DNA of 56,813 nucleotides. Origin: Microcaldota archaeon (lineage in GTDB: Archaea > Micrarchaeota > Micrarchaeia > Anstonellales > Bilamarchaeaceae). The stretch lies in contig JAUSHJ010000063.1 of the NCBI GenBank assembly GCA_030648615.1, positions 1 through 56,813 of the forward strand, given 5' to 3'. Shown piece after piece: positions 1 through 56,813 of this stretch (position 1 is its first letter; each line of letters starts with the position of its first letter). The notes below the pieces were generated by a model. It saw only the letters and a list, made by a program, of their open reading frames with translations. It was not told the origin of the DNA and ran no database searches. The position numbers and the translations under genes were made by a program.

Positions 1-1
1 A

Positions 2-2191
2 GATGGAAAGAAACATCTGTTGCCTTCAGATCTTCAGCAAACTGCAGTTACCGCATTGAGTGGCACTATGGGTCAGCTATGGCAGGTCATAGATAACTAT
101 ACCTATGCTAGGTTAGGTCTCGAACCTGGTGCTACTATGCCTGCAAATCAGGGAGTAGAAGCTGACATAAAATCAATGCCTTTCTGGAAAAATCCTGCAC
201 TTAGCAGAGGTACTTCTCTAAATGGTTTCTCTATGGGCTACGATCTAGGTGATTGGAGCATTTATGGAATTAAGGGAGATATAATAGAATTTCAGAAAGG
301 AGAAAAGATATTTGGTCAAGGTGGTGGTGGAGTTATGACACGAAATATATTTGACGAGCACGACGCCATTGGGATATTTTACCGTGCATCTGTGCCAACT
401 GAAATTCCTAGTGTAGGAAAATTAACTGAAGACAAATATTCTCAAGTAGATATTATTTATCAAAGACTTCCTAAAGATCAGAACAAATGGGCATTTTTCG
501 GTAGAATCATGGCAGGTGGAATTTCACCGAGCGATGCTGCACTTATTCCAGGTGCCGCTGTATTTTCTGGTGGATGGAGCGGAGCAACTTTGGGTCTCGA
601 AGTGAAGGGAGAAAGAATTACCACAGTTAAAATCAAGGAAGAAGAAAAAGTCATTAAACGAATGGGTTATGGAGCTATTTTGGGTCATGCTGCATTGCCA
701 TTACCTGAACTTACTGCAATTGCATTAACTAGTTCTGAAGATTACGCGAAGAGGGTGGAAAACTATCTTTCAAGTGCTTATGGTTATGAGCTAGATCACG
801 AAGATGACAAATCCAAGCGCATTGGTTTATTTGCAGGTGGAACTTATCTACATTCTATTCTTACAACCGGTATACGGAAAAATTTGAGGTCGGGTGCAAT
901 AAGCGAAGAAGAAGCTAAGACCGCAAATGATTACGGATCTGCGATGGTGATTGGATGGTATCAGAAACATTCCATACTAATCGGAGCTGAGAAAGTACCT
1001 TATTTCATAGATGCGTCACAACGCATAGAACAAGCGCAGCAGGCATTGGTAGAAAATCCTGAATATGCACGAGCTATAATGGAAAGTGCAGTTTCTGATA
1101 TCAAGGGTCTGAAAAGTGCCGAACGTACTAAATTTGCATTTGGTTATGGGTGGGATGACAGAGTATATGTTATTGCAGCCAGTGATTTTGAAACAATGGC
1201 TGGCATGCGTGCAATAGCTCTAATTACTGGTGATCCAGAAAGAGATAAACAGTGGGTTGGAGAAGCGGTAGCTCAAATAACTCATTATTCAAATCCAGCG
1301 ATACTTGATACTCTTGCAAGATTAAGTTTCCCACTTCCAGGTACAAGGTGGTTATCAAGAGCTTCTCTTGGTGCTGGTCCAGTCTTTGCAGCATCCATTC
1401 CATTAAAGTCTGGTGCTTTCGGAGAACCGATAAATGAATCAGAGTCGTCTAAAATAGGAACCATCAGAAAAGTGGGTTGGACCTACCAAGGAATTCTTAG
1501 AACGTATCGTAGCAGCGATCCTGAAGGATGGGAAGTTTTGTCAGGTCTTATGGGATCAACACGTGAAATAAACGACTATAGCTTTTATTCAGTTAGTGAA
1601 ACACCTGGCAATTCAACTTCTGGAAAACGCCGCGAAAGTGAGTTGCAGATATTACCAATTACTGCAGAGAAGCTCATTAAAACTAGTGGTGGGGCGTTTG
1701 ACAAGACAAATACCTATCTTCTAATCGATAACAAAAATCGAAAGGTATATGCTATGGATTCTAGCTCAGTGGATACAAATCGCCTAGTTAAACTTGCAGC
1801 TGTTGATGAAAGCGCGTGGTTGTTTACAGTCGGTTTCAATAAATCTACCATTATACCTAAAGATATCAGAGGGCAGAGAACTGTTAGTAGTAGCGGGTGG
1901 GACATGATTGTGAGTGCAGGTCCGCTTAATCGTAAAACAGGTGAACTTCCAATTTACGGTGGAGCTTCCAAGGCGTCCGTGGCAGGTGGTGCTGGCGTAG
2001 CATGGTCTAAAACTGATGAAACATCATTAGTTCGCGTTGGTAGCAGTGGCGGTATCGGAACACAACCAAATTTCTTCACAGTATGGGATTCATCGCAATC
2101 AAATTTGGCATTCACGCCATTAGTTTCTTCTACCGATCAACAGAGTAAAAATCCGTGGTGGGTAGGAGCATACGTGCAATTAAAATTTTAA
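2..2191 (+). CDS. large uncharacterised protein, 5' end truncated by window edge
   Basis: Frame is open from base 2 (DGKKHLLPSDLQQ...), so the listed start at 20 is probably internal; stop at 2189-2191; no recognised domain. Confidence 0.7.
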   Translation, partial: DGKKHLLPSDLQQTAVTALSGTMGQLWQVIDNYTYARLGLEPGATMPANQGVEADIKSMPFWKNPALSRGTSLNGFSMGYDLGDWSIYGIKGDIIEFQKGEKIFGQGGGGVMTRNIFDEHDAIGIFYRASVPTEIPSVGKLTEDKYSQVDIIYQRLPKDQNKWAFFGRIMAGGISPSDAALIPGAAVFSGGWSGATLGLEVKGERITTVKIKEEEKVIKRMGYGAILGHAALPLPELTAIALTSSEDYAKRVENYLSSAYGYELDHEDDKSKRIGLFAGGTYLHSILTTGIRKNLRSGAISEEEAKTANDYGSAMVIGWYQKHSILIGAEKVPYFIDASQRIEQAQQALVENPEYARAIMESAVSDIKGLKSAERTKFAFGYGWDDRVYVIAASDFETMAGMRAIALITGDPERDKQWVGEAVAQITHYSNPAILDTLARLSFPLPGTRWLSRASLGAGPVFAASIPLKSGAFGEPINESESSKIGTIRKVGWTYQGILRTYRSSDPEGWEVLSGLMGSTREINDYSFYSVSETPGNSTSGKRRESELQILPITAEKLIKTSGGAFDKTNTYLLIDNKNRKVYAMDSSSVDTNRLVKLAAVDESAWLFTVGFNKSTIIPKDIRGQRTVSSSGWDMIVSAGPLNRKTGELPIYGGASKASVAGGAGVAWSKTDETSLVRVGSSGGIGTQPNFFTVWDSSQSNLAFTPLVSSTDQQSKNPWWVGAYVQLKF

Positions 2192-2239
2192 GTGTTGAGT
2201 TTATTTTTAAATATTTTCAATCTAACCCCTCCAATTGTT

Positions 2240-2376
2240 CAGCCTACAATGTACACCACTAATCAAATCAACTAGTTTTTCTCATATTTCTTGGTTGTGT
2301 ACAGCTTGAGTCAAAATAGTTTTGACTCAGGATTAAGTTTACGGGGGCAAAACCACTGCCCAAACCAAAGAAGTAA
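2240..2376. repeat. structured direct repeat copy R1 flanking the ATPase gene
   Basis: Shares long identical blocks with 3751-3888, e.g. TGGTTGTGTACAGCTTGAGTCAAAATAGTTTTGACTCAGGAT; contains hairpin GAGTCAAAA-TAG-TTTTGACTC. Confidence 0.85.
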
Positions 2377-2404
2377 TACTTTTTCATTTTTCTCTCTCAT
2401 TATT

Positions 2405-3673
2405 CTATACCCACGGTTTCAATAAGAACTTCCAGAGCGGAACATGCAGGATATCTCCATCATAATCATGTTTTTTAGTTATTAAAATTCCTTTCCATCC
2501 CTTATTTCTCTCCAGGAAATATCTAAGGTTCTTTTCATCCGAGCTAACGATATGTTCCTGATATTTGACTTCCATGGCAATTTTTTGTTGCGGAATTAGG
2601 AAATCCACTTCTCTCCCTTCCGCATCCCTCCAGAAATGGGCAGCATCAATCCACTGGCCTACCGAATTCTCTGCAAGCGCTCCGAGAGTTATATCCGGAT
2701 TTAACGACTTTAATATTCCATTATCAGTAAAAATTATTTTTTTTGCAGTACGTTTTTGTTTCATCACAGATTTTGTATAGTTATATATCTGCCATACGGA
2801 AAGGCTTCTCTTTAGTATTTCAAGTTGCTCTGAAACCACTGGGTGACTACACCCTAATATTTGTGCCATGCTTTGATACTGAAATACTGAACCGCTTGTC
2901 GCAGCAGCCAGTTCCAGTGTTTTCATTAGCATGTCATGATTTGCACGAGGGAAAATCGCTGGAATGTCTTTGAAAAATAGCGGATCAAGAAGAGAATTTC
3001 TGATATATTTTTCCCTGTCTTTGTTTTCCAATAATTCTGCTTCTGGTAATCCTCCGTTCTTTATGTATTCTTCACATATGATTATCATCTTTTGTTCGTT
3101 TGTTATCATTTCTCGGTCTGACAAAGGTATCGTCATACCTTTCAGATTCAAATATTCCCGAAAAGAAAACGGATTTATCTTTATCAATCTGAGTCTTCCT
3201 GCCAGACTTTCAGATGATCTTCTGTCCAATTCAAGTGCTGAACTTCCGGTTACGATGAATTTTATATCTGATAGATCATAGTGTCGTTTCAATACATCTT
3301 GCCAGTCTTTCACGAACATTATTTCATCAAATATGATTACTTTTGACCCTTTGCTCTTGAAAAAACTAATGAGAGAATTCAGTTCGTCTGATCCAGTTCT
3401 CATGCTTCTGTCAAATTCGAACCAGCCAATTTCGTTAGGTGACATTCCTTTTTGAATGAGCTTTTGCATTAGTTGTCTGGTTATCACGGATTTTCCGACA
3501 CGTCTAAGTCCGCGTAGCACTATCATAAATTTGGTCTTTACTGCATTTTCCAGGGTTGGAAAAATATCTCTCTCTATTATCGCGTTCGTCACACGTGGAA
3601 ATTCTATTTTGCCCGTTTCCCAGTGTATATTTTGTGAAATTGCCTCTTTTATAAAGTCCATTTTGTGAAACAC
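2405..3673 (-). CDS. AAA-type ATPase with DUF4143/PD-(D/E)XK-like C-terminus
   Basis: Walker A GLRRVGKSVITR, KVIIFDEIMF Walker B, VTGSSALEL, EVDFLI...AMEVKYQ. Confidence 0.88.
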   Translation of the reverse strand: MFHKMDFIKEAISQNIHWETGKIEFPRVTNAIIERDIFPTLENAVKTKFMIVLRGLRRVGKSVITRQLMQKLIQKGMSPNEIGWFEFDRSMRTGSDELNSLISFFKSKGSKVIIFDEIMFVKDWQDVLKRHYDLSDIKFIVTGSSALELDRRSSESLAGRLRLIKINPFSFREYLNLKGMTIPLSDREMITNEQKMIIICEEYIKNGGLPEAELLENKDREKYIRNSLLDPLFFKDIPAIFPRANHDMLMKTLELAAATSGSVFQYQSMAQILGCSHPVVSEQLEILKRSLSVWQIYNYTKSVMKQKRTAKKIIFTDNGILKSLNPDITLGALAENSVGQWIDAAHFWRDAEGREVDFLIPQQKIAMEVKYQEHIVSSDEKNLRYFLERNKGWKGILITKKHDYDGDILHVPLWKFLLKPWV

Positions 3674-3750
3674 CTACTTTCATATTATGGGTAAGGGTTT
3701 AAATATCCTTCCATGTATCAATTTATTTTTATTGTGATTTTTCTAATAGT

Positions 3751-3888
3751 TCCGCCTACGATGTACACAACCAATTAAATCAATTGTTTAGCTCATATTT
3801 CTGGTTGTGTACAGCTTGAGTCAAAATAGTTTTGACTCAGGATACGGTTTACGGAAGCAAAACCTGTTCCGAAGCCTAAGAAATAGTC
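3751..3888. repeat. structured direct repeat copy R2
   Basis: Perfect 12-bp stem TGTACACAACCA (3762-3773)/TGGTTGTGTACA (3802-3813) plus 9-bp stem GAGTCAAAA/TTTTGACTC (3818-3838); homologous to R1. Confidence 0.85.
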
Positions 3889-3901
3889 TTCTCAACCAGT
3901 T

Positions 3902-3955
3902 AGTTTCTCAACATTCTTCCCTTTTTCAGTTGGCACAATCCTTATTTTCGTATTC
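3902..3955 (-). pseudogene. trm56 3'-end fragment A
   Basis: Minus strand reads NTKIRIVPTEKGKNVEKLT, matching the Trm56 C-terminus NAKIKIVPTEKGKNIEKL at 6297-6350. Confidence 0.8.
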
Positions 3956-4046
3956 TTTAAAAATATGTGCTGGTTAATAAATTTTAATAATTATTCTGGT
4001 ACGATCGAAACCTGGTTAGAACATATTTCGTGACACTACTAAAAAG

Positions 4047-4901
4047 ATGATACTGATGGACAAAGATAACTCACTTATTGTTTTTCAAGATAAGGCTATC
4101 AGGAGAGTTTGGCATCAAAATCAGTGGTTTTTTTCAGTAATTGATATAGTTGAAGTTCTTACTGACAGTACTAATCCTAGAAATTACTGGAGTATGCTTA
4201 AAAAAAGGGAATTGGATTTTGGAGTCCAGTTGTCCACATTTTGTGTACAACTGAAATTGTCCTCTTCAGATGGCAAGATGTATGAGACAGATTGTGCCAA
4301 TACAAAATCAATTTTTAGGTTAATTCAATCTATACCTTCAAGGAAGGCAGAACCATTCAAATTATGGCTTGCCCAGGTTGGGTATGAACGCGTTTTGGAG
4401 ATAGAAAATCCGGAAATTGCGCAAGAGCGTATGAAAGAGATTTATGTACAGAAAGGTTATTCAAAATCATGGATAGATAAGCGATTAAGGGGGATAGCAG
4501 TAAGACAAGACCTTACAGATGAATGGAAAAGTAGAGGAATTCAAAGCCAAGACGATTTTTCAATACTCACGGCAGACATATGTAAGGCAACTTTCGATAT
4601 GACTCCTTTAGAATACAAGAAACTCAAAGGACTCACAAAAGAAAACCTTAGAGATCATATGGGAGATCTTGAACTCATATTTACTATGTTGGGAGAAGCA
4701 TCAACAGCTGAGCTTGAGCGAGTCAAAGATCCTAAAACATTTATCGAACATCAAAATCTATCTCGAGATGGCGGAAAAGTTGCAAAGAACGCAAGACTAG
4801 AACTTGAAAGTAAGACTAAAAGATCCGTAATAAGTCAAGAAAATTATCTAGATCAACCAGAGAAAGAAAAGCGAAAAAGATTATTAGAACAAGAAAAATA
4901 A
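4047..4901 (+). CDS. Bro-N domain / prophage antirepressor-like protein
   Basis: N-term VFQDKAIRRVWHQNQWFFSVIDIVEVLTDSTNPRNYWSMLKKR and C-term GGKVAKNARLELESKT...ISQENYL typical of Bro-N proteins. Confidence 0.8.
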   Translation: MILMDKDNSLIVFQDKAIRRVWHQNQWFFSVIDIVEVLTDSTNPRNYWSMLKKRELDFGVQLSTFCVQLKLSSSDGKMYETDCANTKSIFRLIQSIPSRKAEPFKLWLAQVGYERVLEIENPEIAQERMKEIYVQKGYSKSWIDKRLRGIAVRQDLTDEWKSRGIQSQDDFSILTADICKATFDMTPLEYKKLKGLTKENLRDHMGDLELIFTMLGEASTAELERVKDPKTFIEHQNLSRDGGKVAKNARLELESKTKRSVISQENYLDQPEKEKRKRLLEQEK

Positions 4902-4959
4902 TCTAGTGTTTCTCAATCTGTTTTGCCTTGTTAGTCAAAATCTTTCGAAATGCTTGCTA

Positions 4960-5015
4960 GCGTTTCTCAATATTCTTTCCTTTTTCCGTTGGAACATTCT
5001 TTATCTTAGCAATAA
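4960..5015 (-). pseudogene. trm56 3'-end fragment B
   Basis: Minus strand reads IIAKIKNVPTEKGKNIEKR*, matching the Trm56 C-terminus. Confidence 0.8.
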
Positions 5016-5101
5016 TAACTTCTCTTTTAACGTTTTCTCCAGTTGCTATTTTCTAGCATTGGAACGAAATGATTTATAAACTTTAGCTAGGAAATCCAAC
5101 C

Positions 5102-5752
5102 ATGAACTTACTGGAAATGAAAAATAGGCTTGCCTTGGAAACTGCAAAACTAATATTTCAAAATAGCATCGAGGTAGTATTCATAGGGGGCACAGCTCTC
5201 AATACGTTTCATATTAATTATCGATACTCCGAAGATCTGGATCTAGCTTATCAAACGAGAAATCCCAAAACCGAAATCGAAGATCTTCTAGTAGCACATG
5301 GTTATGCTGTTGACAAAACCTCCTTTAATTTCAGGGACATCATTAGTTTAGATGCGGTTTCAATCAAACTAGATGTTTTGAAGTATGAAAAAAAATATAA
5401 TGGTACGACTACGGAAAAACTTGGAGAGACGACTGTGACTACGTTGAAGATCGAAGAGTTTTCGGTTGAGAAAACGATAAGCTTTTTTACGAGAGAAGAT
5501 ATTGCTGGACTGGCAAGGGATGCACACGATCTTTTTTCCATAGAAAATAGATATCATAACTCTTTGGATTTGGCAAAAAAAGCAGAGAAAATCATAAAGA
5601 AAAACGTTTCCAGTTTTAATTACAATATTGATCTATTCGAGAACAACAGATCTAAAGTAGAAAGTGCAGTAGGTCCATATCTTAGAACTCCAATTATTTT
5701 TGAAGATGTCTTGGAGTTCTTGAAGAAATTGCAAGGTGTATTAGTTGATTGA
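5102..5752 (+). CDS. AbiEii-type nucleotidyltransferase (toxin-like)
   Basis: GGTALNTFHINYRYSEDLDLAY motif and overall length fit the AbiEii family. Confidence 0.82.
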   Translation: MNLLEMKNRLALETAKLIFQNSIEVVFIGGTALNTFHINYRYSEDLDLAYQTRNPKTEIEDLLVAHGYAVDKTSFNFRDIISLDAVSIKLDVLKYEKKYNGTTTEKLGETTVTTLKIEEFSVEKTISFFTREDIAGLARDAHDLFSIENRYHNSLDLAKKAEKIIKKNVSSFNYNIDLFENNRSKVESAVGPYLRTPIIFEDVLEFLKKLQGVLVD

Positions 5753-6296
5753 ACCTATCCCAGGGAATGTTTACAAGAACAAGGATATCCCCAATGCAAA
5801 TACTCTTTATAGTGAGATGAAGCTATTCCCTACACCGTTTAAGGGTATTTACTACGTGCCCTATGAATCAGAAAGAAATGGCCAGTACATCACTGATCCT
5901 CATCTGATTATATTTAAGGCGGCAGAGCTTTATTTGAAATCCAATAAATACTATTTTGGTCTGTATTCTGCGTTGTACTATCATAGAATAATCTGGAACG
6001 CACTAGGATTAGACATATTAAATATGAAAATCAGCAGGAAAATAAATAGAAAACTTCCTTCAAAAAAATATTGGCGAGGCAGGGTGATAAATAAAATATT
6101 GTCTGTATATCCATTTCCGATACGTTTTCACAGGATTGGGAAATTTGATCTGCTGGGAGTTATCAAGAAGGGAGCAATTACATACTCTGATTTGAGAAAA
6201 ACAAAGTCCGATGCGATATTTCTATGCAAAAAAGGAGACAAAACCGCGTGTGAAGTGTTAAAAATATTAGAAAAAACTCAAAAAAATAAGAAGTAA
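5745..6296 (+). CDS. AbiEii partner, possible AbiEi-like antitoxin
   Basis: Overlaps the AbiEii ORF by 8 nt; transcriptional-coupling arrangement; identity inferred mainly from context. Confidence 0.55.
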   Translation: MIEPIPGNVYKNKDIPNANTLYSEMKLFPTPFKGIYYVPYESERNGQYITDPHLIIFKAAELYLKSNKYYFGLYSALYYHRIIWNALGLDILNMKISRKINRKLPSKKYWRGRVINKILSVYPFPIRFHRIGKFDLLGVIKKGAITYSDLRKTKSDAIFLCKKGDKTACEVLKILEKTQKNKK

Positions 6297-6845
6297 TCAC
6301 AGTTTCTCAATATTCTTTCCTTTCTCAGTTGGCACAATTTTTATCTTAGCATTGGCAAAATCTTTTTCCTCCAGCATCCTATGCTGTGTTACCTCATTGA
6401 GGAAAATTCCAAGTGCAGCAACTTCGCTATGTGGCTGATTAGTCACAGCAGCATTAAAATCAGATAACTGGTAGACATCGGAAGGTACTTGTTCAGCACC
6501 AACAATAACAAGAAGTTTTGAGTCTCGCGTTTTGAGTCTCGAAACACAGGACTCTGAACCCAAGACCTTCAGGACTGGTAATCCATACATCGTTAAATGG
6601 CAGACAACAAATCCATTTTTTTTATGTTCATTGATGACTTTAGAATAGCTTTTTTCATGACGAACACTTAGTGATCCACCCCAGTTATCCACAATACTAG
6701 AGACTGATTTCTCAAGACTAGAATCATGCTGCCCACAGTAAATGAATTCAGTTGCACCAAATGCACGGGAAACCAGTGCAACATGTGTGGTGATTCTTTC
6801 ATCACGGGGTAATCGGTGGCCTAAACGTAAAATTGATATTTCCAT
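6297..6845 (-). CDS. trm56: tRNA (cytidine-56-2'-O)-methyltransferase Trm56 family
   Basis: RLGHRLPRDERITTHVALVSRAFGA, VCHLTMYGLPV, VIVGAEQVPSDVYQLSDFNAAVTNQPHSEVAALGIFL. Confidence 0.9.
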   Translation of the reverse strand: MEISILRLGHRLPRDERITTHVALVSRAFGATEFIYCGQHDSSLEKSVSSIVDNWGGSLSVRHEKSYSKVINEHKKNGFVVCHLTMYGLPVLKVLGSESCVSRLKTRDSKLLVIVGAEQVPSDVYQLSDFNAAVTNQPHSEVAALGIFLNEVTQHRMLEEKDFANAKIKIVPTEKGKNIEKL

Positions 6846-6934
6846 ATTCTTTATATAGAATAATTATTCTTTTAAAAGAATGATATTAAGGATAACAAAA
6901 ACCCTTTTAAACTACTCATCTCTATTCTTATCAT

Positions 6935-7783
6935 ATGTCTCTCGAGAGTTTGCTTTTCAGCAATATTCAAATGCCAGGTGAACTAGTACGCATAGCATTG
7001 GCTATCCTGGGAACTGCTGCAGTTGCCTATTTTGATATTTTCAATAATCGAAATATACCAAACAACTTTCTCTACGTATTTCTGGGAGTTTCCATACTTA
7101 CAAATATAGTATTCTTTGATCAGGATATATTCGTATTTGCAGCTATTATTGCAGTATTTCTCTCTCTATGGGGTTATTTATTCTATAGAGTTGGTCATTT
7201 CGGAGGTGCGGATGTTTTCGTTTTAGCATCGTTAACTCTGTTGTTGCCCATTCCGCCTTCATTCACACATATGCCATTCAACATGCCATTTATATTTGTG
7301 ATTTTCCTATTCGCATTAATCCTCTCTTCACTGTACTCTGTGGTGGATTTTGCAATAAAACTCACAAAAAAGAATGCAAAACCCAATATGATTTATTTTG
7401 CACTGTTGATTCCATATGCATTATTTGTATACATGTTTTCATCATCACCATTTTTTTCACTATCTTTTCTAATAATAATTTCTATTTCTCTAATTGCCAC
7501 CATATTCTTCGCAGCGTACAGAGAAGACATACTCAAGTTACAAGCTCAGAAAATTCCCATGAGTAAAGTAACTGAAGAAGATGTATTAGCAATAGAGCTC
7601 ATGGATAAGGATACTGTGTGGTTACACAGTCTTAAAAAGCTGATAACCACAGAAGAACTAAAACGACTTAGGAAACTGAAACTACAAGAAGTATGGGTGT
7701 ATACTAAACTCTTGCCGTTCCTTCCATTTGTTTTCCTTGGATTACTATTGTCTTTGGTATTCGCCAATTACCTGTTTTATTGA
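6935..7783 (+). CDS. A24 prepilin peptidase family protein
   Basis: YFDIFNNRNIPN and GHFGGADVFVLASLTLLLP aspartate motifs in a multi-TM protein. Confidence 0.85.
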   Translation: MSLESLLFSNIQMPGELVRIALAILGTAAVAYFDIFNNRNIPNNFLYVFLGVSILTNIVFFDQDIFVFAAIIAVFLSLWGYLFYRVGHFGGADVFVLASLTLLLPIPPSFTHMPFNMPFIFVIFLFALILSSLYSVVDFAIKLTKKNAKPNMIYFALLIPYALFVYMFSSSPFFSLSFLIIISISLIATIFFAAYREDILKLQAQKIPMSKVTEEDVLAIELMDKDTVWLHSLKKLITTEELKRLRKLKLQEVWVYTKLLPFLPFVFLGLLLSLVFANYLFY

Positions 7784-8979
7784 TCTCCATGGCTTATTCA
7801 CTCATAAAACTTTTGCTCGATTATTCAATGCTTTTCGTTAGTCTCTATATCATAGTATTTTTTGTCATGATCTTTTTGAAATACCGAAATAAAATATATG
7901 ATGTTCCAAAAAGTGACTGGCAGCCGAAAGTTTCAGTGGTAATTCCAGCCTATAATGAAGGAATTTTAGTAGAGAAATGCATCAGAACGGTTCTAGCATC
8001 AGAATATCCTAAAAATAAATTTGAGGTAATTTTAGTAGATGACGGTTCAACAGACGATACTTATAAAATTGCCAAATCAATCAACGATTCTAGGTTAAAA
8101 GTTTTCACAAAAACAAATTCAGGAAAGGCGGCAAGCATAAATTTTGGCATAAAACATGCAACTGGCGAAGTAATCGCAACCATGGATGCAGATTCATTCA
8201 TAGAAAAGGATACTGTGGTTAACATGCTTCCATTCTTCGATTCTGAAGATGTTGCTGCAGTAACTGCTGCTGTCAGGGTTAAACCAAGCAATAAATGGTT
8301 GCAGGAAGTTCAAAGAATAGAATATCTTTCGATAATTTTCTCCAGGCGACTGCTTAGCTTCCTCGATGCTGTGCCAGTTACACCTGGTCCTTTCAGTATG
8401 TTTCGTGCCTGGGTCTTCCAGAGGCTCGGAGGGTTTGACGAAACCAATATTGTCGAAGATCACGAGATGGCACTGAGGATACAATCAAATAATTACAAGA
8501 TAAGGTGTTCCATAGGGGCAGAAGTTTACACTGAAACTCCAGGCAACATGTCTGACTTGCTTAAGCAGAGAGTAAGGTGGTATCGCGGAGGCATACACAA
8601 TACTATTAATTATAGGCATTTAATGAGTCCAAAATATGGGGATTATGGAGTGTTTGTAGTTCCCATAATTCTGCTTACTGTGCTTACATTCATTCCGTTG
8701 CTTGCATTTGCCTATGATTCGCTTATCAATCCACCTATTTATTCATTCAGTCTTGGTTTCGAGACACTTTTGCTTTCCATAAATCCTGTGTCAATAGCGG
8801 GTTTATTCCTAGTTGCATTCTCGTTTTTTTGGGCATATGCTGCAGTAAAAGCATTCAAAAATGAATCTGGTAATCCATTCACAATCTTTTTATTTCTTGT
8901 TTTCTATGGTTATTTAACAATCGTCTATAATATTTTAACAATAGTAAAAGAAATCAGAAAAGAGCGTTTTTCATGGTAG
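7780..8979 (+). CDS. membrane glycosyltransferase family 2
   Basis: VSVVIPAYNEG, VDDGSTDDT, MDADSF, EDHEMALRI, QRVRWYRGG. Confidence 0.9.
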   Translation: MISMAYSLIKLLLDYSMLFVSLYIIVFFVMIFLKYRNKIYDVPKSDWQPKVSVVIPAYNEGILVEKCIRTVLASEYPKNKFEVILVDDGSTDDTYKIAKSINDSRLKVFTKTNSGKAASINFGIKHATGEVIATMDADSFIEKDTVVNMLPFFDSEDVAAVTAAVRVKPSNKWLQEVQRIEYLSIIFSRRLLSFLDAVPVTPGPFSMFRAWVFQRLGGFDETNIVEDHEMALRIQSNNYKIRCSIGAEVYTETPGNMSDLLKQRVRWYRGGIHNTINYRHLMSPKYGDYGVFVVPIILLTVLTFIPLLAFAYDSLINPPIYSFSLGFETLLLSINPVSIAGLFLVAFSFFWAYAAVKAFKNESGNPFTIFLFLVFYGYLTIVYNILTIVKEIRKERFSW

Positions 8980-9629
8980 AACAAAAATCTGAACAAAGAA
9001 AACTAAGCCTGCCGCTTTATCTTGGCGCATTCGTTGTCACAGTGCTAATCTTCATGATTGGAATTTACGTTGGTAATTACATTAGTGAAAATGCAAAACA
9101 GACTATGTCCAGTGATATTGAAAGTATTTCATCTAAATTATCAGGAACACAACTATTATTCCTACTTGATAATTCCAGTGCATTCTGTCCAGTTTACATG
9201 GATGAACTTTCTAAATTAGATGGAGACACAGAAATTATAGGTCAAAAGCTAGCTTTTCTAGAAGATAAATATGGTACAGTAAATGAAAAGCTTAAGTTGC
9301 AATATTTTGTTCTCGAGACCGAAGCATATTTACTTTCCAAAAAAGTAAATGAAAAATGCGAAGACGATAGCGTGCTTGTACTATATTTCTATTCTAATAA
9401 GGACTGCAAAGATTGCAAACAGCAGGGAGAATCACTATTAGCTGCAAAAAATAGCGCAAAGAAAAATGTGAAGATTTACTCATTTGATGGAGAACTAAAT
9501 AGTCCAGTAGTAACTGCATTGAAGATCCGGCATTCCATCTCAACCTATCCAAGTGTAGTAGTTGACGATGCTCTTTATTTAGGGTTCCAAAGCAAAGAAC
9601 AACTTTTAGTTTCAGTCAATAGGGAATAG
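8973..9629 (+). CDS. membrane-anchored thioredoxin-like protein
   Basis: N-terminal TM; LYFYSNKDCKDCKQQG CxxC and ...STYPSVVVDDALYLG. Confidence 0.65.
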   Translation: MVEQKSEQRKLSLPLYLGAFVVTVLIFMIGIYVGNYISENAKQTMSSDIESISSKLSGTQLLFLLDNSSAFCPVYMDELSKLDGDTEIIGQKLAFLEDKYGTVNEKLKLQYFVLETEAYLLSKKVNEKCEDDSVLVLYFYSNKDCKDCKQQGESLLAAKNSAKKNVKIYSFDGELNSPVVTALKIRHSISTYPSVVVDDALYLGFQSKEQLLVSVNRE

Positions 9630-9682
9630 TTTTAAATATGTGGAGTAGATGATATATTTAACAAAAAAGAAGGTGATTTCCA

Positions 9683-10231
9683 ATGGTATTAGAACTCGTA
9701 ATTTTGGTAGTAGTTGCATTGGTAGTATTATACGCTATTTTAACTTACAATGGTTTAGTCGGACTCAGGCTTCGGGTAGAAAATGCCTGGGCACAAATTG
9801 ACGTGCAATTAAAGAGGAGATACGATCTTATTCCAAATTTAATTGAAACTGTTAAGGGATACATGAAACATGAAAAAGAAACTCTTACACAAATTACAAA
9901 ATATCGGGCACAATTGGTAACCGGTAGTGTGGAAGATAAGGCAACGGCAAATAACATGCTTTCACAATCGTTGAAATCTATTTTTGCAGTGTCAGAGAAC
10001 TATCCACAGCTCAAGGCAAATGAGAATTTTACAGCATTACAGGAAGAACTTGCAGGTACAGAAAATAAAATTTCTTATGCAAGGACTGCTTACAATGACA
10101 ATGTTATGGCATACAATACTTCGATACAAACATTCCCGTCAAATATCATTGCAAGTATGTTGGCGTTCGTGAAGAAGCCATTTTTCGAAACTGCAGAAGC
10201 AGAACGCGAAAATGTAAAAGTTAAATTCTAA
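9683..10231 (+). CDS. lemA: LemA family protein
   Basis: YNGLVGLRLRVENAWAQIDVQLKRRYDLIPNLIETVKGYMKHEKETL. Confidence 0.95.
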   Translation: MVLELVILVVVALVVLYAILTYNGLVGLRLRVENAWAQIDVQLKRRYDLIPNLIETVKGYMKHEKETLTQITKYRAQLVTGSVEDKATANNMLSQSLKSIFAVSENYPQLKANENFTALQEELAGTENKISYARTAYNDNVMAYNTSIQTFPSNIIASMLAFVKKPFFETAEAERENVKVKF

Positions 10232-10248
10232 ATTTTTTGGGTTAGATC

Positions 10249-11148
10249 ATGGTAACTGCTCCACTATCCCAAAAAACTAGTTTTTTTGATGCCATAGACT
10301 CAAATAAATTGAAATCTATCTTGCTAATACTAGCAATGTCATTTATTTTTTTTATTCTAATTTATTTAATATCTTACATACTTGATTTTGGTATTTTTGG
10401 CATCGTTCTAGGGGCATTCGGGCTAGTACTTTATGCTGGCATATCCTATTTTGCCGGAGATAAAATTATTCTTTCCATAAGTGGTGCAAAAAAAGTCGAG
10501 AAAAAAGATTATCCTTATTTATATAATACTGTTGAAGGGCTTGTGGTAGCAGCACAATTACCTATGCTTCAGATATACGTAATGGAAGACGAGTCTCCAA
10601 ATGCATTTGCAACTGGGAGAGATCCGCAGCACGCATCAATTGCTGTTACTACTGGTTTATTAAAAATTATGACTCGTCAGGAACTTGAAGGTGTAATTGC
10701 CCATGAGATTTCGCATGTGGGGAACTACGATATTCGTTTTATGATGGTGGCAATAGTATTTGCTGGTGCCATTTCATTGGTGAGTAATGTTATTTTACGT
10801 TCATTCCTATTTGGAGGAAGGCGTGATGATAGAAGAAGCGGTGGGCTCGCATTAATTGCCATAATATTCGCAATTCTAGCTCCTATATTCGCACTTTTAA
10901 TACGACTTGCCATATCTAGACAGAGAGAATATTTGGCAGATGCTAATGGTGCAAGAATGACGCGTTATCCAGAAGGTCTTGCTAGTGCTCTCGAGAAAAT
11001 CGGAAAAGTAAATAAGCCTGTTGCGGTTGCCACGGACGCTACAGCGTCGCTTTACTTCTCGAATCCTCTTAAAGCTGGTTTTCTATCATTTCTTTCTACG
11101 CATCCACCTATGGAGGAAAGAATAAAGCGACTTAGGGGAATGTACTAA
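10249..11148 (+). CDS. htpX: HtpX-like M48 zinc metalloprotease
   Basis: ELEGVIAHEISHVGNYDIRFM and REYLADANGARMT in a multi-TM protein, next to lemA. Confidence 0.95.
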   Translation: MVTAPLSQKTSFFDAIDSNKLKSILLILAMSFIFFILIYLISYILDFGIFGIVLGAFGLVLYAGISYFAGDKIILSISGAKKVEKKDYPYLYNTVEGLVVAAQLPMLQIYVMEDESPNAFATGRDPQHASIAVTTGLLKIMTRQELEGVIAHEISHVGNYDIRFMMVAIVFAGAISLVSNVILRSFLFGGRRDDRRSGGLALIAIIFAILAPIFALLIRLAISRQREYLADANGARMTRYPEGLASALEKIGKVNKPVAVATDATASLYFSNPLKAGFLSFLSTHPPMEERIKRLRGMY

Positions 11149-11184
11149 CTACTGGTAGAGGGTTGAGGGTAGAACGGTTGGTAG

Positions 11185-11673
11185 ATGGTTATGAAATCAA
11201 AGTTTATTATATTACTTATATTCTCATTATTTTTGATTGGCTGTACTAGTACACAGAAAAAAGACGTGATTGCTGTAGAAAATAATACTGTTCCAATTGT
11301 TCCACGCACTGAACAACCTGATAATGAACCATTTCAATTTAGTCTGGTCAAATTAACTTCAAATGGTGGTTATCTTTCAATTGAATTAATTAATGAAGAT
11401 ACCATTGGGATGGAAACTTTACCGTCAATTATGGCTGCAGTTTCTCCCAAAGTTACTACAAAAAAGATTTCTAAGCAGAAACTAAAAGATCTAAAAGATT
11501 ATGTTAAAAAGCAGGATTTTTTTTCATGGGAGAATGAAAGTGATATGACTTACGAGGTTACAAAAATCTCAATAACTCTAGGTGAAGATTATAATTCTGT
11601 AACTGCCGATGACAATTCTAAATCAAAAAGATTTAAGGATTTAGAAGATAAAATTGTTGAATTAACAAATTAG
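11185..11673 (+). CDS. small lipoprotein of unknown function
   Basis: Signal peptide with lipobox-like LFLIGC. Confidence 0.65.
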   Translation: MVMKSKFIILLIFSLFLIGCTSTQKKDVIAVENNTVPIVPRTEQPDNEPFQFSLVKLTSNGGYLSIELINEDTIGMETLPSIMAAVSPKVTTKKISKQKLKDLKDYVKKQDFFSWENESDMTYEVTKISITLGEDYNSVTADDNSKSKRFKDLEDKIVELTN

Positions 11674-11745
11674 TAATCGTTTAAGGCGTATGTTTAAATA
11701 CCTACACTCCCAATTAGTGTTTACTATTTACTGAGGTGTAGACTT

Positions 11746-12453
11746 ATGTATGGAGTATCTCCGCAAGCGTATGATCGAGCAATAACTGTATTCAGTCCAG
11801 ACGGAAGACTGTTTCAGGTTGAATATGCAAAAGAAGCAGTCAAGAGAGGCGCCACTGCAATAGGCATAGCAACTAGGGATGGTGTAGTTCTTGTGGCATT
11901 CAAGAGTATTCATTCGAAACTTGTAGTGCCAGATTCATTGAAAAAAGTTTTTGATATTGACTCTCACATATCTGTAACTGCAAGTGGATTAATTGCTGAT
12001 GCAAGAAGGTTGGTAGATGTTGCTAGAAACGAATCTCAGAGACACAGAATAACTTATAATGAAGCGCCTACTGTGGAATCTATTTCAAGAAGTGTATGTG
12101 ATCTAATGCAGGTTTATACTCAATATGGCGGCATCAGACCGTTTGGAGTTTCATTGTTAATTGCAGGTGTTGACGAAAAGCCAAGATTATACGAGGCAGA
12201 GCCAAGCGGTGCAATGACTGCATACAAAGCAGATTCTATAGGTTCAGGTAAAAAAGAAGTTGACGAAATACTTGAGAAAAACTATAGAGAAAGCATGACT
12301 CTTGAGGAAGCAGTATTTCTTGCAATTGAAGCATTGAAGAAGACTCAGGAGGAGAAGCTGTTGCCGGAAAACATCGAGATTTCTACTATAGATGTAAAAT
12401 CTAAGAAAACTTACTGTCTCAATGATAAGGAAGTTGCTAAATATCTGAAGTAA
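11746..12453 (+). CDS. psmA: 20S proteasome alpha subunit
   Basis: YDRAITVFSPDGRLFQVEYAKEAVKRGATAIGI. Confidence 0.98.
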   Translation: MYGVSPQAYDRAITVFSPDGRLFQVEYAKEAVKRGATAIGIATRDGVVLVAFKSIHSKLVVPDSLKKVFDIDSHISVTASGLIADARRLVDVARNESQRHRITYNEAPTVESISRSVCDLMQVYTQYGGIRPFGVSLLIAGVDEKPRLYEAEPSGAMTAYKADSIGSGKKEVDEILEKNYRESMTLEEAVFLAIEALKKTQEEKLLPENIEISTIDVKSKKTYCLNDKEVAKYLK

Positions 12454-12550
12454 TTATCTTTTTCATTAATTTTTCTTTCCCCCCCCCATTTTATTATTTT
12501 TTATTATTAGGGTTATCTAACGATTTTTATTATTTGTATAAACCAATCGT

Positions 12551-12752
12551 AAAGTCGGCGAGAGTACTGCCTTCTTTGTTGGCAGGTGAATCGCTGACCC
12601 GACTTTGTGAGTATTTTTCGAATGACCGACAAATCGGCGTATCCGATTTGTGGTCCATTTTTCCAAGCGTGGAAAAATTGGAGTGGGATACTGTGCGTTT
12701 GCGCACGGTCCCGAGCATCAGCGAGGGAAACTCTTCGAAAAATCTGATTCGT
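12551..12752. ncRNA. candidate structured non-coding RNA of unknown class (strand not resolved)
   Basis: GC-rich block in AT-rich DNA with nested stems: AAAGTCGG/CCGACTTT, ATTTTTCGAA/TTCGAAAAAT, GACAAATCGG/CCGATTTGT, ATTTTTCC/GGAAAAAT, GTGCG/CGCAC. Confidence 0.6.
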
Positions 12753-12758
12753 GAGAAT

Positions 12759-13151
12759 TTAAAATCTTACATTCAATGGTTTTCTTATTCTTTCTTCCAT
12801 TTCCTTTTTCTTAATTCGTCTAAATGCTCTAAGCGGATCATCTGTCGCAAATCCATAGGATGGGAGTGCGTATCTATTTTCACATCTGTGTTTTTGCTCT
12901 CTCTTTTCGTTATTGTGTTTGTCTGCTCTTGCTTCTACTATGGTTGCAATCGTTACACTTTCTACGCCAAATTCGTGTTGCTTTATATTATGCGAGTTTG
13001 CCAATCCCAAGGCTAAAACAAATGATGTGATTGCACCAGTCATGACAGTAATGAATTTTCTATTACTCTCGAGTAGGAACATTGTTAATTTTCCAGTTAA
13101 TTGTAATGCTTCGCTTGCAACATCTATTACTATTTCAACTCCATCTCTCAT
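12759..13151 (-). CDS. uncharacterised small protein with one likely TM segment
   Basis: Overlaps the pyrH start by 4 nt; ITVMTGAITSFVLALGLA hydrophobic stretch. Confidence 0.5.
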   Translation of the reverse strand: MRDGVEIVIDVASEALQLTGKLTMFLLESNRKFITVMTGAITSFVLALGLANSHNIKQHEFGVESVTIATIVEARADKHNNEKREQKHRCENRYALPSYGFATDDPLRAFRRIKKKEMEERIRKPLNVRF

Positions 13152-13828
13152 TCTTTCACCACAGTCCCACCGTGTTCCTTGCCTTCTATTGCGTTTTTTA
13201 AATCATCAAGGTTCTTTCCACTAACAAAATGAGTTTCTATTCTGCTTCTTGAAACTAATTTACATGCAAGAATATCAAAGACAAAGTTTTCACCAGCTTT
13301 TCTGCTGTCGCTTGTAGATGCAAGTTTTATTAGTTCATCATAACTGAGTTTATCATACTTTTTTGCATTTGGGTTTTTACTTGGATTACTATCATATATC
13401 CCATTAACATTGCTTATGTTTACCAATCTTTTTGCATGTAGTGCCTCTGCTAATAATGCAGCGTCACTATCAGTAGTTATTCCAGGGATAGTTCCTCCCA
13501 TTACTATTATTTTGCTTGCGCTTGCAGCATTCCTTGCATCATCAAAATTTTCCAGAACTCTTGAATATGCGAGTTTTCCAAAGGCGTCTATAGCATGTTT
13601 TGCATTTTCTTTAGTTGCCTTTATCGCTGCTTCGTCTGCTTCAAATTCGTTTCCATTAATCTGGCGTGCCTTTTGTGCGTAAACTCGTGCTGCGGTTCCG
13701 CCCCCGGTGACTATTCCGAAGCTATGCGAACTTTTGTCGAGTATTTTTTTTACTTCGTCCAAAAATTTGTGATCAATTCCGTTTTCAGTGTTGATGAGGC
13801 TTCCGCCAAGGGATAGGACTACATACAT
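13148..13828 (-). CDS. pyrH: uridylate kinase (archaeal type)
   Basis: VVLSLGGSL, GIVTGGGTAARVYAQKA, GTIPGITTDSDAALLAE, NVNGIYDSNP. Confidence 0.92.
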   Translation of the reverse strand: MYVVLSLGGSLINTENGIDHKFLDEVKKILDKSSHSFGIVTGGGTAARVYAQKARQINGNEFEADEAAIKATKENAKHAIDAFGKLAYSRVLENFDDARNAASASKIIVMGGTIPGITTDSDAALLAEALHAKRLVNISNVNGIYDSNPSKNPNAKKYDKLSYDELIKLASTSDSRKAGENFVFDILACKLVSRSRIETHFVSGKNLDDLKNAIEGKEHGGTVVKE

Positions 13829-13894
13829 AGTTACTTTATAAAATTGAATATTTAATAATTAAACGGTGCGACTAGCTCGCAGGGTGTATAATCT

Positions 13895-14440
13895 ATGGAA
13901 TTAGACATGAGAGATATAGAAAAAATATTAATGAAAAGAGAGGAGCAGTTCGACAAAGTTCACGTTAAAACCAGGGAAATTGTAAGAAGTTGCAGTAATG
14001 CAATAAAATCCATACATTCTAAGGAAATGGATGCTGCAGCAAAATATCTTGCAACTGCTGAAAAAGAAATCAGCGAAATTGCAAATATTTCAGGTGAATT
14101 CCCAGATCAACTTAACCATATCCTTCAGGAATACGTTGAAGCTAAGATCGTATTAAGTGCAGTACAGAAAAAGAAAATACCTTCATTCAAGGATATGGGT
14201 GTTAATGAAATTTCCTATCTCAATGGACTTTTGGATGCTACTGGAGAACTAAAGCGAGAAATGTATGAAGCTCTGCGTCACAAGGATAAAAAATTAGCAA
14301 CACAATATTTTGAAATGATGGAAGAAATTTACAGTGCACTACTACCATTACGTTTCTCCAATGCTGTGTTACCAGAATTCAGGAGGAAGCAGGATGTTGC
14401 AAGAATACAATTAGAGCAGGCAAGAGGGGAGTTGTTGTGA
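13895..14440 (+). CDS. translin family protein
   Basis: All-helical protein; REIVRSCSNAIKSIH..., EYVEAKIVLSAVQ, YLNGLLDATGELKRE. Confidence 0.8.
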   Translation: MELDMRDIEKILMKREEQFDKVHVKTREIVRSCSNAIKSIHSKEMDAAAKYLATAEKEISEIANISGEFPDQLNHILQEYVEAKIVLSAVQKKKIPSFKDMGVNEISYLNGLLDATGELKREMYEALRHKDKKLATQYFEMMEEIYSALLPLRFSNAVLPEFRRKQDVARIQLEQARGELL

Positions 14441-15051
14441 AAGTTTTCGATTTGACATTGCCGTTTGACGAGCATTCACCGGTCTTTCCAGGAGCTCCAA
14501 ATCCTAAAATATCTAATCTACTCACTATAGAAAAAAACGGGTTTAACGAACTCATACTCAGTTTTCCAAGTCACACTGGAACACATATCGATGCTCCATT
14601 CCATTGCATAAAAAACGGAAAGAAATTGAGTGATTTCGATATCTCTTACTTTGTTGGTAATGCTATTGTCTTTGATTGTAAAAACCAGAAGGAAATTCTA
14701 CTTTCAGATTCAGAGCTTTCAATAATCAAGGAAGATGATTTTGTTTTTTTCAATACTGGCTATAGTGATAATTATCTTAAACCAGGTTATTTCTCCGAGT
14801 ATCCAGTAATTTCCGAAAAAACTGCAGATGCTTTAGTTGCTAAAAAAGTTAGGGTTGTGGGATTAGACTCTCCTTCACCAGACAAAGAGCCATTCAAAAT
14901 TCATAATATTCTTTTAGGGAAAAACATTCCCATAATAGAGAATCTGTTTAATCTATCAAAAGTTACCATCAACCGTTTTAAATGTATTATCTCTCCGTTA
15001 AATATAAAAAACGGGGACGGTGCTCCCTGCAGAGTAATCGCAATGCTTTGA
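14437..15051 (+). CDS. cyclase / kynurenine formamidase-like hydrolase
   Basis: DLTLPFDEHSPVFPGAP and SHTGTHIDAPFH metal-binding motif. Confidence 0.85.
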   Translation: MKVFDLTLPFDEHSPVFPGAPNPKISNLLTIEKNGFNELILSFPSHTGTHIDAPFHCIKNGKKLSDFDISYFVGNAIVFDCKNQKEILLSDSELSIIKEDDFVFFNTGYSDNYLKPGYFSEYPVISEKTADALVAKKVRVVGLDSPSPDKEPFKIHNILLGKNIPIIENLFNLSKVTINRFKCIISPLNIKNGDGAPCRVIAML

Positions 15052-15113
15052 CATGTACGACATGTCAAATATTTAAAATATTATTATAATATTTCAAATG
15101 ATTGAGTGATATT

Positions 15114-15389
15114 ATGAAATTATCAATACATATTATCGTTAAGGGAAAAGTACAAGGAGTCCTCTATCGTGCTACTGCATGTGAAGTTGCAGAAAAATTC
15201 GGAGTTACCGGTTTTGTCAGAAATCTAGAAGATGGTAGTGTGGAAGTATTTGCAGAAGGAAACAAAGAGAAACTTCTTGAATTTCGTGATTGGTGTTCTA
15301 AAGGTTCTAAAGGAGCAAGAGTTGATGATATGCAGTTTGAATGGCTTGATTTTGCTGGTACGTTTAAAACCTTCATAATTAGGCATTAG
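15114..15389 (+). CDS. acyP: acylphosphatase
   Basis: GKVQGVLYRATACEVAEKFGVTGFVRNLEDGSVEVFAEG. Confidence 0.93.
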   Translation: MKLSIHIIVKGKVQGVLYRATACEVAEKFGVTGFVRNLEDGSVEVFAEGNKEKLLEFRDWCSKGSKGARVDDMQFEWLDFAGTFKTFIIRH

Positions 15390-15413
15390 TTTAGTCTATC
15401 GTATGGATATTTT

Positions 15414-15983
15414 TTATTGTGGTAATCTTTCTACAATTAATTTTGCAAGTTCTTTTAGACCTTCTTTTTCGCATGTTATGCTCCCTATATGATAATAATT
15501 CTCTCCTTTCTTTCCATCGATCATAAAAGTGCCATATGAATCAACAAACAATGATTCGTCTCCTAGATTAAAATTTTCAGATTTATTCGGTGAGTAATAC
15601 GCAGCAGCATCTTTTGCATCTTTAAGCATATGGTCATCTCCAGGGATATTAACCTGGATAATCATCATATTAGTTTGTGTTTGTATCTGAGTTTTTTCAT
15701 AATTGCAGCCCTTTCCATTATTTATTATCCTAGTCTTAAGCGTACTTTCCGAAGTTAAATTGCAATTTTCAGCTACTTCTGAAGTAGTTATCAGGCTGCA
15801 TTGGTCAAAATTTGCTGGTAACTTGTTGGAAGTAGTTTTATCTACTGTAGTAACTTCAGAACTAGCTTTAGTTGTTACCTTAGAATCTACAGTATTAGTT
15901 TTATTTTCTACTTGAGTACAGCCAGCAACAAACAAAATCATAATCATTAACAAAACTATATTTTTTGATATATTCATATCCAT
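15414..15983 (-). CDS. lipoprotein, unknown
   Basis: Lipobox FVAGCTQ; CSLITTSEVAENC resembles the CDNVLTLQETNQIC region of the divergent neighbour. Confidence 0.65.
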   Translation of the reverse strand: MDMNISKNIVLLMIMILFVAGCTQVENKTNTVDSKVTTKASSEVTTVDKTTSNKLPANFDQCSLITTSEVAENCNLTSESTLKTRIINNGKGCNYEKTQIQTQTNMMIIQVNIPGDDHMLKDAKDAAAYYSPNKSENFNLGDESLFVDSYGTFMIDGKKGENYYHIGSITCEKEGLKELAKLIVERLPQ

Positions 15984-16021
15984 AATTCTAGCATAAACTA
16001 TTTAAATGTCAATTTCTTCAT

Positions 16022-16666
16022 ATGTATATGAAATTAGTTACTCTCATATTTAGTTTTCTCATTTTTCTATTAATCTTTGGTTGTATTCAGTCTACGCAAA
16101 AGCTAGATTCTAAAGTGAAAGATACTTCAGTAATTTCAACAAATGATATTGAATCAGAGCGTACTAATGCAACTCTAGATTTAGTTACAGATAATCAGAC
16201 TAACGATTCAATTACAGACAGTCAAACTTCAGATTTAGATAACGGAAGCAATTTAGATAAAACTAAACTTAATTGCGACAATGTCCTTACATTGCAAGAA
16301 ACAAATCAGATATGTGGCGAAACATTATCTCCAAATCCATATGTAACTCAAAATACAGACGATGATACATACTGTTTTCGTTCGTATACTTCTGAAGGTG
16401 CGCTTTTAAATTTCAACATTGAAAAATTCAGCAGTGAAGACGAAGCAATAAAAGGAATGAAATCAGCAAGTTATGAAAGCGCAGTTTCACGTACTAATGT
16501 TGAGTTTAAAGGTTATCCTAGCTGGAAGGTCGAAGGTGCACTCTCCGGGGGCAATAGCTTGTATGTAACTAAAGGTAGTTATGTATTAACTATTAATGGC
16601 AGGCGTAATTGTAAGGACTACGAAAAAGTTGATAAACTAATGGAAACGGCACTTAAGCGAGTCTAG
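16022..16666 (+). CDS. lipoprotein, unknown; possible paralog of 15414-15983
   Basis: Lipobox LIFGCIQ and shared cysteine pattern. Confidence 0.65.
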   Translation: MYMKLVTLIFSFLIFLLIFGCIQSTQKLDSKVKDTSVISTNDIESERTNATLDLVTDNQTNDSITDSQTSDLDNGSNLDKTKLNCDNVLTLQETNQICGETLSPNPYVTQNTDDDTYCFRSYTSEGALLNFNIEKFSSEDEAIKGMKSASYESAVSRTNVEFKGYPSWKVEGALSGGNSLYVTKGSYVLTINGRRNCKDYEKVDKLMETALKRV

Positions 16667-16677
16667 TTTTCTAATCT

Positions 16678-17181
16678 TTAGTTTTTATTTCTGATTTTCT
16701 TCCATCCTTGTAGTCCGGCAAACGTAAAAATAAGTCCAGCTACCAATGCCAATATATTCAAGGAAGCGAACGGAGTAGTCTCTTCCTTCAGTTTTGATTG
16801 GGTAGGGTCATTTGGATCAATCAAAACATTTACAGTTGTATTTATGGAATTCCTATCCACGACTTTTTGTATATCTGACTTATCCTGTGATGTGTGTGAA
16901 CTACAACAATCTCCACCATATGTTTTTCCATTTATTATGTATGTATAGTGTATACGTGGTGAGAATTGCGGTCCGTGTTTGCCAGGGACTGTTCTTACGT
17001 CGGACTGAGTTATAGTACCACTAACAGTTGTCCAGTTATTCTGTGCACTAACATCGGAGTAAATCAAGTAACCTGCAAGGACAAGAAGACAAACTCCAAT
17101 TACCATGCATAAAATTGTATCTCGTAATTCCTTTTTCATATTAAAATATTCGAAAGAAACATTTAATACTTTAACATCCAA
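16678..17181 (-). CDS. DUF3592-like membrane protein
   Basis: Two TMs bracketing NWTTVSGTITQSDVR...YTYIINGKTYGGD. Confidence 0.65.
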   Translation of the reverse strand: MDVKVLNVSFEYFNMKKELRDTILCMVIGVCLLVLAGYLIYSDVSAQNNWTTVSGTITQSDVRTVPGKHGPQFSPRIHYTYIINGKTYGGDCCSSHTSQDKSDIQKVVDRNSINTTVNVLIDPNDPTQSKLKEETTPFASLNILALVAGLIFTFAGLQGWKKIRNKN

Positions 17182-17189
17182 TTTATCTC

Positions 17190-18911
17190 ATGCTTTTTTT
17201 CAAAGACGTAGCTGAAACATTCCTGAAAATCGAATCCAAATCTGGCAGACTTGAGATGACGGATATTCTAGCTCAGTTGTTCAAAAAAACAGATGTAAAA
17301 GAAATAGACAAACTTATTTACTTAGTTCAAGGTATACTTGCTCCACCTTACGATGGCATTGAACTTGGTCTGGGCGAACAATTTGCCATCAGAGCAATAG
17401 CTTCTGCAGCTGGGTATGACCGTTCAAAAGTGGAATCTAATTATAAGAAAAGTGGCGATCTAGGTCTTACTATAGAAGAACTGTTTGCAAAGAAAAAACA
17501 GCAATCACTATCATCAAGCGATATGGATGTTTTGTATATCTACGATAGTTTCGTTAAAATGGCAAAAACTTCTGGTCAAGGCAGTCAGGAACTAAAAATC
17601 AAATATTTGACCGAACTTCTGAATAATTCCTCTCCAACCGAAGCTAGGTTTATCATAAGATTCGTAACTGGAAGGCTTAGATTAGGTGTTGGAGATCCAA
17701 CCATACTAGATGCACTTTCGTTCTCTCGTACTGGTGACAAAAGCTTAAGAGAAGAATTAGAACGTGCTTACAACGTTTGCAGCGATCTCGGTTATGTAGC
17801 AAAGACATTTTTTGAAAGTCCGGAAAAAATAGTTGAGTTCAAAGTGCAACCATTTAAGCCTTTACAACCTGCACTCGCAGAAAGATTATCTACTCCTAAA
17901 GAGATAATTGAAAAACTTGGTTCGTGTTCGATAGAGTTTAAGTTCGATGGCTTCCGCCTACAGTGTCACAAGAAAGGGAATGAAGTTGAGCTATACTCAC
18001 GTAAACTAGAGAAAATGACACATATGTTTCCAGATGTAGTTGATGCAATAAAGAAACTAAAAGTAAAAGAAATTATTTTTGAAGGAGAAGCTCTCGCATT
18101 CAATGAACCGCAAAAACGTTATTTTTCATTTCAACAAACCATGCACCGCAGGCGCAAACATGGAATAGATGCAGCAAGCAAAGAACTGCCACTGAATATT
18201 TTTGTATTTGACATCCTCTATCTGAATGGGAAAGATCTGACTGCTCAGCCCTATTCTTCAAGACGTAAAACTCTAGAATCTATTTTTCCAGAAGAAATTC
18301 TAAAACTAAGCGAAAAAATAGACGTGAAGAATGAAAAAGAAATAGAAAAACTATTCAAGCAATCAATTAGTGAAGGTCTTGAAGGTATCATGGCAAAGGA
18401 TCTTGCATCGCCCTATACTGCAGGGAAAAGAAAGTTTGCCTGGATAAAATTAAAGAAATCTTATGGGAAAGCAGTAGATACTATTGATGGCGTTATTGTT
18501 GGTTATTATCTTGGGAAAGGTGCTAGAGTAGAATTTGAATTTGGTGGTTTGCTTCTCGCAGTTTACAATGAAGATAATGCAAGACTGGAGACGGTTGCAA
18601 GAATAGGTTCTGGTTATACTGAAGAAGAGATGAAGGAATTACAGGAGATGCTGGAAGAGATAAAAACTACTGCGCCTCCAGATAAGTTAGATTACAAGGT
18701 AGAGCCGGATTTTTGGGTACAACCTAAATACGTTGTTGAAGTTGCGTTTGATGACATTACTCTTTCTCCGATGCATACCTGTGGCGTTAAGGATGATAGA
18801 GGCTATGCATTACGTTTCCCACGAATGCAGAAGATGAGGGGAGATAAGAGTATTAGTGAGATTACTACTACCAGGGAAGTGGTTGATCTATATGAGAAAC
18901 AGATGAAGTGA
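17190..18911 (+). CDS. lig: ATP-dependent DNA ligase
   Basis: SIEFKFDGFRLQCH adenylation motif, LEGIMAKDL, AWIKLKKSY, C-terminal OB domain. Confidence 0.95.
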   Translation: MLFFKDVAETFLKIESKSGRLEMTDILAQLFKKTDVKEIDKLIYLVQGILAPPYDGIELGLGEQFAIRAIASAAGYDRSKVESNYKKSGDLGLTIEELFAKKKQQSLSSSDMDVLYIYDSFVKMAKTSGQGSQELKIKYLTELLNNSSPTEARFIIRFVTGRLRLGVGDPTILDALSFSRTGDKSLREELERAYNVCSDLGYVAKTFFESPEKIVEFKVQPFKPLQPALAERLSTPKEIIEKLGSCSIEFKFDGFRLQCHKKGNEVELYSRKLEKMTHMFPDVVDAIKKLKVKEIIFEGEALAFNEPQKRYFSFQQTMHRRRKHGIDAASKELPLNIFVFDILYLNGKDLTAQPYSSRRKTLESIFPEEILKLSEKIDVKNEKEIEKLFKQSISEGLEGIMAKDLASPYTAGKRKFAWIKLKKSYGKAVDTIDGVIVGYYLGKGARVEFEFGGLLLAVYNEDNARLETVARIGSGYTEEEMKELQEMLEEIKTTAPPDKLDYKVEPDFWVQPKYVVEVAFDDITLSPMHTCGVKDDRGYALRFPRMQKMRGDKSISEITTTREVVDLYEKQMK

Positions 18912-18919
18912 ATTTTCCA

Positions 18920-19795
18920 TCATAAATATTCTTTATACTGTTTCACAAAAACCTCAAATAAGTATCTAATGAATGCTCGTTCTTTCCTATCAAAGTCAAA
19001 CTTCTGAAGAACTAGGTAGTACAGCATCTTCTCATCATTGAATATGTTAAGCAGAGGGCAGTTTCCTTTTAGCAGAACGAAATTCATAAGTAGTCTAGAC
19101 ATTCTCCCATTTCCATCTCTGAAAGGGTGAATCCTGACGAATTTTAGGTGCACAAGTGCAGCTAGTTCGAACGAACGTAGTTGTTTTTTTGCAATATTAT
19201 ACCATTCAATAAATTCTTTCATTAGTTGTGGCAGTTCTTGCCATTGCGGACAGAGATAATTGCCAACGCGTACGTTGACATTTCTATATTTACCAGCATC
19301 GTGCATTATTTCTTTCTGTTCAATGTAATGCAATTTCAAAATCATTTCTTCGTTTATTTCTCCTTTATAATCGAAAAGAAAATCTATGCATTTCTCCATG
19401 TTCTGTACTTCCTTTATGTCTCGTTTTCTTTCTTTATGTAAGATTTCCTTTCCAGCAAGAATGCTATCGGTCTCTTCCAGTGTAAGCGTATTGCCTTCAA
19501 TGGCATTTGTGTTATAAATAAAACTTACAATTCTTTCTCTTTCTGTTTTCCACAATGTTTTATCAAGTCTGTATTTTTTCAAGTAGTTTTTCTTTATTCG
19601 TCCAATTATTCTAATTTCTTCTTCAGTCAATTTCTTAGCAATTCGTTTGGTTTTTTTCTTTAATATTTCCAGATCCTTTGGTATTGTCGTACCTAGATAC
19701 TTCCTAGTTTTTTTGAATTTTCCATCTACTCTTTTTGTCTCAGTAAGGTAGTAGTATATCTTGCCATTAACTATTTTCTTTTCTATGTAAGCCAT
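18920..19795 (-). CDS. Fic/DOC family protein
   Basis: HPFRDGNGRMSRLLMNF Fic motif; ORF track start is 19828 but Met at 19795 fits the upstream TATA-like/operator layout better. Confidence 0.9.
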   Translation of the reverse strand: MAYIEKKIVNGKIYYYLTETKRVDGKFKKTRKYLGTTIPKDLEILKKKTKRIAKKLTEEEIRIIGRIKKNYLKKYRLDKTLWKTERERIVSFIYNTNAIEGNTLTLEETDSILAGKEILHKERKRDIKEVQNMEKCIDFLFDYKGEINEEMILKLHYIEQKEIMHDAGKYRNVNVRVGNYLCPQWQELPQLMKEFIEWYNIAKKQLRSFELAALVHLKFVRIHPFRDGNGRMSRLLMNFVLLKGNCPLLNIFNDEKMLYYLVLQKFDFDRKERAFIRYLFEVFVKQYKEYL

Positions 19796-19826
19796 GCTAG
19801 AATTAGGGGGCACAAAGTTTTTAAGC

Positions 19827-19841
19827 ATTTAGGGGGCACAG
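19827..19841. repeat. 15-bp direct repeat ATTTAGGGGGCACAG
   Basis: Identical to 20218-20232; a third TTAGGGGGCACA lies at 19803-19814. Confidence 0.9.
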
Positions 19842-19929
19842 AAAACATAAATGTTTCCAGTCTTCAGTTTCTGGTCTTGCCTGTTTTACGAGATACAAAA
19901 CACCTGACTCAAGATTTTTTAGGGGCGGT

Positions 19930-20217
19930 GATAACTCCCCAAAGTTATAACTGATTTTAGTGCAGATGTAATCCAGTGATAACTCGAAATACGTTTACCT
20001 CGTAAAAATCATGTGTCAATTCGGCACGGAAACTCATGGTTTTAACCTTGGGAGGAAGTGCCGAATTTACACAACTTTGCCCTCCCAATTGTCCTTTGGA
20101 CAATGGGCGCAATGTAGCAGTTGCGACATTCGCGTCGGCCCTAATGAAACCACAGCCTTTAGGCTGTGGTGGCCGAATGGGCAAATCATTTACATAAATC
20201 TTTAGGAACCACATTAT
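19930..20217. ncRNA. structured element between 15-bp repeats; possible ncRNA or IS200/IS605 right-end-like remnant
   Basis: Stems AATTCGGCAC/GTGCCGAATT, TTGTCC-TTT-GGACAA, CGCAA/TTGCG and ACCACAGCC-TTTA-GGCTGTGGT. Confidence 0.45.
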
Positions 20218-20232
20218 ATTTAGGGGGCACAG
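20218..20232. repeat. 15-bp direct repeat ATTTAGGGGGCACAG
   Basis: Identical to 19827-19841. Confidence 0.9.
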
Positions 20233-20290
20233 TAGAAAGTTTTTCGTTTTGAGTCTAGTGTTTCGGGTCTTGCCTTCTAGTATCTACCAA

Positions 20291-20857
20291 CTAACTTTTC
20301 AACGTCTTAATCAAATCTGCCTTGGTAATAATCCCTTTTATCTCTCCTTTTTCTTCAACAAGAATTGCCTTGTAAAACCTTAGCAGTTCAGTTATTACGC
20401 CTAACTCTGCTTCTGGTGGGATAGAGGGGAAACTAGCTTCCATAACTTCTCTTGCAGAGACCTTGCCAATGTTTTTCCCATATTTGGTTAACCAGTCTAC
20501 AAATTCTCCATCTGACAGGCTGCCGATGCATTTTCCATTCTGAATTACTGGCAATTGTGATATGCCTTCTTCCCTCATTATCTCCATTAGTTTGTCTAGT
20601 TTATCATCAGGTTTTGCTAGTAATAAATGCTTAGTCATGATTTCTTTTGCTTTCTTTGCACCATCTCCTTTGCTTAATTCATGTTCCAGTGCCTGGAATA
20701 TGGCAATTACTTTGGAATATGCTGGATCGACTCTGTTGCTTTCTATCTTTGCGATAAGGCTTTGGCTAACTCCAGCTAGTTTTGCAAGTTGTTTCTGAGT
20801 TAAGTCAAGTTTCTTTCTCAGACTTTTGATTTTTTCAAGCTCGAATATATTTATCAC
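20291..20857 (-). CDS. HTH (XRE) plus CBS-pair regulator
   Basis: LTQKQLAKLAGVSQSLIAKIESNRVDPAYSKV followed by two CBS-like repeats (EGISQLPVIQNGKCIGSL). Confidence 0.9.
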   Translation of the reverse strand: MINIFELEKIKSLRKKLDLTQKQLAKLAGVSQSLIAKIESNRVDPAYSKVIAIFQALEHELSKGDGAKKAKEIMTKHLLLAKPDDKLDKLMEIMREEGISQLPVIQNGKCIGSLSDGEFVDWLTKYGKNIGKVSAREVMEASFPSIPPEAELGVITELLRFYKAILVEEKGEIKGIITKADLIKTLKS

Positions 20858-20940
20858 CGTATGTCAATTCTAATTAGAATATTTTAATCAATAATATATA
20901 AATATAGGAATATTTTATAAATGTACTTACGGTGATATTT

Positions 20941-21897
20941 ATGGTACAAAGAACATTAGTTGCTAAAGACGCAAAACTCCCAAGAATCCACAGTAGCTTT
21001 CCAAAACAACAGCCAGTAATATCCTTGCTTACAGATTTTGGCAGAGATGAAGCAGTTCACCTGATAAAATCTGCAGCCAGGTATGTTAATCCAAGAGCAA
21101 GAATCAGAGATATAACTCACGAAGTTCCGGCATTCAATGTACTTTCTGGTGCATGGCGACTCTCCCGTGTGGTTACAGACAAAACCCAAAGAGAAGGGAC
21201 AATTTATGTAGCAGTAGTGGATCCTGGTGTTGGCGGAGAAAGAGAATGCTTAATCGTAAGAACTAAAACAGGCAAGTATCTGGTAGGCCCGAACAATGGT
21301 CTGCTTTCGCTTGCTTTCCAGAAAGAAGGTATTGATGTTGCAGTTTCGATAGAAAATACCGAGTTGACTTTGCTAAAACTGGCAGACTCAGTTACCTTCC
21401 ATGGAAAAGATATTTTTGCGCCTGCCGCAGCGCATTTAGCCGCAGGCGTTCCGATTGATGAATTCGGACCACGCGTGAATGAGGTAGTACAAGTAGATCA
21501 GAAGGTGGTGCTTCAGACAATCCATCTTGAGGCCGAAAAAGAAAATTACCCAGAAGCAACTCATCGAACAGGCTGGCTCGTGGATATCGATAATTTTGGT
21601 GTGCTAAGGACCAATCTTCCGAATCATCTTGGTGCAGAATATGTTGGCAAAACTGCCGAACTTACAATTCATTCACACGATACGCATCCATTATCATTTT
21701 TTCGGGCTCAAGTAACCCTTACTGATAATTTCGAGAGCGTTGCAAGAGGCGAATTGATTGCGGTGCTTTCCTCTACTGGTTGTCTTGATATCGCAGCTAA
21801 TCTGGCAAGTGCAAGTGAAATTACCAAAATAGGTTTCGACAGTGTTGGACTAGATGGTCACAGGCCAATTACACAGGTGCATCTGAAGGTGATATGA
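20941..21897 (+). CDS. SAM hydroxide adenosyltransferase (DUF62) family
   Basis: SLLTDFGRDEAVHLIK, YVAVVDPGVGGERECLIV, YLVGPNNGLLSLA. Confidence 0.92.
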   Translation: MVQRTLVAKDAKLPRIHSSFPKQQPVISLLTDFGRDEAVHLIKSAARYVNPRARIRDITHEVPAFNVLSGAWRLSRVVTDKTQREGTIYVAVVDPGVGGERECLIVRTKTGKYLVGPNNGLLSLAFQKEGIDVAVSIENTELTLLKLADSVTFHGKDIFAPAAAHLAAGVPIDEFGPRVNEVVQVDQKVVLQTIHLEAEKENYPEATHRTGWLVDIDNFGVLRTNLPNHLGAEYVGKTAELTIHSHDTHPLSFFRAQVTLTDNFESVARGELIAVLSSTGCLDIAANLASASEITKIGFDSVGLDGHRPITQVHLKVI

Positions 21898-21943
21898 TGA
21901 TCTCTGACATATTTTTATATTCTTTTATACGTTAATCTTAGTT

Positions 21944-22402
21944 ATGAAAAGACAATCTGCACGAGTATTGCCAATGCATGTACAAGAATTAAAACCAAGT
22001 GGAAAAGGGCAATTATTGGACAGTCCTAGGATTTCAAAGGTGAGGTTGAGTGAAAAAAATTTAAAAAGAGCTTTCACAGGTATCTTCACCAAAGACCGTG
22101 AGATTTGCACTTGTGATGAGGTAGTTCTTATGCCTGAAAACTGCAAAGTGCTTCTTTCACTTTCAGAAACCCAGTCCGTTTCTATAATATCTGAACTAAG
22201 AAAGAGAATTAGAGGTTCAGGCACATTAAGCTTTAATTTATTTGGAAATGAATGGGACCTCATAAAAAATCTACATAATCTTGCTGTAAAAGGGGGGTTT
22301 CATTCTTCAGTAATAAACGTATTTACTGATGGAACTAAAAATACAGATCTGGAAAATATAATAATTGGAGATTCTTATGAAATCTCCTGCAAGCGTTCAT
22401 AA
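21944..22402 (+). CDS. uncharacterised protein
   Basis: 152-aa ORF in an otherwise unassigned co-directional gap. Confidence 0.55.
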   Translation: MKRQSARVLPMHVQELKPSGKGQLLDSPRISKVRLSEKNLKRAFTGIFTKDREICTCDEVVLMPENCKVLLSLSETQSVSIISELRKRIRGSGTLSFNLFGNEWDLIKNLHNLAVKGGFHSSVINVFTDGTKNTDLENIIIGDSYEISCKRS

Positions 22403-22446
22403 TAATATCTTAATCTAATAGATAATTCAAACACATATAAATTAAG

Positions 22447-24618
22447 GTGATTTCCGTAACTAAAAATAAAAAAATTCTTATAACCTCAGCATTGCCTTAT
22501 GTAAATAATGTGCCGCATCTGGGCAACATAATTGGTTGTGTACTAAGTGCAGATGTATTTGCCAGATATTGCAGGTCTAGAGAATACGATTGTCTTTACA
22601 TCTGCGGTACGGATGAGTATGGCACAGCAACGGAAATAAAAGCGCTGGAAGAAGTAGTAACTCCACAACAAATCTGTGATAAATATTATAAGATACATAA
22701 AGATATTTACGATTGGTTTAATTGTAGTTTTGATTATTTTGGAAGAACATCCACTCCTAAGCACACTGAGATAACTCAGGATATTTTCACCAAGCTCTAT
22801 AAGAACGGTTATGTAGTGGAAGAAGAAACAGAGCAGCCATATGACGAAAAAGCGCAAATGTTTCTTGCTGACAGGTATATAGAAGGAACTTGTCCGTACT
22901 GCAAGAGTGAACAAGCACGTGCGGATCAGTGTGACAAATGTAGTAAATTACTTACTTATGAAGAACTCATAGATCCAAGAAGCAAAGTTACAAAAACAAA
23001 ACCGATAATTAAGAAGACCAAACATCTTTTCATTGATTTGCCAGGTATAGAAAAGGAACTTGAGAAATGGATTGAAAAAACTGCTAAAGAAGGTTTCTGG
23101 AGTGAAAATTCTTATCACATCGCAAAAGCATGGCTGAGAGATGGACTAAAAAAGAGAGCAATAACCAGAGATTTAAAATGGGGCGTGCCTGTACCGCTTA
23201 AGGGTTACGAAAATAAAAAATTCTACGTCTGGTTTGAAGCACCCATCGGTTATATCTCCATTACTGCAAATTACAAAAAAGATTGGGAAATATGGTGGAA
23301 GAAACCAAAGGACGTTTCACTCTATCAATTCATGGGTAAGGACAATGTACCGTTTCACACAGTAATATTTCCATCTACCTTACTTGGTACTAAAGATAAT
23401 TGGACAATGCTCCATCACATAAACACCACCGAATTCCTTAACTACGAAGGAGGTAAGTTTTCCAAGTCAAGAGGCGTAGGGGTATTTGGTGATGGTGCAG
23501 TAAAGAGCGGTGTTCCTAGCGATGTATGGAGATATTACTTACTTGCTAACAGGCCAGAACAGGCAGACACTAATTTTGTATGGCAGGATTTTGCTGATAG
23601 ACTAAATAATGAACTTTTGGCCAATCTCGGAAATTTAGTAAATCGTACATTAATATTTCTTCAGAATAATTTCAGTGGTAAAGTTCCAGAAGGAAAACTA
23701 ATTGACAGTGATAACGAATTCCTGAATAAACAGGAAGAACAGATTACAAAAATCACAGATTTATTGGAGAAAGTTAAGCTGAAAGACGGTTTACACGAAG
23801 TAATGACATTCTCTAAAAACACCAACAAGTATTTCCAGGATAATAAGCCCTGGGAACTGGTGAAGAAAGATAAATCCAGGGCAGATGCTGTGCTATACGT
23901 GCTAGTTAATCAGATAAAAGATCTTGCAATACTAATCGAGCCTTATTTGCCAGTTACAAGTGAAAACATTTTCAAACAGTTGAACATAGAAAAGAAGAAA
24001 TGGGTAGACCTGGGCAAATTTTCTGTATTGGTTGGTCATGGGATAGGTGAACCAAAAACATTATTCCAGAAACTTGAACAGAAGCAAGTGGAAGAACTTA
24101 AGAGAAATTTTTCTGGTAAACAGGATAACGAAGGTCAAACTAATAAGCAGGTTTCATTCGTAGATTTAGACATCGAAGTCGGTGAAATTTTATCAGCAGA
24201 AAAACATCCTAACGCTGAAAAGCTTCTAGTAGAAAAAGTGAAACTGCACGATAAAGAGATTCAATTAGTCTCAGGAATTGCTTCTCACTATAAACCGGAA
24301 GAAATTGTCGGAAAGAAAGTCTTAATCCTTAGAAATATTTCACCTGCTAAACTACGTGGAGTGGAAAGTCACGGAATGCTTTTAGTGTGCGAATCAGAAG
24401 ACAAATCTATAGAAATAATTAGTCCTGATGTTGCTGTAGGTACTAAAATAACTTTAGAAGGAGCAAAACAAAAACCCAAACCACTGCTAACAGTAGATCA
24501 GTTCTTTTCTATTGATCTAGAGGTTAATGATTTCCTCTGCTCCAGCAATGGCAATCAATTGTTTGCTGGAAAGCACCCTTTAAAAACAGAAAAAATAAAA
24601 CGTGGGAAAATAACTTAG
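22447..24618 (+). CDS. metG: methionyl-tRNA synthetase with C-terminal EMAP/Trbp111-like domain
   Basis: TSALPYVNNVPHLGNIIG, KFSKSRGVGVF, C-terminal LDIEVGEILSAEKHPNAEKLLVEKV; GTG start. Confidence 0.96.
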   Translation: MISVTKNKKILITSALPYVNNVPHLGNIIGCVLSADVFARYCRSREYDCLYICGTDEYGTATEIKALEEVVTPQQICDKYYKIHKDIYDWFNCSFDYFGRTSTPKHTEITQDIFTKLYKNGYVVEEETEQPYDEKAQMFLADRYIEGTCPYCKSEQARADQCDKCSKLLTYEELIDPRSKVTKTKPIIKKTKHLFIDLPGIEKELEKWIEKTAKEGFWSENSYHIAKAWLRDGLKKRAITRDLKWGVPVPLKGYENKKFYVWFEAPIGYISITANYKKDWEIWWKKPKDVSLYQFMGKDNVPFHTVIFPSTLLGTKDNWTMLHHINTTEFLNYEGGKFSKSRGVGVFGDGAVKSGVPSDVWRYYLLANRPEQADTNFVWQDFADRLNNELLANLGNLVNRTLIFLQNNFSGKVPEGKLIDSDNEFLNKQEEQITKITDLLEKVKLKDGLHEVMTFSKNTNKYFQDNKPWELVKKDKSRADAVLYVLVNQIKDLAILIEPYLPVTSENIFKQLNIEKKKWVDLGKFSVLVGHGIGEPKTLFQKLEQKQVEELKRNFSGKQDNEGQTNKQVSFVDLDIEVGEILSAEKHPNAEKLLVEKVKLHDKEIQLVSGIASHYKPEEIVGKKVLILRNISPAKLRGVESHGMLLVCESEDKSIEIISPDVAVGTKITLEGAKQKPKPLLTVDQFFSIDLEVNDFLCSSNGNQLFAGKHPLKTEKIKRGKIT

Positions 24619-24671
24619 TCTATTTATGCAAATGTATAATATTTATAAAACGTGTTATTCAATGTAATACT

Positions 24672-25349
24672 ATGTCAATTATTACAATTCCTGTAAAATC
24701 TGGCAGAAGAACAAATCCAAAACTATTTCATGAAGATGGTCACGCAAGGTCAGGGTTAATAAAAATACACGTTCTTTTAGATGACATTTTAAAACCAAAA
24801 GGAATCAGACCAGATGTTTTTGTAGTAGGTTCACAGGCTAAGGGTACTTTTAGGACAGATGAAGATATTTCCAGGATAATTTTATTAGGAAACAAATCTT
24901 GTTCGAGCGTTACTTCTGACGATCTCAAGTTTGCAGCAGGTTTGCTGGGTATAACCGAGGCAAGGACCGAACTGGCATTTAGATTTTTCCTTACTGTCAA
25001 TGGTTCTTCAGGTCTAAGCAGAGATTTTTATTATTTTGTAACAAGATTTTTAGGAAAGTTCATAAGAACAAAACCTAGTGATTTGGATATTGCTGTAATA
25101 GTCCGGCAGCCAGAACAGGTAAGCACTTCATTTGTTGCAATTGCGGGAAGTAAAGAACTCGAGCAGGCAATTTTAGAATTAGGTATCCATACTGAATTTT
25201 TTATTTCAAATGGTCTTTCTCCAGGTTCAGCTTTTGACATAAAACGAGAGCAATGGTTCCAGCAGGTAGAAGTTGAAGGGATCACATTCAGGCCCCTGAT
25301 GTTTTTCTTCAAGCCTATGCTCGCAACTACAGCAAGAATGGAACATTAA
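24672..25349 (+). CDS. nucleotidyltransferase-like protein with split motif
   Basis: VVGSQAKGTFRT and, ~75 aa later, KPSDLDIAVIV. Confidence 0.5.
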   Translation: MSIITIPVKSGRRTNPKLFHEDGHARSGLIKIHVLLDDILKPKGIRPDVFVVGSQAKGTFRTDEDISRIILLGNKSCSSVTSDDLKFAAGLLGITEARTELAFRFFLTVNGSSGLSRDFYYFVTRFLGKFIRTKPSDLDIAVIVRQPEQVSTSFVAIAGSKELEQAILELGIHTEFFISNGLSPGSAFDIKREQWFQQVEVEGITFRPLMFFFKPMLATTARMEH

Positions 25350-25386
25350 ATAAAATCAGTTAAATTCTTCCCTGCCTTTCAAATAC

Positions 25387-26523
25387 CTAAATTTTATCCA
25401 ATTTTGATTTTTTCAATTCAAATATGATCGGGTAGACAATTGCTAAAATTGTTCCGCAGAATAATAGTGCTTCCGAAGTTCCGTATTTTAAAGTTAATAA
25501 AAACACAGATGCAATTCCGCATATTCTTCCTAGATTTAATAACCACTCTCGCCCTAACATGCTGTGGAATATATTTTTAGAGTTATCAACAACCAGTGCC
25601 ATGGGCAGAGGGAAAAATACTGTTTTGAAGAAATTTATCATGGCAAACCCAAGTAAGAACGTTCCAATTTCTTTGGAAAAACTCGTAAATATTGATGCAA
25701 GACCAAATGCGATTGAAGACAGGATAATAAATTCTCGTCTTCTTTTATGCAAATCCGATATTTTTGCAGTTATTAGTGATGCAATTATTGCAAATATTGT
25801 GGCCAGTGATATAAATGCTCCAAACTCTGCAGGCTGGTCGAGATACTTTAATATCATTAGATCGAGAAGAATAGTTACTATTACTGCTGGTGCAAAACCT
25901 TCAAGAAATATCAGTGTTTTCAAACCAGAAAGTGATTTTAGACAATCTGCTAAATTATAATAAAATACTTTATCATTCTGTATATATTTAGTAGCTATCA
26001 GGAATGTTGCTGCATAGGCAATCATGGCTAATATAAAGAGGTTTCCATATCCCATAATTGCTGCAATAAGACCGGAAATACCAGGTAAAATTATATTTAA
26101 TGAAGATCCCACGGAATAATACATAGCACCCATGAGTGCATTATTTTCTTTTTTAAACTCATAGAATAATGCATTGAACGGCACCCAAAAGAAAAAGTGC
26201 GTGAGTCCCAGTAGAAATCTGAATAAATACCCTGCATTGGCAGTTGGCATTGCATAGAGAACCAAAATTGATAAAAAACCAAGTGCTATTCCGATAAGCA
26301 TGAATTTTTTCGCAGGAACTTTTCTGAAAAGTGGTGCGAGAAGAAGTGAGCCCATGAACCATACTAGTCCAGTGCTTATTATTTCTGTAATACTCATTCC
26401 AAGACCAAATAAGTATACTTCAAATAATGAGCCTCCAAGTATGTTTGCAGCTAGCCAGAAAACATACATTATGTTAAGTTTTGCGAACTGACTCGAGAGT
26501 GACTTAAAACTTAAGTTAAACAT
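25387..26523 (-). CDS. major facilitator superfamily-like transporter
   Basis: About 11-12 hydrophobic segments; charged central loop ISDLHKRRRE. Confidence 0.8.
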   Translation of the reverse strand: MFNLSFKSLSSQFAKLNIMYVFWLAANILGGSLFEVYLFGLGMSITEIISTGLVWFMGSLLLAPLFRKVPAKKFMLIGIALGFLSILVLYAMPTANAGYLFRFLLGLTHFFFWVPFNALFYEFKKENNALMGAMYYSVGSSLNIILPGISGLIAAIMGYGNLFILAMIAYAATFLIATKYIQNDKVFYYNLADCLKSLSGLKTLIFLEGFAPAVIVTILLDLMILKYLDQPAEFGAFISLATIFAIIASLITAKISDLHKRRREFIILSSIAFGLASIFTSFSKEIGTFLLGFAMINFFKTVFFPLPMALVVDNSKNIFHSMLGREWLLNLGRICGIASVFLLTLKYGTSEALLFCGTILAIVYPIIFELKKSKLDKI

Positions 26524-26580
26524 ATTAGTATTACCTCTAGTGCTTATGAAAAACTAAATTAAAATAATTAGGTAAAATTA

Positions 26581-26964
26581 TTAAACAGCTACGCCGTTTA
26601 TCGAACCATCCTGGCCGACTCGGTTAGTAACTTTTACTTTTCCTATATCCGTGTTTAAAACTGCGCCTTTCGTAATTATGTTTTGTCTTACGAATTCAGA
26701 GTTGTGGCTTTCAACTACACCGATTATTTTAACTTTTGCCATTTTACCATCTTTGGTTCTGGTATTTACGAAAACAGCTTTCTTTAGTTTTATTTTTATT
26801 TTTCCGCCTACAGTTCTCTTCTCTCTTTTATCTTCTACCTTGGAGACCTTTGTAGCAGTAAAAACGCCGCCCATGTGAATAAGTTTTTTATCCTTATTCT
26901 TCCTTTTTGCGCCTCCTGTTCCGGAGCTTACTTTCTTGGTTTGTGGTTTGTGATATTGTTGCAT
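26581..26964 (-). CDS. rps8e: 30S ribosomal protein S8e
   Basis: GAKRKNKDKKLIHMGG, VKVTNRVGQDGSINGVAV. Confidence 0.95.
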   Translation of the reverse strand: MQQYHKPQTKKVSSGTGGAKRKNKDKKLIHMGGVFTATKVSKVEDKREKRTVGGKIKIKLKKAVFVNTRTKDGKMAKVKIIGVVESHNSEFVRQNIITKGAVLNTDIGKVKVTNRVGQDGSINGVAV

Positions 26965-27051
26965 TATGACTAACCTCTTTAAATTTTTAATAATTCGTAG
27001 AATTAACTTTGTTTATATACATTTTAAAACGTTACCCTAGACCTTCTATTC

Positions 27052-27444
27052 ATGATTTATGCGGAAATATCAGCGGAATTGAGTGCAAATGAGATAAATA
27101 CTATTCTGAAAGATGAAGATGCACTAGTTATCGATTTTAACTTTATAACATCTGAGCTCGAGTTGAAACTTGCAGAACAGCTGACTATTTCCAGCTTCAA
27201 GCAAAAGAATAATATTGCAAACAAATTCAAATATGAATTTTTACTTTGGGTATCTGGAAAAAGGGATATAAAAAGTGCAATGGAAGTTACTTTACCAAAG
27301 AGTAATAAAATGATAATTGTCGTTTTTGGAACTAATTATCGTAAAATACTTTCACAGCTTAATCCAAAAGTAATAAAGAAAAAATTACCGAAGATTTTCG
27401 ATTCCATTGCTTTAGAACGAATATCTACGTCTCGAGTTTTCTGA
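27052..27444 (+). CDS. KEOPS complex subunit Cgi121-like
   Basis: NIANKFKYEFLLWVSGKRDIKSAMEVT. Confidence 0.65.
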   Translation: MIYAEISAELSANEINTILKDEDALVIDFNFITSELELKLAEQLTISSFKQKNNIANKFKYEFLLWVSGKRDIKSAMEVTLPKSNKMIIVVFGTNYRKILSQLNPKVIKKKLPKIFDSIALERISTSRVF

Positions 27445-27474
27445 TTGTATTCATAATTGCATTGTAGCTTATAC

Positions 27475-28494
27475 TTAATTTCTATAACATCTGCAATTAG
27501 TGGCGAGATAATATCCTGAAGGACATGCCAAACATTCATTGTTACAACTATAATATCCTTCTTGGCACGATGCACACACGTATTCACTCGAAGCAATTGT
27601 TCCAGAAGGGCACTGAGAGTAACATTTATTATCGAACGTATATGGCTCATTGGGATATGTATTAGCGCAGTCCAAACAACTTGTAATGAAATAAGCAGTT
27701 CTATCTCCTGAACATGCTGGCAACGTATCCCCTGGATAACTTCCACCAGCAGGATCAAAGATAACCCAGATGCCATCTTCTAGTGTAAAATAGTTTATAC
27801 TAACATCTGATCCATAGTGATTAGTAACTGCGTTCGTAAATGAACTTAGGTCTTTAGTTGAACCAAAGTATACTATCGCATAAGCATGTACGCAAGCTGG
27901 GTCTGCTACTACTTTGGAAGTTCCTCCTATGGAATTAACCATGGATGCTATTAGAACTGCCTGATTTTTACAATCTCCAGATTTTGTTATCAATGTTTCT
28001 GATGACGGGTAAGGTATTCCTGCCAAGGGAACGTTTTGATAGATTATATTTTCTTTTACCCAATCATAGATATCAAAAAGTTGATCGAAACTATAGCTAC
28101 CTGGATCTTTTCTAATTGCATCGGCAGCTGCTTTACGAACACTTAAATCATAGGGATCTATTTTGGTACAGTACGCACTAAGGTAAGGTTCTGTATTTTC
28201 ATAGAATGTGAAATTGTATCTAGGCATTTCTTTAACTGGTCTTGGAAAACCACAGGTAGTGCCATGGACTACCTGCCCTTCGGGGCAACCACAATGAACT
28301 GTGTCGTTCACAAGATAACCGAGATTACAAAACTGGGGTTGGTTGTAGGAGCATGTTCCATAGGCAGTCCCATCAGTACATCTTAGCGTTGTGTCTTTTG
28401 AATTATCGTCATTTGGAACGTCAGGAACTACCCCGCAGCAACCGGCAAAGAGTAATCCTATAAATAACAATCCTAAGATGTATAATTTGTTCAT
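27475..28494 (-). CDS. lipoprotein with transglutaminase-like domain and Cys-rich tail
   Basis: LFAGCCG lipobox; LITKSGDCKNQAVLIASMVNSIGG, HAYAIVYF; C-terminal CxxC-rich repeats. Confidence 0.8.
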   Translation of the reverse strand: MNKLYILGLLFIGLLFAGCCGVVPDVPNDDNSKDTTLRCTDGTAYGTCSYNQPQFCNLGYLVNDTVHCGCPEGQVVHGTTCGFPRPVKEMPRYNFTFYENTEPYLSAYCTKIDPYDLSVRKAAADAIRKDPGSYSFDQLFDIYDWVKENIIYQNVPLAGIPYPSSETLITKSGDCKNQAVLIASMVNSIGGTSKVVADPACVHAYAIVYFGSTKDLSSFTNAVTNHYGSDVSINYFTLEDGIWVIFDPAGGSYPGDTLPACSGDRTAYFITSCLDCANTYPNEPYTFDNKCYSQCPSGTIASSEYVCASCQEGYYSCNNECLACPSGYYLATNCRCYRN

Positions 28495-28592
28495 CGGATT
28501 ATAAATGATTACGCTATATTTTTAATCTTACTCGATTATTTACTAGTTATATCTAAGTTTTCAATATATTTTCATAATTACATGGTGAATCT

Positions 28593-28646
28593 ATGAATAT
28601 CCAGAAAACAAAATTTTCTATCTATTTAAAAACGGTGATTTTATGA
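28593..28646 (+). CDS. putative 17-aa leader peptide MNIQKTKFSIYLKTVIL upstream of proS
   Basis: ATG with GGTGA upstream; TGA overlaps the proS ATG; resembles the proS N-terminus MNTPKSKFS. Confidence 0.4.
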   Translation: MNIQKTKFSIYLKTVIL

Positions 28647-30088
28647 ATACTCCAAAATCTAAATTTAGTGAATGGTATAATGAAATTACAAAAGAAGCAG
28701 AATTATGTGATTTGCGTTACAACTTGAAAGGTTTCATAGTATTCATGCCGTGGTCAGTTATGTCCATGAAAAAAATGTACGCTATTTATGAAAAAGAACT
28801 GGAAGCTCACGGTCACGTGCCTGCATTATTTCCAGCATTGATTCCAGAAGGATATTTTCATAAAGAAGCAGAGCATATTGAAGGTTTCGCTCCAGAAGTT
28901 CTATGGGTTACAGAAGCAGGAAAGCATAAGCTAGAAGAAAGATATGCAATGCGTCCAACAAGCGAAACTGCAATGTATTCAATGTATTCTCTATGGATAA
29001 ACGGTTTGAAAGATTTACCCGTAAAGATTTACCAGAGCTGTCAAGTTTGGAGACACGAAACAAAAGCAACAAAACCATTTATAAGAAGCAGAGAATTTTA
29101 CTGGATAGAAGCTCATGATGCATTTGCAACACGTAAAGAAGCAGAAGCTCAGGTAAAAGAAGATATGGAAATGGCTGAAAAAGTTATTCACCAGCAGTTT
29201 GCAATTCCATTTTTGTTTTTCAGAAGACCACAATGGGATAAGTTTGCAGGTGCAGTTGATACCTATGCTGCAGATACATTGATGCCAGATGGAAAAACAA
29301 TTCAACAACCTTCCACTCATTTGCTCGGTCAGAATTTTGCAAAATCTTTCAATGTAAAATATACTGATGAAAAAGGCGAATCACAATACGTTTGGCAAAC
29401 CTGCTATGGTCCTGCAATTTCAAGGATTTACGCTTCTGTGATTTCAATGCATGGGGACGATAAAGGACTGATATTGCCGTTTGAGCTTGCTCCATTACAA
29501 TTCGTAGTAGTTCCTATTCTCAAAGGAGAAAATAAAGATAAAGTAATCACGGAATGCGAGAAGATAGTGAAAATATTGCTACAGGAAAATTTCACTGTGA
29601 AGTTTGATAATAGTGAAGCTACTCCAGGCTTCAAATTTAATCATTGGGAAATGAAGGGTGTGCCTTTCAGAGTAGAGCTTGGTGAAAGAGATATTGCGGA
29701 AGAGAGTGTTATTCTTGTTAGACGAGATACTAAAGAAAAAATTAAAGTAAAGACAAAAGAGCTAGTTGCTAAAATAAATGAACTGAAGCCAGAAATAACC
29801 AAAAATCTGAGAGAAAAAGCAGATGTTTGGTTTAATTCTAAATTATCTCATGCTGGAAATATGAAGGAGTTGGATACAGTTCTAAACAAGCAAGGTGGCT
29901 TTGTGAAAGTTGCATTTTGTACTGACCAGATGGACGGTGAAAAGTGTGCTGATGACATAAAGAACAGTTGCCAGGCAAACATGCGTGGTTCGCTTTACGG
30001 GAACGATGAACTACCATTGACGAATGAGAAATGTGTTTCCTGCGGGAAGCCAGCAACCGTTTATCTTTATGCGGCGAGGCAATATTGA
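28643..30088 (+). CDS. proS: prolyl-tRNA synthetase (archaeal type)
   Basis: MRPTSETAMYSMYSLWI, QVWRHETKATKPFIRSREFYWIEAHDAFAT, C-terminal Cys region. Confidence 0.97.
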   Translation: MNTPKSKFSEWYNEITKEAELCDLRYNLKGFIVFMPWSVMSMKKMYAIYEKELEAHGHVPALFPALIPEGYFHKEAEHIEGFAPEVLWVTEAGKHKLEERYAMRPTSETAMYSMYSLWINGLKDLPVKIYQSCQVWRHETKATKPFIRSREFYWIEAHDAFATRKEAEAQVKEDMEMAEKVIHQQFAIPFLFFRRPQWDKFAGAVDTYAADTLMPDGKTIQQPSTHLLGQNFAKSFNVKYTDEKGESQYVWQTCYGPAISRIYASVISMHGDDKGLILPFELAPLQFVVVPILKGENKDKVITECEKIVKILLQENFTVKFDNSEATPGFKFNHWEMKGVPFRVELGERDIAEESVILVRRDTKEKIKVKTKELVAKINELKPEITKNLREKADVWFNSKLSHAGNMKELDTVLNKQGGFVKVAFCTDQMDGEKCADDIKNSCQANMRGSLYGNDELPLTNEKCVSCGKPATVYLYAARQY

Positions 30089-30127
30089 AGTGTCTTGAGT
30101 TTCGAGTCTGGAGTCAAGGTTATTGAT

Positions 30128-30928
30128 ATGGAAATTAACATTGGAAAAGAGAAACTGAGCATTGGTTTCGATCATTTGAAAGTTTACATAGTAGCTTCGA
30201 TCCTCCTAGTGCTAGCGGTTGACCTGCTCTCAGTTGTTGCCAGTACCTTAGAGTTGGGTTTTTTTAATTTCGAGTCCTCTTTGCTTTTTTACGCTAATCT
30301 CTTGTCATGGTCTGGCTACCTGCTGCCATTACTTTTAGCATTCCTAATTTTGGAAACAGCAAAGAAATTAGGACATACGACAAATGGAGCTTACATAACT
30401 TCAATGTCGGCACTAGTATTTCTGATCTCTTTGATGTTGTTTGCAATTAGTATGATCGGCATCATGTTTACATCTGGTTCTGCCCTGATTTATCGTCTTT
30501 CTGACTTCATTTTTTATATTATCAAGGCCCTTTTTAATGCTGCATTTCTTTATCTATTATTAAGTTTCCTGCAAAATAAAAAATCTATTTCTACCGAAGT
30601 GATTGTTGCTTCTTTTCTGATATTCGTTGCCCCTCTTGCGATTCTATCTTTCATGAGCGATTATCCGATTATTTCATTTTTCGTTCCTATTGCTACTATC
30701 GCAAGCTTGCTATCAAACTTAGTTTTTGTCCTCATTATTCTTAATCACGTTTCACAGGAAAAAGAGAAGTTATCAGTTTATCTATACGGAATTGGACTTA
30801 TTTTCATTCTCACTTTCCTGTTGCGAGCTTACAATGCATTTTCATTTGAAGAACAGTTTTATGCAATCGTAACTCCGTTTTATATTATTGCATCCTACGT
30901 TGTAGGTAGATTATTGATAAAAAAATAG
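30128..30928 (+). CDS. uncharacterised multi-TM membrane protein
   Basis: About 7 hydrophobic segments; likely start MEINIGKEK. Confidence 0.65.
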   Translation: MEINIGKEKLSIGFDHLKVYIVASILLVLAVDLLSVVASTLELGFFNFESSLLFYANLLSWSGYLLPLLLAFLILETAKKLGHTTNGAYITSMSALVFLISLMLFAISMIGIMFTSGSALIYRLSDFIFYIIKALFNAAFLYLLLSFLQNKKSISTEVIVASFLIFVAPLAILSFMSDYPIISFFVPIATIASLLSNLVFVLIILNHVSQEKEKLSVYLYGIGLIFILTFLLRAYNAFSFEEQFYAIVTPFYIIASYVVGRLLIKK

Positions 30929-31010
30929 TTGTTCCATTTGTAACATTTTTGCTCTGAAATGATTCACCAGCATCGTAACCTTTAAAAGCTTATTTTGACG
31001 CATCGTCGTT

Positions 31011-31877
31011 ATGACTTTATTACAACACTCAGTTCAACCACCGTCATCTACCAAATCACTATCTCCAAAAGGACGAGGTCATTTCCGTTGTCCTGATCCG
31101 GATACTGCTACTATTCTATCTAATCTGGTAGTCATAAAAATAACTGGCAAGATATGTGATCCAGCAAATCTTTCCAATCTAGCTAGAGACGTTGGAGCAC
31201 TTACAAGAAGAGGTATGAAAGTAATCATAGTTCATGGAGGCGGAAGACAGATAGATGCTGCGTTATCTTCTGCAAGTATAGTTACTCAGAAAAAAGATGG
31301 TATACGTATAACTCCAAAGGAAGCAATTCCCCATGTAGTCAGTGCAATGAAAGCAATAAACGCAGAGGTAGGGGCAGCCATTCGGAATGAAGTAGATTCA
31401 GTTGCATGCATAGATAACTCTGATTTTTCAATTATTTCAGCAACAAGAAAAGATGGCTATGGTGAAGTCGGAGATGTAAGCAAAGTTGATACACGAACAA
31501 TCACCTTAGTCTTAAGAAGAAGCGAAGTTGTAGTGCTATCTTGCCTTGGTAAAACAGGAGACGATTCAGTAAACATAAATGCAGATGATGTGGCAGCAGC
31601 AGTTGCCACTTCTATGAAAGCAAAGAAATTATTGATGCTTTCAGATGTTCCAGGAATAATCTCTAATGATCAGGTTCTTCCTTTAGTTGATAATTCTATA
31701 GCACATGTGTTGTTGGCAAATGGAACTATTACCGGTGGTATGGTAGTTAAAGTTACTGCAATGTTAGATGCTGCGCAACATGTTGGGGAAGTAATTGTTG
31801 CAAGTGGTAATACAGATTCAATTCTTGGCGTAATAGATGGGAGTGCTGTCTGCACAAGATTTTCATCTGTTGCCTAA
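31011..31877 (+). CDS. acetylglutamate kinase family amino-acid kinase
   Basis: LVVIKITGK, VIIVHGGGRQIDAAL, LLMLSDVPGII, ITGGMVVKVTAMLDA. Confidence 0.85.
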   Translation: MTLLQHSVQPPSSTKSLSPKGRGHFRCPDPDTATILSNLVVIKITGKICDPANLSNLARDVGALTRRGMKVIIVHGGGRQIDAALSSASIVTQKKDGIRITPKEAIPHVVSAMKAINAEVGAAIRNEVDSVACIDNSDFSIISATRKDGYGEVGDVSKVDTRTITLVLRRSEVVVLSCLGKTGDDSVNINADDVAAAVATSMKAKKLLMLSDVPGIISNDQVLPLVDNSIAHVLLANGTITGGMVVKVTAMLDAAQHVGEVIVASGNTDSILGVIDGSAVCTRFSSVA

Positions 31878-31927
31878 TTTTAAAAAAGCAATCTATTTAA
31901 TCTCTATTAATCAAATGCATTTCATAT

Positions 31928-32032
31928 AGCCCCGTCATCTAGCGGTCAAGATATCTTATTTTAGGATAAATATCGCCAAAAGGATATCAGCCTTTGGAGC
32001 TGGTTACATCGGTTCGAATCCGATCGGGGCTA
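31928..32032 (+). tRNA. tRNA-Gln(UUG) with ~32-33 nt non-canonical intron in D-arm region
   Basis: Acceptor AGCCCCG/CGGGGCT+A, D-stem ATCT, anticodon arm TCAGC-CTTTGGA-GCTGG, T-arm ATCGG-TTCGAAT-CCGAT; extra ~33 nt between D-loop and anticodon stem. Confidence 0.9.
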
Positions 32033-32043
32033 TCAATGTTTTT

Positions 32044-32198
32044 GGGCTCGTAGTCGATACGTGTCTTGTGTATATGCTTTAGTTCAAGACCGCGATAGCG
32101 GTAAGACGCTACTCTCACACAGTAGAGACATGGGGTTCAATAATCTGGTTTCGAAATTTAAACTTTGAAACGTGAAATTGAAAATCCTCACGAGCCCA
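32044..32198 (+). tRNA. tRNA-Val(CAC) with two non-canonical introns (~32059-32098 and ~32142-32184)
   Basis: Acceptor GGGCTCG/CGAGCCC+A, anticodon arm CTACT-CTCACAC-AGTAG, T-stem TGGGG/CCTCA; introns in D-loop and T-loop. Confidence 0.85.
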
Positions 32199-32257
32199 AT
32201 TTATTTTTCCGGTTTCCGGTCTCCAGTTTTGAGTCTCGGGTCTTCAGTCTCGGGTTT

Positions 32258-33082
32258 CTAGTCTAGAGCTTTGAGTTTTTCAACGTCTTTATACGGAACT
32301 TCCACTACTATTCCTACTCCATAGTGGCCAGATCCCAAAGGTTCCTGAGTCATAAAGACAATTCCCTTGTAAACGCCATCAATAACTGCCTGCCTAGTAA
32401 CCGAAGTTACATTTGCTTTTTTTTCATTTCTCCAGGGACATCTAAAAACTGGTCTATGTTCAAACATGTTAGGTTTACTTGTAGTCCAGTATTCAGGAAG
32501 GCGTGGTCCAAAAGTAACTGTACTTTCCGGATCTATTTCATAATGTTGGCCAGTAGTGAGAGGAAAATCTGAAATATTGCGTATTCTGCTCCCATCACTT
32601 ATATGGACAAGTACATCTTTTCCATCTTTTACAAAATCATCTGCATGTATTTCACTAACAACTAGTACGCCATTTACAATGCTTCTTAAATTTTCAGGCA
32701 CTTCAAAAATACATCTCCTATCTTCTTGTTTAATTCTCTGATTAACAAAAACTCTATCTCCAAACGGAACACCGGGAGCTTCGTAGATAACTAATTCGTT
32801 TGTAGGAAAATCACCGCATTTCATAATTAGTTTCCAGAATTCATAGCATTGCATAGCATCTTCATCAAATCCCCCTACAATCAAATGGTCAGCAACACTT
32901 GGTCTTATTATTCTGGTATCAGTTCCATGTGCCATGTTGAACTCACCAACTACTCTTGGAACTTCCACAAGTGGTGGTCTGGTTTCGTTGCGCTCACTAC
33001 TTTTCAGAACTCCAACAGTTACTCTTTGACCTTTGAAATCAAACTCTCTTAGTCTTATTTGTTTATTGTTAATCGTTGTCAT
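32258..33082 (-). CDS. uncharacterised protein, paralogous to 49409-50155
   Basis: Start MTTINNKQ at 33082 preceded by GGTGAT; shared motifs with the second copy. Confidence 0.75.
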   Translation of the reverse strand: MTTINNKQIRLREFDFKGQRVTVGVLKSSERNETRPPLVEVPRVVGEFNMAHGTDTRIIRPSVADHLIVGGFDEDAMQCYEFWKLIMKCGDFPTNELVIYEAPGVPFGDRVFVNQRIKQEDRRCIFEVPENLRSIVNGVLVVSEIHADDFVKDGKDVLVHISDGSRIRNISDFPLTTGQHYEIDPESTVTFGPRLPEYWTTSKPNMFEHRPVFRCPWRNEKKANVTSVTRQAVIDGVYKGIVFMTQEPLGSGHYGVGIVVEVPYKDVEKLKALD

Positions 33083-33112
33083 AACATCACCTCTTAGTAG
33101 TATCCAAATATC

Positions 33113-33217
33113 CCGATCCAACTTTTTGTCGGATCTGTTTGTCCTTCGGACAAATATTTCGAAATTCCTGGAATTTCTCAATCGATCTATTCAGAACCTT
33201 CTTAATTTGTTCTGAAT
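33113..33217 (-). promoter_or_regulatory. array of four hairpins upstream of 32258-33082
   Basis: GATCC/GGATC, TTTGTCC-TTC-GGACAAA, GAAATTCC-T-GGAATTTC, ATTCAGAAC/GTTCTGAAT. Confidence 0.65.
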
Positions 33218-33276
33218 ATTCCTATATTTATATTTTATTGATTAAAATATTCTGATTGGAATCTAATCAAAACCCA

Positions 33277-34041
33277 TCATTTTGAGTCCGGAACTAACTG
33301 TCCTCTGTGATAAAGGGTTATTTTTGCATGGCGAGCTTTCCATCCACATTTACTGCCTTCGACCAAAACAATTCCACCACTAGAATAACTGCCCATGTCG
33401 TTATGGGGGTCGAGATTGCCTCTTACAATTAACGTTCCTCCTTTCATGTATTCTGCTGCTTCCTTGCCAGCATTGCCAGTTACCAGGATACTGCCACCTT
33501 TCAGACTTTGTGCAAGGCACCAGCTCGCATTACCATTGACAGTTACGTTTCCACTTTTCATGGCCCAACCAAAGAAAAGACCCACGTCTCCATTCACAGT
33601 TACGTTCTTTGTATTGAACATGCATAAGTGAGTCGGTCCATATAATCCTTGGACATGAATAACGTAATCGCTATCAGTTCCATGATTTATAAGAGCACTC
33701 AAAAATATCCCTATCTGACTGGTATTCACAGTTAAATACCCGCGTTTCACACGTTGAAATTTTCTAAGTTCTAGGCTGAATCTTTCAACGTCTTTTGCAG
33801 AATACGTTAGCCCCACTATAGCTAATTCAGCATCGCTGGAATTCGGAGTAAATTCATATTTTTTAGCAACAAAAACTTCCCATGCATCTACTATTTGTTT
33901 AAGTGTTTCCTTGCTGCTTCTTGAATTTTTCAGAGTTTTTAATTTACTGGGAGCTGGAGCTTCAACAAGAGGAGCAACAGAAGCAATGCGAGATAATCTA
34001 GTAGTATCATTTCCTGTTTGTTTTCTAGTCATTGTTGTCAT
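33277..34041 (-). CDS. GXGXG-motif (GltB3/FwdC-like) beta-helix protein
   Basis: Repeats VTGNAGKEAAEYMKGGTLIVRGNLDPHNDMGSYSSGGIVLVEG; start MTTMTRKQ after GGTGATG. Confidence 0.75.
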   Translation of the reverse strand: MTTMTRKQTGNDTTRLSRIASVAPLVEAPAPSKLKTLKNSRSSKETLKQIVDAWEVFVAKKYEFTPNSSDAELAIVGLTYSAKDVERFSLELRKFQRVKRGYLTVNTSQIGIFLSALINHGTDSDYVIHVQGLYGPTHLCMFNTKNVTVNGDVGLFFGWAMKSGNVTVNGNASWCLAQSLKGGSILVTGNAGKEAAEYMKGGTLIVRGNLDPHNDMGSYSSGGIVLVEGSKCGWKARHAKITLYHRGQLVPDSK

Positions 34042-34196
34042 TTCATCACCAGACTTTACTGCATTGCATGACATATATTAATTTAATTCCTTAAATTAGG
34101 TATAAAATTCGGAAAAATTAGTTTTATTAAGCTAAATATGGAATAAAATTCCATAAATATGATGGATTTAAAGATATTACCTCATAAATATGTCCT

Positions 34197-34670
34197 ATGA
34201 ATAATATCATGGGTAAATCTAGGCTTGATGACACAGACTTTGCAATTTTAGATGCACTGCAGGGAAATGCACGACAATCTATTTTTCAGATCGCAAAGAA
34301 GATAGCTATACCTCCAACTACCATACATAATAGAATAAAGAAACTAAGGGGAAACGGAATCATAACTGGCTATACGATAAATATTAATCGAGAGAAGATA
34401 GGTCAGAATGTATGTGCCCTAGTTCTTGTTTATCTAAATAATAATGAACTTGAACCAAGATCAAAAAAGGGTGGGTTGGCAAGGTTGCTATTAAAAAATC
34501 CAAATATCGCAGAAGTTTTTGAAACTGCTGGTAATTTTGATTTGATTGTAAAAGTTTATGGTCAGGACATCAAGGATATAACGAGAGTTGTAATTGATGA
34601 AATAAGAGAAATTAAGGGTGTTGAAAAAACAGAAACCATTATCGCACTGTCAGAACAGAGTAGATTTTAG
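34197..34670 (+). CDS. Lrp/AsnC family regulator
   Basis: LDDTDFAILDALQGNARQSIFQIAKKIAIPPTTIHNRIKKL plus RAM-type C-terminus. Confidence 0.93.
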   Translation: MNNIMGKSRLDDTDFAILDALQGNARQSIFQIAKKIAIPPTTIHNRIKKLRGNGIITGYTININREKIGQNVCALVLVYLNNNELEPRSKKGGLARLLLKNPNIAEVFETAGNFDLIVKVYGQDIKDITRVVIDEIREIKGVEKTETIIALSEQSRF

Positions 34671-34675
34671 TACTG

Positions 34676-35368
34676 CTATTTTTCCATGTAAAACTTTCTT
34701 TTTTCATCATTAAACCTCTCAATAGAGTAGCGTAGCATTGTTCTTGGCATCTTCTTATAATGCTTCATTAAGAACTCTTCCTCTACTTCTTGGTTTCTCT
34801 TGCCAACTTCTCTCAGCATCCAGCCAACTGCCTTATGGATTAGGTCATGCTTGTCTTGCATCAATAGTTCAGCAATCGTAAAAGTATCCGTAAACTTTCC
34901 TTTCTTGATAAATGCAAATGTTGCAATAATCGCAATTCTTCGTTTCCATAAATTTTGTGATCGTGCGAGTTCGTAAAGAATAGATTTGTTTCCATTAAGA
35001 AATAAGTGCTCTCCGACAATTTTATCAGCAGACAAATCTACGAGGTCCCAGTTGTTTATATATTTAGTATTGCTCATGTAAAATTCGTAGATTATTTTTC
35101 TTTGCTTTTCATTCGCTTTCCTGAATCTTTCAACAAGAATTAGAAGTGCGATTAACCTGTGTTCATGGATTTTGCTGTCCAGCAATTTTTTAATATCATT
35201 AAACCCAAGATCAATATATTTCTTAGCAATTTCTCTTGACTGCGGAACAGTTAGGCCAATAAAAATGTCTCCCTCGCCATACTCACTTTTTCCCGTTTTG
35301 AAAAAACCAGATAATATTTTTGCCTTTGAAGGATTAGCTAACATTTCAATATTTTTCAGGATTTGCAT
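34676..35368 (-). CDS. DNA alkylation repair (AlkD-like) HEAT-repeat protein
   Basis: LTVPQSREIAKKY, NNWDLVDLSADKIVGEHL, LWKRRIAIIATFAFIKKG, DLIHKAVGWMLREVGKR. Confidence 0.92.
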   Translation of the reverse strand: MQILKNIEMLANPSKAKILSGFFKTGKSEYGEGDIFIGLTVPQSREIAKKYIDLGFNDIKKLLDSKIHEHRLIALLILVERFRKANEKQRKIIYEFYMSNTKYINNWDLVDLSADKIVGEHLFLNGNKSILYELARSQNLWKRRIAIIATFAFIKKGKFTDTFTIAELLMQDKHDLIHKAVGWMLREVGKRNQEVEEEFLMKHYKKMPRTMLRYSIERFNDEKRKFYMEK

Positions 35369-35422
35369 GGTTAAACTTCACAATAGTTTGTTATTTATTT
35401 CTTTTGTTATGAAGTACCATAT

Positions 35423-36166
35423 ATGATAACTAGATCAAGAAGAAATACAACTGGTAGAGTTAATGGCCACGCGGTCTGTTCGCAATCTGCCATGTCTGAA
35501 CCTTTAGCAGAAACAAGAACTGCTAAACTAAATCGCATGTACTCTGAATTACATGGTAAATTTGGTGCTCAAGGATGGTGGCCACTCTATAATCCTTTAA
35601 CAAAACAACTAGAATATCATAGCGGAGATTTTTCCTATCCTAAAACTGAACAACAGATATTTGAAATAATTGTTGGTACGGTTCTTGCCCAGAGGGTAAC
35701 GTGGAAACAGGCAGAAGTTGCATTAAAAAGACTGGCAGCAGCAAACCTTCTTGATGAGGCGAGAGTCACAAATATATCTGTCAATACGCTTGCTGAATTC
35801 ATCCATGGCTGTGGATTTTACAATCAAAAAGCAGCTACACTAAAAGCTGTAACCGAAAAATGGTCTACACTTAAAAGCAGATATAAACAAATGTCTGTCG
35901 GAGAACTAAGAGATGAATTTCTCTCAGTAAAAGGTATAGGTAGGGAGAGTGCAGATTGTATTTTGCTTTACGCACTTTCAAAGCCTATATTTATTATAGA
36001 TGAATATGCTAGAAGATTTCTCAAAGCTGAGTTTGATTTCGAAGCAAAAGATTACGATGCTTGCAGGATTTTTATTGAAGATAATCTAGAACGAAGTGTT
36101 CCGTTGTTCCAGGAATATCATGCACTTATTGTCGAATGGGGGAAAAGAAATAGACTCAGGGGATAG
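35423..36166 (+). CDS. HhH-GPD family DNA glycosylase (endonuclease III-like)
   Basis: IIVGTVLAQRVTWKQAEVAL, LSVKGIGRESADCILLYAL...FIIDEYARRFL; no C-terminal FeS cysteines seen. Confidence 0.88.
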   Translation: MITRSRRNTTGRVNGHAVCSQSAMSEPLAETRTAKLNRMYSELHGKFGAQGWWPLYNPLTKQLEYHSGDFSYPKTEQQIFEIIVGTVLAQRVTWKQAEVALKRLAAANLLDEARVTNISVNTLAEFIHGCGFYNQKAATLKAVTEKWSTLKSRYKQMSVGELRDEFLSVKGIGRESADCILLYALSKPIFIIDEYARRFLKAEFDFEAKDYDACRIFIEDNLERSVPLFQEYHALIVEWGKRNRLRG

Positions 36167-36244
36167 TTATTACGATTTAATCATTCAATCAATTTAACTA
36201 ACTCCTTTTTATACCTTTTCTAACACACTTATTATGGGAGTATT

Positions 36245-37306
36245 ATGGTTTTTCAATTCAAAAGAGCAGATCAGCTAGAGCGCTGGAAGGCATCAATGCG
36301 TGAAACAGTTAGCGATAGGAGAGTCAGGAGATTTGCAAGAGAATCTTCAGGCTCAGAACAGAGTTTGAACGAGATTGCAGATCTTGCTGAACAGAAGCTA
36401 CTTCCTTCTATTGATCGAGAAATGCGGAGTTACACATTATCCTGGCAGGATGTTTCAGCTATACATCTTTCAAAAGGTGTTTACGAGCGAGTTGTCAAGT
36501 TTGCAGGTTTAGATAAGGATCCCGGAAAGATAGTTGTAGATGCTGCCTGTGGTTGCGCTACTTTTTTATCCTTATTGAAAGAACATTCTGTTTTAGGTTT
36601 CGACATCAATCCATACTCTTTGGAATTAGGTGCACAAGTTATGGCAGATTCCGGAAGACCAATTGGTACATATCCAGATTTTTACATTTCTTTCGATCCA
36701 GATCGTGGTTTTGTTTTAAAGCCAGTGCCAATATTAGAAGAGCTGGATTTGAAAAAGGGAAATCTTATTGCGGATGATATAACTACCTTGCAAAATACCA
36801 TGCGTGTATTGTACATGAATGGGGTAAAGGCAGATGTAGTTACGTTTATGCTTTTCGGTGGTATTTCTCAAAGAAAGGCAATAGAATTTATAGATTTGAT
36901 GCGGGAGTTGAACGGAGTTCAAACTGGTAGCTCCGCAGCTGATAGCAGCCAGTCAGCCATAGATTCAGTAATACGAAATGCACACAGGATATGCAAAAAA
37001 GACGGAAAACTGATTCTTGGAATACGTTTCGGAGAGTTTATTTTAGATGATGATATAAAAAGTTCCTTAGGTTTAATCGTTTCCCCTTCTTTATCTGAAT
37101 TAGAAGCGAAATACAGGGATTTCATTTCCATAACTAAAGTCGATAAGTTTGAATTGCCACAGGAAAACGGAGTGTCAGGAATAACTACTGGACCAGCTTT
37201 AATTACTCATCAAATGTTAGATCCAAAATTGGAAGATGCTCTTAAAAGAATTCAACAAAATTCAATTTCGCTTCTGCTTATAGAAGCAATAGTAAAAAAT
37301 GAGTGA
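36245..37306 (+). CDS. SAM-dependent methyltransferase-like protein
   Basis: KIVVDAACGCATFLSLLKEHSVLGFDINPYSLELG. Confidence 0.6.
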   Translation: MVFQFKRADQLERWKASMRETVSDRRVRRFARESSGSEQSLNEIADLAEQKLLPSIDREMRSYTLSWQDVSAIHLSKGVYERVVKFAGLDKDPGKIVVDAACGCATFLSLLKEHSVLGFDINPYSLELGAQVMADSGRPIGTYPDFYISFDPDRGFVLKPVPILEELDLKKGNLIADDITTLQNTMRVLYMNGVKADVVTFMLFGGISQRKAIEFIDLMRELNGVQTGSSAADSSQSAIDSVIRNAHRICKKDGKLILGIRFGEFILDDDIKSSLGLIVSPSLSELEAKYRDFISITKVDKFELPQENGVSGITTGPALITHQMLDPKLEDALKRIQQNSISLLLIEAIVKNE

Positions 37307-37311
37307 TATTC

Positions 37312-38274
37312 ATGCCTTTAGAATTTACTATGCTGAGAAAAGAAGAAACGCTGTTCGGCGCGTTAAGCTTAGCCCGTAAAAAAATTGGAAATGATACTGA
37401 TCGACTTATGGTCGAAAGATACATTCGAGAAAATCCAAAAGATCCTGGCGGTTACATCGCACATGTACTTGTAGTTAAAGGTGCAGATGTTCAGAATAAT
37501 TTATCCTTATTACAGAAAGGAAAAGAAGAATGCGAAGAAAAAAGTCTGCTGTTCCATGTTGAAGGGATGATGCATGACCGCAATGGTCAAAGGGCTGCTG
37601 CTATGGTCGCATTCAAGCATGCTGTGGAGTTAGATCCACTCAATCATGTTGCTATAATGAGCCTGGCAACTTTACTAAATCGTGAACAACAAAACAACGA
37701 AGCAAGAAAGTATTGGCTCATGCTAGTAGAATTAGAGCCTACATTTTATTTTGCATGGTTCGGACTATGTAGAAGTGCTGTTCAACAGAGGGATTACAGT
37801 CGTGCGCTTAATTATATCAATTCTGCATTGTTTACACTTCCAAAAAGTGGGGATGACCCACAGGGAATTCCAATTGAAAAAAGTAAAATAGGTTATCTTA
37901 GTACTCGAGCAAGGATATTTCAAAAACTCAATAAGCTTGGAGATGCACTAAAAGATTTCGAAACTGCGTTTAGTTTAGATCCTATATACACTATTAGTGA
38001 AATGAAAGGAATGGTAACTATATTATCTAATGAAATTACCGGTGCTGACGATCCTAAGATTGTAACTATTTCTCGTATTATTGAAAAAATGATTAAACTG
38101 GACAAATATTGTGGTGGGGATTTAGGCATATATTTTGCATTAGCGGTGTCATACCTTTTATTGGGAGAAATTGAAAAAGTAAATGCGTTATTTGATGATG
38201 CAATAGAAAGTGGATTGCCTAGATCACAAATGCTTTCGTTTAAAGAGCAGGCATATGCTCAAGTTCGAGAGTAA
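37312..38274 (+). CDS. TPR-repeat protein
   Basis: AMVAFKHAVELDPLNHVAIMSLATLLNREQ, KDFETAFSLDP. Confidence 0.8.
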   Translation: MPLEFTMLRKEETLFGALSLARKKIGNDTDRLMVERYIRENPKDPGGYIAHVLVVKGADVQNNLSLLQKGKEECEEKSLLFHVEGMMHDRNGQRAAAMVAFKHAVELDPLNHVAIMSLATLLNREQQNNEARKYWLMLVELEPTFYFAWFGLCRSAVQQRDYSRALNYINSALFTLPKSGDDPQGIPIEKSKIGYLSTRARIFQKLNKLGDALKDFETAFSLDPIYTISEMKGMVTILSNEITGADDPKIVTISRIIEKMIKLDKYCGGDLGIYFALAVSYLLLGEIEKVNALFDDAIESGLPRSQMLSFKEQAYAQVRE

Positions 38275-38430
38275 TTTGTTGCAGTTAAGTACACCTTCCA
38301 TCAAACGAACGTTATGAATTCGAGTTAAAAAACAAAGAACATTAAAAAATAAAATAAATCAGAGTTTCGAGAATCCAATTATCGATTATTTTTGGTACGT
38401 TGAATTAGTAGATGATGTGGTTAAGACAAA

Positions 38431-39441
38431 TTAAATTAATCTAACAGTAGCTAAAACTGGCAGGTGATCAGAAGGCATTGCGATTCCGGGTTCTGCTAGA
38501 ATTCCATGCCCAGTAAGTACTTCACAATCTAAAATCTCAAAATGTGGGGTTACAAAAATATAATCCAATACTCTGTTAGGTCCTAGAGTGGGGTAAGTGT
38601 TACATCTTGAAATATCTGCAGCATTTCCTTCTCCAAATAATATGGGGAATGTTCTAATCAATCCAGATTCTCTAATCAATCTCATAGTTTTATCTCTAGT
38701 GTAATTATCGTGATCTCCATTGGTATCTCCTGCAAAATCTGTCCTCTCTGATTCAGGTGGTATGGAATTCAAATCTCCTGCCAATATAAGAGGATTTCTC
38801 TCTGCAGCTATATATCTAAGCACTCTTTGTACTTGCCATTCCTTGACAAAAGTTATTCCATATATGTCTCGTTTTGTAAGATATTTGAAGACGTGATACA
38901 TTATATCACTAACTAAATGCACATCCATAACTGAAATTCTTCGTCCATCTACTTCTACCTCTATCTTAGTGTACCCTTTTGATTCGTTAAGCAATTTCAA
39001 AACCTCGTTAATCGTTTCATATCTTGAAAAATCCTGGCCAAAAGTATACCCTGTTCTTTGTATGATTGGAAATTTTGATAATATTGCAGTGCCAAAATAT
39101 CTTTCAAAAATAGACGGGATATAATTTCCGATTAGTTTTGCAACAAAATTTGATATTATTCTTCTGTGGTGCATGGTGCTTGCCGCCTGTGGCATTCCAG
39201 TAGCTTCTCTCAAATATCTTCTTTGATTTATATTATGGGTTCCAGCCCATCTAAAATCTACTTCCTGTAAACAGGCAAAATCAGGATTAACTGTTTTTAT
39301 GACCAGTGCAATTCTATCAAGGTTTTCAATCAGAACGTCTCTACCTATTCTATCTCTTACGTTTCCACGGGGACCATGTCCAGTATTTAGGTTCCATGTC
39401 AGAACTTTGATTGTTCTAGTTTTAGTCATCAATTTATTCAT
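38431..39441 (-). CDS. endonuclease/exonuclease/phosphatase family protein
   Basis: VLTWNLNTGHG, PDFACLQEVD, LAGDLNSIP, LDYIFV, PSDHLPVLATVRL. Confidence 0.9.
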   Translation of the reverse strand: MNKLMTKTRTIKVLTWNLNTGHGPRGNVRDRIGRDVLIENLDRIALVIKTVNPDFACLQEVDFRWAGTHNINQRRYLREATGMPQAASTMHHRRIISNFVAKLIGNYIPSIFERYFGTAILSKFPIIQRTGYTFGQDFSRYETINEVLKLLNESKGYTKIEVEVDGRRISVMDVHLVSDIMYHVFKYLTKRDIYGITFVKEWQVQRVLRYIAAERNPLILAGDLNSIPPESERTDFAGDTNGDHDNYTRDKTMRLIRESGLIRTFPILFGEGNAADISRCNTYPTLGPNRVLDYIFVTPHFEILDCEVLTGHGILAEPGIAMPSDHLPVLATVRLI

Positions 39442-39480
39442 TAGACTAATACATTATTTATAACTTATTGTCTAGCACTA

Positions 39481-39750
39481 TCAAAATTCTTCTTTAATAA
39501 TATTTTCAATCTCTATTCGTTTCGCAAAATTAAGGTACCACTGCTTATCGTGACCAGAAGGTCGCATTACCAAAAATTCTTGTTTTCTTAATTCATGGGC
39601 TACATCAAGAACAAGACCCCTAAGGTGAGGTGGGAATCCTTTAGGCATATTGTTTTCTGAAACATGTCCTTTACCCCAGCAGCCTAGTTTGTAAAGTTTC
39701 TTTAATAATATCTTTTGTATCTCTCGAAATGCGTTTTCACTAAGTTTCAT
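39481..39750 (-). CDS. small conserved-looking protein, unknown
   Basis: 89-aa ORF, GCWGKGHVSENNMPKGFPPHLRGLV. Confidence 0.6.
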   Translation of the reverse strand: MKLSENAFREIQKILLKKLYKLGCWGKGHVSENNMPKGFPPHLRGLVLDVAHELRKQEFLVMRPSGHDKQWYLNFAKRIEIENIIKEEF

Positions 39751-39861
39751 GGTTTTCGCCTATGGTATAATTATTATACATTAAAAGTATATATTTTAAA
39801 AGAGCACTGTTGATATACTATTATCAGCTTTATAGTTATATACAATCGTAAAGCTTATGAA

Positions 39862-40221
39862 TTGAAAATATGGGTGTATAAATTGGAAAAAACAAAAAGT
39901 ATATTTGTTGAGACATTCGGGGATTCACCAACTATAAAAGTTTTGGATTTCTTGCTGACTTTTAGTGAATTCGACTATTCAAAAACCCAGATTTCAGAGG
40001 AAACCGGGATATCCAGAATTACTATAGAAGATATTTGGAACAAGCTTATAAAAACAGGATTCATAAGAAAGAGTAGGGTTATCGGAAGAGCCGAGATGTA
40101 CATATTAAATAAAAATAATGCAAGAGTTAAAGAGCTACTTGAATTAGATTTTAAGTTAAGCTCAGCAGCTGCGGATGAAGAAATTACAATGGAAAGAAAA
40201 ATCCTTTCAAGGGCTAGATGA
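39862..40221 (+). CDS. winged-helix transcriptional regulator-like protein
   Basis: TIKVLDFLLTFSEFDYSKTQISEETGISRITIEDIWNKLIKTGFI. Confidence 0.75.
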   Translation: MKIWVYKLEKTKSIFVETFGDSPTIKVLDFLLTFSEFDYSKTQISEETGISRITIEDIWNKLIKTGFIRKSRVIGRAEMYILNKNNARVKELLELDFKLSSAAADEEITMERKILSRAR

Positions 40222-40273
40222 TATCAAAATCCTGTGCCTTTTATCGGCACAATCTTTTGATGCTCATATCTCA

Positions 40274-41005
40274 TCAAAACCCTAAGGCATTCCTTAGTTT
40301 TCCCAGAAATCCTTTAGACTCCTTTTTCTTGTTTTGTAATAATTTAGCCTGCTGTCGTGAAGTGGTCTGCTTCGTCTTTTTCTTAGTCTGTACATTACTC
40401 TTAGTTACCTTGATCGGTTTTGCTTTCTGTGAAGTTACCTTAGACAATTCAATCTTTTTTATATCTACTTTCTTCACAGCAACTTTTCTAGTTCCAAGGA
40501 TTTTATCCATATTTCTTAAAATACTGGAAAAGACTTCGCCTCGGTCTGTTTCCTCTAGATTATATACTCTCCCAAATATTTCGTAAGTATTTACATAAGA
40601 TTCGCTGATTGCTGCTATTATAAGTACTCTGCTCACCATCAAATCCGCAAGTGTATCCTGGAATGCTATACTTTTCATTTCCATATTGCCTATTTCATCT
40701 ATTATTAGTACTTCATATTTTGTAGCATTTTTCATGCTTTTTAGTGCGATGCTTTCAAAACTTTTTACGTCCACATTATATTTTCCAACTTTTGCGCCGT
40801 TGCCACCTACCGTAGCAAGCGTTCCAGTTTTTCTACTCTCTATGTCTTGAACATAATATCCTTCTCGTGTTCCATGTTCCAGTTCATCTGGTGAGATGAA
40901 ACCGCCTACTTTCACTCCTCGTCTAAGAAGTTCTTTTGCTAAATCACGTAGTAACGTAGTTTTTTCCGTTTCCGATGTTCCTGTTATAAAAAAGTTGTTT
41001 GGCAT
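40274..41005 (-). CDS. THEP1-type nucleoside-triphosphatase-like protein with atypical P-loop
   Basis: GTSETEKTTLLRDLAKELLRRGVKVGGFISPDE; VLIIDEIGNMEMKS. Confidence 0.82.
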   Translation of the reverse strand: MPNNFFITGTSETEKTTLLRDLAKELLRRGVKVGGFISPDELEHGTREGYYVQDIESRKTGTLATVGGNGAKVGKYNVDVKSFESIALKSMKNATKYEVLIIDEIGNMEMKSIAFQDTLADLMVSRVLIIAAISESYVNTYEIFGRVYNLEETDRGEVFSSILRNMDKILGTRKVAVKKVDIKKIELSKVTSQKAKPIKVTKSNVQTKKKTKQTTSRQQAKLLQNKKKESKGFLGKLRNALGF

Positions 41006-41056
41006 ATCTCTACTAGGGAAACAAGCATTAAAAACGTGTGCTGACTTCTTTATTAC

Positions 41057-41935
41057 ATGTTCTCAATCACATTCCTCGGTACAGCTGGCAGTATGCCTAC
41101 TCCAGAGAGAAACGTTCCAGCAGTTGCAATAAAATACGAAGGCAAGATATTCCTTTTTGATTGTGGAGAAGGCACACAACGTCAGATGATGAAATATAAG
41201 GTAGGTTATGGTAGTTTAGACGCAGTATTTCTTTCACATCTGCATTTAGATCATTTCCTAGGCGTATATGGTTTAATAGAGACGTTGCATTTAACATCCC
41301 CCAATCCAAAACCTGTTTTATTCTTTGCACCAAAACAATTTGAACAACTTCTCATAAACAAATATCCTTTCGTCAGAATAGAAGAAACTAAGAAAGGTGA
41401 ATTATTCAGAGCTAAAGGTTTCTCAATATCTGCATTTCCAGTGAAGCATAGTCAGAATTCCTATGGTTTTGTATTTGAGGAAGAGGAAAAAATTAAGTTC
41501 GATGAAAAGAAAGCTAAATCACTCGGATTAAAAGGAAAGATGTTTTCCGAGATACAAACTAAAGGTTCACTGACTATTAATGGTAAGAAAATTAAGTTAG
41601 AAGATATAACCTGGATAAAACCAGGAAGAAAGGTAGTCTATACTGGTGATACTGCTCCAATTAGTGAAACAGTAAAAGCAGCGAAAGACGCAGATTTACT
41701 AATTCACGAGGCAACTTTCTCAGAAGAAAAGAAAGAGGAAGCAAAGGAACGTTTTCACTCTACAGCAATGCAGGCAGCAGAAATAGCGAAAAAAGCAAAT
41801 GTAAAAAAACTGATACTTACTCATATAAGTTCGAGATACTCTAGTCAGGAAGAATTGAAAAAGTTACTCGAAGAAGCGAGGAGCATATTTCCTAATTGCG
41901 AAATAGCGTTTGATGGGCAACAGATAAGTTTATAA
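41057..41935 (+). CDS. rnz: ribonuclease Z
   Basis: FLGTAGSMPTPERN, LFDCGEGTQRQMM, FLSHLHLDHFLG, YTGDTAP, HSTAMQAAEIAKKA. Confidence 0.96.
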   Translation: MFSITFLGTAGSMPTPERNVPAVAIKYEGKIFLFDCGEGTQRQMMKYKVGYGSLDAVFLSHLHLDHFLGVYGLIETLHLTSPNPKPVLFFAPKQFEQLLINKYPFVRIEETKKGELFRAKGFSISAFPVKHSQNSYGFVFEEEEKIKFDEKKAKSLGLKGKMFSEIQTKGSLTINGKKIKLEDITWIKPGRKVVYTGDTAPISETVKAAKDADLLIHEATFSEEKKEEAKERFHSTAMQAAEIAKKANVKKLILTHISSRYSSQEELKKLLEEARSIFPNCEIAFDGQQISL

Positions 41936-42104
41936 AGAAAATAACTTTTAGCCACTAGACACCACCCACAAGCAACACTAAAAAACACCCTAGTACAATT
42001 ATCGTAAGTTCGTTTTTCAACGTACTACGCTTTTAAGCGTATGGAGCACACGTCCATTGTCCTTAGTAATTGACGTTATTATAAACTGGAGTTTATAGCT
42101 CTAC

Positions 42105-42260
42105 CAAACCTTTATAAAGATTATGTTTGACATCTCTTCTAGTTTCGATAGAGAGTCTTATCTCTATCAAACCACCGAAAATACTTCGGAAATATTGGGC
42201 CTGCTATCCTGGACGCATGGTAGCGAACGCACTGTCGGTAACTATTATATATAAGGGCCC
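42105..42260 (+). promoter_or_regulatory. promoter/structured leader region of the S-layer gene
   Basis: TATA-like TTTATAAAG near 42110 and TATATATAA near 42246-42254; hairpin GATAGAGA-GTCTTA-TCTCTATC between them. Confidence 0.6.
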
Positions 42261-42291
42261 TAAAGACAGTGTAAAAAAATGAGGTGTAAAT

Positions 42292-45171
42292 ATGAAAGTA
42301 AATTTAAAGAAACTAGGGGCAATTGTTGCAGGCGCAACGATATTGGCAAGCTCAGTTGCTTATGCCGGATTAATGTTCGGAAGCACAGAGTTAGTTAATG
42401 CCAACGGCGCACCTGTAGCTAAAGTAGTTGTAGGTGAAAGTGCAGCAGCATCAGATGGTGTTGCAGCAGCAAACATTGCAGCCAAACTTGCAAGTGAAGC
42501 ATTTAAGACGAGTACATTAACAGCACAAGTAGCTGGTCTTGACTCAGTATCATGCGCACTTGGATCTGCAAGCGGCGGTGCAACTTGCGCAGTAAGCGAC
42601 AAGCAGGTTAAGCTTGAAGTTACTGTACCAGGAGCAACTGATACTTCAGTATACCAATTTGAATCACTCATTGGTGAAACTGTAGATAGAACTACTTTGG
42701 ATAGAACAAAGCAAGCTACCACAGGTACCTCGAGCGATTATCATATAGCAACCGCAGAATCAAGCCCTGATTCAAACCCATTCGCAAACGGTGATGGTGG
42801 AAATATCGGGAGATCTGCTCTGTCAGTATATAAAATAGATGGTGGAATCTATTCCGCATTCAAGGACGTTACGATCTTGGATAAGGATTCAGGTAAAACC
42901 TTTAAGGAAGAACAGAAAGTCTTTGTAAAGGCAGAAACCTCTTACAAATCTCAAGACAGTGCTGTTGATGCTAGAGTAAGAGAACTAGTTTACCAAATTA
43001 AATTCACACAGGATTCCTATGGTATGCCTGTTTGTGATACTTCGGTAAACGCTAGCTGGGCAAACTGTGCACAGACTGATACACACAACCTTGGAACTCA
43101 CAAAATTAAGATCCGATTCCTCGGTGATGATTGGGTAATTACAAAATTAGACCAGTCAGGTGCATCTACTGTGATTAACGAAACACATGTTCAAAACGGT
43201 GGTACAGTTGAATTATCCAAAGAATCTGTAGGTGGAATTATCAACGTAGGTGATTCACTTGATGCAGGCAATGGTTACAAAATAACCTTGGACGACATTA
43301 AATCTGGTACCTCTTCAGCTGAACAAAGCGCAATAGTTAGCTTGGTTGATGCAAATGGTCAAGTAGTTAAACAAACAACTATTTCACCAGGTTCAACTCA
43401 AACATTGACAACAACTGCAGGCGGTGCTCAAATACTAGTAAGAGTATTTAAGACTGCTCCAGGTTACACCTTCGGTGCAAAATGGGCAGACATGTCAGTA
43501 TTGAGCAATCAGATCACTTTGAAGGATGCTGATTCAACAGTTGAAGTGAACGGAGACAGGTCGTCAAACGATCCATGGTCTGTTGCACTCGGTTGGAGAA
43601 ACAGGGATACTGGTCAGGATAATACTACAGATCACCTAAGAACCATTGTTCTTTACCGTGATACAGATTCTGATTGGTTAACTGCAGGAAACGGTATCAA
43701 GATGTTGGAGAATCCAATTGGTTATACCTTATTGTATAAAGGTCTTAATTTAGACAAGACTAGCAGCGATGATTATGATACGCTACGATACTCTGAAGGT
43801 GATGGAACATTCAGTTTCAAACCAGACGGATCAACTACATCAGTTACTGTCAACTCAGTTAGTTATGTTGATATAACAAGTACGGTTCCTAACGCATTCA
43901 GCGGTGGTTCTGGTACTGGCAGCAAATTGAAAGTCGTGTTTGGTAACATGTCTCAGTTGATGTCAAGTCCATTGAATACCTCTGGAATTAGCGGCGGTGG
44001 TTTCCCAAGTAACGGTGTACTTCACGGTACAATTATGTTACAACTTACCTCAGGTAACTGGGTATGGGTAGCCAACAGTACTGCAGCAGCTGTGAATCCA
44101 GTTCCGGATGCAATACACGAAACAAGAGGTGTAACCAACGTAACTTATAGCTCAGCCGGTTCTTCTGGAACAGCAAGTAACTCCAATCTTGGTGGTACTT
44201 TGTTCTTCAGTTTTGCAGGCAACGGATCTTTGTCTAACAGGGGTTCAGCTATATATGCAGCCAACCAAATTATCATAGGTGGAGCTAACTTTACAGTTCC
44301 ATTTACGAACGCAGTTGATGAAAACATCTCCTACGTATTTGGGGTATCTGAAGACGCTGGTGAAGGAACATCTACGAACAAGCCAGAAGCATTTGCTATC
44401 TTGTATGATATCAATGCAAAAAGCTTGAACAAGGATTTCACCTTAACTGCCAATGCAGCCTCGCCAACTTATTCAAAAGATAAGATAACGTGGGCATCTG
44501 CACAGAACGTATCTGGTGCATCAACTGGTAGTTCAGTTTCTGACGATATATATGGCGTTGGTCCACCAACTACACAGCAAGTGAACTTCGTAACAGAAAG
44601 AGGCTCCATTATAACAGACAGAGGAGACTCAAGTTTCACTGTGAAGATGGCAAGAAAACCAGCACACGCAGTATTCGTGTTACAACCAACGGTAGCAGCA
44701 GCAACAACTCCAGGCGCACAAGTATTCACTGGTACAGAAGGTGATGTATTTGACGCAGGAAAGGGCGTGAAAGTCAAAGTGGTTTCATTAACACAAACCG
44801 TTGGCTCATGTTCTGTTGGAACTGGTGCAGCACCTGCTTGTACAAGCGACACAGCCGGTGTAAGCGCAGTTATTATGCCTGACAATAAAGCAAGCGTAGT
44901 AGCTGGCGTACCATATGGTTACGATAACTTCGGTCCACTTGTAGTCTTAGATAAGGATGCAGTTGGAACTGATGTACTCGTTACTGTCGGTGGTCCTGTA
45001 GTAAACTCGGTTACCAAGGATGTCTTAGCTGGTTCAACTGTTGATTTCAACACTGACAAGAAGGTAGTCAAAGAAGTTGTAGCTGGTAAGAAAATAGTAG
45101 TTGCCGGTTTAAACGCTGATGACACCTTAGAAGCAGCAAAGGACTTCATTAGCCAGTTGAAGAGCCAATAA
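42292..45171 (+). CDS. S-layer protein
   Basis: Signal peptide; GLMFGSTELVNANGAPVAKVVVGESAAASDGVAAANIAAKLAS; GAGGTG ribosome-binding site. Confidence 0.88.
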   Translation: MKVNLKKLGAIVAGATILASSVAYAGLMFGSTELVNANGAPVAKVVVGESAAASDGVAAANIAAKLASEAFKTSTLTAQVAGLDSVSCALGSASGGATCAVSDKQVKLEVTVPGATDTSVYQFESLIGETVDRTTLDRTKQATTGTSSDYHIATAESSPDSNPFANGDGGNIGRSALSVYKIDGGIYSAFKDVTILDKDSGKTFKEEQKVFVKAETSYKSQDSAVDARVRELVYQIKFTQDSYGMPVCDTSVNASWANCAQTDTHNLGTHKIKIRFLGDDWVITKLDQSGASTVINETHVQNGGTVELSKESVGGIINVGDSLDAGNGYKITLDDIKSGTSSAEQSAIVSLVDANGQVVKQTTISPGSTQTLTTTAGGAQILVRVFKTAPGYTFGAKWADMSVLSNQITLKDADSTVEVNGDRSSNDPWSVALGWRNRDTGQDNTTDHLRTIVLYRDTDSDWLTAGNGIKMLENPIGYTLLYKGLNLDKTSSDDYDTLRYSEGDGTFSFKPDGSTTSVTVNSVSYVDITSTVPNAFSGGSGTGSKLKVVFGNMSQLMSSPLNTSGISGGGFPSNGVLHGTIMLQLTSGNWVWVANSTAAAVNPVPDAIHETRGVTNVTYSSAGSSGTASNSNLGGTLFFSFAGNGSLSNRGSAIYAANQIIIGGANFTVPFTNAVDENISYVFGVSEDAGEGTSTNKPEAFAILYDINAKSLNKDFTLTANAASPTYSKDKITWASAQNVSGASTGSSVSDDIYGVGPPTTQQVNFVTERGSIITDRGDSSFTVKMARKPAHAVFVLQPTVAAATTPGAQVFTGTEGDVFDAGKGVKVKVVSLTQTVGSCSVGTGAAPACTSDTAGVSAVIMPDNKASVVAGVPYGYDNFGPLVVLDKDAVGTDVLVTVGGPVVNSVTKDVLAGSTVDFNTDKKVVKEVVAGKKIVVAGLNADDTLEAAKDFISQLKSQ

Positions 45172-45172
45172 T

Positions 45173-45203
45173 AAAAGGGATTAGTTTCCCTTTTTTTCTT
45201 TTT
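45173..45203 (+). terminator. hairpin plus poly-T terminator after S-layer gene
   Basis: AAAAGGGA / TCCCTTTT followed by T-rich run. Confidence 0.75.
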
Positions 45204-45403
45204 TCTTTTTATTTTTCTCTTTTTCTAAATTACTTTTCTAAATATCTATATATTCCTTAGTTTTCCGAATTCAGATAATTTATTTTTCCAATCATCATTG
45301 CTTCTAAAATTAAGATTATGTCTAGTTCTGTCTTTTAGCAAGTGCTCCAGCTTCTAGCAGTATCTTTATATTCCACGGCTTCCAATGTCTAACTAGGTAT
45401 TTT

Positions 45404-46129
45404 ATGCCATCATGCATGCGTTGCGGTCAGGAAGGTCATACAGAATACGGAAGTGATGGTCAGTCTTACTGCTCTAGCTGCCAATTTTATGGTATGAACA
45501 AACCCTGCTGGAAATGCAGAATGTATCTACCGGCTAGTGAACTTCAAACTTTTCGCGGTCAATTTACTTGTCCATACTGTATCATGGATCTCAGGGATGC
45601 AGAACGAAAAGAGAACGAAGCAATCGAAGGGAAATCAGAAAAAAAGAATGCTTACGAAAGTAATTTGCCACAGAGCGAAAAATGTGAACGCTGCGGTAGG
45701 ACGTTGACCATGGTCTATTTTTACAATGGAAAAATTCTTTGTGAGAACTGTGTTAATGATGAAAAACGTTCCTGGAAAGATGTTGGTGGGGAACGACCAC
45801 CCATGGCAATGTTTAGAGTAAAGGAAGAAAAAACCAGGAAAAGTGGATTGCAGGCTTTACTGGAATCTATTATTCAGTATATTCTCGAACTTTTAAAGAT
45901 AAGGTCAGCTAAGAAAATTCTGCCAGATAGAATGACTAAAGAAGAAAAGAGTGCAATAATTCCTGGAACAAAAGCTCCAGCAACAAAATCTTCATTATTT
46001 GAATCTCAGGGTTTAATAGAGAAACCTGCTACCAATCCCAAGGAACTTGCAGATTTCAAGGATGTGAAAGAATCCAAATCAAAAAAGAAGAAAAAACAGG
46101 ACGCTGATGAAGACGAAGGGTATTCGTAA
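45404..46129 (+). CDS. multi-zinc-ribbon protein
   Basis: CMRCGQEG...CSSC, CWKC...CPYC, CERCG...CENC. Confidence 0.7.
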   Translation: MPSCMRCGQEGHTEYGSDGQSYCSSCQFYGMNKPCWKCRMYLPASELQTFRGQFTCPYCIMDLRDAERKENEAIEGKSEKKNAYESNLPQSEKCERCGRTLTMVYFYNGKILCENCVNDEKRSWKDVGGERPPMAMFRVKEEKTRKSGLQALLESIIQYILELLKIRSAKKILPDRMTKEEKSAIIPGTKAPATKSSLFESQGLIEKPATNPKELADFKDVKESKSKKKKKQDADEDEGYS

Positions 46130-46154
46130 TTAAAAAATAAAAAAAAGAATGGGT

Positions 46155-47321
46155 CTAAATTGCCCAAAGTGTATCCTTATAACCGTTGTTTAGTATTTTA
46201 ACTATTTCAAATGCAAGCGGTTCAGAAGTCGATGGTTGCGCTAGTACCTCTTCAAGACGTTTTCTATTTCCATCACTCGTAAACGTGTATACTAAACCAT
46301 AACGGTTTTCTGCAAATCCTTTTCCCATTTCAACTGATCCTTTGAGCAATGCAATTCTTGCATCGAACGTTCCTTCTGGATCGAGTTTAGACAGGTGTTG
46401 CACTGCTTCGATGATGCTACTCATGAAAATTCTACCCATTTCTTTCTTCCACAAATTCGGTTTGGCAGCCAGTCGTTCTGCAGTACGTACGAATTCAGGT
46501 TTTACATCAGGGCGAAGAACATACTCTCCATTTGTATAATTCACCAGTGCCTGAAAGGTGATCGGTTGATCGTTCTGCATTGTTGCAATCAATTCAAGAG
46601 TTCTATCTATTCTTACATCCATCAGCAAATTTGGATTATTTATTAACGCCCTAAGTTGCTTGTAAGGTATTATCATATCTATACAATGACTCGATTCACT
46701 ATGTTCTGGTGCTAACTTATCAAATCTTGTTGCAATCTGGAAAACTATATCGAAGAATTCATCTGAAAGCACAGTTTGTTTAGCTACGAATTCAACCAAA
46801 TTTCTTTGCAGATCCAATCCATATTCATACGATTCTATACTATCAGCTGTACTTGCTTGTTTTCTTATTCCTAATACTGGTGTTTCCAGAAATCCATTCA
46901 TGAATTCTGCTTCAGTTCCAGTTAGCTTACTTGTATCTACTGCTGGTGCATTTAACAGTGATGCGATGACGCTATCAAATACTTGTTTTCTCACGTTAAC
47001 TACAGGAGGCGTCTCAGTAAAACTATCACTTTTGATTCTGCGTATTCGTGCATTATATAATTCTAAAATTCCTCTGATCTTTTGGTTGCTAGCTATTTCT
47101 AACAACAAGTTATCCCTATCCCCTAATCCAAATATAGTTTGTACACCAACCACTATCTTCTTTAATCTCTGTATGGCTTTTGGATTTTTTGCTCTGACAG
47201 CTGTTGCTAATTCTGAAATATCTGTTTGAATACCTGCACGTACTTCAGCGTGAGGTTCTTTTGATGCGATTCTTTTTGTATTATGATCGTTACCTGTTCC
47301 AATAATTACTCTACCTCTCAT
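46155..47321 (-). CDS. uncharacterised protein
   Basis: 388-aa uninterrupted ORF. Confidence 0.65.
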   Translation of the reverse strand: MRGRVIIGTGNDHNTKRIASKEPHAEVRAGIQTDISELATAVRAKNPKAIQRLKKIVVGVQTIFGLGDRDNLLLEIASNQKIRGILELYNARIRRIKSDSFTETPPVVNVRKQVFDSVIASLLNAPAVDTSKLTGTEAEFMNGFLETPVLGIRKQASTADSIESYEYGLDLQRNLVEFVAKQTVLSDEFFDIVFQIATRFDKLAPEHSESSHCIDMIIPYKQLRALINNPNLLMDVRIDRTLELIATMQNDQPITFQALVNYTNGEYVLRPDVKPEFVRTAERLAAKPNLWKKEMGRIFMSSIIEAVQHLSKLDPEGTFDARIALLKGSVEMGKGFAENRYGLVYTFTSDGNRKRLEEVLAQPSTSEPLAFEIVKILNNGYKDTLWAI

Positions 47322-47366
47322 TCTATCACCTAAGTATTAATATGACAAAGCATTTTTAAATACCTA

Positions 47367-47885
47367 TTACCACGGTACATTCTTCAGTCCAATCCTATTT
47401 GCAAAAATATTAGTTAGCGGATGAATTATTATAGTCATTAGAACTATTATCACAATATTTTCAATAGTATACGCGTTATTAACAATTACAAACGGATAAG
47501 CAAAAATCATTGCTAAAACTATGAACATAACCGTATCAAGGAAAAACTGTCTTCCAGATTCTATTCCCATTCTTCTTTTTATGAAACTTCCAAATGCATC
47601 TCCAATCATAGTTCCGAGTGCCAATGCAAACGAAGCAATGAATTGCATTTCTATGGAAGAAAAATAGCTTATAGGATAGGCAATCGCAAGTATGCCCCCG
47701 GTTACCGTACCGCCTAATATCCCACTTAAAAATCCACGCATAGTTTTTCCATTTCCGAAAATTCTTCTTCCATCTGAAAATTTCTTTTCAAGATCAAGTG
47801 GCATCCCGCCCCCAAGTACTACTGGAATGGAATTTGCGATATACGCAGGAAGTATAAAAATAATTATTTCTAGAAAATTAGCCAT
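47367..47885 (-). CDS. carS: CDP-archaeol synthase
   Basis: YIANSIPVVLGGGMPLD, RIFGNGKTMRGFLSG, GTMIGDAFGSFIKRRMGIESG. Confidence 0.92.
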   Translation of the reverse strand: MANFLEIIIFILPAYIANSIPVVLGGGMPLDLEKKFSDGRRIFGNGKTMRGFLSGILGGTVTGGILAIAYPISYFSSIEMQFIASFALALGTMIGDAFGSFIKRRMGIESGRQFFLDTVMFIVLAMIFAYPFVIVNNAYTIENIVIIVLMTIIIHPLTNIFANRIGLKNVPW

Positions 47886-47937
47886 ATGGTAGATTTTCTA
47901 ACAAACATTTAAATTCTGTTACGTTGAACTCTTATTT

Positions 47938-48939
47938 ATGAAAATTAAAACCCCAGAGCCAAAATTGACGGTTGCTGAGAGACCGAGAGCGGTATCTGAA
48001 GGATTTGTCGAGAGGACAAATCGACCTGCTTCGAACAATATGTTATTATATTCAACTATACTTGTTGGTATTGTAATTTTTGTAGCACTCATCGGATTGG
48101 TAATTCTTTTATCGGGTTCATTTTCCACTGGTTTTGCTAACACGTGTGTTGCAGTTGTTACCATTGATCAGCCAATAACTGTAGAATCATCTGATCCATC
48201 ATTATTTTCTGGAGGTAGTCCAGGTTCTGAAGAAATAGCAAAAAGTATTTCTGATTTGAACAAACGTGATGATGTCGGTGCAGTATTATTTGTAATGAAT
48301 TCTCCAGGTGGAAGTGTAGTTGCGACTAGAGAAATTTATGACTCAGTAAAGGAACTTAAAAAACCAAAAGTTGCTTATTTTAGAGAAGTTTCTGCATCGG
48401 GTTCTTACTATGTTTCTACGGCAACAGATTACATAATTTCTGATCCAGATGCCATAACTGGCAGTATAGGGGTTATTGCCACATTCACAGATATGTCAGG
48501 TCTTTTGGGAAAAGTAGGCATAAATGCTACTTCTGTTCAATCTGGCATACATAAAGATATCGGTTCTTCCAATCGTCCTATGACTGAGAATGAAACTAAA
48601 ATATTACAAGTTCTTATTTCAGAAGTGTTTGAGGAATTCAAAGGTGTAGTAGTAACTAATCGAGGTAGCAAACTTAATATGGAAAAGTTTAACGAGATTC
48701 TTGATGGGAGAATTGTTAGCGGCAGACAAGCTAAAGTAATCGGTCTTGTGGATGCTCTAGGCACGAAAAAAGATGCACTCAAGAAAGCTGCTGAATTAGG
48801 TGAAATTGCAACCGAAGATGGATTACCAAGAACTTGCGATATTGAGTTAGGTGGTCCACAGAACAATGGTCTATTCGGCCTTGACGGCATATTCGGAAAA
48901 CTTTCACTTTCAAAGAAATTTCAGTTGAGTTATCAATAA
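47938..48939 (+). CDS. sppA: signal peptide peptidase SppA (S49)
   Basis: VLFVMNSPGGSVVATREIYDSVKEL, REVSASGSYYVSTATDYIISDPDAITGSIGV. Confidence 0.95.
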   Translation: MKIKTPEPKLTVAERPRAVSEGFVERTNRPASNNMLLYSTILVGIVIFVALIGLVILLSGSFSTGFANTCVAVVTIDQPITVESSDPSLFSGGSPGSEEIAKSISDLNKRDDVGAVLFVMNSPGGSVVATREIYDSVKELKKPKVAYFREVSASGSYYVSTATDYIISDPDAITGSIGVIATFTDMSGLLGKVGINATSVQSGIHKDIGSSNRPMTENETKILQVLISEVFEEFKGVVVTNRGSKLNMEKFNEILDGRIVSGRQAKVIGLVDALGTKKDALKKAAELGEIATEDGLPRTCDIELGGPQNNGLFGLDGIFGKLSLSKKFQLSYQ

Positions 48940-48967
48940 TTTTGGGATTCAATAATTTGGGATTTGA

Positions 48968-49312
48968 ATGGAATTACGATACTATCTGCCGTTTCTAATC
49001 ATAATTGCTTTAACAGCTACTCTTATTTATTCTTTTTTTCTGCATACTACTTTAGCAACTGAAATGCCGTTATCAACTAAATTAGTGGTAGAGACGACAA
49101 TTTGTAAATCTGGGGACAGTGAACCTTGTAAAATTAATTCCTGTTCTGGCACGATTAGGTGTGTCAATGGTATTTGGGGCGGCTGTATAGTTCCCCAAGT
49201 ATGTATTCCAGAAGAAAAAATAAATTGCTATGCTCAAACATGTAGTATCGGAAAGAAAACTTGCAATGAATGTGGCACTGGTTACGGTAGCTGTGTTTTT
49301 GCTGATACTTAG
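48968..49312 (+). CDS. small cysteine-rich membrane-anchored/secreted protein
   Basis: N-terminal TM and >10 cysteines. Confidence 0.6.
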   Translation: MELRYYLPFLIIIALTATLIYSFFLHTTLATEMPLSTKLVVETTICKSGDSEPCKINSCSGTIRCVNGIWGGCIVPQVCIPEEKINCYAQTCSIGKKTCNECGTGYGSCVFADT

Positions 49313-49408
49313 TTAGCATTTACAATTCTTTCAGTTCGTTTAGTGTGAAACCACATATTCTTAAGTATATTGTTGTAATGTAATCCTGAAGTATTAATTA
49401 TCTGAGGT

Positions 49409-50155
49409 ATGTCTATGGTCGCAGTACTAAATCAAGTTCATGGAAAAGAATTATTGAACGTACAAGTTGGAGGGCAATCAAGGAATTTGCTAGTTCTCAG
49501 AGGTGATGGTTCAACAAGGCTTTTTGAAGCTCATCCTTTAGTAGATGCATTTAACGCAGGACATAGAACTAATCTTACAGTTGTATCTCATAGAGTAGCC
49601 GATATCGCACTTACTGTTTTAGAAACCTGGAAAAAATTGCCTACTGGATTTCCAGTTGATGCTTTAATTGCTTATGAACAACCAGGTAACAAATTAGGTA
49701 GAGAAATCGTTTTTTCTAGTGAAGGTGAACCAAGAGTAATCTTGGCAACAGGCAAATTCAAAGGAGAAAAAGACGTTGCATTAGTAGCTTTGGGCGTAAG
49801 GTCAGCAGATTTTAAGAAAGATGGAAGTTCAATCGTTTTAGATATTCCTGATAATCAGTTGATCGTAGTTCCATATTTCCCTGATTCAGATGGTTGGTAC
49901 ATGCCACATGCTGAGACCGGTGTTCCTAAGGGCAGAGACGCAGGACAAGATTTCGATGCTAGATTTCTCTATAGGTTAGATAATTCTTCGTATGTGGGTT
50001 TCCTGGTCCGCGACAGCGAATACGGCTACAGGAGGCAGGGCGTTAAAGGGGGAGTCGTCATTGCACTTCACGGGGCGTCCGTTGAGCTCGGGGTAGTAGC
50101 AGAAGTTCCCGATGCAGATATCACCAAGATATACTCGATATTGCATCCCGATTGA
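49409..50155 (+). CDS. uncharacterised protein, paralogous to 32258-33082
   Basis: Shared motifs DALIAYEQPGNKLGREIVF, RSADFKKDG, VVAEVPDADITK. Confidence 0.75.
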   Translation: MSMVAVLNQVHGKELLNVQVGGQSRNLLVLRGDGSTRLFEAHPLVDAFNAGHRTNLTVVSHRVADIALTVLETWKKLPTGFPVDALIAYEQPGNKLGREIVFSSEGEPRVILATGKFKGEKDVALVALGVRSADFKKDGSSIVLDIPDNQLIVVPYFPDSDGWYMPHAETGVPKGRDAGQDFDARFLYRLDNSSYVGFLVRDSEYGYRRQGVKGGVVIALHGASVELGVVAEVPDADITKIYSILHPD

Positions 50156-50208
50156 GTGTTTACGAAAATTAGTATCTCTTTTTAAATATTCTAAAGGAAA
50201 TAACATCG

Positions 50209-50820
50209 ATGTCACTGACAACAAAAAGAGCATTCATATTCTCCATAGATGCATTCATATCGTTTACCATAGCACTTTCAGTTATTTATTCTATCGTATT
50301 TTTCTCTTCAGTTCCTTCAGCATACTATGCAACATTGGCTCAGGCGCATTCGCTTTCCAGAGATACGCTGCTTGCATTGTCCACATCCAAATGTGATGAC
50401 CCGAGTATATGCGGTAATTTTAAGGGTTCCACAATTCTTGATATATTGGTATTTAAATCTTCTTTCATGGGCCCAAGTGGTCAGAGAGCAGAATTCGTAA
50501 AACAATTTATAGGTCCGCAAATACCTTCTCAGTATGGTTATATCTTTGAGGTATCTGATGAGAACGGAGTATGGACGATGGTATACAATACCTCTGATCC
50601 AGCTATGGCAACTTCAGATTCTCATAAGAAAACAAAAGATAAACTTTCCATATCTTCTTATTTGCCAGGTTTTTCCAGTACTATTTCACCTCCAGAAAAT
50701 CCGTATTCTTATCTTTCTTGCCATGGTGTCCAGCAGGTAACAATTTGTAGTACTCCAGACAATGATTATGATATAGGAGAAGGAGTGGTGAAACTCGCTA
50801 AATTAACGGTGTATACTTAG
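50209..50820 (+). CDS. pilin-like/secreted protein with N-terminal hydrophobic helix
   Basis: TKRAFIFSIDAFISFTIALSVIYSIVFF. Confidence 0.65.
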   Translation: MSLTTKRAFIFSIDAFISFTIALSVIYSIVFFSSVPSAYYATLAQAHSLSRDTLLALSTSKCDDPSICGNFKGSTILDILVFKSSFMGPSGQRAEFVKQFIGPQIPSQYGYIFEVSDENGVWTMVYNTSDPAMATSDSHKKTKDKLSISSYLPGFSSTISPPENPYSYLSCHGVQQVTICSTPDNDYDIGEGVVKLAKLTVYT

Positions 50821-50834
50821 GTTTCGGTGAACTG

Positions 50835-52454
50835 ATGAACGCAACTTCCAAAAAAGGTTTTTTCTTTGTATTCGTGATTTTCTTAGTAATTAGTTATATG
50901 CTAGCATCAATTTCCATTACTGTAAAGCAAATAGATTTAAGTGAAAAACGTTTTGCTGAAAGATTCAAGAATTCAAATATTGAACTTGTAATGAGTCAGG
51001 TTAATGACAAAAAAATTAATGAAGTTTCAAATTCCATAACCTATGCTATGCTTTTTAAGTTAAATGACCATTCAGTAGATTCTCCTCTTAAAAGCAGTCC
51101 TGAAACTGCACCAGAAGCCGAACAACTATTTTATCTCCGCAGTGCAATGCATGAGCTTGTTGCAAATGGAACTGCTTCAGGAGATAATTTTAATGATGCT
51201 CAGCAGCCGACATTTAATCCAGGTGCTGCATCATTCTCCAATTGGGTAAGTGGACTCAATGACACGCTTCAAAATATTGGTTTTGAAGTTTCTGAATTTT
51301 CTTTAAATACTTTTTGGATCAATCAATCAAAAATAGATTCCATTGATTATAATTTTACCATTCATCTTAAAGTATCTGAAAAAGGCGGTTTTACAACTAT
51401 CACCAGGGATTACAATATTTCAAATTCTTTACCTATACAATCTCTTACTGATTCTGCATTTTCCAGAGAAGTAAAAAGGAACAAACCTGATATTTTAGTT
51501 AAGAAGCCATTCTATTTTTTTGATGGTTACAGCGATCCCACTGATATAAATCCAAGTAGTCTGGTTCCTGGAGGGAGTGAAGGGCAGGGATGGTTCTATG
51601 GTTATCTTGTTGAAGTTAAGGATGCTTTATCAGTTCAGCCATTTGAACAAAAAAAATATATTTTAGTAGGCAAATATTCTGATATAATTGCAATGGACTA
51701 TCCCGATCTTTCTTATAAATCATTCGGGGCTTACATAATTACTGATAAACCTATACTAAATCCAGTTTCCGGTTGCCCTGGTGATTTTAATCAGGATAAT
51801 ACGTTTAATCCTATAATTTATGATAATCGTCATTGTACTGTTATGTCATCATCTAATTATATCGACAAACCGTTTATGGTTGGTGAAAATTTTGATATTA
51901 CTTTGGCACCACAATGTGATAGCGATAGTAGTGGCAATACGAGAAGCTGTATTCTTTTCGTAGCTCAAAAAAGCCCAGATGAGGTTAAACTCGATTCGAT
52001 TCAAAAATTACATTCGGTATCAATGTACGACATGGAAAAATTACGTGATTTTGCTATGTGCAGTTATTACATTCATAGTAAGGGTGCACCATCCTATCTT
52101 CAACGAATGCTTGCTAATTCATATATGCGAACAAGTGATTTAGGTATAGAATCTTTTGTACTTGGTAATTATATAGGTGCAACAATTAATGACGATGGTA
52201 GTGCCAGACCATCAGATATAACTTATTCGGATGATAAGAGTAGATTGGATAACGAATTCGTAAATGGAATAACCGGAAGTGCCTATAAAATCCGTGGTAT
52301 GCCCGGATGCAAAGATGCTGAAACTTGTAAAGATGGTTCAGATACTTTACTTGGCCATTTTAGGCTCACATCAGATTCTGCAAAGAAATACATTGGTTCT
52401 TCTAGTTTAGATATAGTTTGTAAACCTGGAAATGCCGGAGCGAGTTGTGGTTAA
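50835..52454 (+). CDS. large pilin-like/secreted protein
   Basis: TSKKGFFFVFVIFLVISYMLASISITVKQI; part of co-directional cluster. Confidence 0.65.
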   Translation: MNATSKKGFFFVFVIFLVISYMLASISITVKQIDLSEKRFAERFKNSNIELVMSQVNDKKINEVSNSITYAMLFKLNDHSVDSPLKSSPETAPEAEQLFYLRSAMHELVANGTASGDNFNDAQQPTFNPGAASFSNWVSGLNDTLQNIGFEVSEFSLNTFWINQSKIDSIDYNFTIHLKVSEKGGFTTITRDYNISNSLPIQSLTDSAFSREVKRNKPDILVKKPFYFFDGYSDPTDINPSSLVPGGSEGQGWFYGYLVEVKDALSVQPFEQKKYILVGKYSDIIAMDYPDLSYKSFGAYIITDKPILNPVSGCPGDFNQDNTFNPIIYDNRHCTVMSSSNYIDKPFMVGENFDITLAPQCDSDSSGNTRSCILFVAQKSPDEVKLDSIQKLHSVSMYDMEKLRDFAMCSYYIHSKGAPSYLQRMLANSYMRTSDLGIESFVLGNYIGATINDDGSARPSDITYSDDKSRLDNEFVNGITGSAYKIRGMPGCKDAETCKDGSDTLLGHFRLTSDSAKKYIGSSSLDIVCKPGNAGASCG

Positions 52455-52455
52455 T

Positions 52456-53019
52456 ATGAAAGGGCAATCCTCAATTGATTTAAACGTTCGATCTAAAGCT
52501 CGAGTATTGCGAGGACAATTCTCAATTAAGCAACCTTTGACGCAAATTTTGCGTCAAAATTTGTCAACATTTTTTGGCACTGTTGACAAACCTGCGGTTG
52601 CAGCTCGATGCCTGAAGGGTCAGTCATCGATGGAACTATTAGTAACGTTCAGTACTGTTCTAGTATTCACAGTTCCAGTATTACTTCTCTTACTTACAGT
52701 TTCACAATTTGGTTTTGAACGTTCATCAGTTGTCCAGGCAGATTCTAGTGCAAGGGTAATTGCAGATAATTTGAATGAGTTGTCTGCCCAAGGTGAAGGT
52801 GCAAAAAGAGAATTGTTGCTAAATCTCCCTTCCAATACTAAATATATTCATATATCTAAAGGTGAAGTAGTAATAGGGGTTTCACTATCGACAGGAATTT
52901 ATGAAGCTGCTGCACCATTCTACGCAAATGTTGTTACTCCCTATGATACTGCTGTATCGGGGTTATATCCATTATCAATGGAATGGTTGTATCAAACAAA
53001 TGAGGTACATATATCATGA
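52456..53019 (+). CDS. class III signal peptide pilin-like protein with extended leader
   Basis: LKGQSSMELLVTFSTVLVFTVPVLLLLLTV; likely start MKGQSSIDL. Confidence 0.75.
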   Translation: MKGQSSIDLNVRSKARVLRGQFSIKQPLTQILRQNLSTFFGTVDKPAVAARCLKGQSSMELLVTFSTVLVFTVPVLLLLLTVSQFGFERSSVVQADSSARVIADNLNELSAQGEGAKRELLLNLPSNTKYIHISKGEVVIGVSLSTGIYEAAAPFYANVVTPYDTAVSGLYPLSMEWLYQTNEVHIS

Positions 53020-53498
53020 TAGGTTCCAAAGGTCAAGTTGCTATGGAGTTTTTCCTCTATTCTGGGGTTTTCTTATTCATGATAATTGTAGCATTCATCG
53101 CGATAACTTATACTCAAAGTAATGAACTTCCTGCTAAAGAAGCACTGATAGCAAAAGAAGTGGGTGAAAGTATAACTGAGCAAATAAATCTTGCAGTTAG
53201 TGCTGATAGAGGTTTTAATACTACTACTATCTTTCCAAGGGTTATTCTAGGCAGACCATATAAAATTTCTTTTGTTCAGGATAAAAATACGCAAAACATT
53301 AGATTCGTGATATTGGAATGGCAGAGTAGTAAAGGTGAGGTAAGTCAGTCCTATACTCTTGCAGGATATAACTACAAATTCGAAGGCTGTGTTTCGCCTT
53401 TAGGTACTGCAAATCCTACGATGGTAAGTAATACATGTAGGAATTCACTTATGCTATACAATAACGGTTCTAACGTAATTATTAATCAGGAGAGTTAA
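53016..53498 (+). CDS. class III signal peptide pilin-like protein
   Basis: GSKGQVAMEFFLYSGVFLFMIIVAFIAIT. Confidence 0.8.
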   Translation: MIGSKGQVAMEFFLYSGVFLFMIIVAFIAITYTQSNELPAKEALIAKEVGESITEQINLAVSADRGFNTTTIFPRVILGRPYKISFVQDKNTQNIRFVILEWQSSKGEVSQSYTLAGYNYKFEGCVSPLGTANPTMVSNTCRNSLMLYNNGSNVIINQES

Positions 53499-53500
53499 AT

Positions 53501-54031
53501 ATGAAGAACTTAAAAGGATTGAAAGGTCAATATTTTAGTTTCGATGCGATAATATCCAGTGTGATATTTATCCTGACTATTGTTACTTTACTCTCTCATT
53601 GGCACAGTGTGCGTTCTGCATTGGACTTCCAAACTAACGAAAATATCAGAGAAGCAATACGTGTATCTGATCTTTCATTCACTCCTGGGTATCCAGCTAA
53701 TGAACGTTGCAGTACTCAATCTCAAATTGGTTTTGCGGTTTCCTGGCAGGATAAAAGATTAAATTATACTAATTTAGAATTGTGTGCAAGCACCAGTTCT
53801 AATACTTTACAATCTAATCTCTCATCTTCACTCAAGGTGTCTATAAAGGTAGAAAACCAAAGCGTATTAGGGTCTGATCCTTATTTCTACATTGGAACTA
53901 ATATGGATGACATGAGTGATTTGGATCGTAGTAAGTTAAAAAGTATCTCAAAATTCAGGCGTGTTGCTACGGCAGTTAATAGGTTAGGAGAAGAGCAGAT
54001 GATCTATCTTGATTTTTATGTTTATAATTAA
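53501..54031 (+). CDS. pilin-like protein
   Basis: LKGLKGQYFSFDAIISSVIFILTIVTLLSHW. Confidence 0.75.
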   Translation: MKNLKGLKGQYFSFDAIISSVIFILTIVTLLSHWHSVRSALDFQTNENIREAIRVSDLSFTPGYPANERCSTQSQIGFAVSWQDKRLNYTNLELCASTSSNTLQSNLSSSLKVSIKVENQSVLGSDPYFYIGTNMDDMSDLDRSKLKSISKFRRVATAVNRLGEEQMIYLDFYVYN

Positions 54032-54094
54032 TTGCCAAAATAGTTGGTAGAATCTAGAAATACTGGTAGATGGTAGAACGAGGAGGTAGAATTT

Positions 54095-54634
54095 ATGATA
54101 ATCGTTATGGGGTTGCCAGGCGCTGGGAAAAGTACGTTACTTTCTAAATTGAAAGAAAGCGGAACTGATTATGAATTTGTAAATTACGGAGATCTCATGC
54201 TTAAGATAGAAATAGGAAAAGGTTGGGTAAAGACAAGAGATGAAATGAGGAAATTGCCAATAGAAAAGCAAAAGCAGGCACAGAAACTTGTTGCAGCATG
54301 GCTTGCAAAACAAAACGGAAAATTGATTTTAGATACTCACTGTTCTGTTAATACTCCTAGCGGTTATTATCCTGGGTTACCATTTGCATTTCTTAAGGGT
54401 TTGGCAATTGAGAAATTAATTTATGTTACTGCAAATGTAGATGAAATAATAGCGAGACGACAGAACGACCCTAGTCGTCTACGTGACAGTAACGATAACA
54501 TTGCAGAGCATGATTCTATGAATCGATGTTATCTTGCAGCCTATTCTGCATTTACTGGTGCCCCTTCTGTAATCATCTACAATAAGCAGGGAAAGCTGGA
54601 CGAAGCTGTAGAACAGATGAAGAAGCTGCTTTAA
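54095..54634 (+). CDS. adkA: archaeal-type adenylate kinase
   Basis: MIIVMGLPGAGKSTLL, VNYGDLML, TRDEMRKLP, LDTHCSVNTPSGYYPGLP. Confidence 0.93.
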   Translation: MIIVMGLPGAGKSTLLSKLKESGTDYEFVNYGDLMLKIEIGKGWVKTRDEMRKLPIEKQKQAQKLVAAWLAKQNGKLILDTHCSVNTPSGYYPGLPFAFLKGLAIEKLIYVTANVDEIIARRQNDPSRLRDSNDNIAEHDSMNRCYLAAYSAFTGAPSVIIYNKQGKLDEAVEQMKKLL

Positions 54635-54680
54635 ATAAAAAGTTCTCTATTTTTAATCTTATTTTTACTAATCTTATTCT

Positions 54681-55961
<1,281 letters not shown>

Positions 55962-55969
55962 GTGTATTC

Positions 55970-56662
55970 ATGAAATTTCTTCTGCGTAAAAATGGAATCG
56001 AATTTTACTATACAGATAAATTCATGTATGGTAAGAAAGACGGAGAACTTTACAAGCTTGCCATGTTTGACAGGCATTTCTATAAACTAAAGTTGTACAA
56101 TAGAGTGCCAGTGCTGGAAATCGATGGGCTCAGAATGCAGTTAGTAAAAGATTTCAAAACTCCTCTTGATTATTCCAAAGAAGTTGCCTCCAGATTAAAA
56201 ATAACTAAGAATGATGCTGTGCTAGATATTTGCACTGGCTTAGGTTATACTGCTATAGCGGCATCTAAATTTGCAAATAAAGTAATAACCTGTGAATTAA
56301 GCGAATCCGTGCTTCAGTTAGCTCGCTGGAATCCATTTTCAAGTGAATTATTTTCTTCAAACATAGAAATAAAATCAGGAGACGCGTTTTCCACAGTGAA
56401 AGGGTTCAAGGACAAGACTTTCGATGTAGTAATTCATGATCCACCTAGGTTCAGTCATGCCCCTGACCTTTACTCATCACAGTTTTATACTGAACTTCAT
56501 CGTGTTACCAAAAGCAAAGCAAGACTATTTCACTATGTTGGTACTTTAGGAAAAGAAAAAGGAAGAAAAATAGAAGATGAAGTAAAGAAAAGATTAGAGT
56601 TGGCAGGCTTCCGAGATTTTAACTACGTTGCGAAACTACAGGGATGGTTTTTCAGAAAATAA
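55970..56662 (+). CDS. predicted archaeal methyltransferase
   Basis: DAVLDICTGLGYTAIAASKFANKVITCELSE; VIHDPPRFS. Confidence 0.85.
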   Translation: MKFLLRKNGIEFYYTDKFMYGKKDGELYKLAMFDRHFYKLKLYNRVPVLEIDGLRMQLVKDFKTPLDYSKEVASRLKITKNDAVLDICTGLGYTAIAASKFANKVITCELSESVLQLARWNPFSSELFSSNIEIKSGDAFSTVKGFKDKTFDVVIHDPPRFSHAPDLYSSQFYTELHRVTKSKARLFHYVGTLGKEKGRKIEDEVKKRLELAGFRDFNYVAKLQGWFFRK

Positions 56663-56735
56663 AAAGATAAAAAAAAGAAAAATTGAAGCCAGAATTTGTA
56701 TCTACCCTCTAGCATTCAGCCTCTACCAATAGTTA

Positions 56736-56813
56736 TTACCTATCCTTGGTAACTATCTGTATACCTTCAGGAGTTCTGTTGACATTGCCAACTTTAACAC
56801 CAACAAGTAACCG
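56736..56813 (-). CDS. C-terminal end of a gene running off the window
   Basis: Open frame RLLVGVKVGNVNRTPEGIQIVTKDR followed by TAATAA-type stop. Confidence 0.4.
   Translation of the reverse strand, partial: RLLVGVKVGNVNRTPEGIQIVTKDR

Follow-up and report, generated by a model that had tools for sequence, protein, structure and literature searches.

Copies of the trm56 3' end between defence-type cassettes in a Micrarchaeota genome, and comparable scars in related archaea

Defence and toxin-antitoxin modules move between genomes although many of them possess no mobility enzyme. The locus described here raises the question of how several such cassettes came to stand in a row behind trm56 with extra copies of the last codons of that gene between them. 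The window (the whole stretch of DNA that was analysed, 56,813 nucleotides) is contig C8 of a 1.65-Mb Micrarchaeota metagenome-assembled genome (G000); the family genomes searched include no other member of its genus.

The array behind trm56

Proceeding from trm56, an AbiE-type pair on the opposite strand is followed by copy B of the trm56 3' end, a trace of a further end, a Bro-N gene, copy A, and then an ATPase cassette in which a 145-bp repeat, an AAA_14-DUF4143 ATPase, and a second 145-bp repeat precede a large gene with no Pfam match. The features are as follows:

6297..6845, minus strand: trm56, intact, 182 aa (PF01994, 1.1e-39; NCBIfam aTrm56 model, 1e-57, below its cut-off)
6302..6351, minus strand: T, the functional trm56 3' end and parent-type repeat copy (DNA search, alignment)
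5745..6296, plus strand: AbiEi-like gene (PADLOC AbiEi, 3.7e-7; no Pfam match)
5102..5752, plus strand: AbiEii-like nucleotidyltransferase (PF08843, 5.9e-13)
4957..5011, minus strand: copy B of the trm56 3' end, AKIKNVPTEKGKNIEKR and stop (90% to T over 50 bp)
4903..4929, minus strand: trace of a further trm56 end, KAKQIEKH and stop (21/27 to the end of B)
4047..4901, plus strand: Bro-N gene, PDC-S13 type (PF02498, 2.7e-10; PADLOC PDC-S13, 1e-118)
3897..3954, minus strand: copy A of the trm56 3' end, NTKIRIVPTEKGKNVEKLTG and stop (85% to T over 53 bp)
3742..3885, no strand: 145-bp repeat, copy upstream of the ATPase (84% to 2230-2375; fold z -4.6)
3817-3839: palindrome TGAGTCAAAATAGTTTTGACTCA in the upstream 145-bp copy
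2405..3673, minus strand: AAA_14-DUF4143 ATPase, PDC-S01 type (PF13173, 1.1e-29; PF13635, 3.6e-20; PDC-S01, 5.8e-58)
2230..2375, no strand: 145-bp repeat, copy downstream of the ATPase (84% to 3742-3885; palindrome at 2307-2329)

The stop of the AbiEi-like gene abuts that of trm56. Together with the adjoining AbiEii-like gene, this predicted partner, called by PADLOC only, forms the gene arrangement of AbiE (type IV toxin-antitoxin). The separation of the Bro-N gene from this pair by trm56 copies, as proposed in the sequence-only reading, agrees with the domain calls (PF02498, PF08843, PADLOC AbiEi). On contig C53 of the same genome, a Bro-N paralog with 57% identity is flanked by hisIE and hisS (L127, 6210-7079), and among the family genomes searched Bro-N occurs in no genome apart from the host. 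A search of 2000-7000 against Rfam gave no match, and no tRNA gene was found in the window. Elsewhere in the window is a 48-nt inverted repeat, 94% complementary, with its arms 12.3 kb apart (20867-20914 and 33215-33262).

When the trm56 3' end was searched as DNA against the whole genome, exactly two more sites were returned, both on the same strand: 4962-5011 in B (90% over 50 bp, E 9e-13) and 3902-3954 in A (85% over 53 bp, E 2.5e-10). Both copies reported earlier are thus real and confined to this locus within the genome. The position and homology of copy A stand as first described, while its extent requires correction, since its stop is located near 3897 rather than 3902. Pairwise matches amount to 45/50 for T and B, 42/50 for T and A, and 41/50 for A and B; the best 53-mer in shuffled windows reached 28-30/53 vs 45/53 for A. 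The weaker trace is likewise genuine: its score was never attained when the 57-bp intergenic stretch was shuffled 20,000 times, and only three 27-mers in the window match the end of B at 21/27 or better, namely the trace at 4903, B itself, and trm56. Repeat lengths in the window are 50, 46-53, and 146 bp.

Alignment of A, B, and the intact end, suggested as a check in the earlier reading, confines all homology to the last ~18 codons; in each copy it starts at the codon A/T-K-I and stops at the stop codon. Each copy has an end of its own (EKL and stop in T, EKR and stop in B, EKLTG and stop in A), and a 9-bp run, GTTTCTCAA, at the gene end is common to all three. Copies A and B and the trace all terminate with the stop codon and are located exactly between the cassettes. 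On one side the repeats break off abruptly at the gene end; assignment of the junctions would need the donor.

A and B could be supposed to be what is left of full-length trm56 duplications, or of local slippage, as they lie on the same strand, in the same locus, and come from the same gene. Against this, the homology covers only the last ~17-18 codons, the gene ends are complete, the cassettes fit exactly between them, and elsewhere similar cassettes lie between partial copies of other genes. No 3'-end copy accompanied trm56 at any of 49 loci in relatives (some genomes being represented twice), where the nearest trm56 is only 59-65% identical. Given this restriction to the last ~18 codons and the lack of copies at the relatives' loci, A and B do not have the appearance of decayed full-length duplicates, and an origin as duplication remnants is very improbable.

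Comparable scars at other loci

A list was made of direct repeats, 30-400 bp long and not lying inside one gene, in ~0.95 Mb of mostly family DNA, with loci partly chosen around AbiEii genes. With paralogs and repeat proteins set aside, several repeats enclose small modules. AbiE pairs are enclosed in this way in G000, G007, and G005, HEPN-MNT in a Pelearchaeum relative, a PIN gene in G000, and ATPases in G000, G007, and G063. The scars measure 28-162 bp and occupy unrelated sites, including one gene 5' end; in Micrarchaeota, the affected gene 3' ends include those of NFACT, glmM, and an ACT gene, the last duplicated around AbiE in G007. The repeats of different loci are unrelated, except those of L135 and L219. 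The arrangement in G063 (NFACT, ATPase, NFACT 3' fragment, AbiE pair) closely parallels the trm56 array, and two close congeners of G063 have no ATPase after NFACT. On contig C53 of the host genome, both ends of one 170-aa gene are duplicated: an AbiE pair lies between copies of its 3' end, and a PIN gene between copies of its 5' end. The type of scar seen at trm56 is therefore not peculiar to trm56. Two further repeats were noticed. In L233 (G018), a 79-bp repeat (5254-5332/7823-7901, 96% identical) encloses a regulator, an unknown gene, and a thymidylate-synthase-like gene, a set that is not obviously defensive. In L166, the 3' end of a HEAT-repeat gene is copied just upstream of its start (5736-5807/7261-7332, 72 bp, 97%), probably from the internal repeats of the gene.

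A single-copy empty site was found for one of these insertions. In G025, an ATPase gene stands at the 3' end of a phosphoglucosamine-mutase-like gene, presumably glmM to judge from its sequence, with a 46-bp copy of that end beyond. Its congener G017 has a single copy, across which the joined flanks align unbroken over 1257 bp at 83%, and both G025 copies are nearer to each other than to the G017 copy. ATPases of G020 and G027, ~24% identical to that of G025, occupy the same place, with a 29-bp repeat in G020. This spot, between glmM and a HAD-family gene, is occupied in G025, G020, and G027 (L217, L197, and L222) and empty in G017 (L046); the presence of three ATPases with such low identity at one spot indicates that it has been used repeatedly.

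Since AbiEii had partly guided the earlier choice of loci, the DUF4143 family was taken as a separate class. With repeats of at least 30 bp, DUF4143 genes were bracketed in 19 of 71 cases, compared with 27/967 other genes (p=7e-12), many of these 27 being cassette partners. For AbiEii the figure was 5/58 vs 27/967 (p=0.03); a tandem gene family accounts for one of these five cases, and the association of AbiEii as a class is weak. A first crude test, in which any direct repeat spanning AbiEii was compared with random positions, gave no enrichment (5/58 vs 5.5%); because it counted tandem repeats and paralogs, it was replaced by one based on gene-end or intergenic copies and size-matched genes.

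In this tight test (250 bp on each side of the gene, score at least 42), the first count within the family yielded 18/60 vs 4/225 size-matched genes and 2/1170 mismatched flanks. Outside the family it was 12/59 vs 5/55 controls and 2/1160 mismatched flanks, and the contrast with control genes there was not significant (p=0.12). Four of the five control matches outside the family were later recognised as AAA_14-DUF4143 genes that the class list lacked, and one control match within the family as an AAA_14 ATPase. After reclassification, the counts for AAA_14-DUF4143 vs size-matched genes became 19/61 vs 3/224 in the family and 16/63 vs 1/51 outside it, or 35/124 vs 4/275 when pooled, a contrast that is somewhat generous because the reclassification was post hoc and left the repeat-less controls as they were. 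The comparison with mismatched flanks (4/2330 pooled) is independent of reclassification. Among the genes surrounded by scars (AbiE, PIN, HEPN-MNT, and AAA_14-DUF4143), the last are the most frequent.

Origin of the copies and of the ATPase cassette

The sequence-only reading had interpreted the array as attachment-site accretion, with an integrase that targets the 3' end of trm56 and elements that each rebuild this end as they insert. The regeneration of the 3' end each time, with a functional-looking end for each copy, the tandem arrangement, and the 9-bp run at the gene end in three copies would all be accommodated by such a process. As that reading had itself recorded, however, no integrase is present in or near the island; the only two tyrosine recombinases found in the genome are encoded on contigs C22 and C71. 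Moreover, the same scars occur at many unrelated sites and at one gene 5' end with no common target, the cassettes comprise only one or two genes, related ATPases (55-76% identical) stand at different loci within unrelated repeats, and the reverse-translated pattern of the trm56 end had no match in viral contigs. A site-specific integrative element at trm56 is thus disfavoured, and integrase action at an attachment site is regarded as improbable. On C71 (L087, 1600-3700 and 4462-5673), split reverse-transcriptase-like frames lie beside variable-region-like proteins that share a GPVGRDD...GWSDAS repeat; the group adjoins a tyrosine recombinase and is possibly a diversity-generating retroelement.

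A second possibility is long target duplication, in which a variable target stretch of ~40-150 bp is copied across the cassette, so that both copies are native and identical at birth. The variable, locus-specific length of the repeats, the single-copy empty site in G017, and the closer resemblance of the two G025 copies to each other are all in keeping with it, and long variable duplications of around 100 bp have been reported in restriction-modification (RM) systems (PMC3874152, PMC3031569). The distribution of differences between copies argues in another direction. Across nine pairs of gene end and fragment, differences numbered 14, 9, and 50 at codon positions 1, 2, and 3. This third-position excess (50/73) is significant against one third (p=9e-10) and against 0.46 (p=1e-4), the latter being the proportion estimated in this study for a duplicate that starts out identical and then decays neutrally. 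The largest contributions are those of NFACT and the 5' end of the 170-aa gene, and 23 of the remaining 39 differences also fall at third positions; the trm56 copies by themselves exhibit a modest skew (11/16, p=0.004 vs one third). Copies of a duplicated target would be identical at the start, so changes in the non-functional copy should occur at all codon positions, whereas the observed excess indicates that most of the divergence arose at a time when both copies were coding. The copies thus probably came from working genes of two lineages. The frameshift and stop in the NFACT fragment imply some decay after insertion. In the NFACT tree, this fragment falls loosely in the clade of the host on a long branch and names no donor, and no donor sequence for the copies was found. 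Target duplication is judged unlikely, yet of appreciable probability, and is the foremost rival to the reading preferred here.

With moderate confidence, the copies, their bracketing of cassettes, the comparable scars elsewhere, the congeneric empty site, and the third-position excess across loci are attributed to homology-guided capture of donor DNA, carrying a cassette and an orthologous gene end, repeated as accretion. This proposal is favoured over simple target duplication because the excess would be explained if one copy came from the gene of a related organism; integrase-mediated capture would likewise join ends from two lineages. The donor origin, the route, and the order of events are inferred. 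Under homology-guided capture, 2230-6351 would be an accretion array of small self-contained cassettes of defence and toxin-antitoxin type, captured one after another at the trm56 3' end. Each cassette would have arrived on DNA of a related archaeon along with the trm56 3' end of that organism, through recombination anchored by gene-end homology; this could have been a single crossover with a circular molecule, or homology could have served on one side and illegitimate joining on the other. After each event trm56 would be complete, with the cassette behind it and a surplus 3' end left stranded, and repetition would produce the order trm56, AbiE, B, (trace), Bro-N, A. The earlier proposal that cassettes were inserted successively directly behind trm56, leaving one 3'-end copy each time and trm56 intact, is upheld. 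The preference for 3' ends is readily accounted for by survival, as insertions would persist only if the gene was left complete.

The outermost ATPase cassette would have moved separately, seemingly with a terminal repeat of its own. The ~145-bp direct repeat (84%) that brackets the gene at 2405-3673, which had escaped the sequence-only reading, was detected in a whole-genome search at its two places only. Among 43 genomes, the palindrome pattern occurs in both window copies and once beside a DUF4143 gene in G007, and nowhere else; viral contigs gave no match. In G004, a DNA sequence resembling the 145-bp repeat was dismissed as a chance match, since it lies inside an ankyrin-protein coding region. 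Because the palindrome is limited to its two copies and one DUF4143 neighbour, the window repeat probably belongs to its ATPase cassette. The ATPases of L135 and L219, 58% identical and from different genera, share a common repeat sequence; each L135 copy contains two palindromic motifs of the GTTTCC...GGAAA type, the layout in L219 is related, and the 51-bp copies in L219 are 100% identical. By inspection, the repeats of L295 and L296, from different families, are also alike. To judge from these sequences, a subset of ATPase cassettes carries repeats of its own, while the unrelated repeats around the 55-76% identical ATPases indicate that most repeats are locus-derived. With at least two kinds of bracketing, the window ATPase cassette need not have moved like those flanked by trm56 ends. 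The ATPase repeats in L295, L296, L135, L219, L189, and L237 often contain two copies of a short motif; such motifs stand directly before the ATPase gene and after its stop and are possible operator or recombination sites.

The DUF4143 protein of the window contains EVDFLI...AMEVKY, and this domain resembles a PD-(D/E)XK nuclease. The nuclease likeness, the terminal direct repeats of some cassettes, with operator-like motifs immediately ahead of the promoter and behind the stop, the cross-genus repeats (L219/L135, and apparently L295/L296), and the G007 palindrome have led to the speculative and rather doubtful suggestion that AAA_14-DUF4143 genes may be self-contained single-gene archaeal mobile elements promoting their own insertion.

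Relation to known systems

Similar scars in related archaea suggest that such cassettes spread with no recognisable mobility enzyme. The scars constitute a readable record of cassette moves in an uncultured archaeal group, in which each insertion can be dated and oriented; the record includes an empty site, the repeatedly used glmM/HAD site, and a gene family in which the scar signature is statistically clear, and it permits a direct test of target duplication, homology-guided capture, and integrase action. In a literature search that left most subscription journals uncovered, no report of this pattern was found in Micrarchaeota or for DUF4143 genes, and DUF4143 was mentioned in a single paper.

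Integrative elements use the 3' ends of tRNA or protein genes, regenerate the end, and accrete in tandem; in contrast, neither an integrase nor a shared target is evident here. In the minimal mobile elements of Neisseria, homologous recombination swaps different cassettes at positions between conserved genes, with no mobility genes involved; unlike the present scars, this concept implies no duplication of gene ends.

RM systems have been described to insert with a long, variable target duplication of around 100 bp (Nobusato 2000 and Furuta 2010, cited in PMC3874152 and PMC3031569). The two situations share small defence or addiction modules without a mobility gene, direct repeats that vary with the locus, and single-copy empty sites, and direct repeats of tens to ~150 bp bracket the modules here as well. 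The present cases differ in the archaeal host, in the cassettes (AAA_14-DUF4143, AbiE, Bro-N, PIN, HEPN-MNT), and in copies that differ mainly at synonymous positions, which points to two source lineages.

The type VI secretion system (T6SS) immunity-gene arrays of Vibrio cholerae contain orphaned 3' ends that have been attributed to homology-facilitated illegitimate recombination (PMC5361080). In Vibrio the effector gene is displaced, whereas at trm56 the housekeeping gene stays intact with unrelated cassettes behind it, and in either case the mechanism is proposed rather than demonstrated. For both arrays it is proposed that homology anchors one end while the other is joined illegitimately, with successive insertions pushing older material and its orphaned 3' ends downstream.
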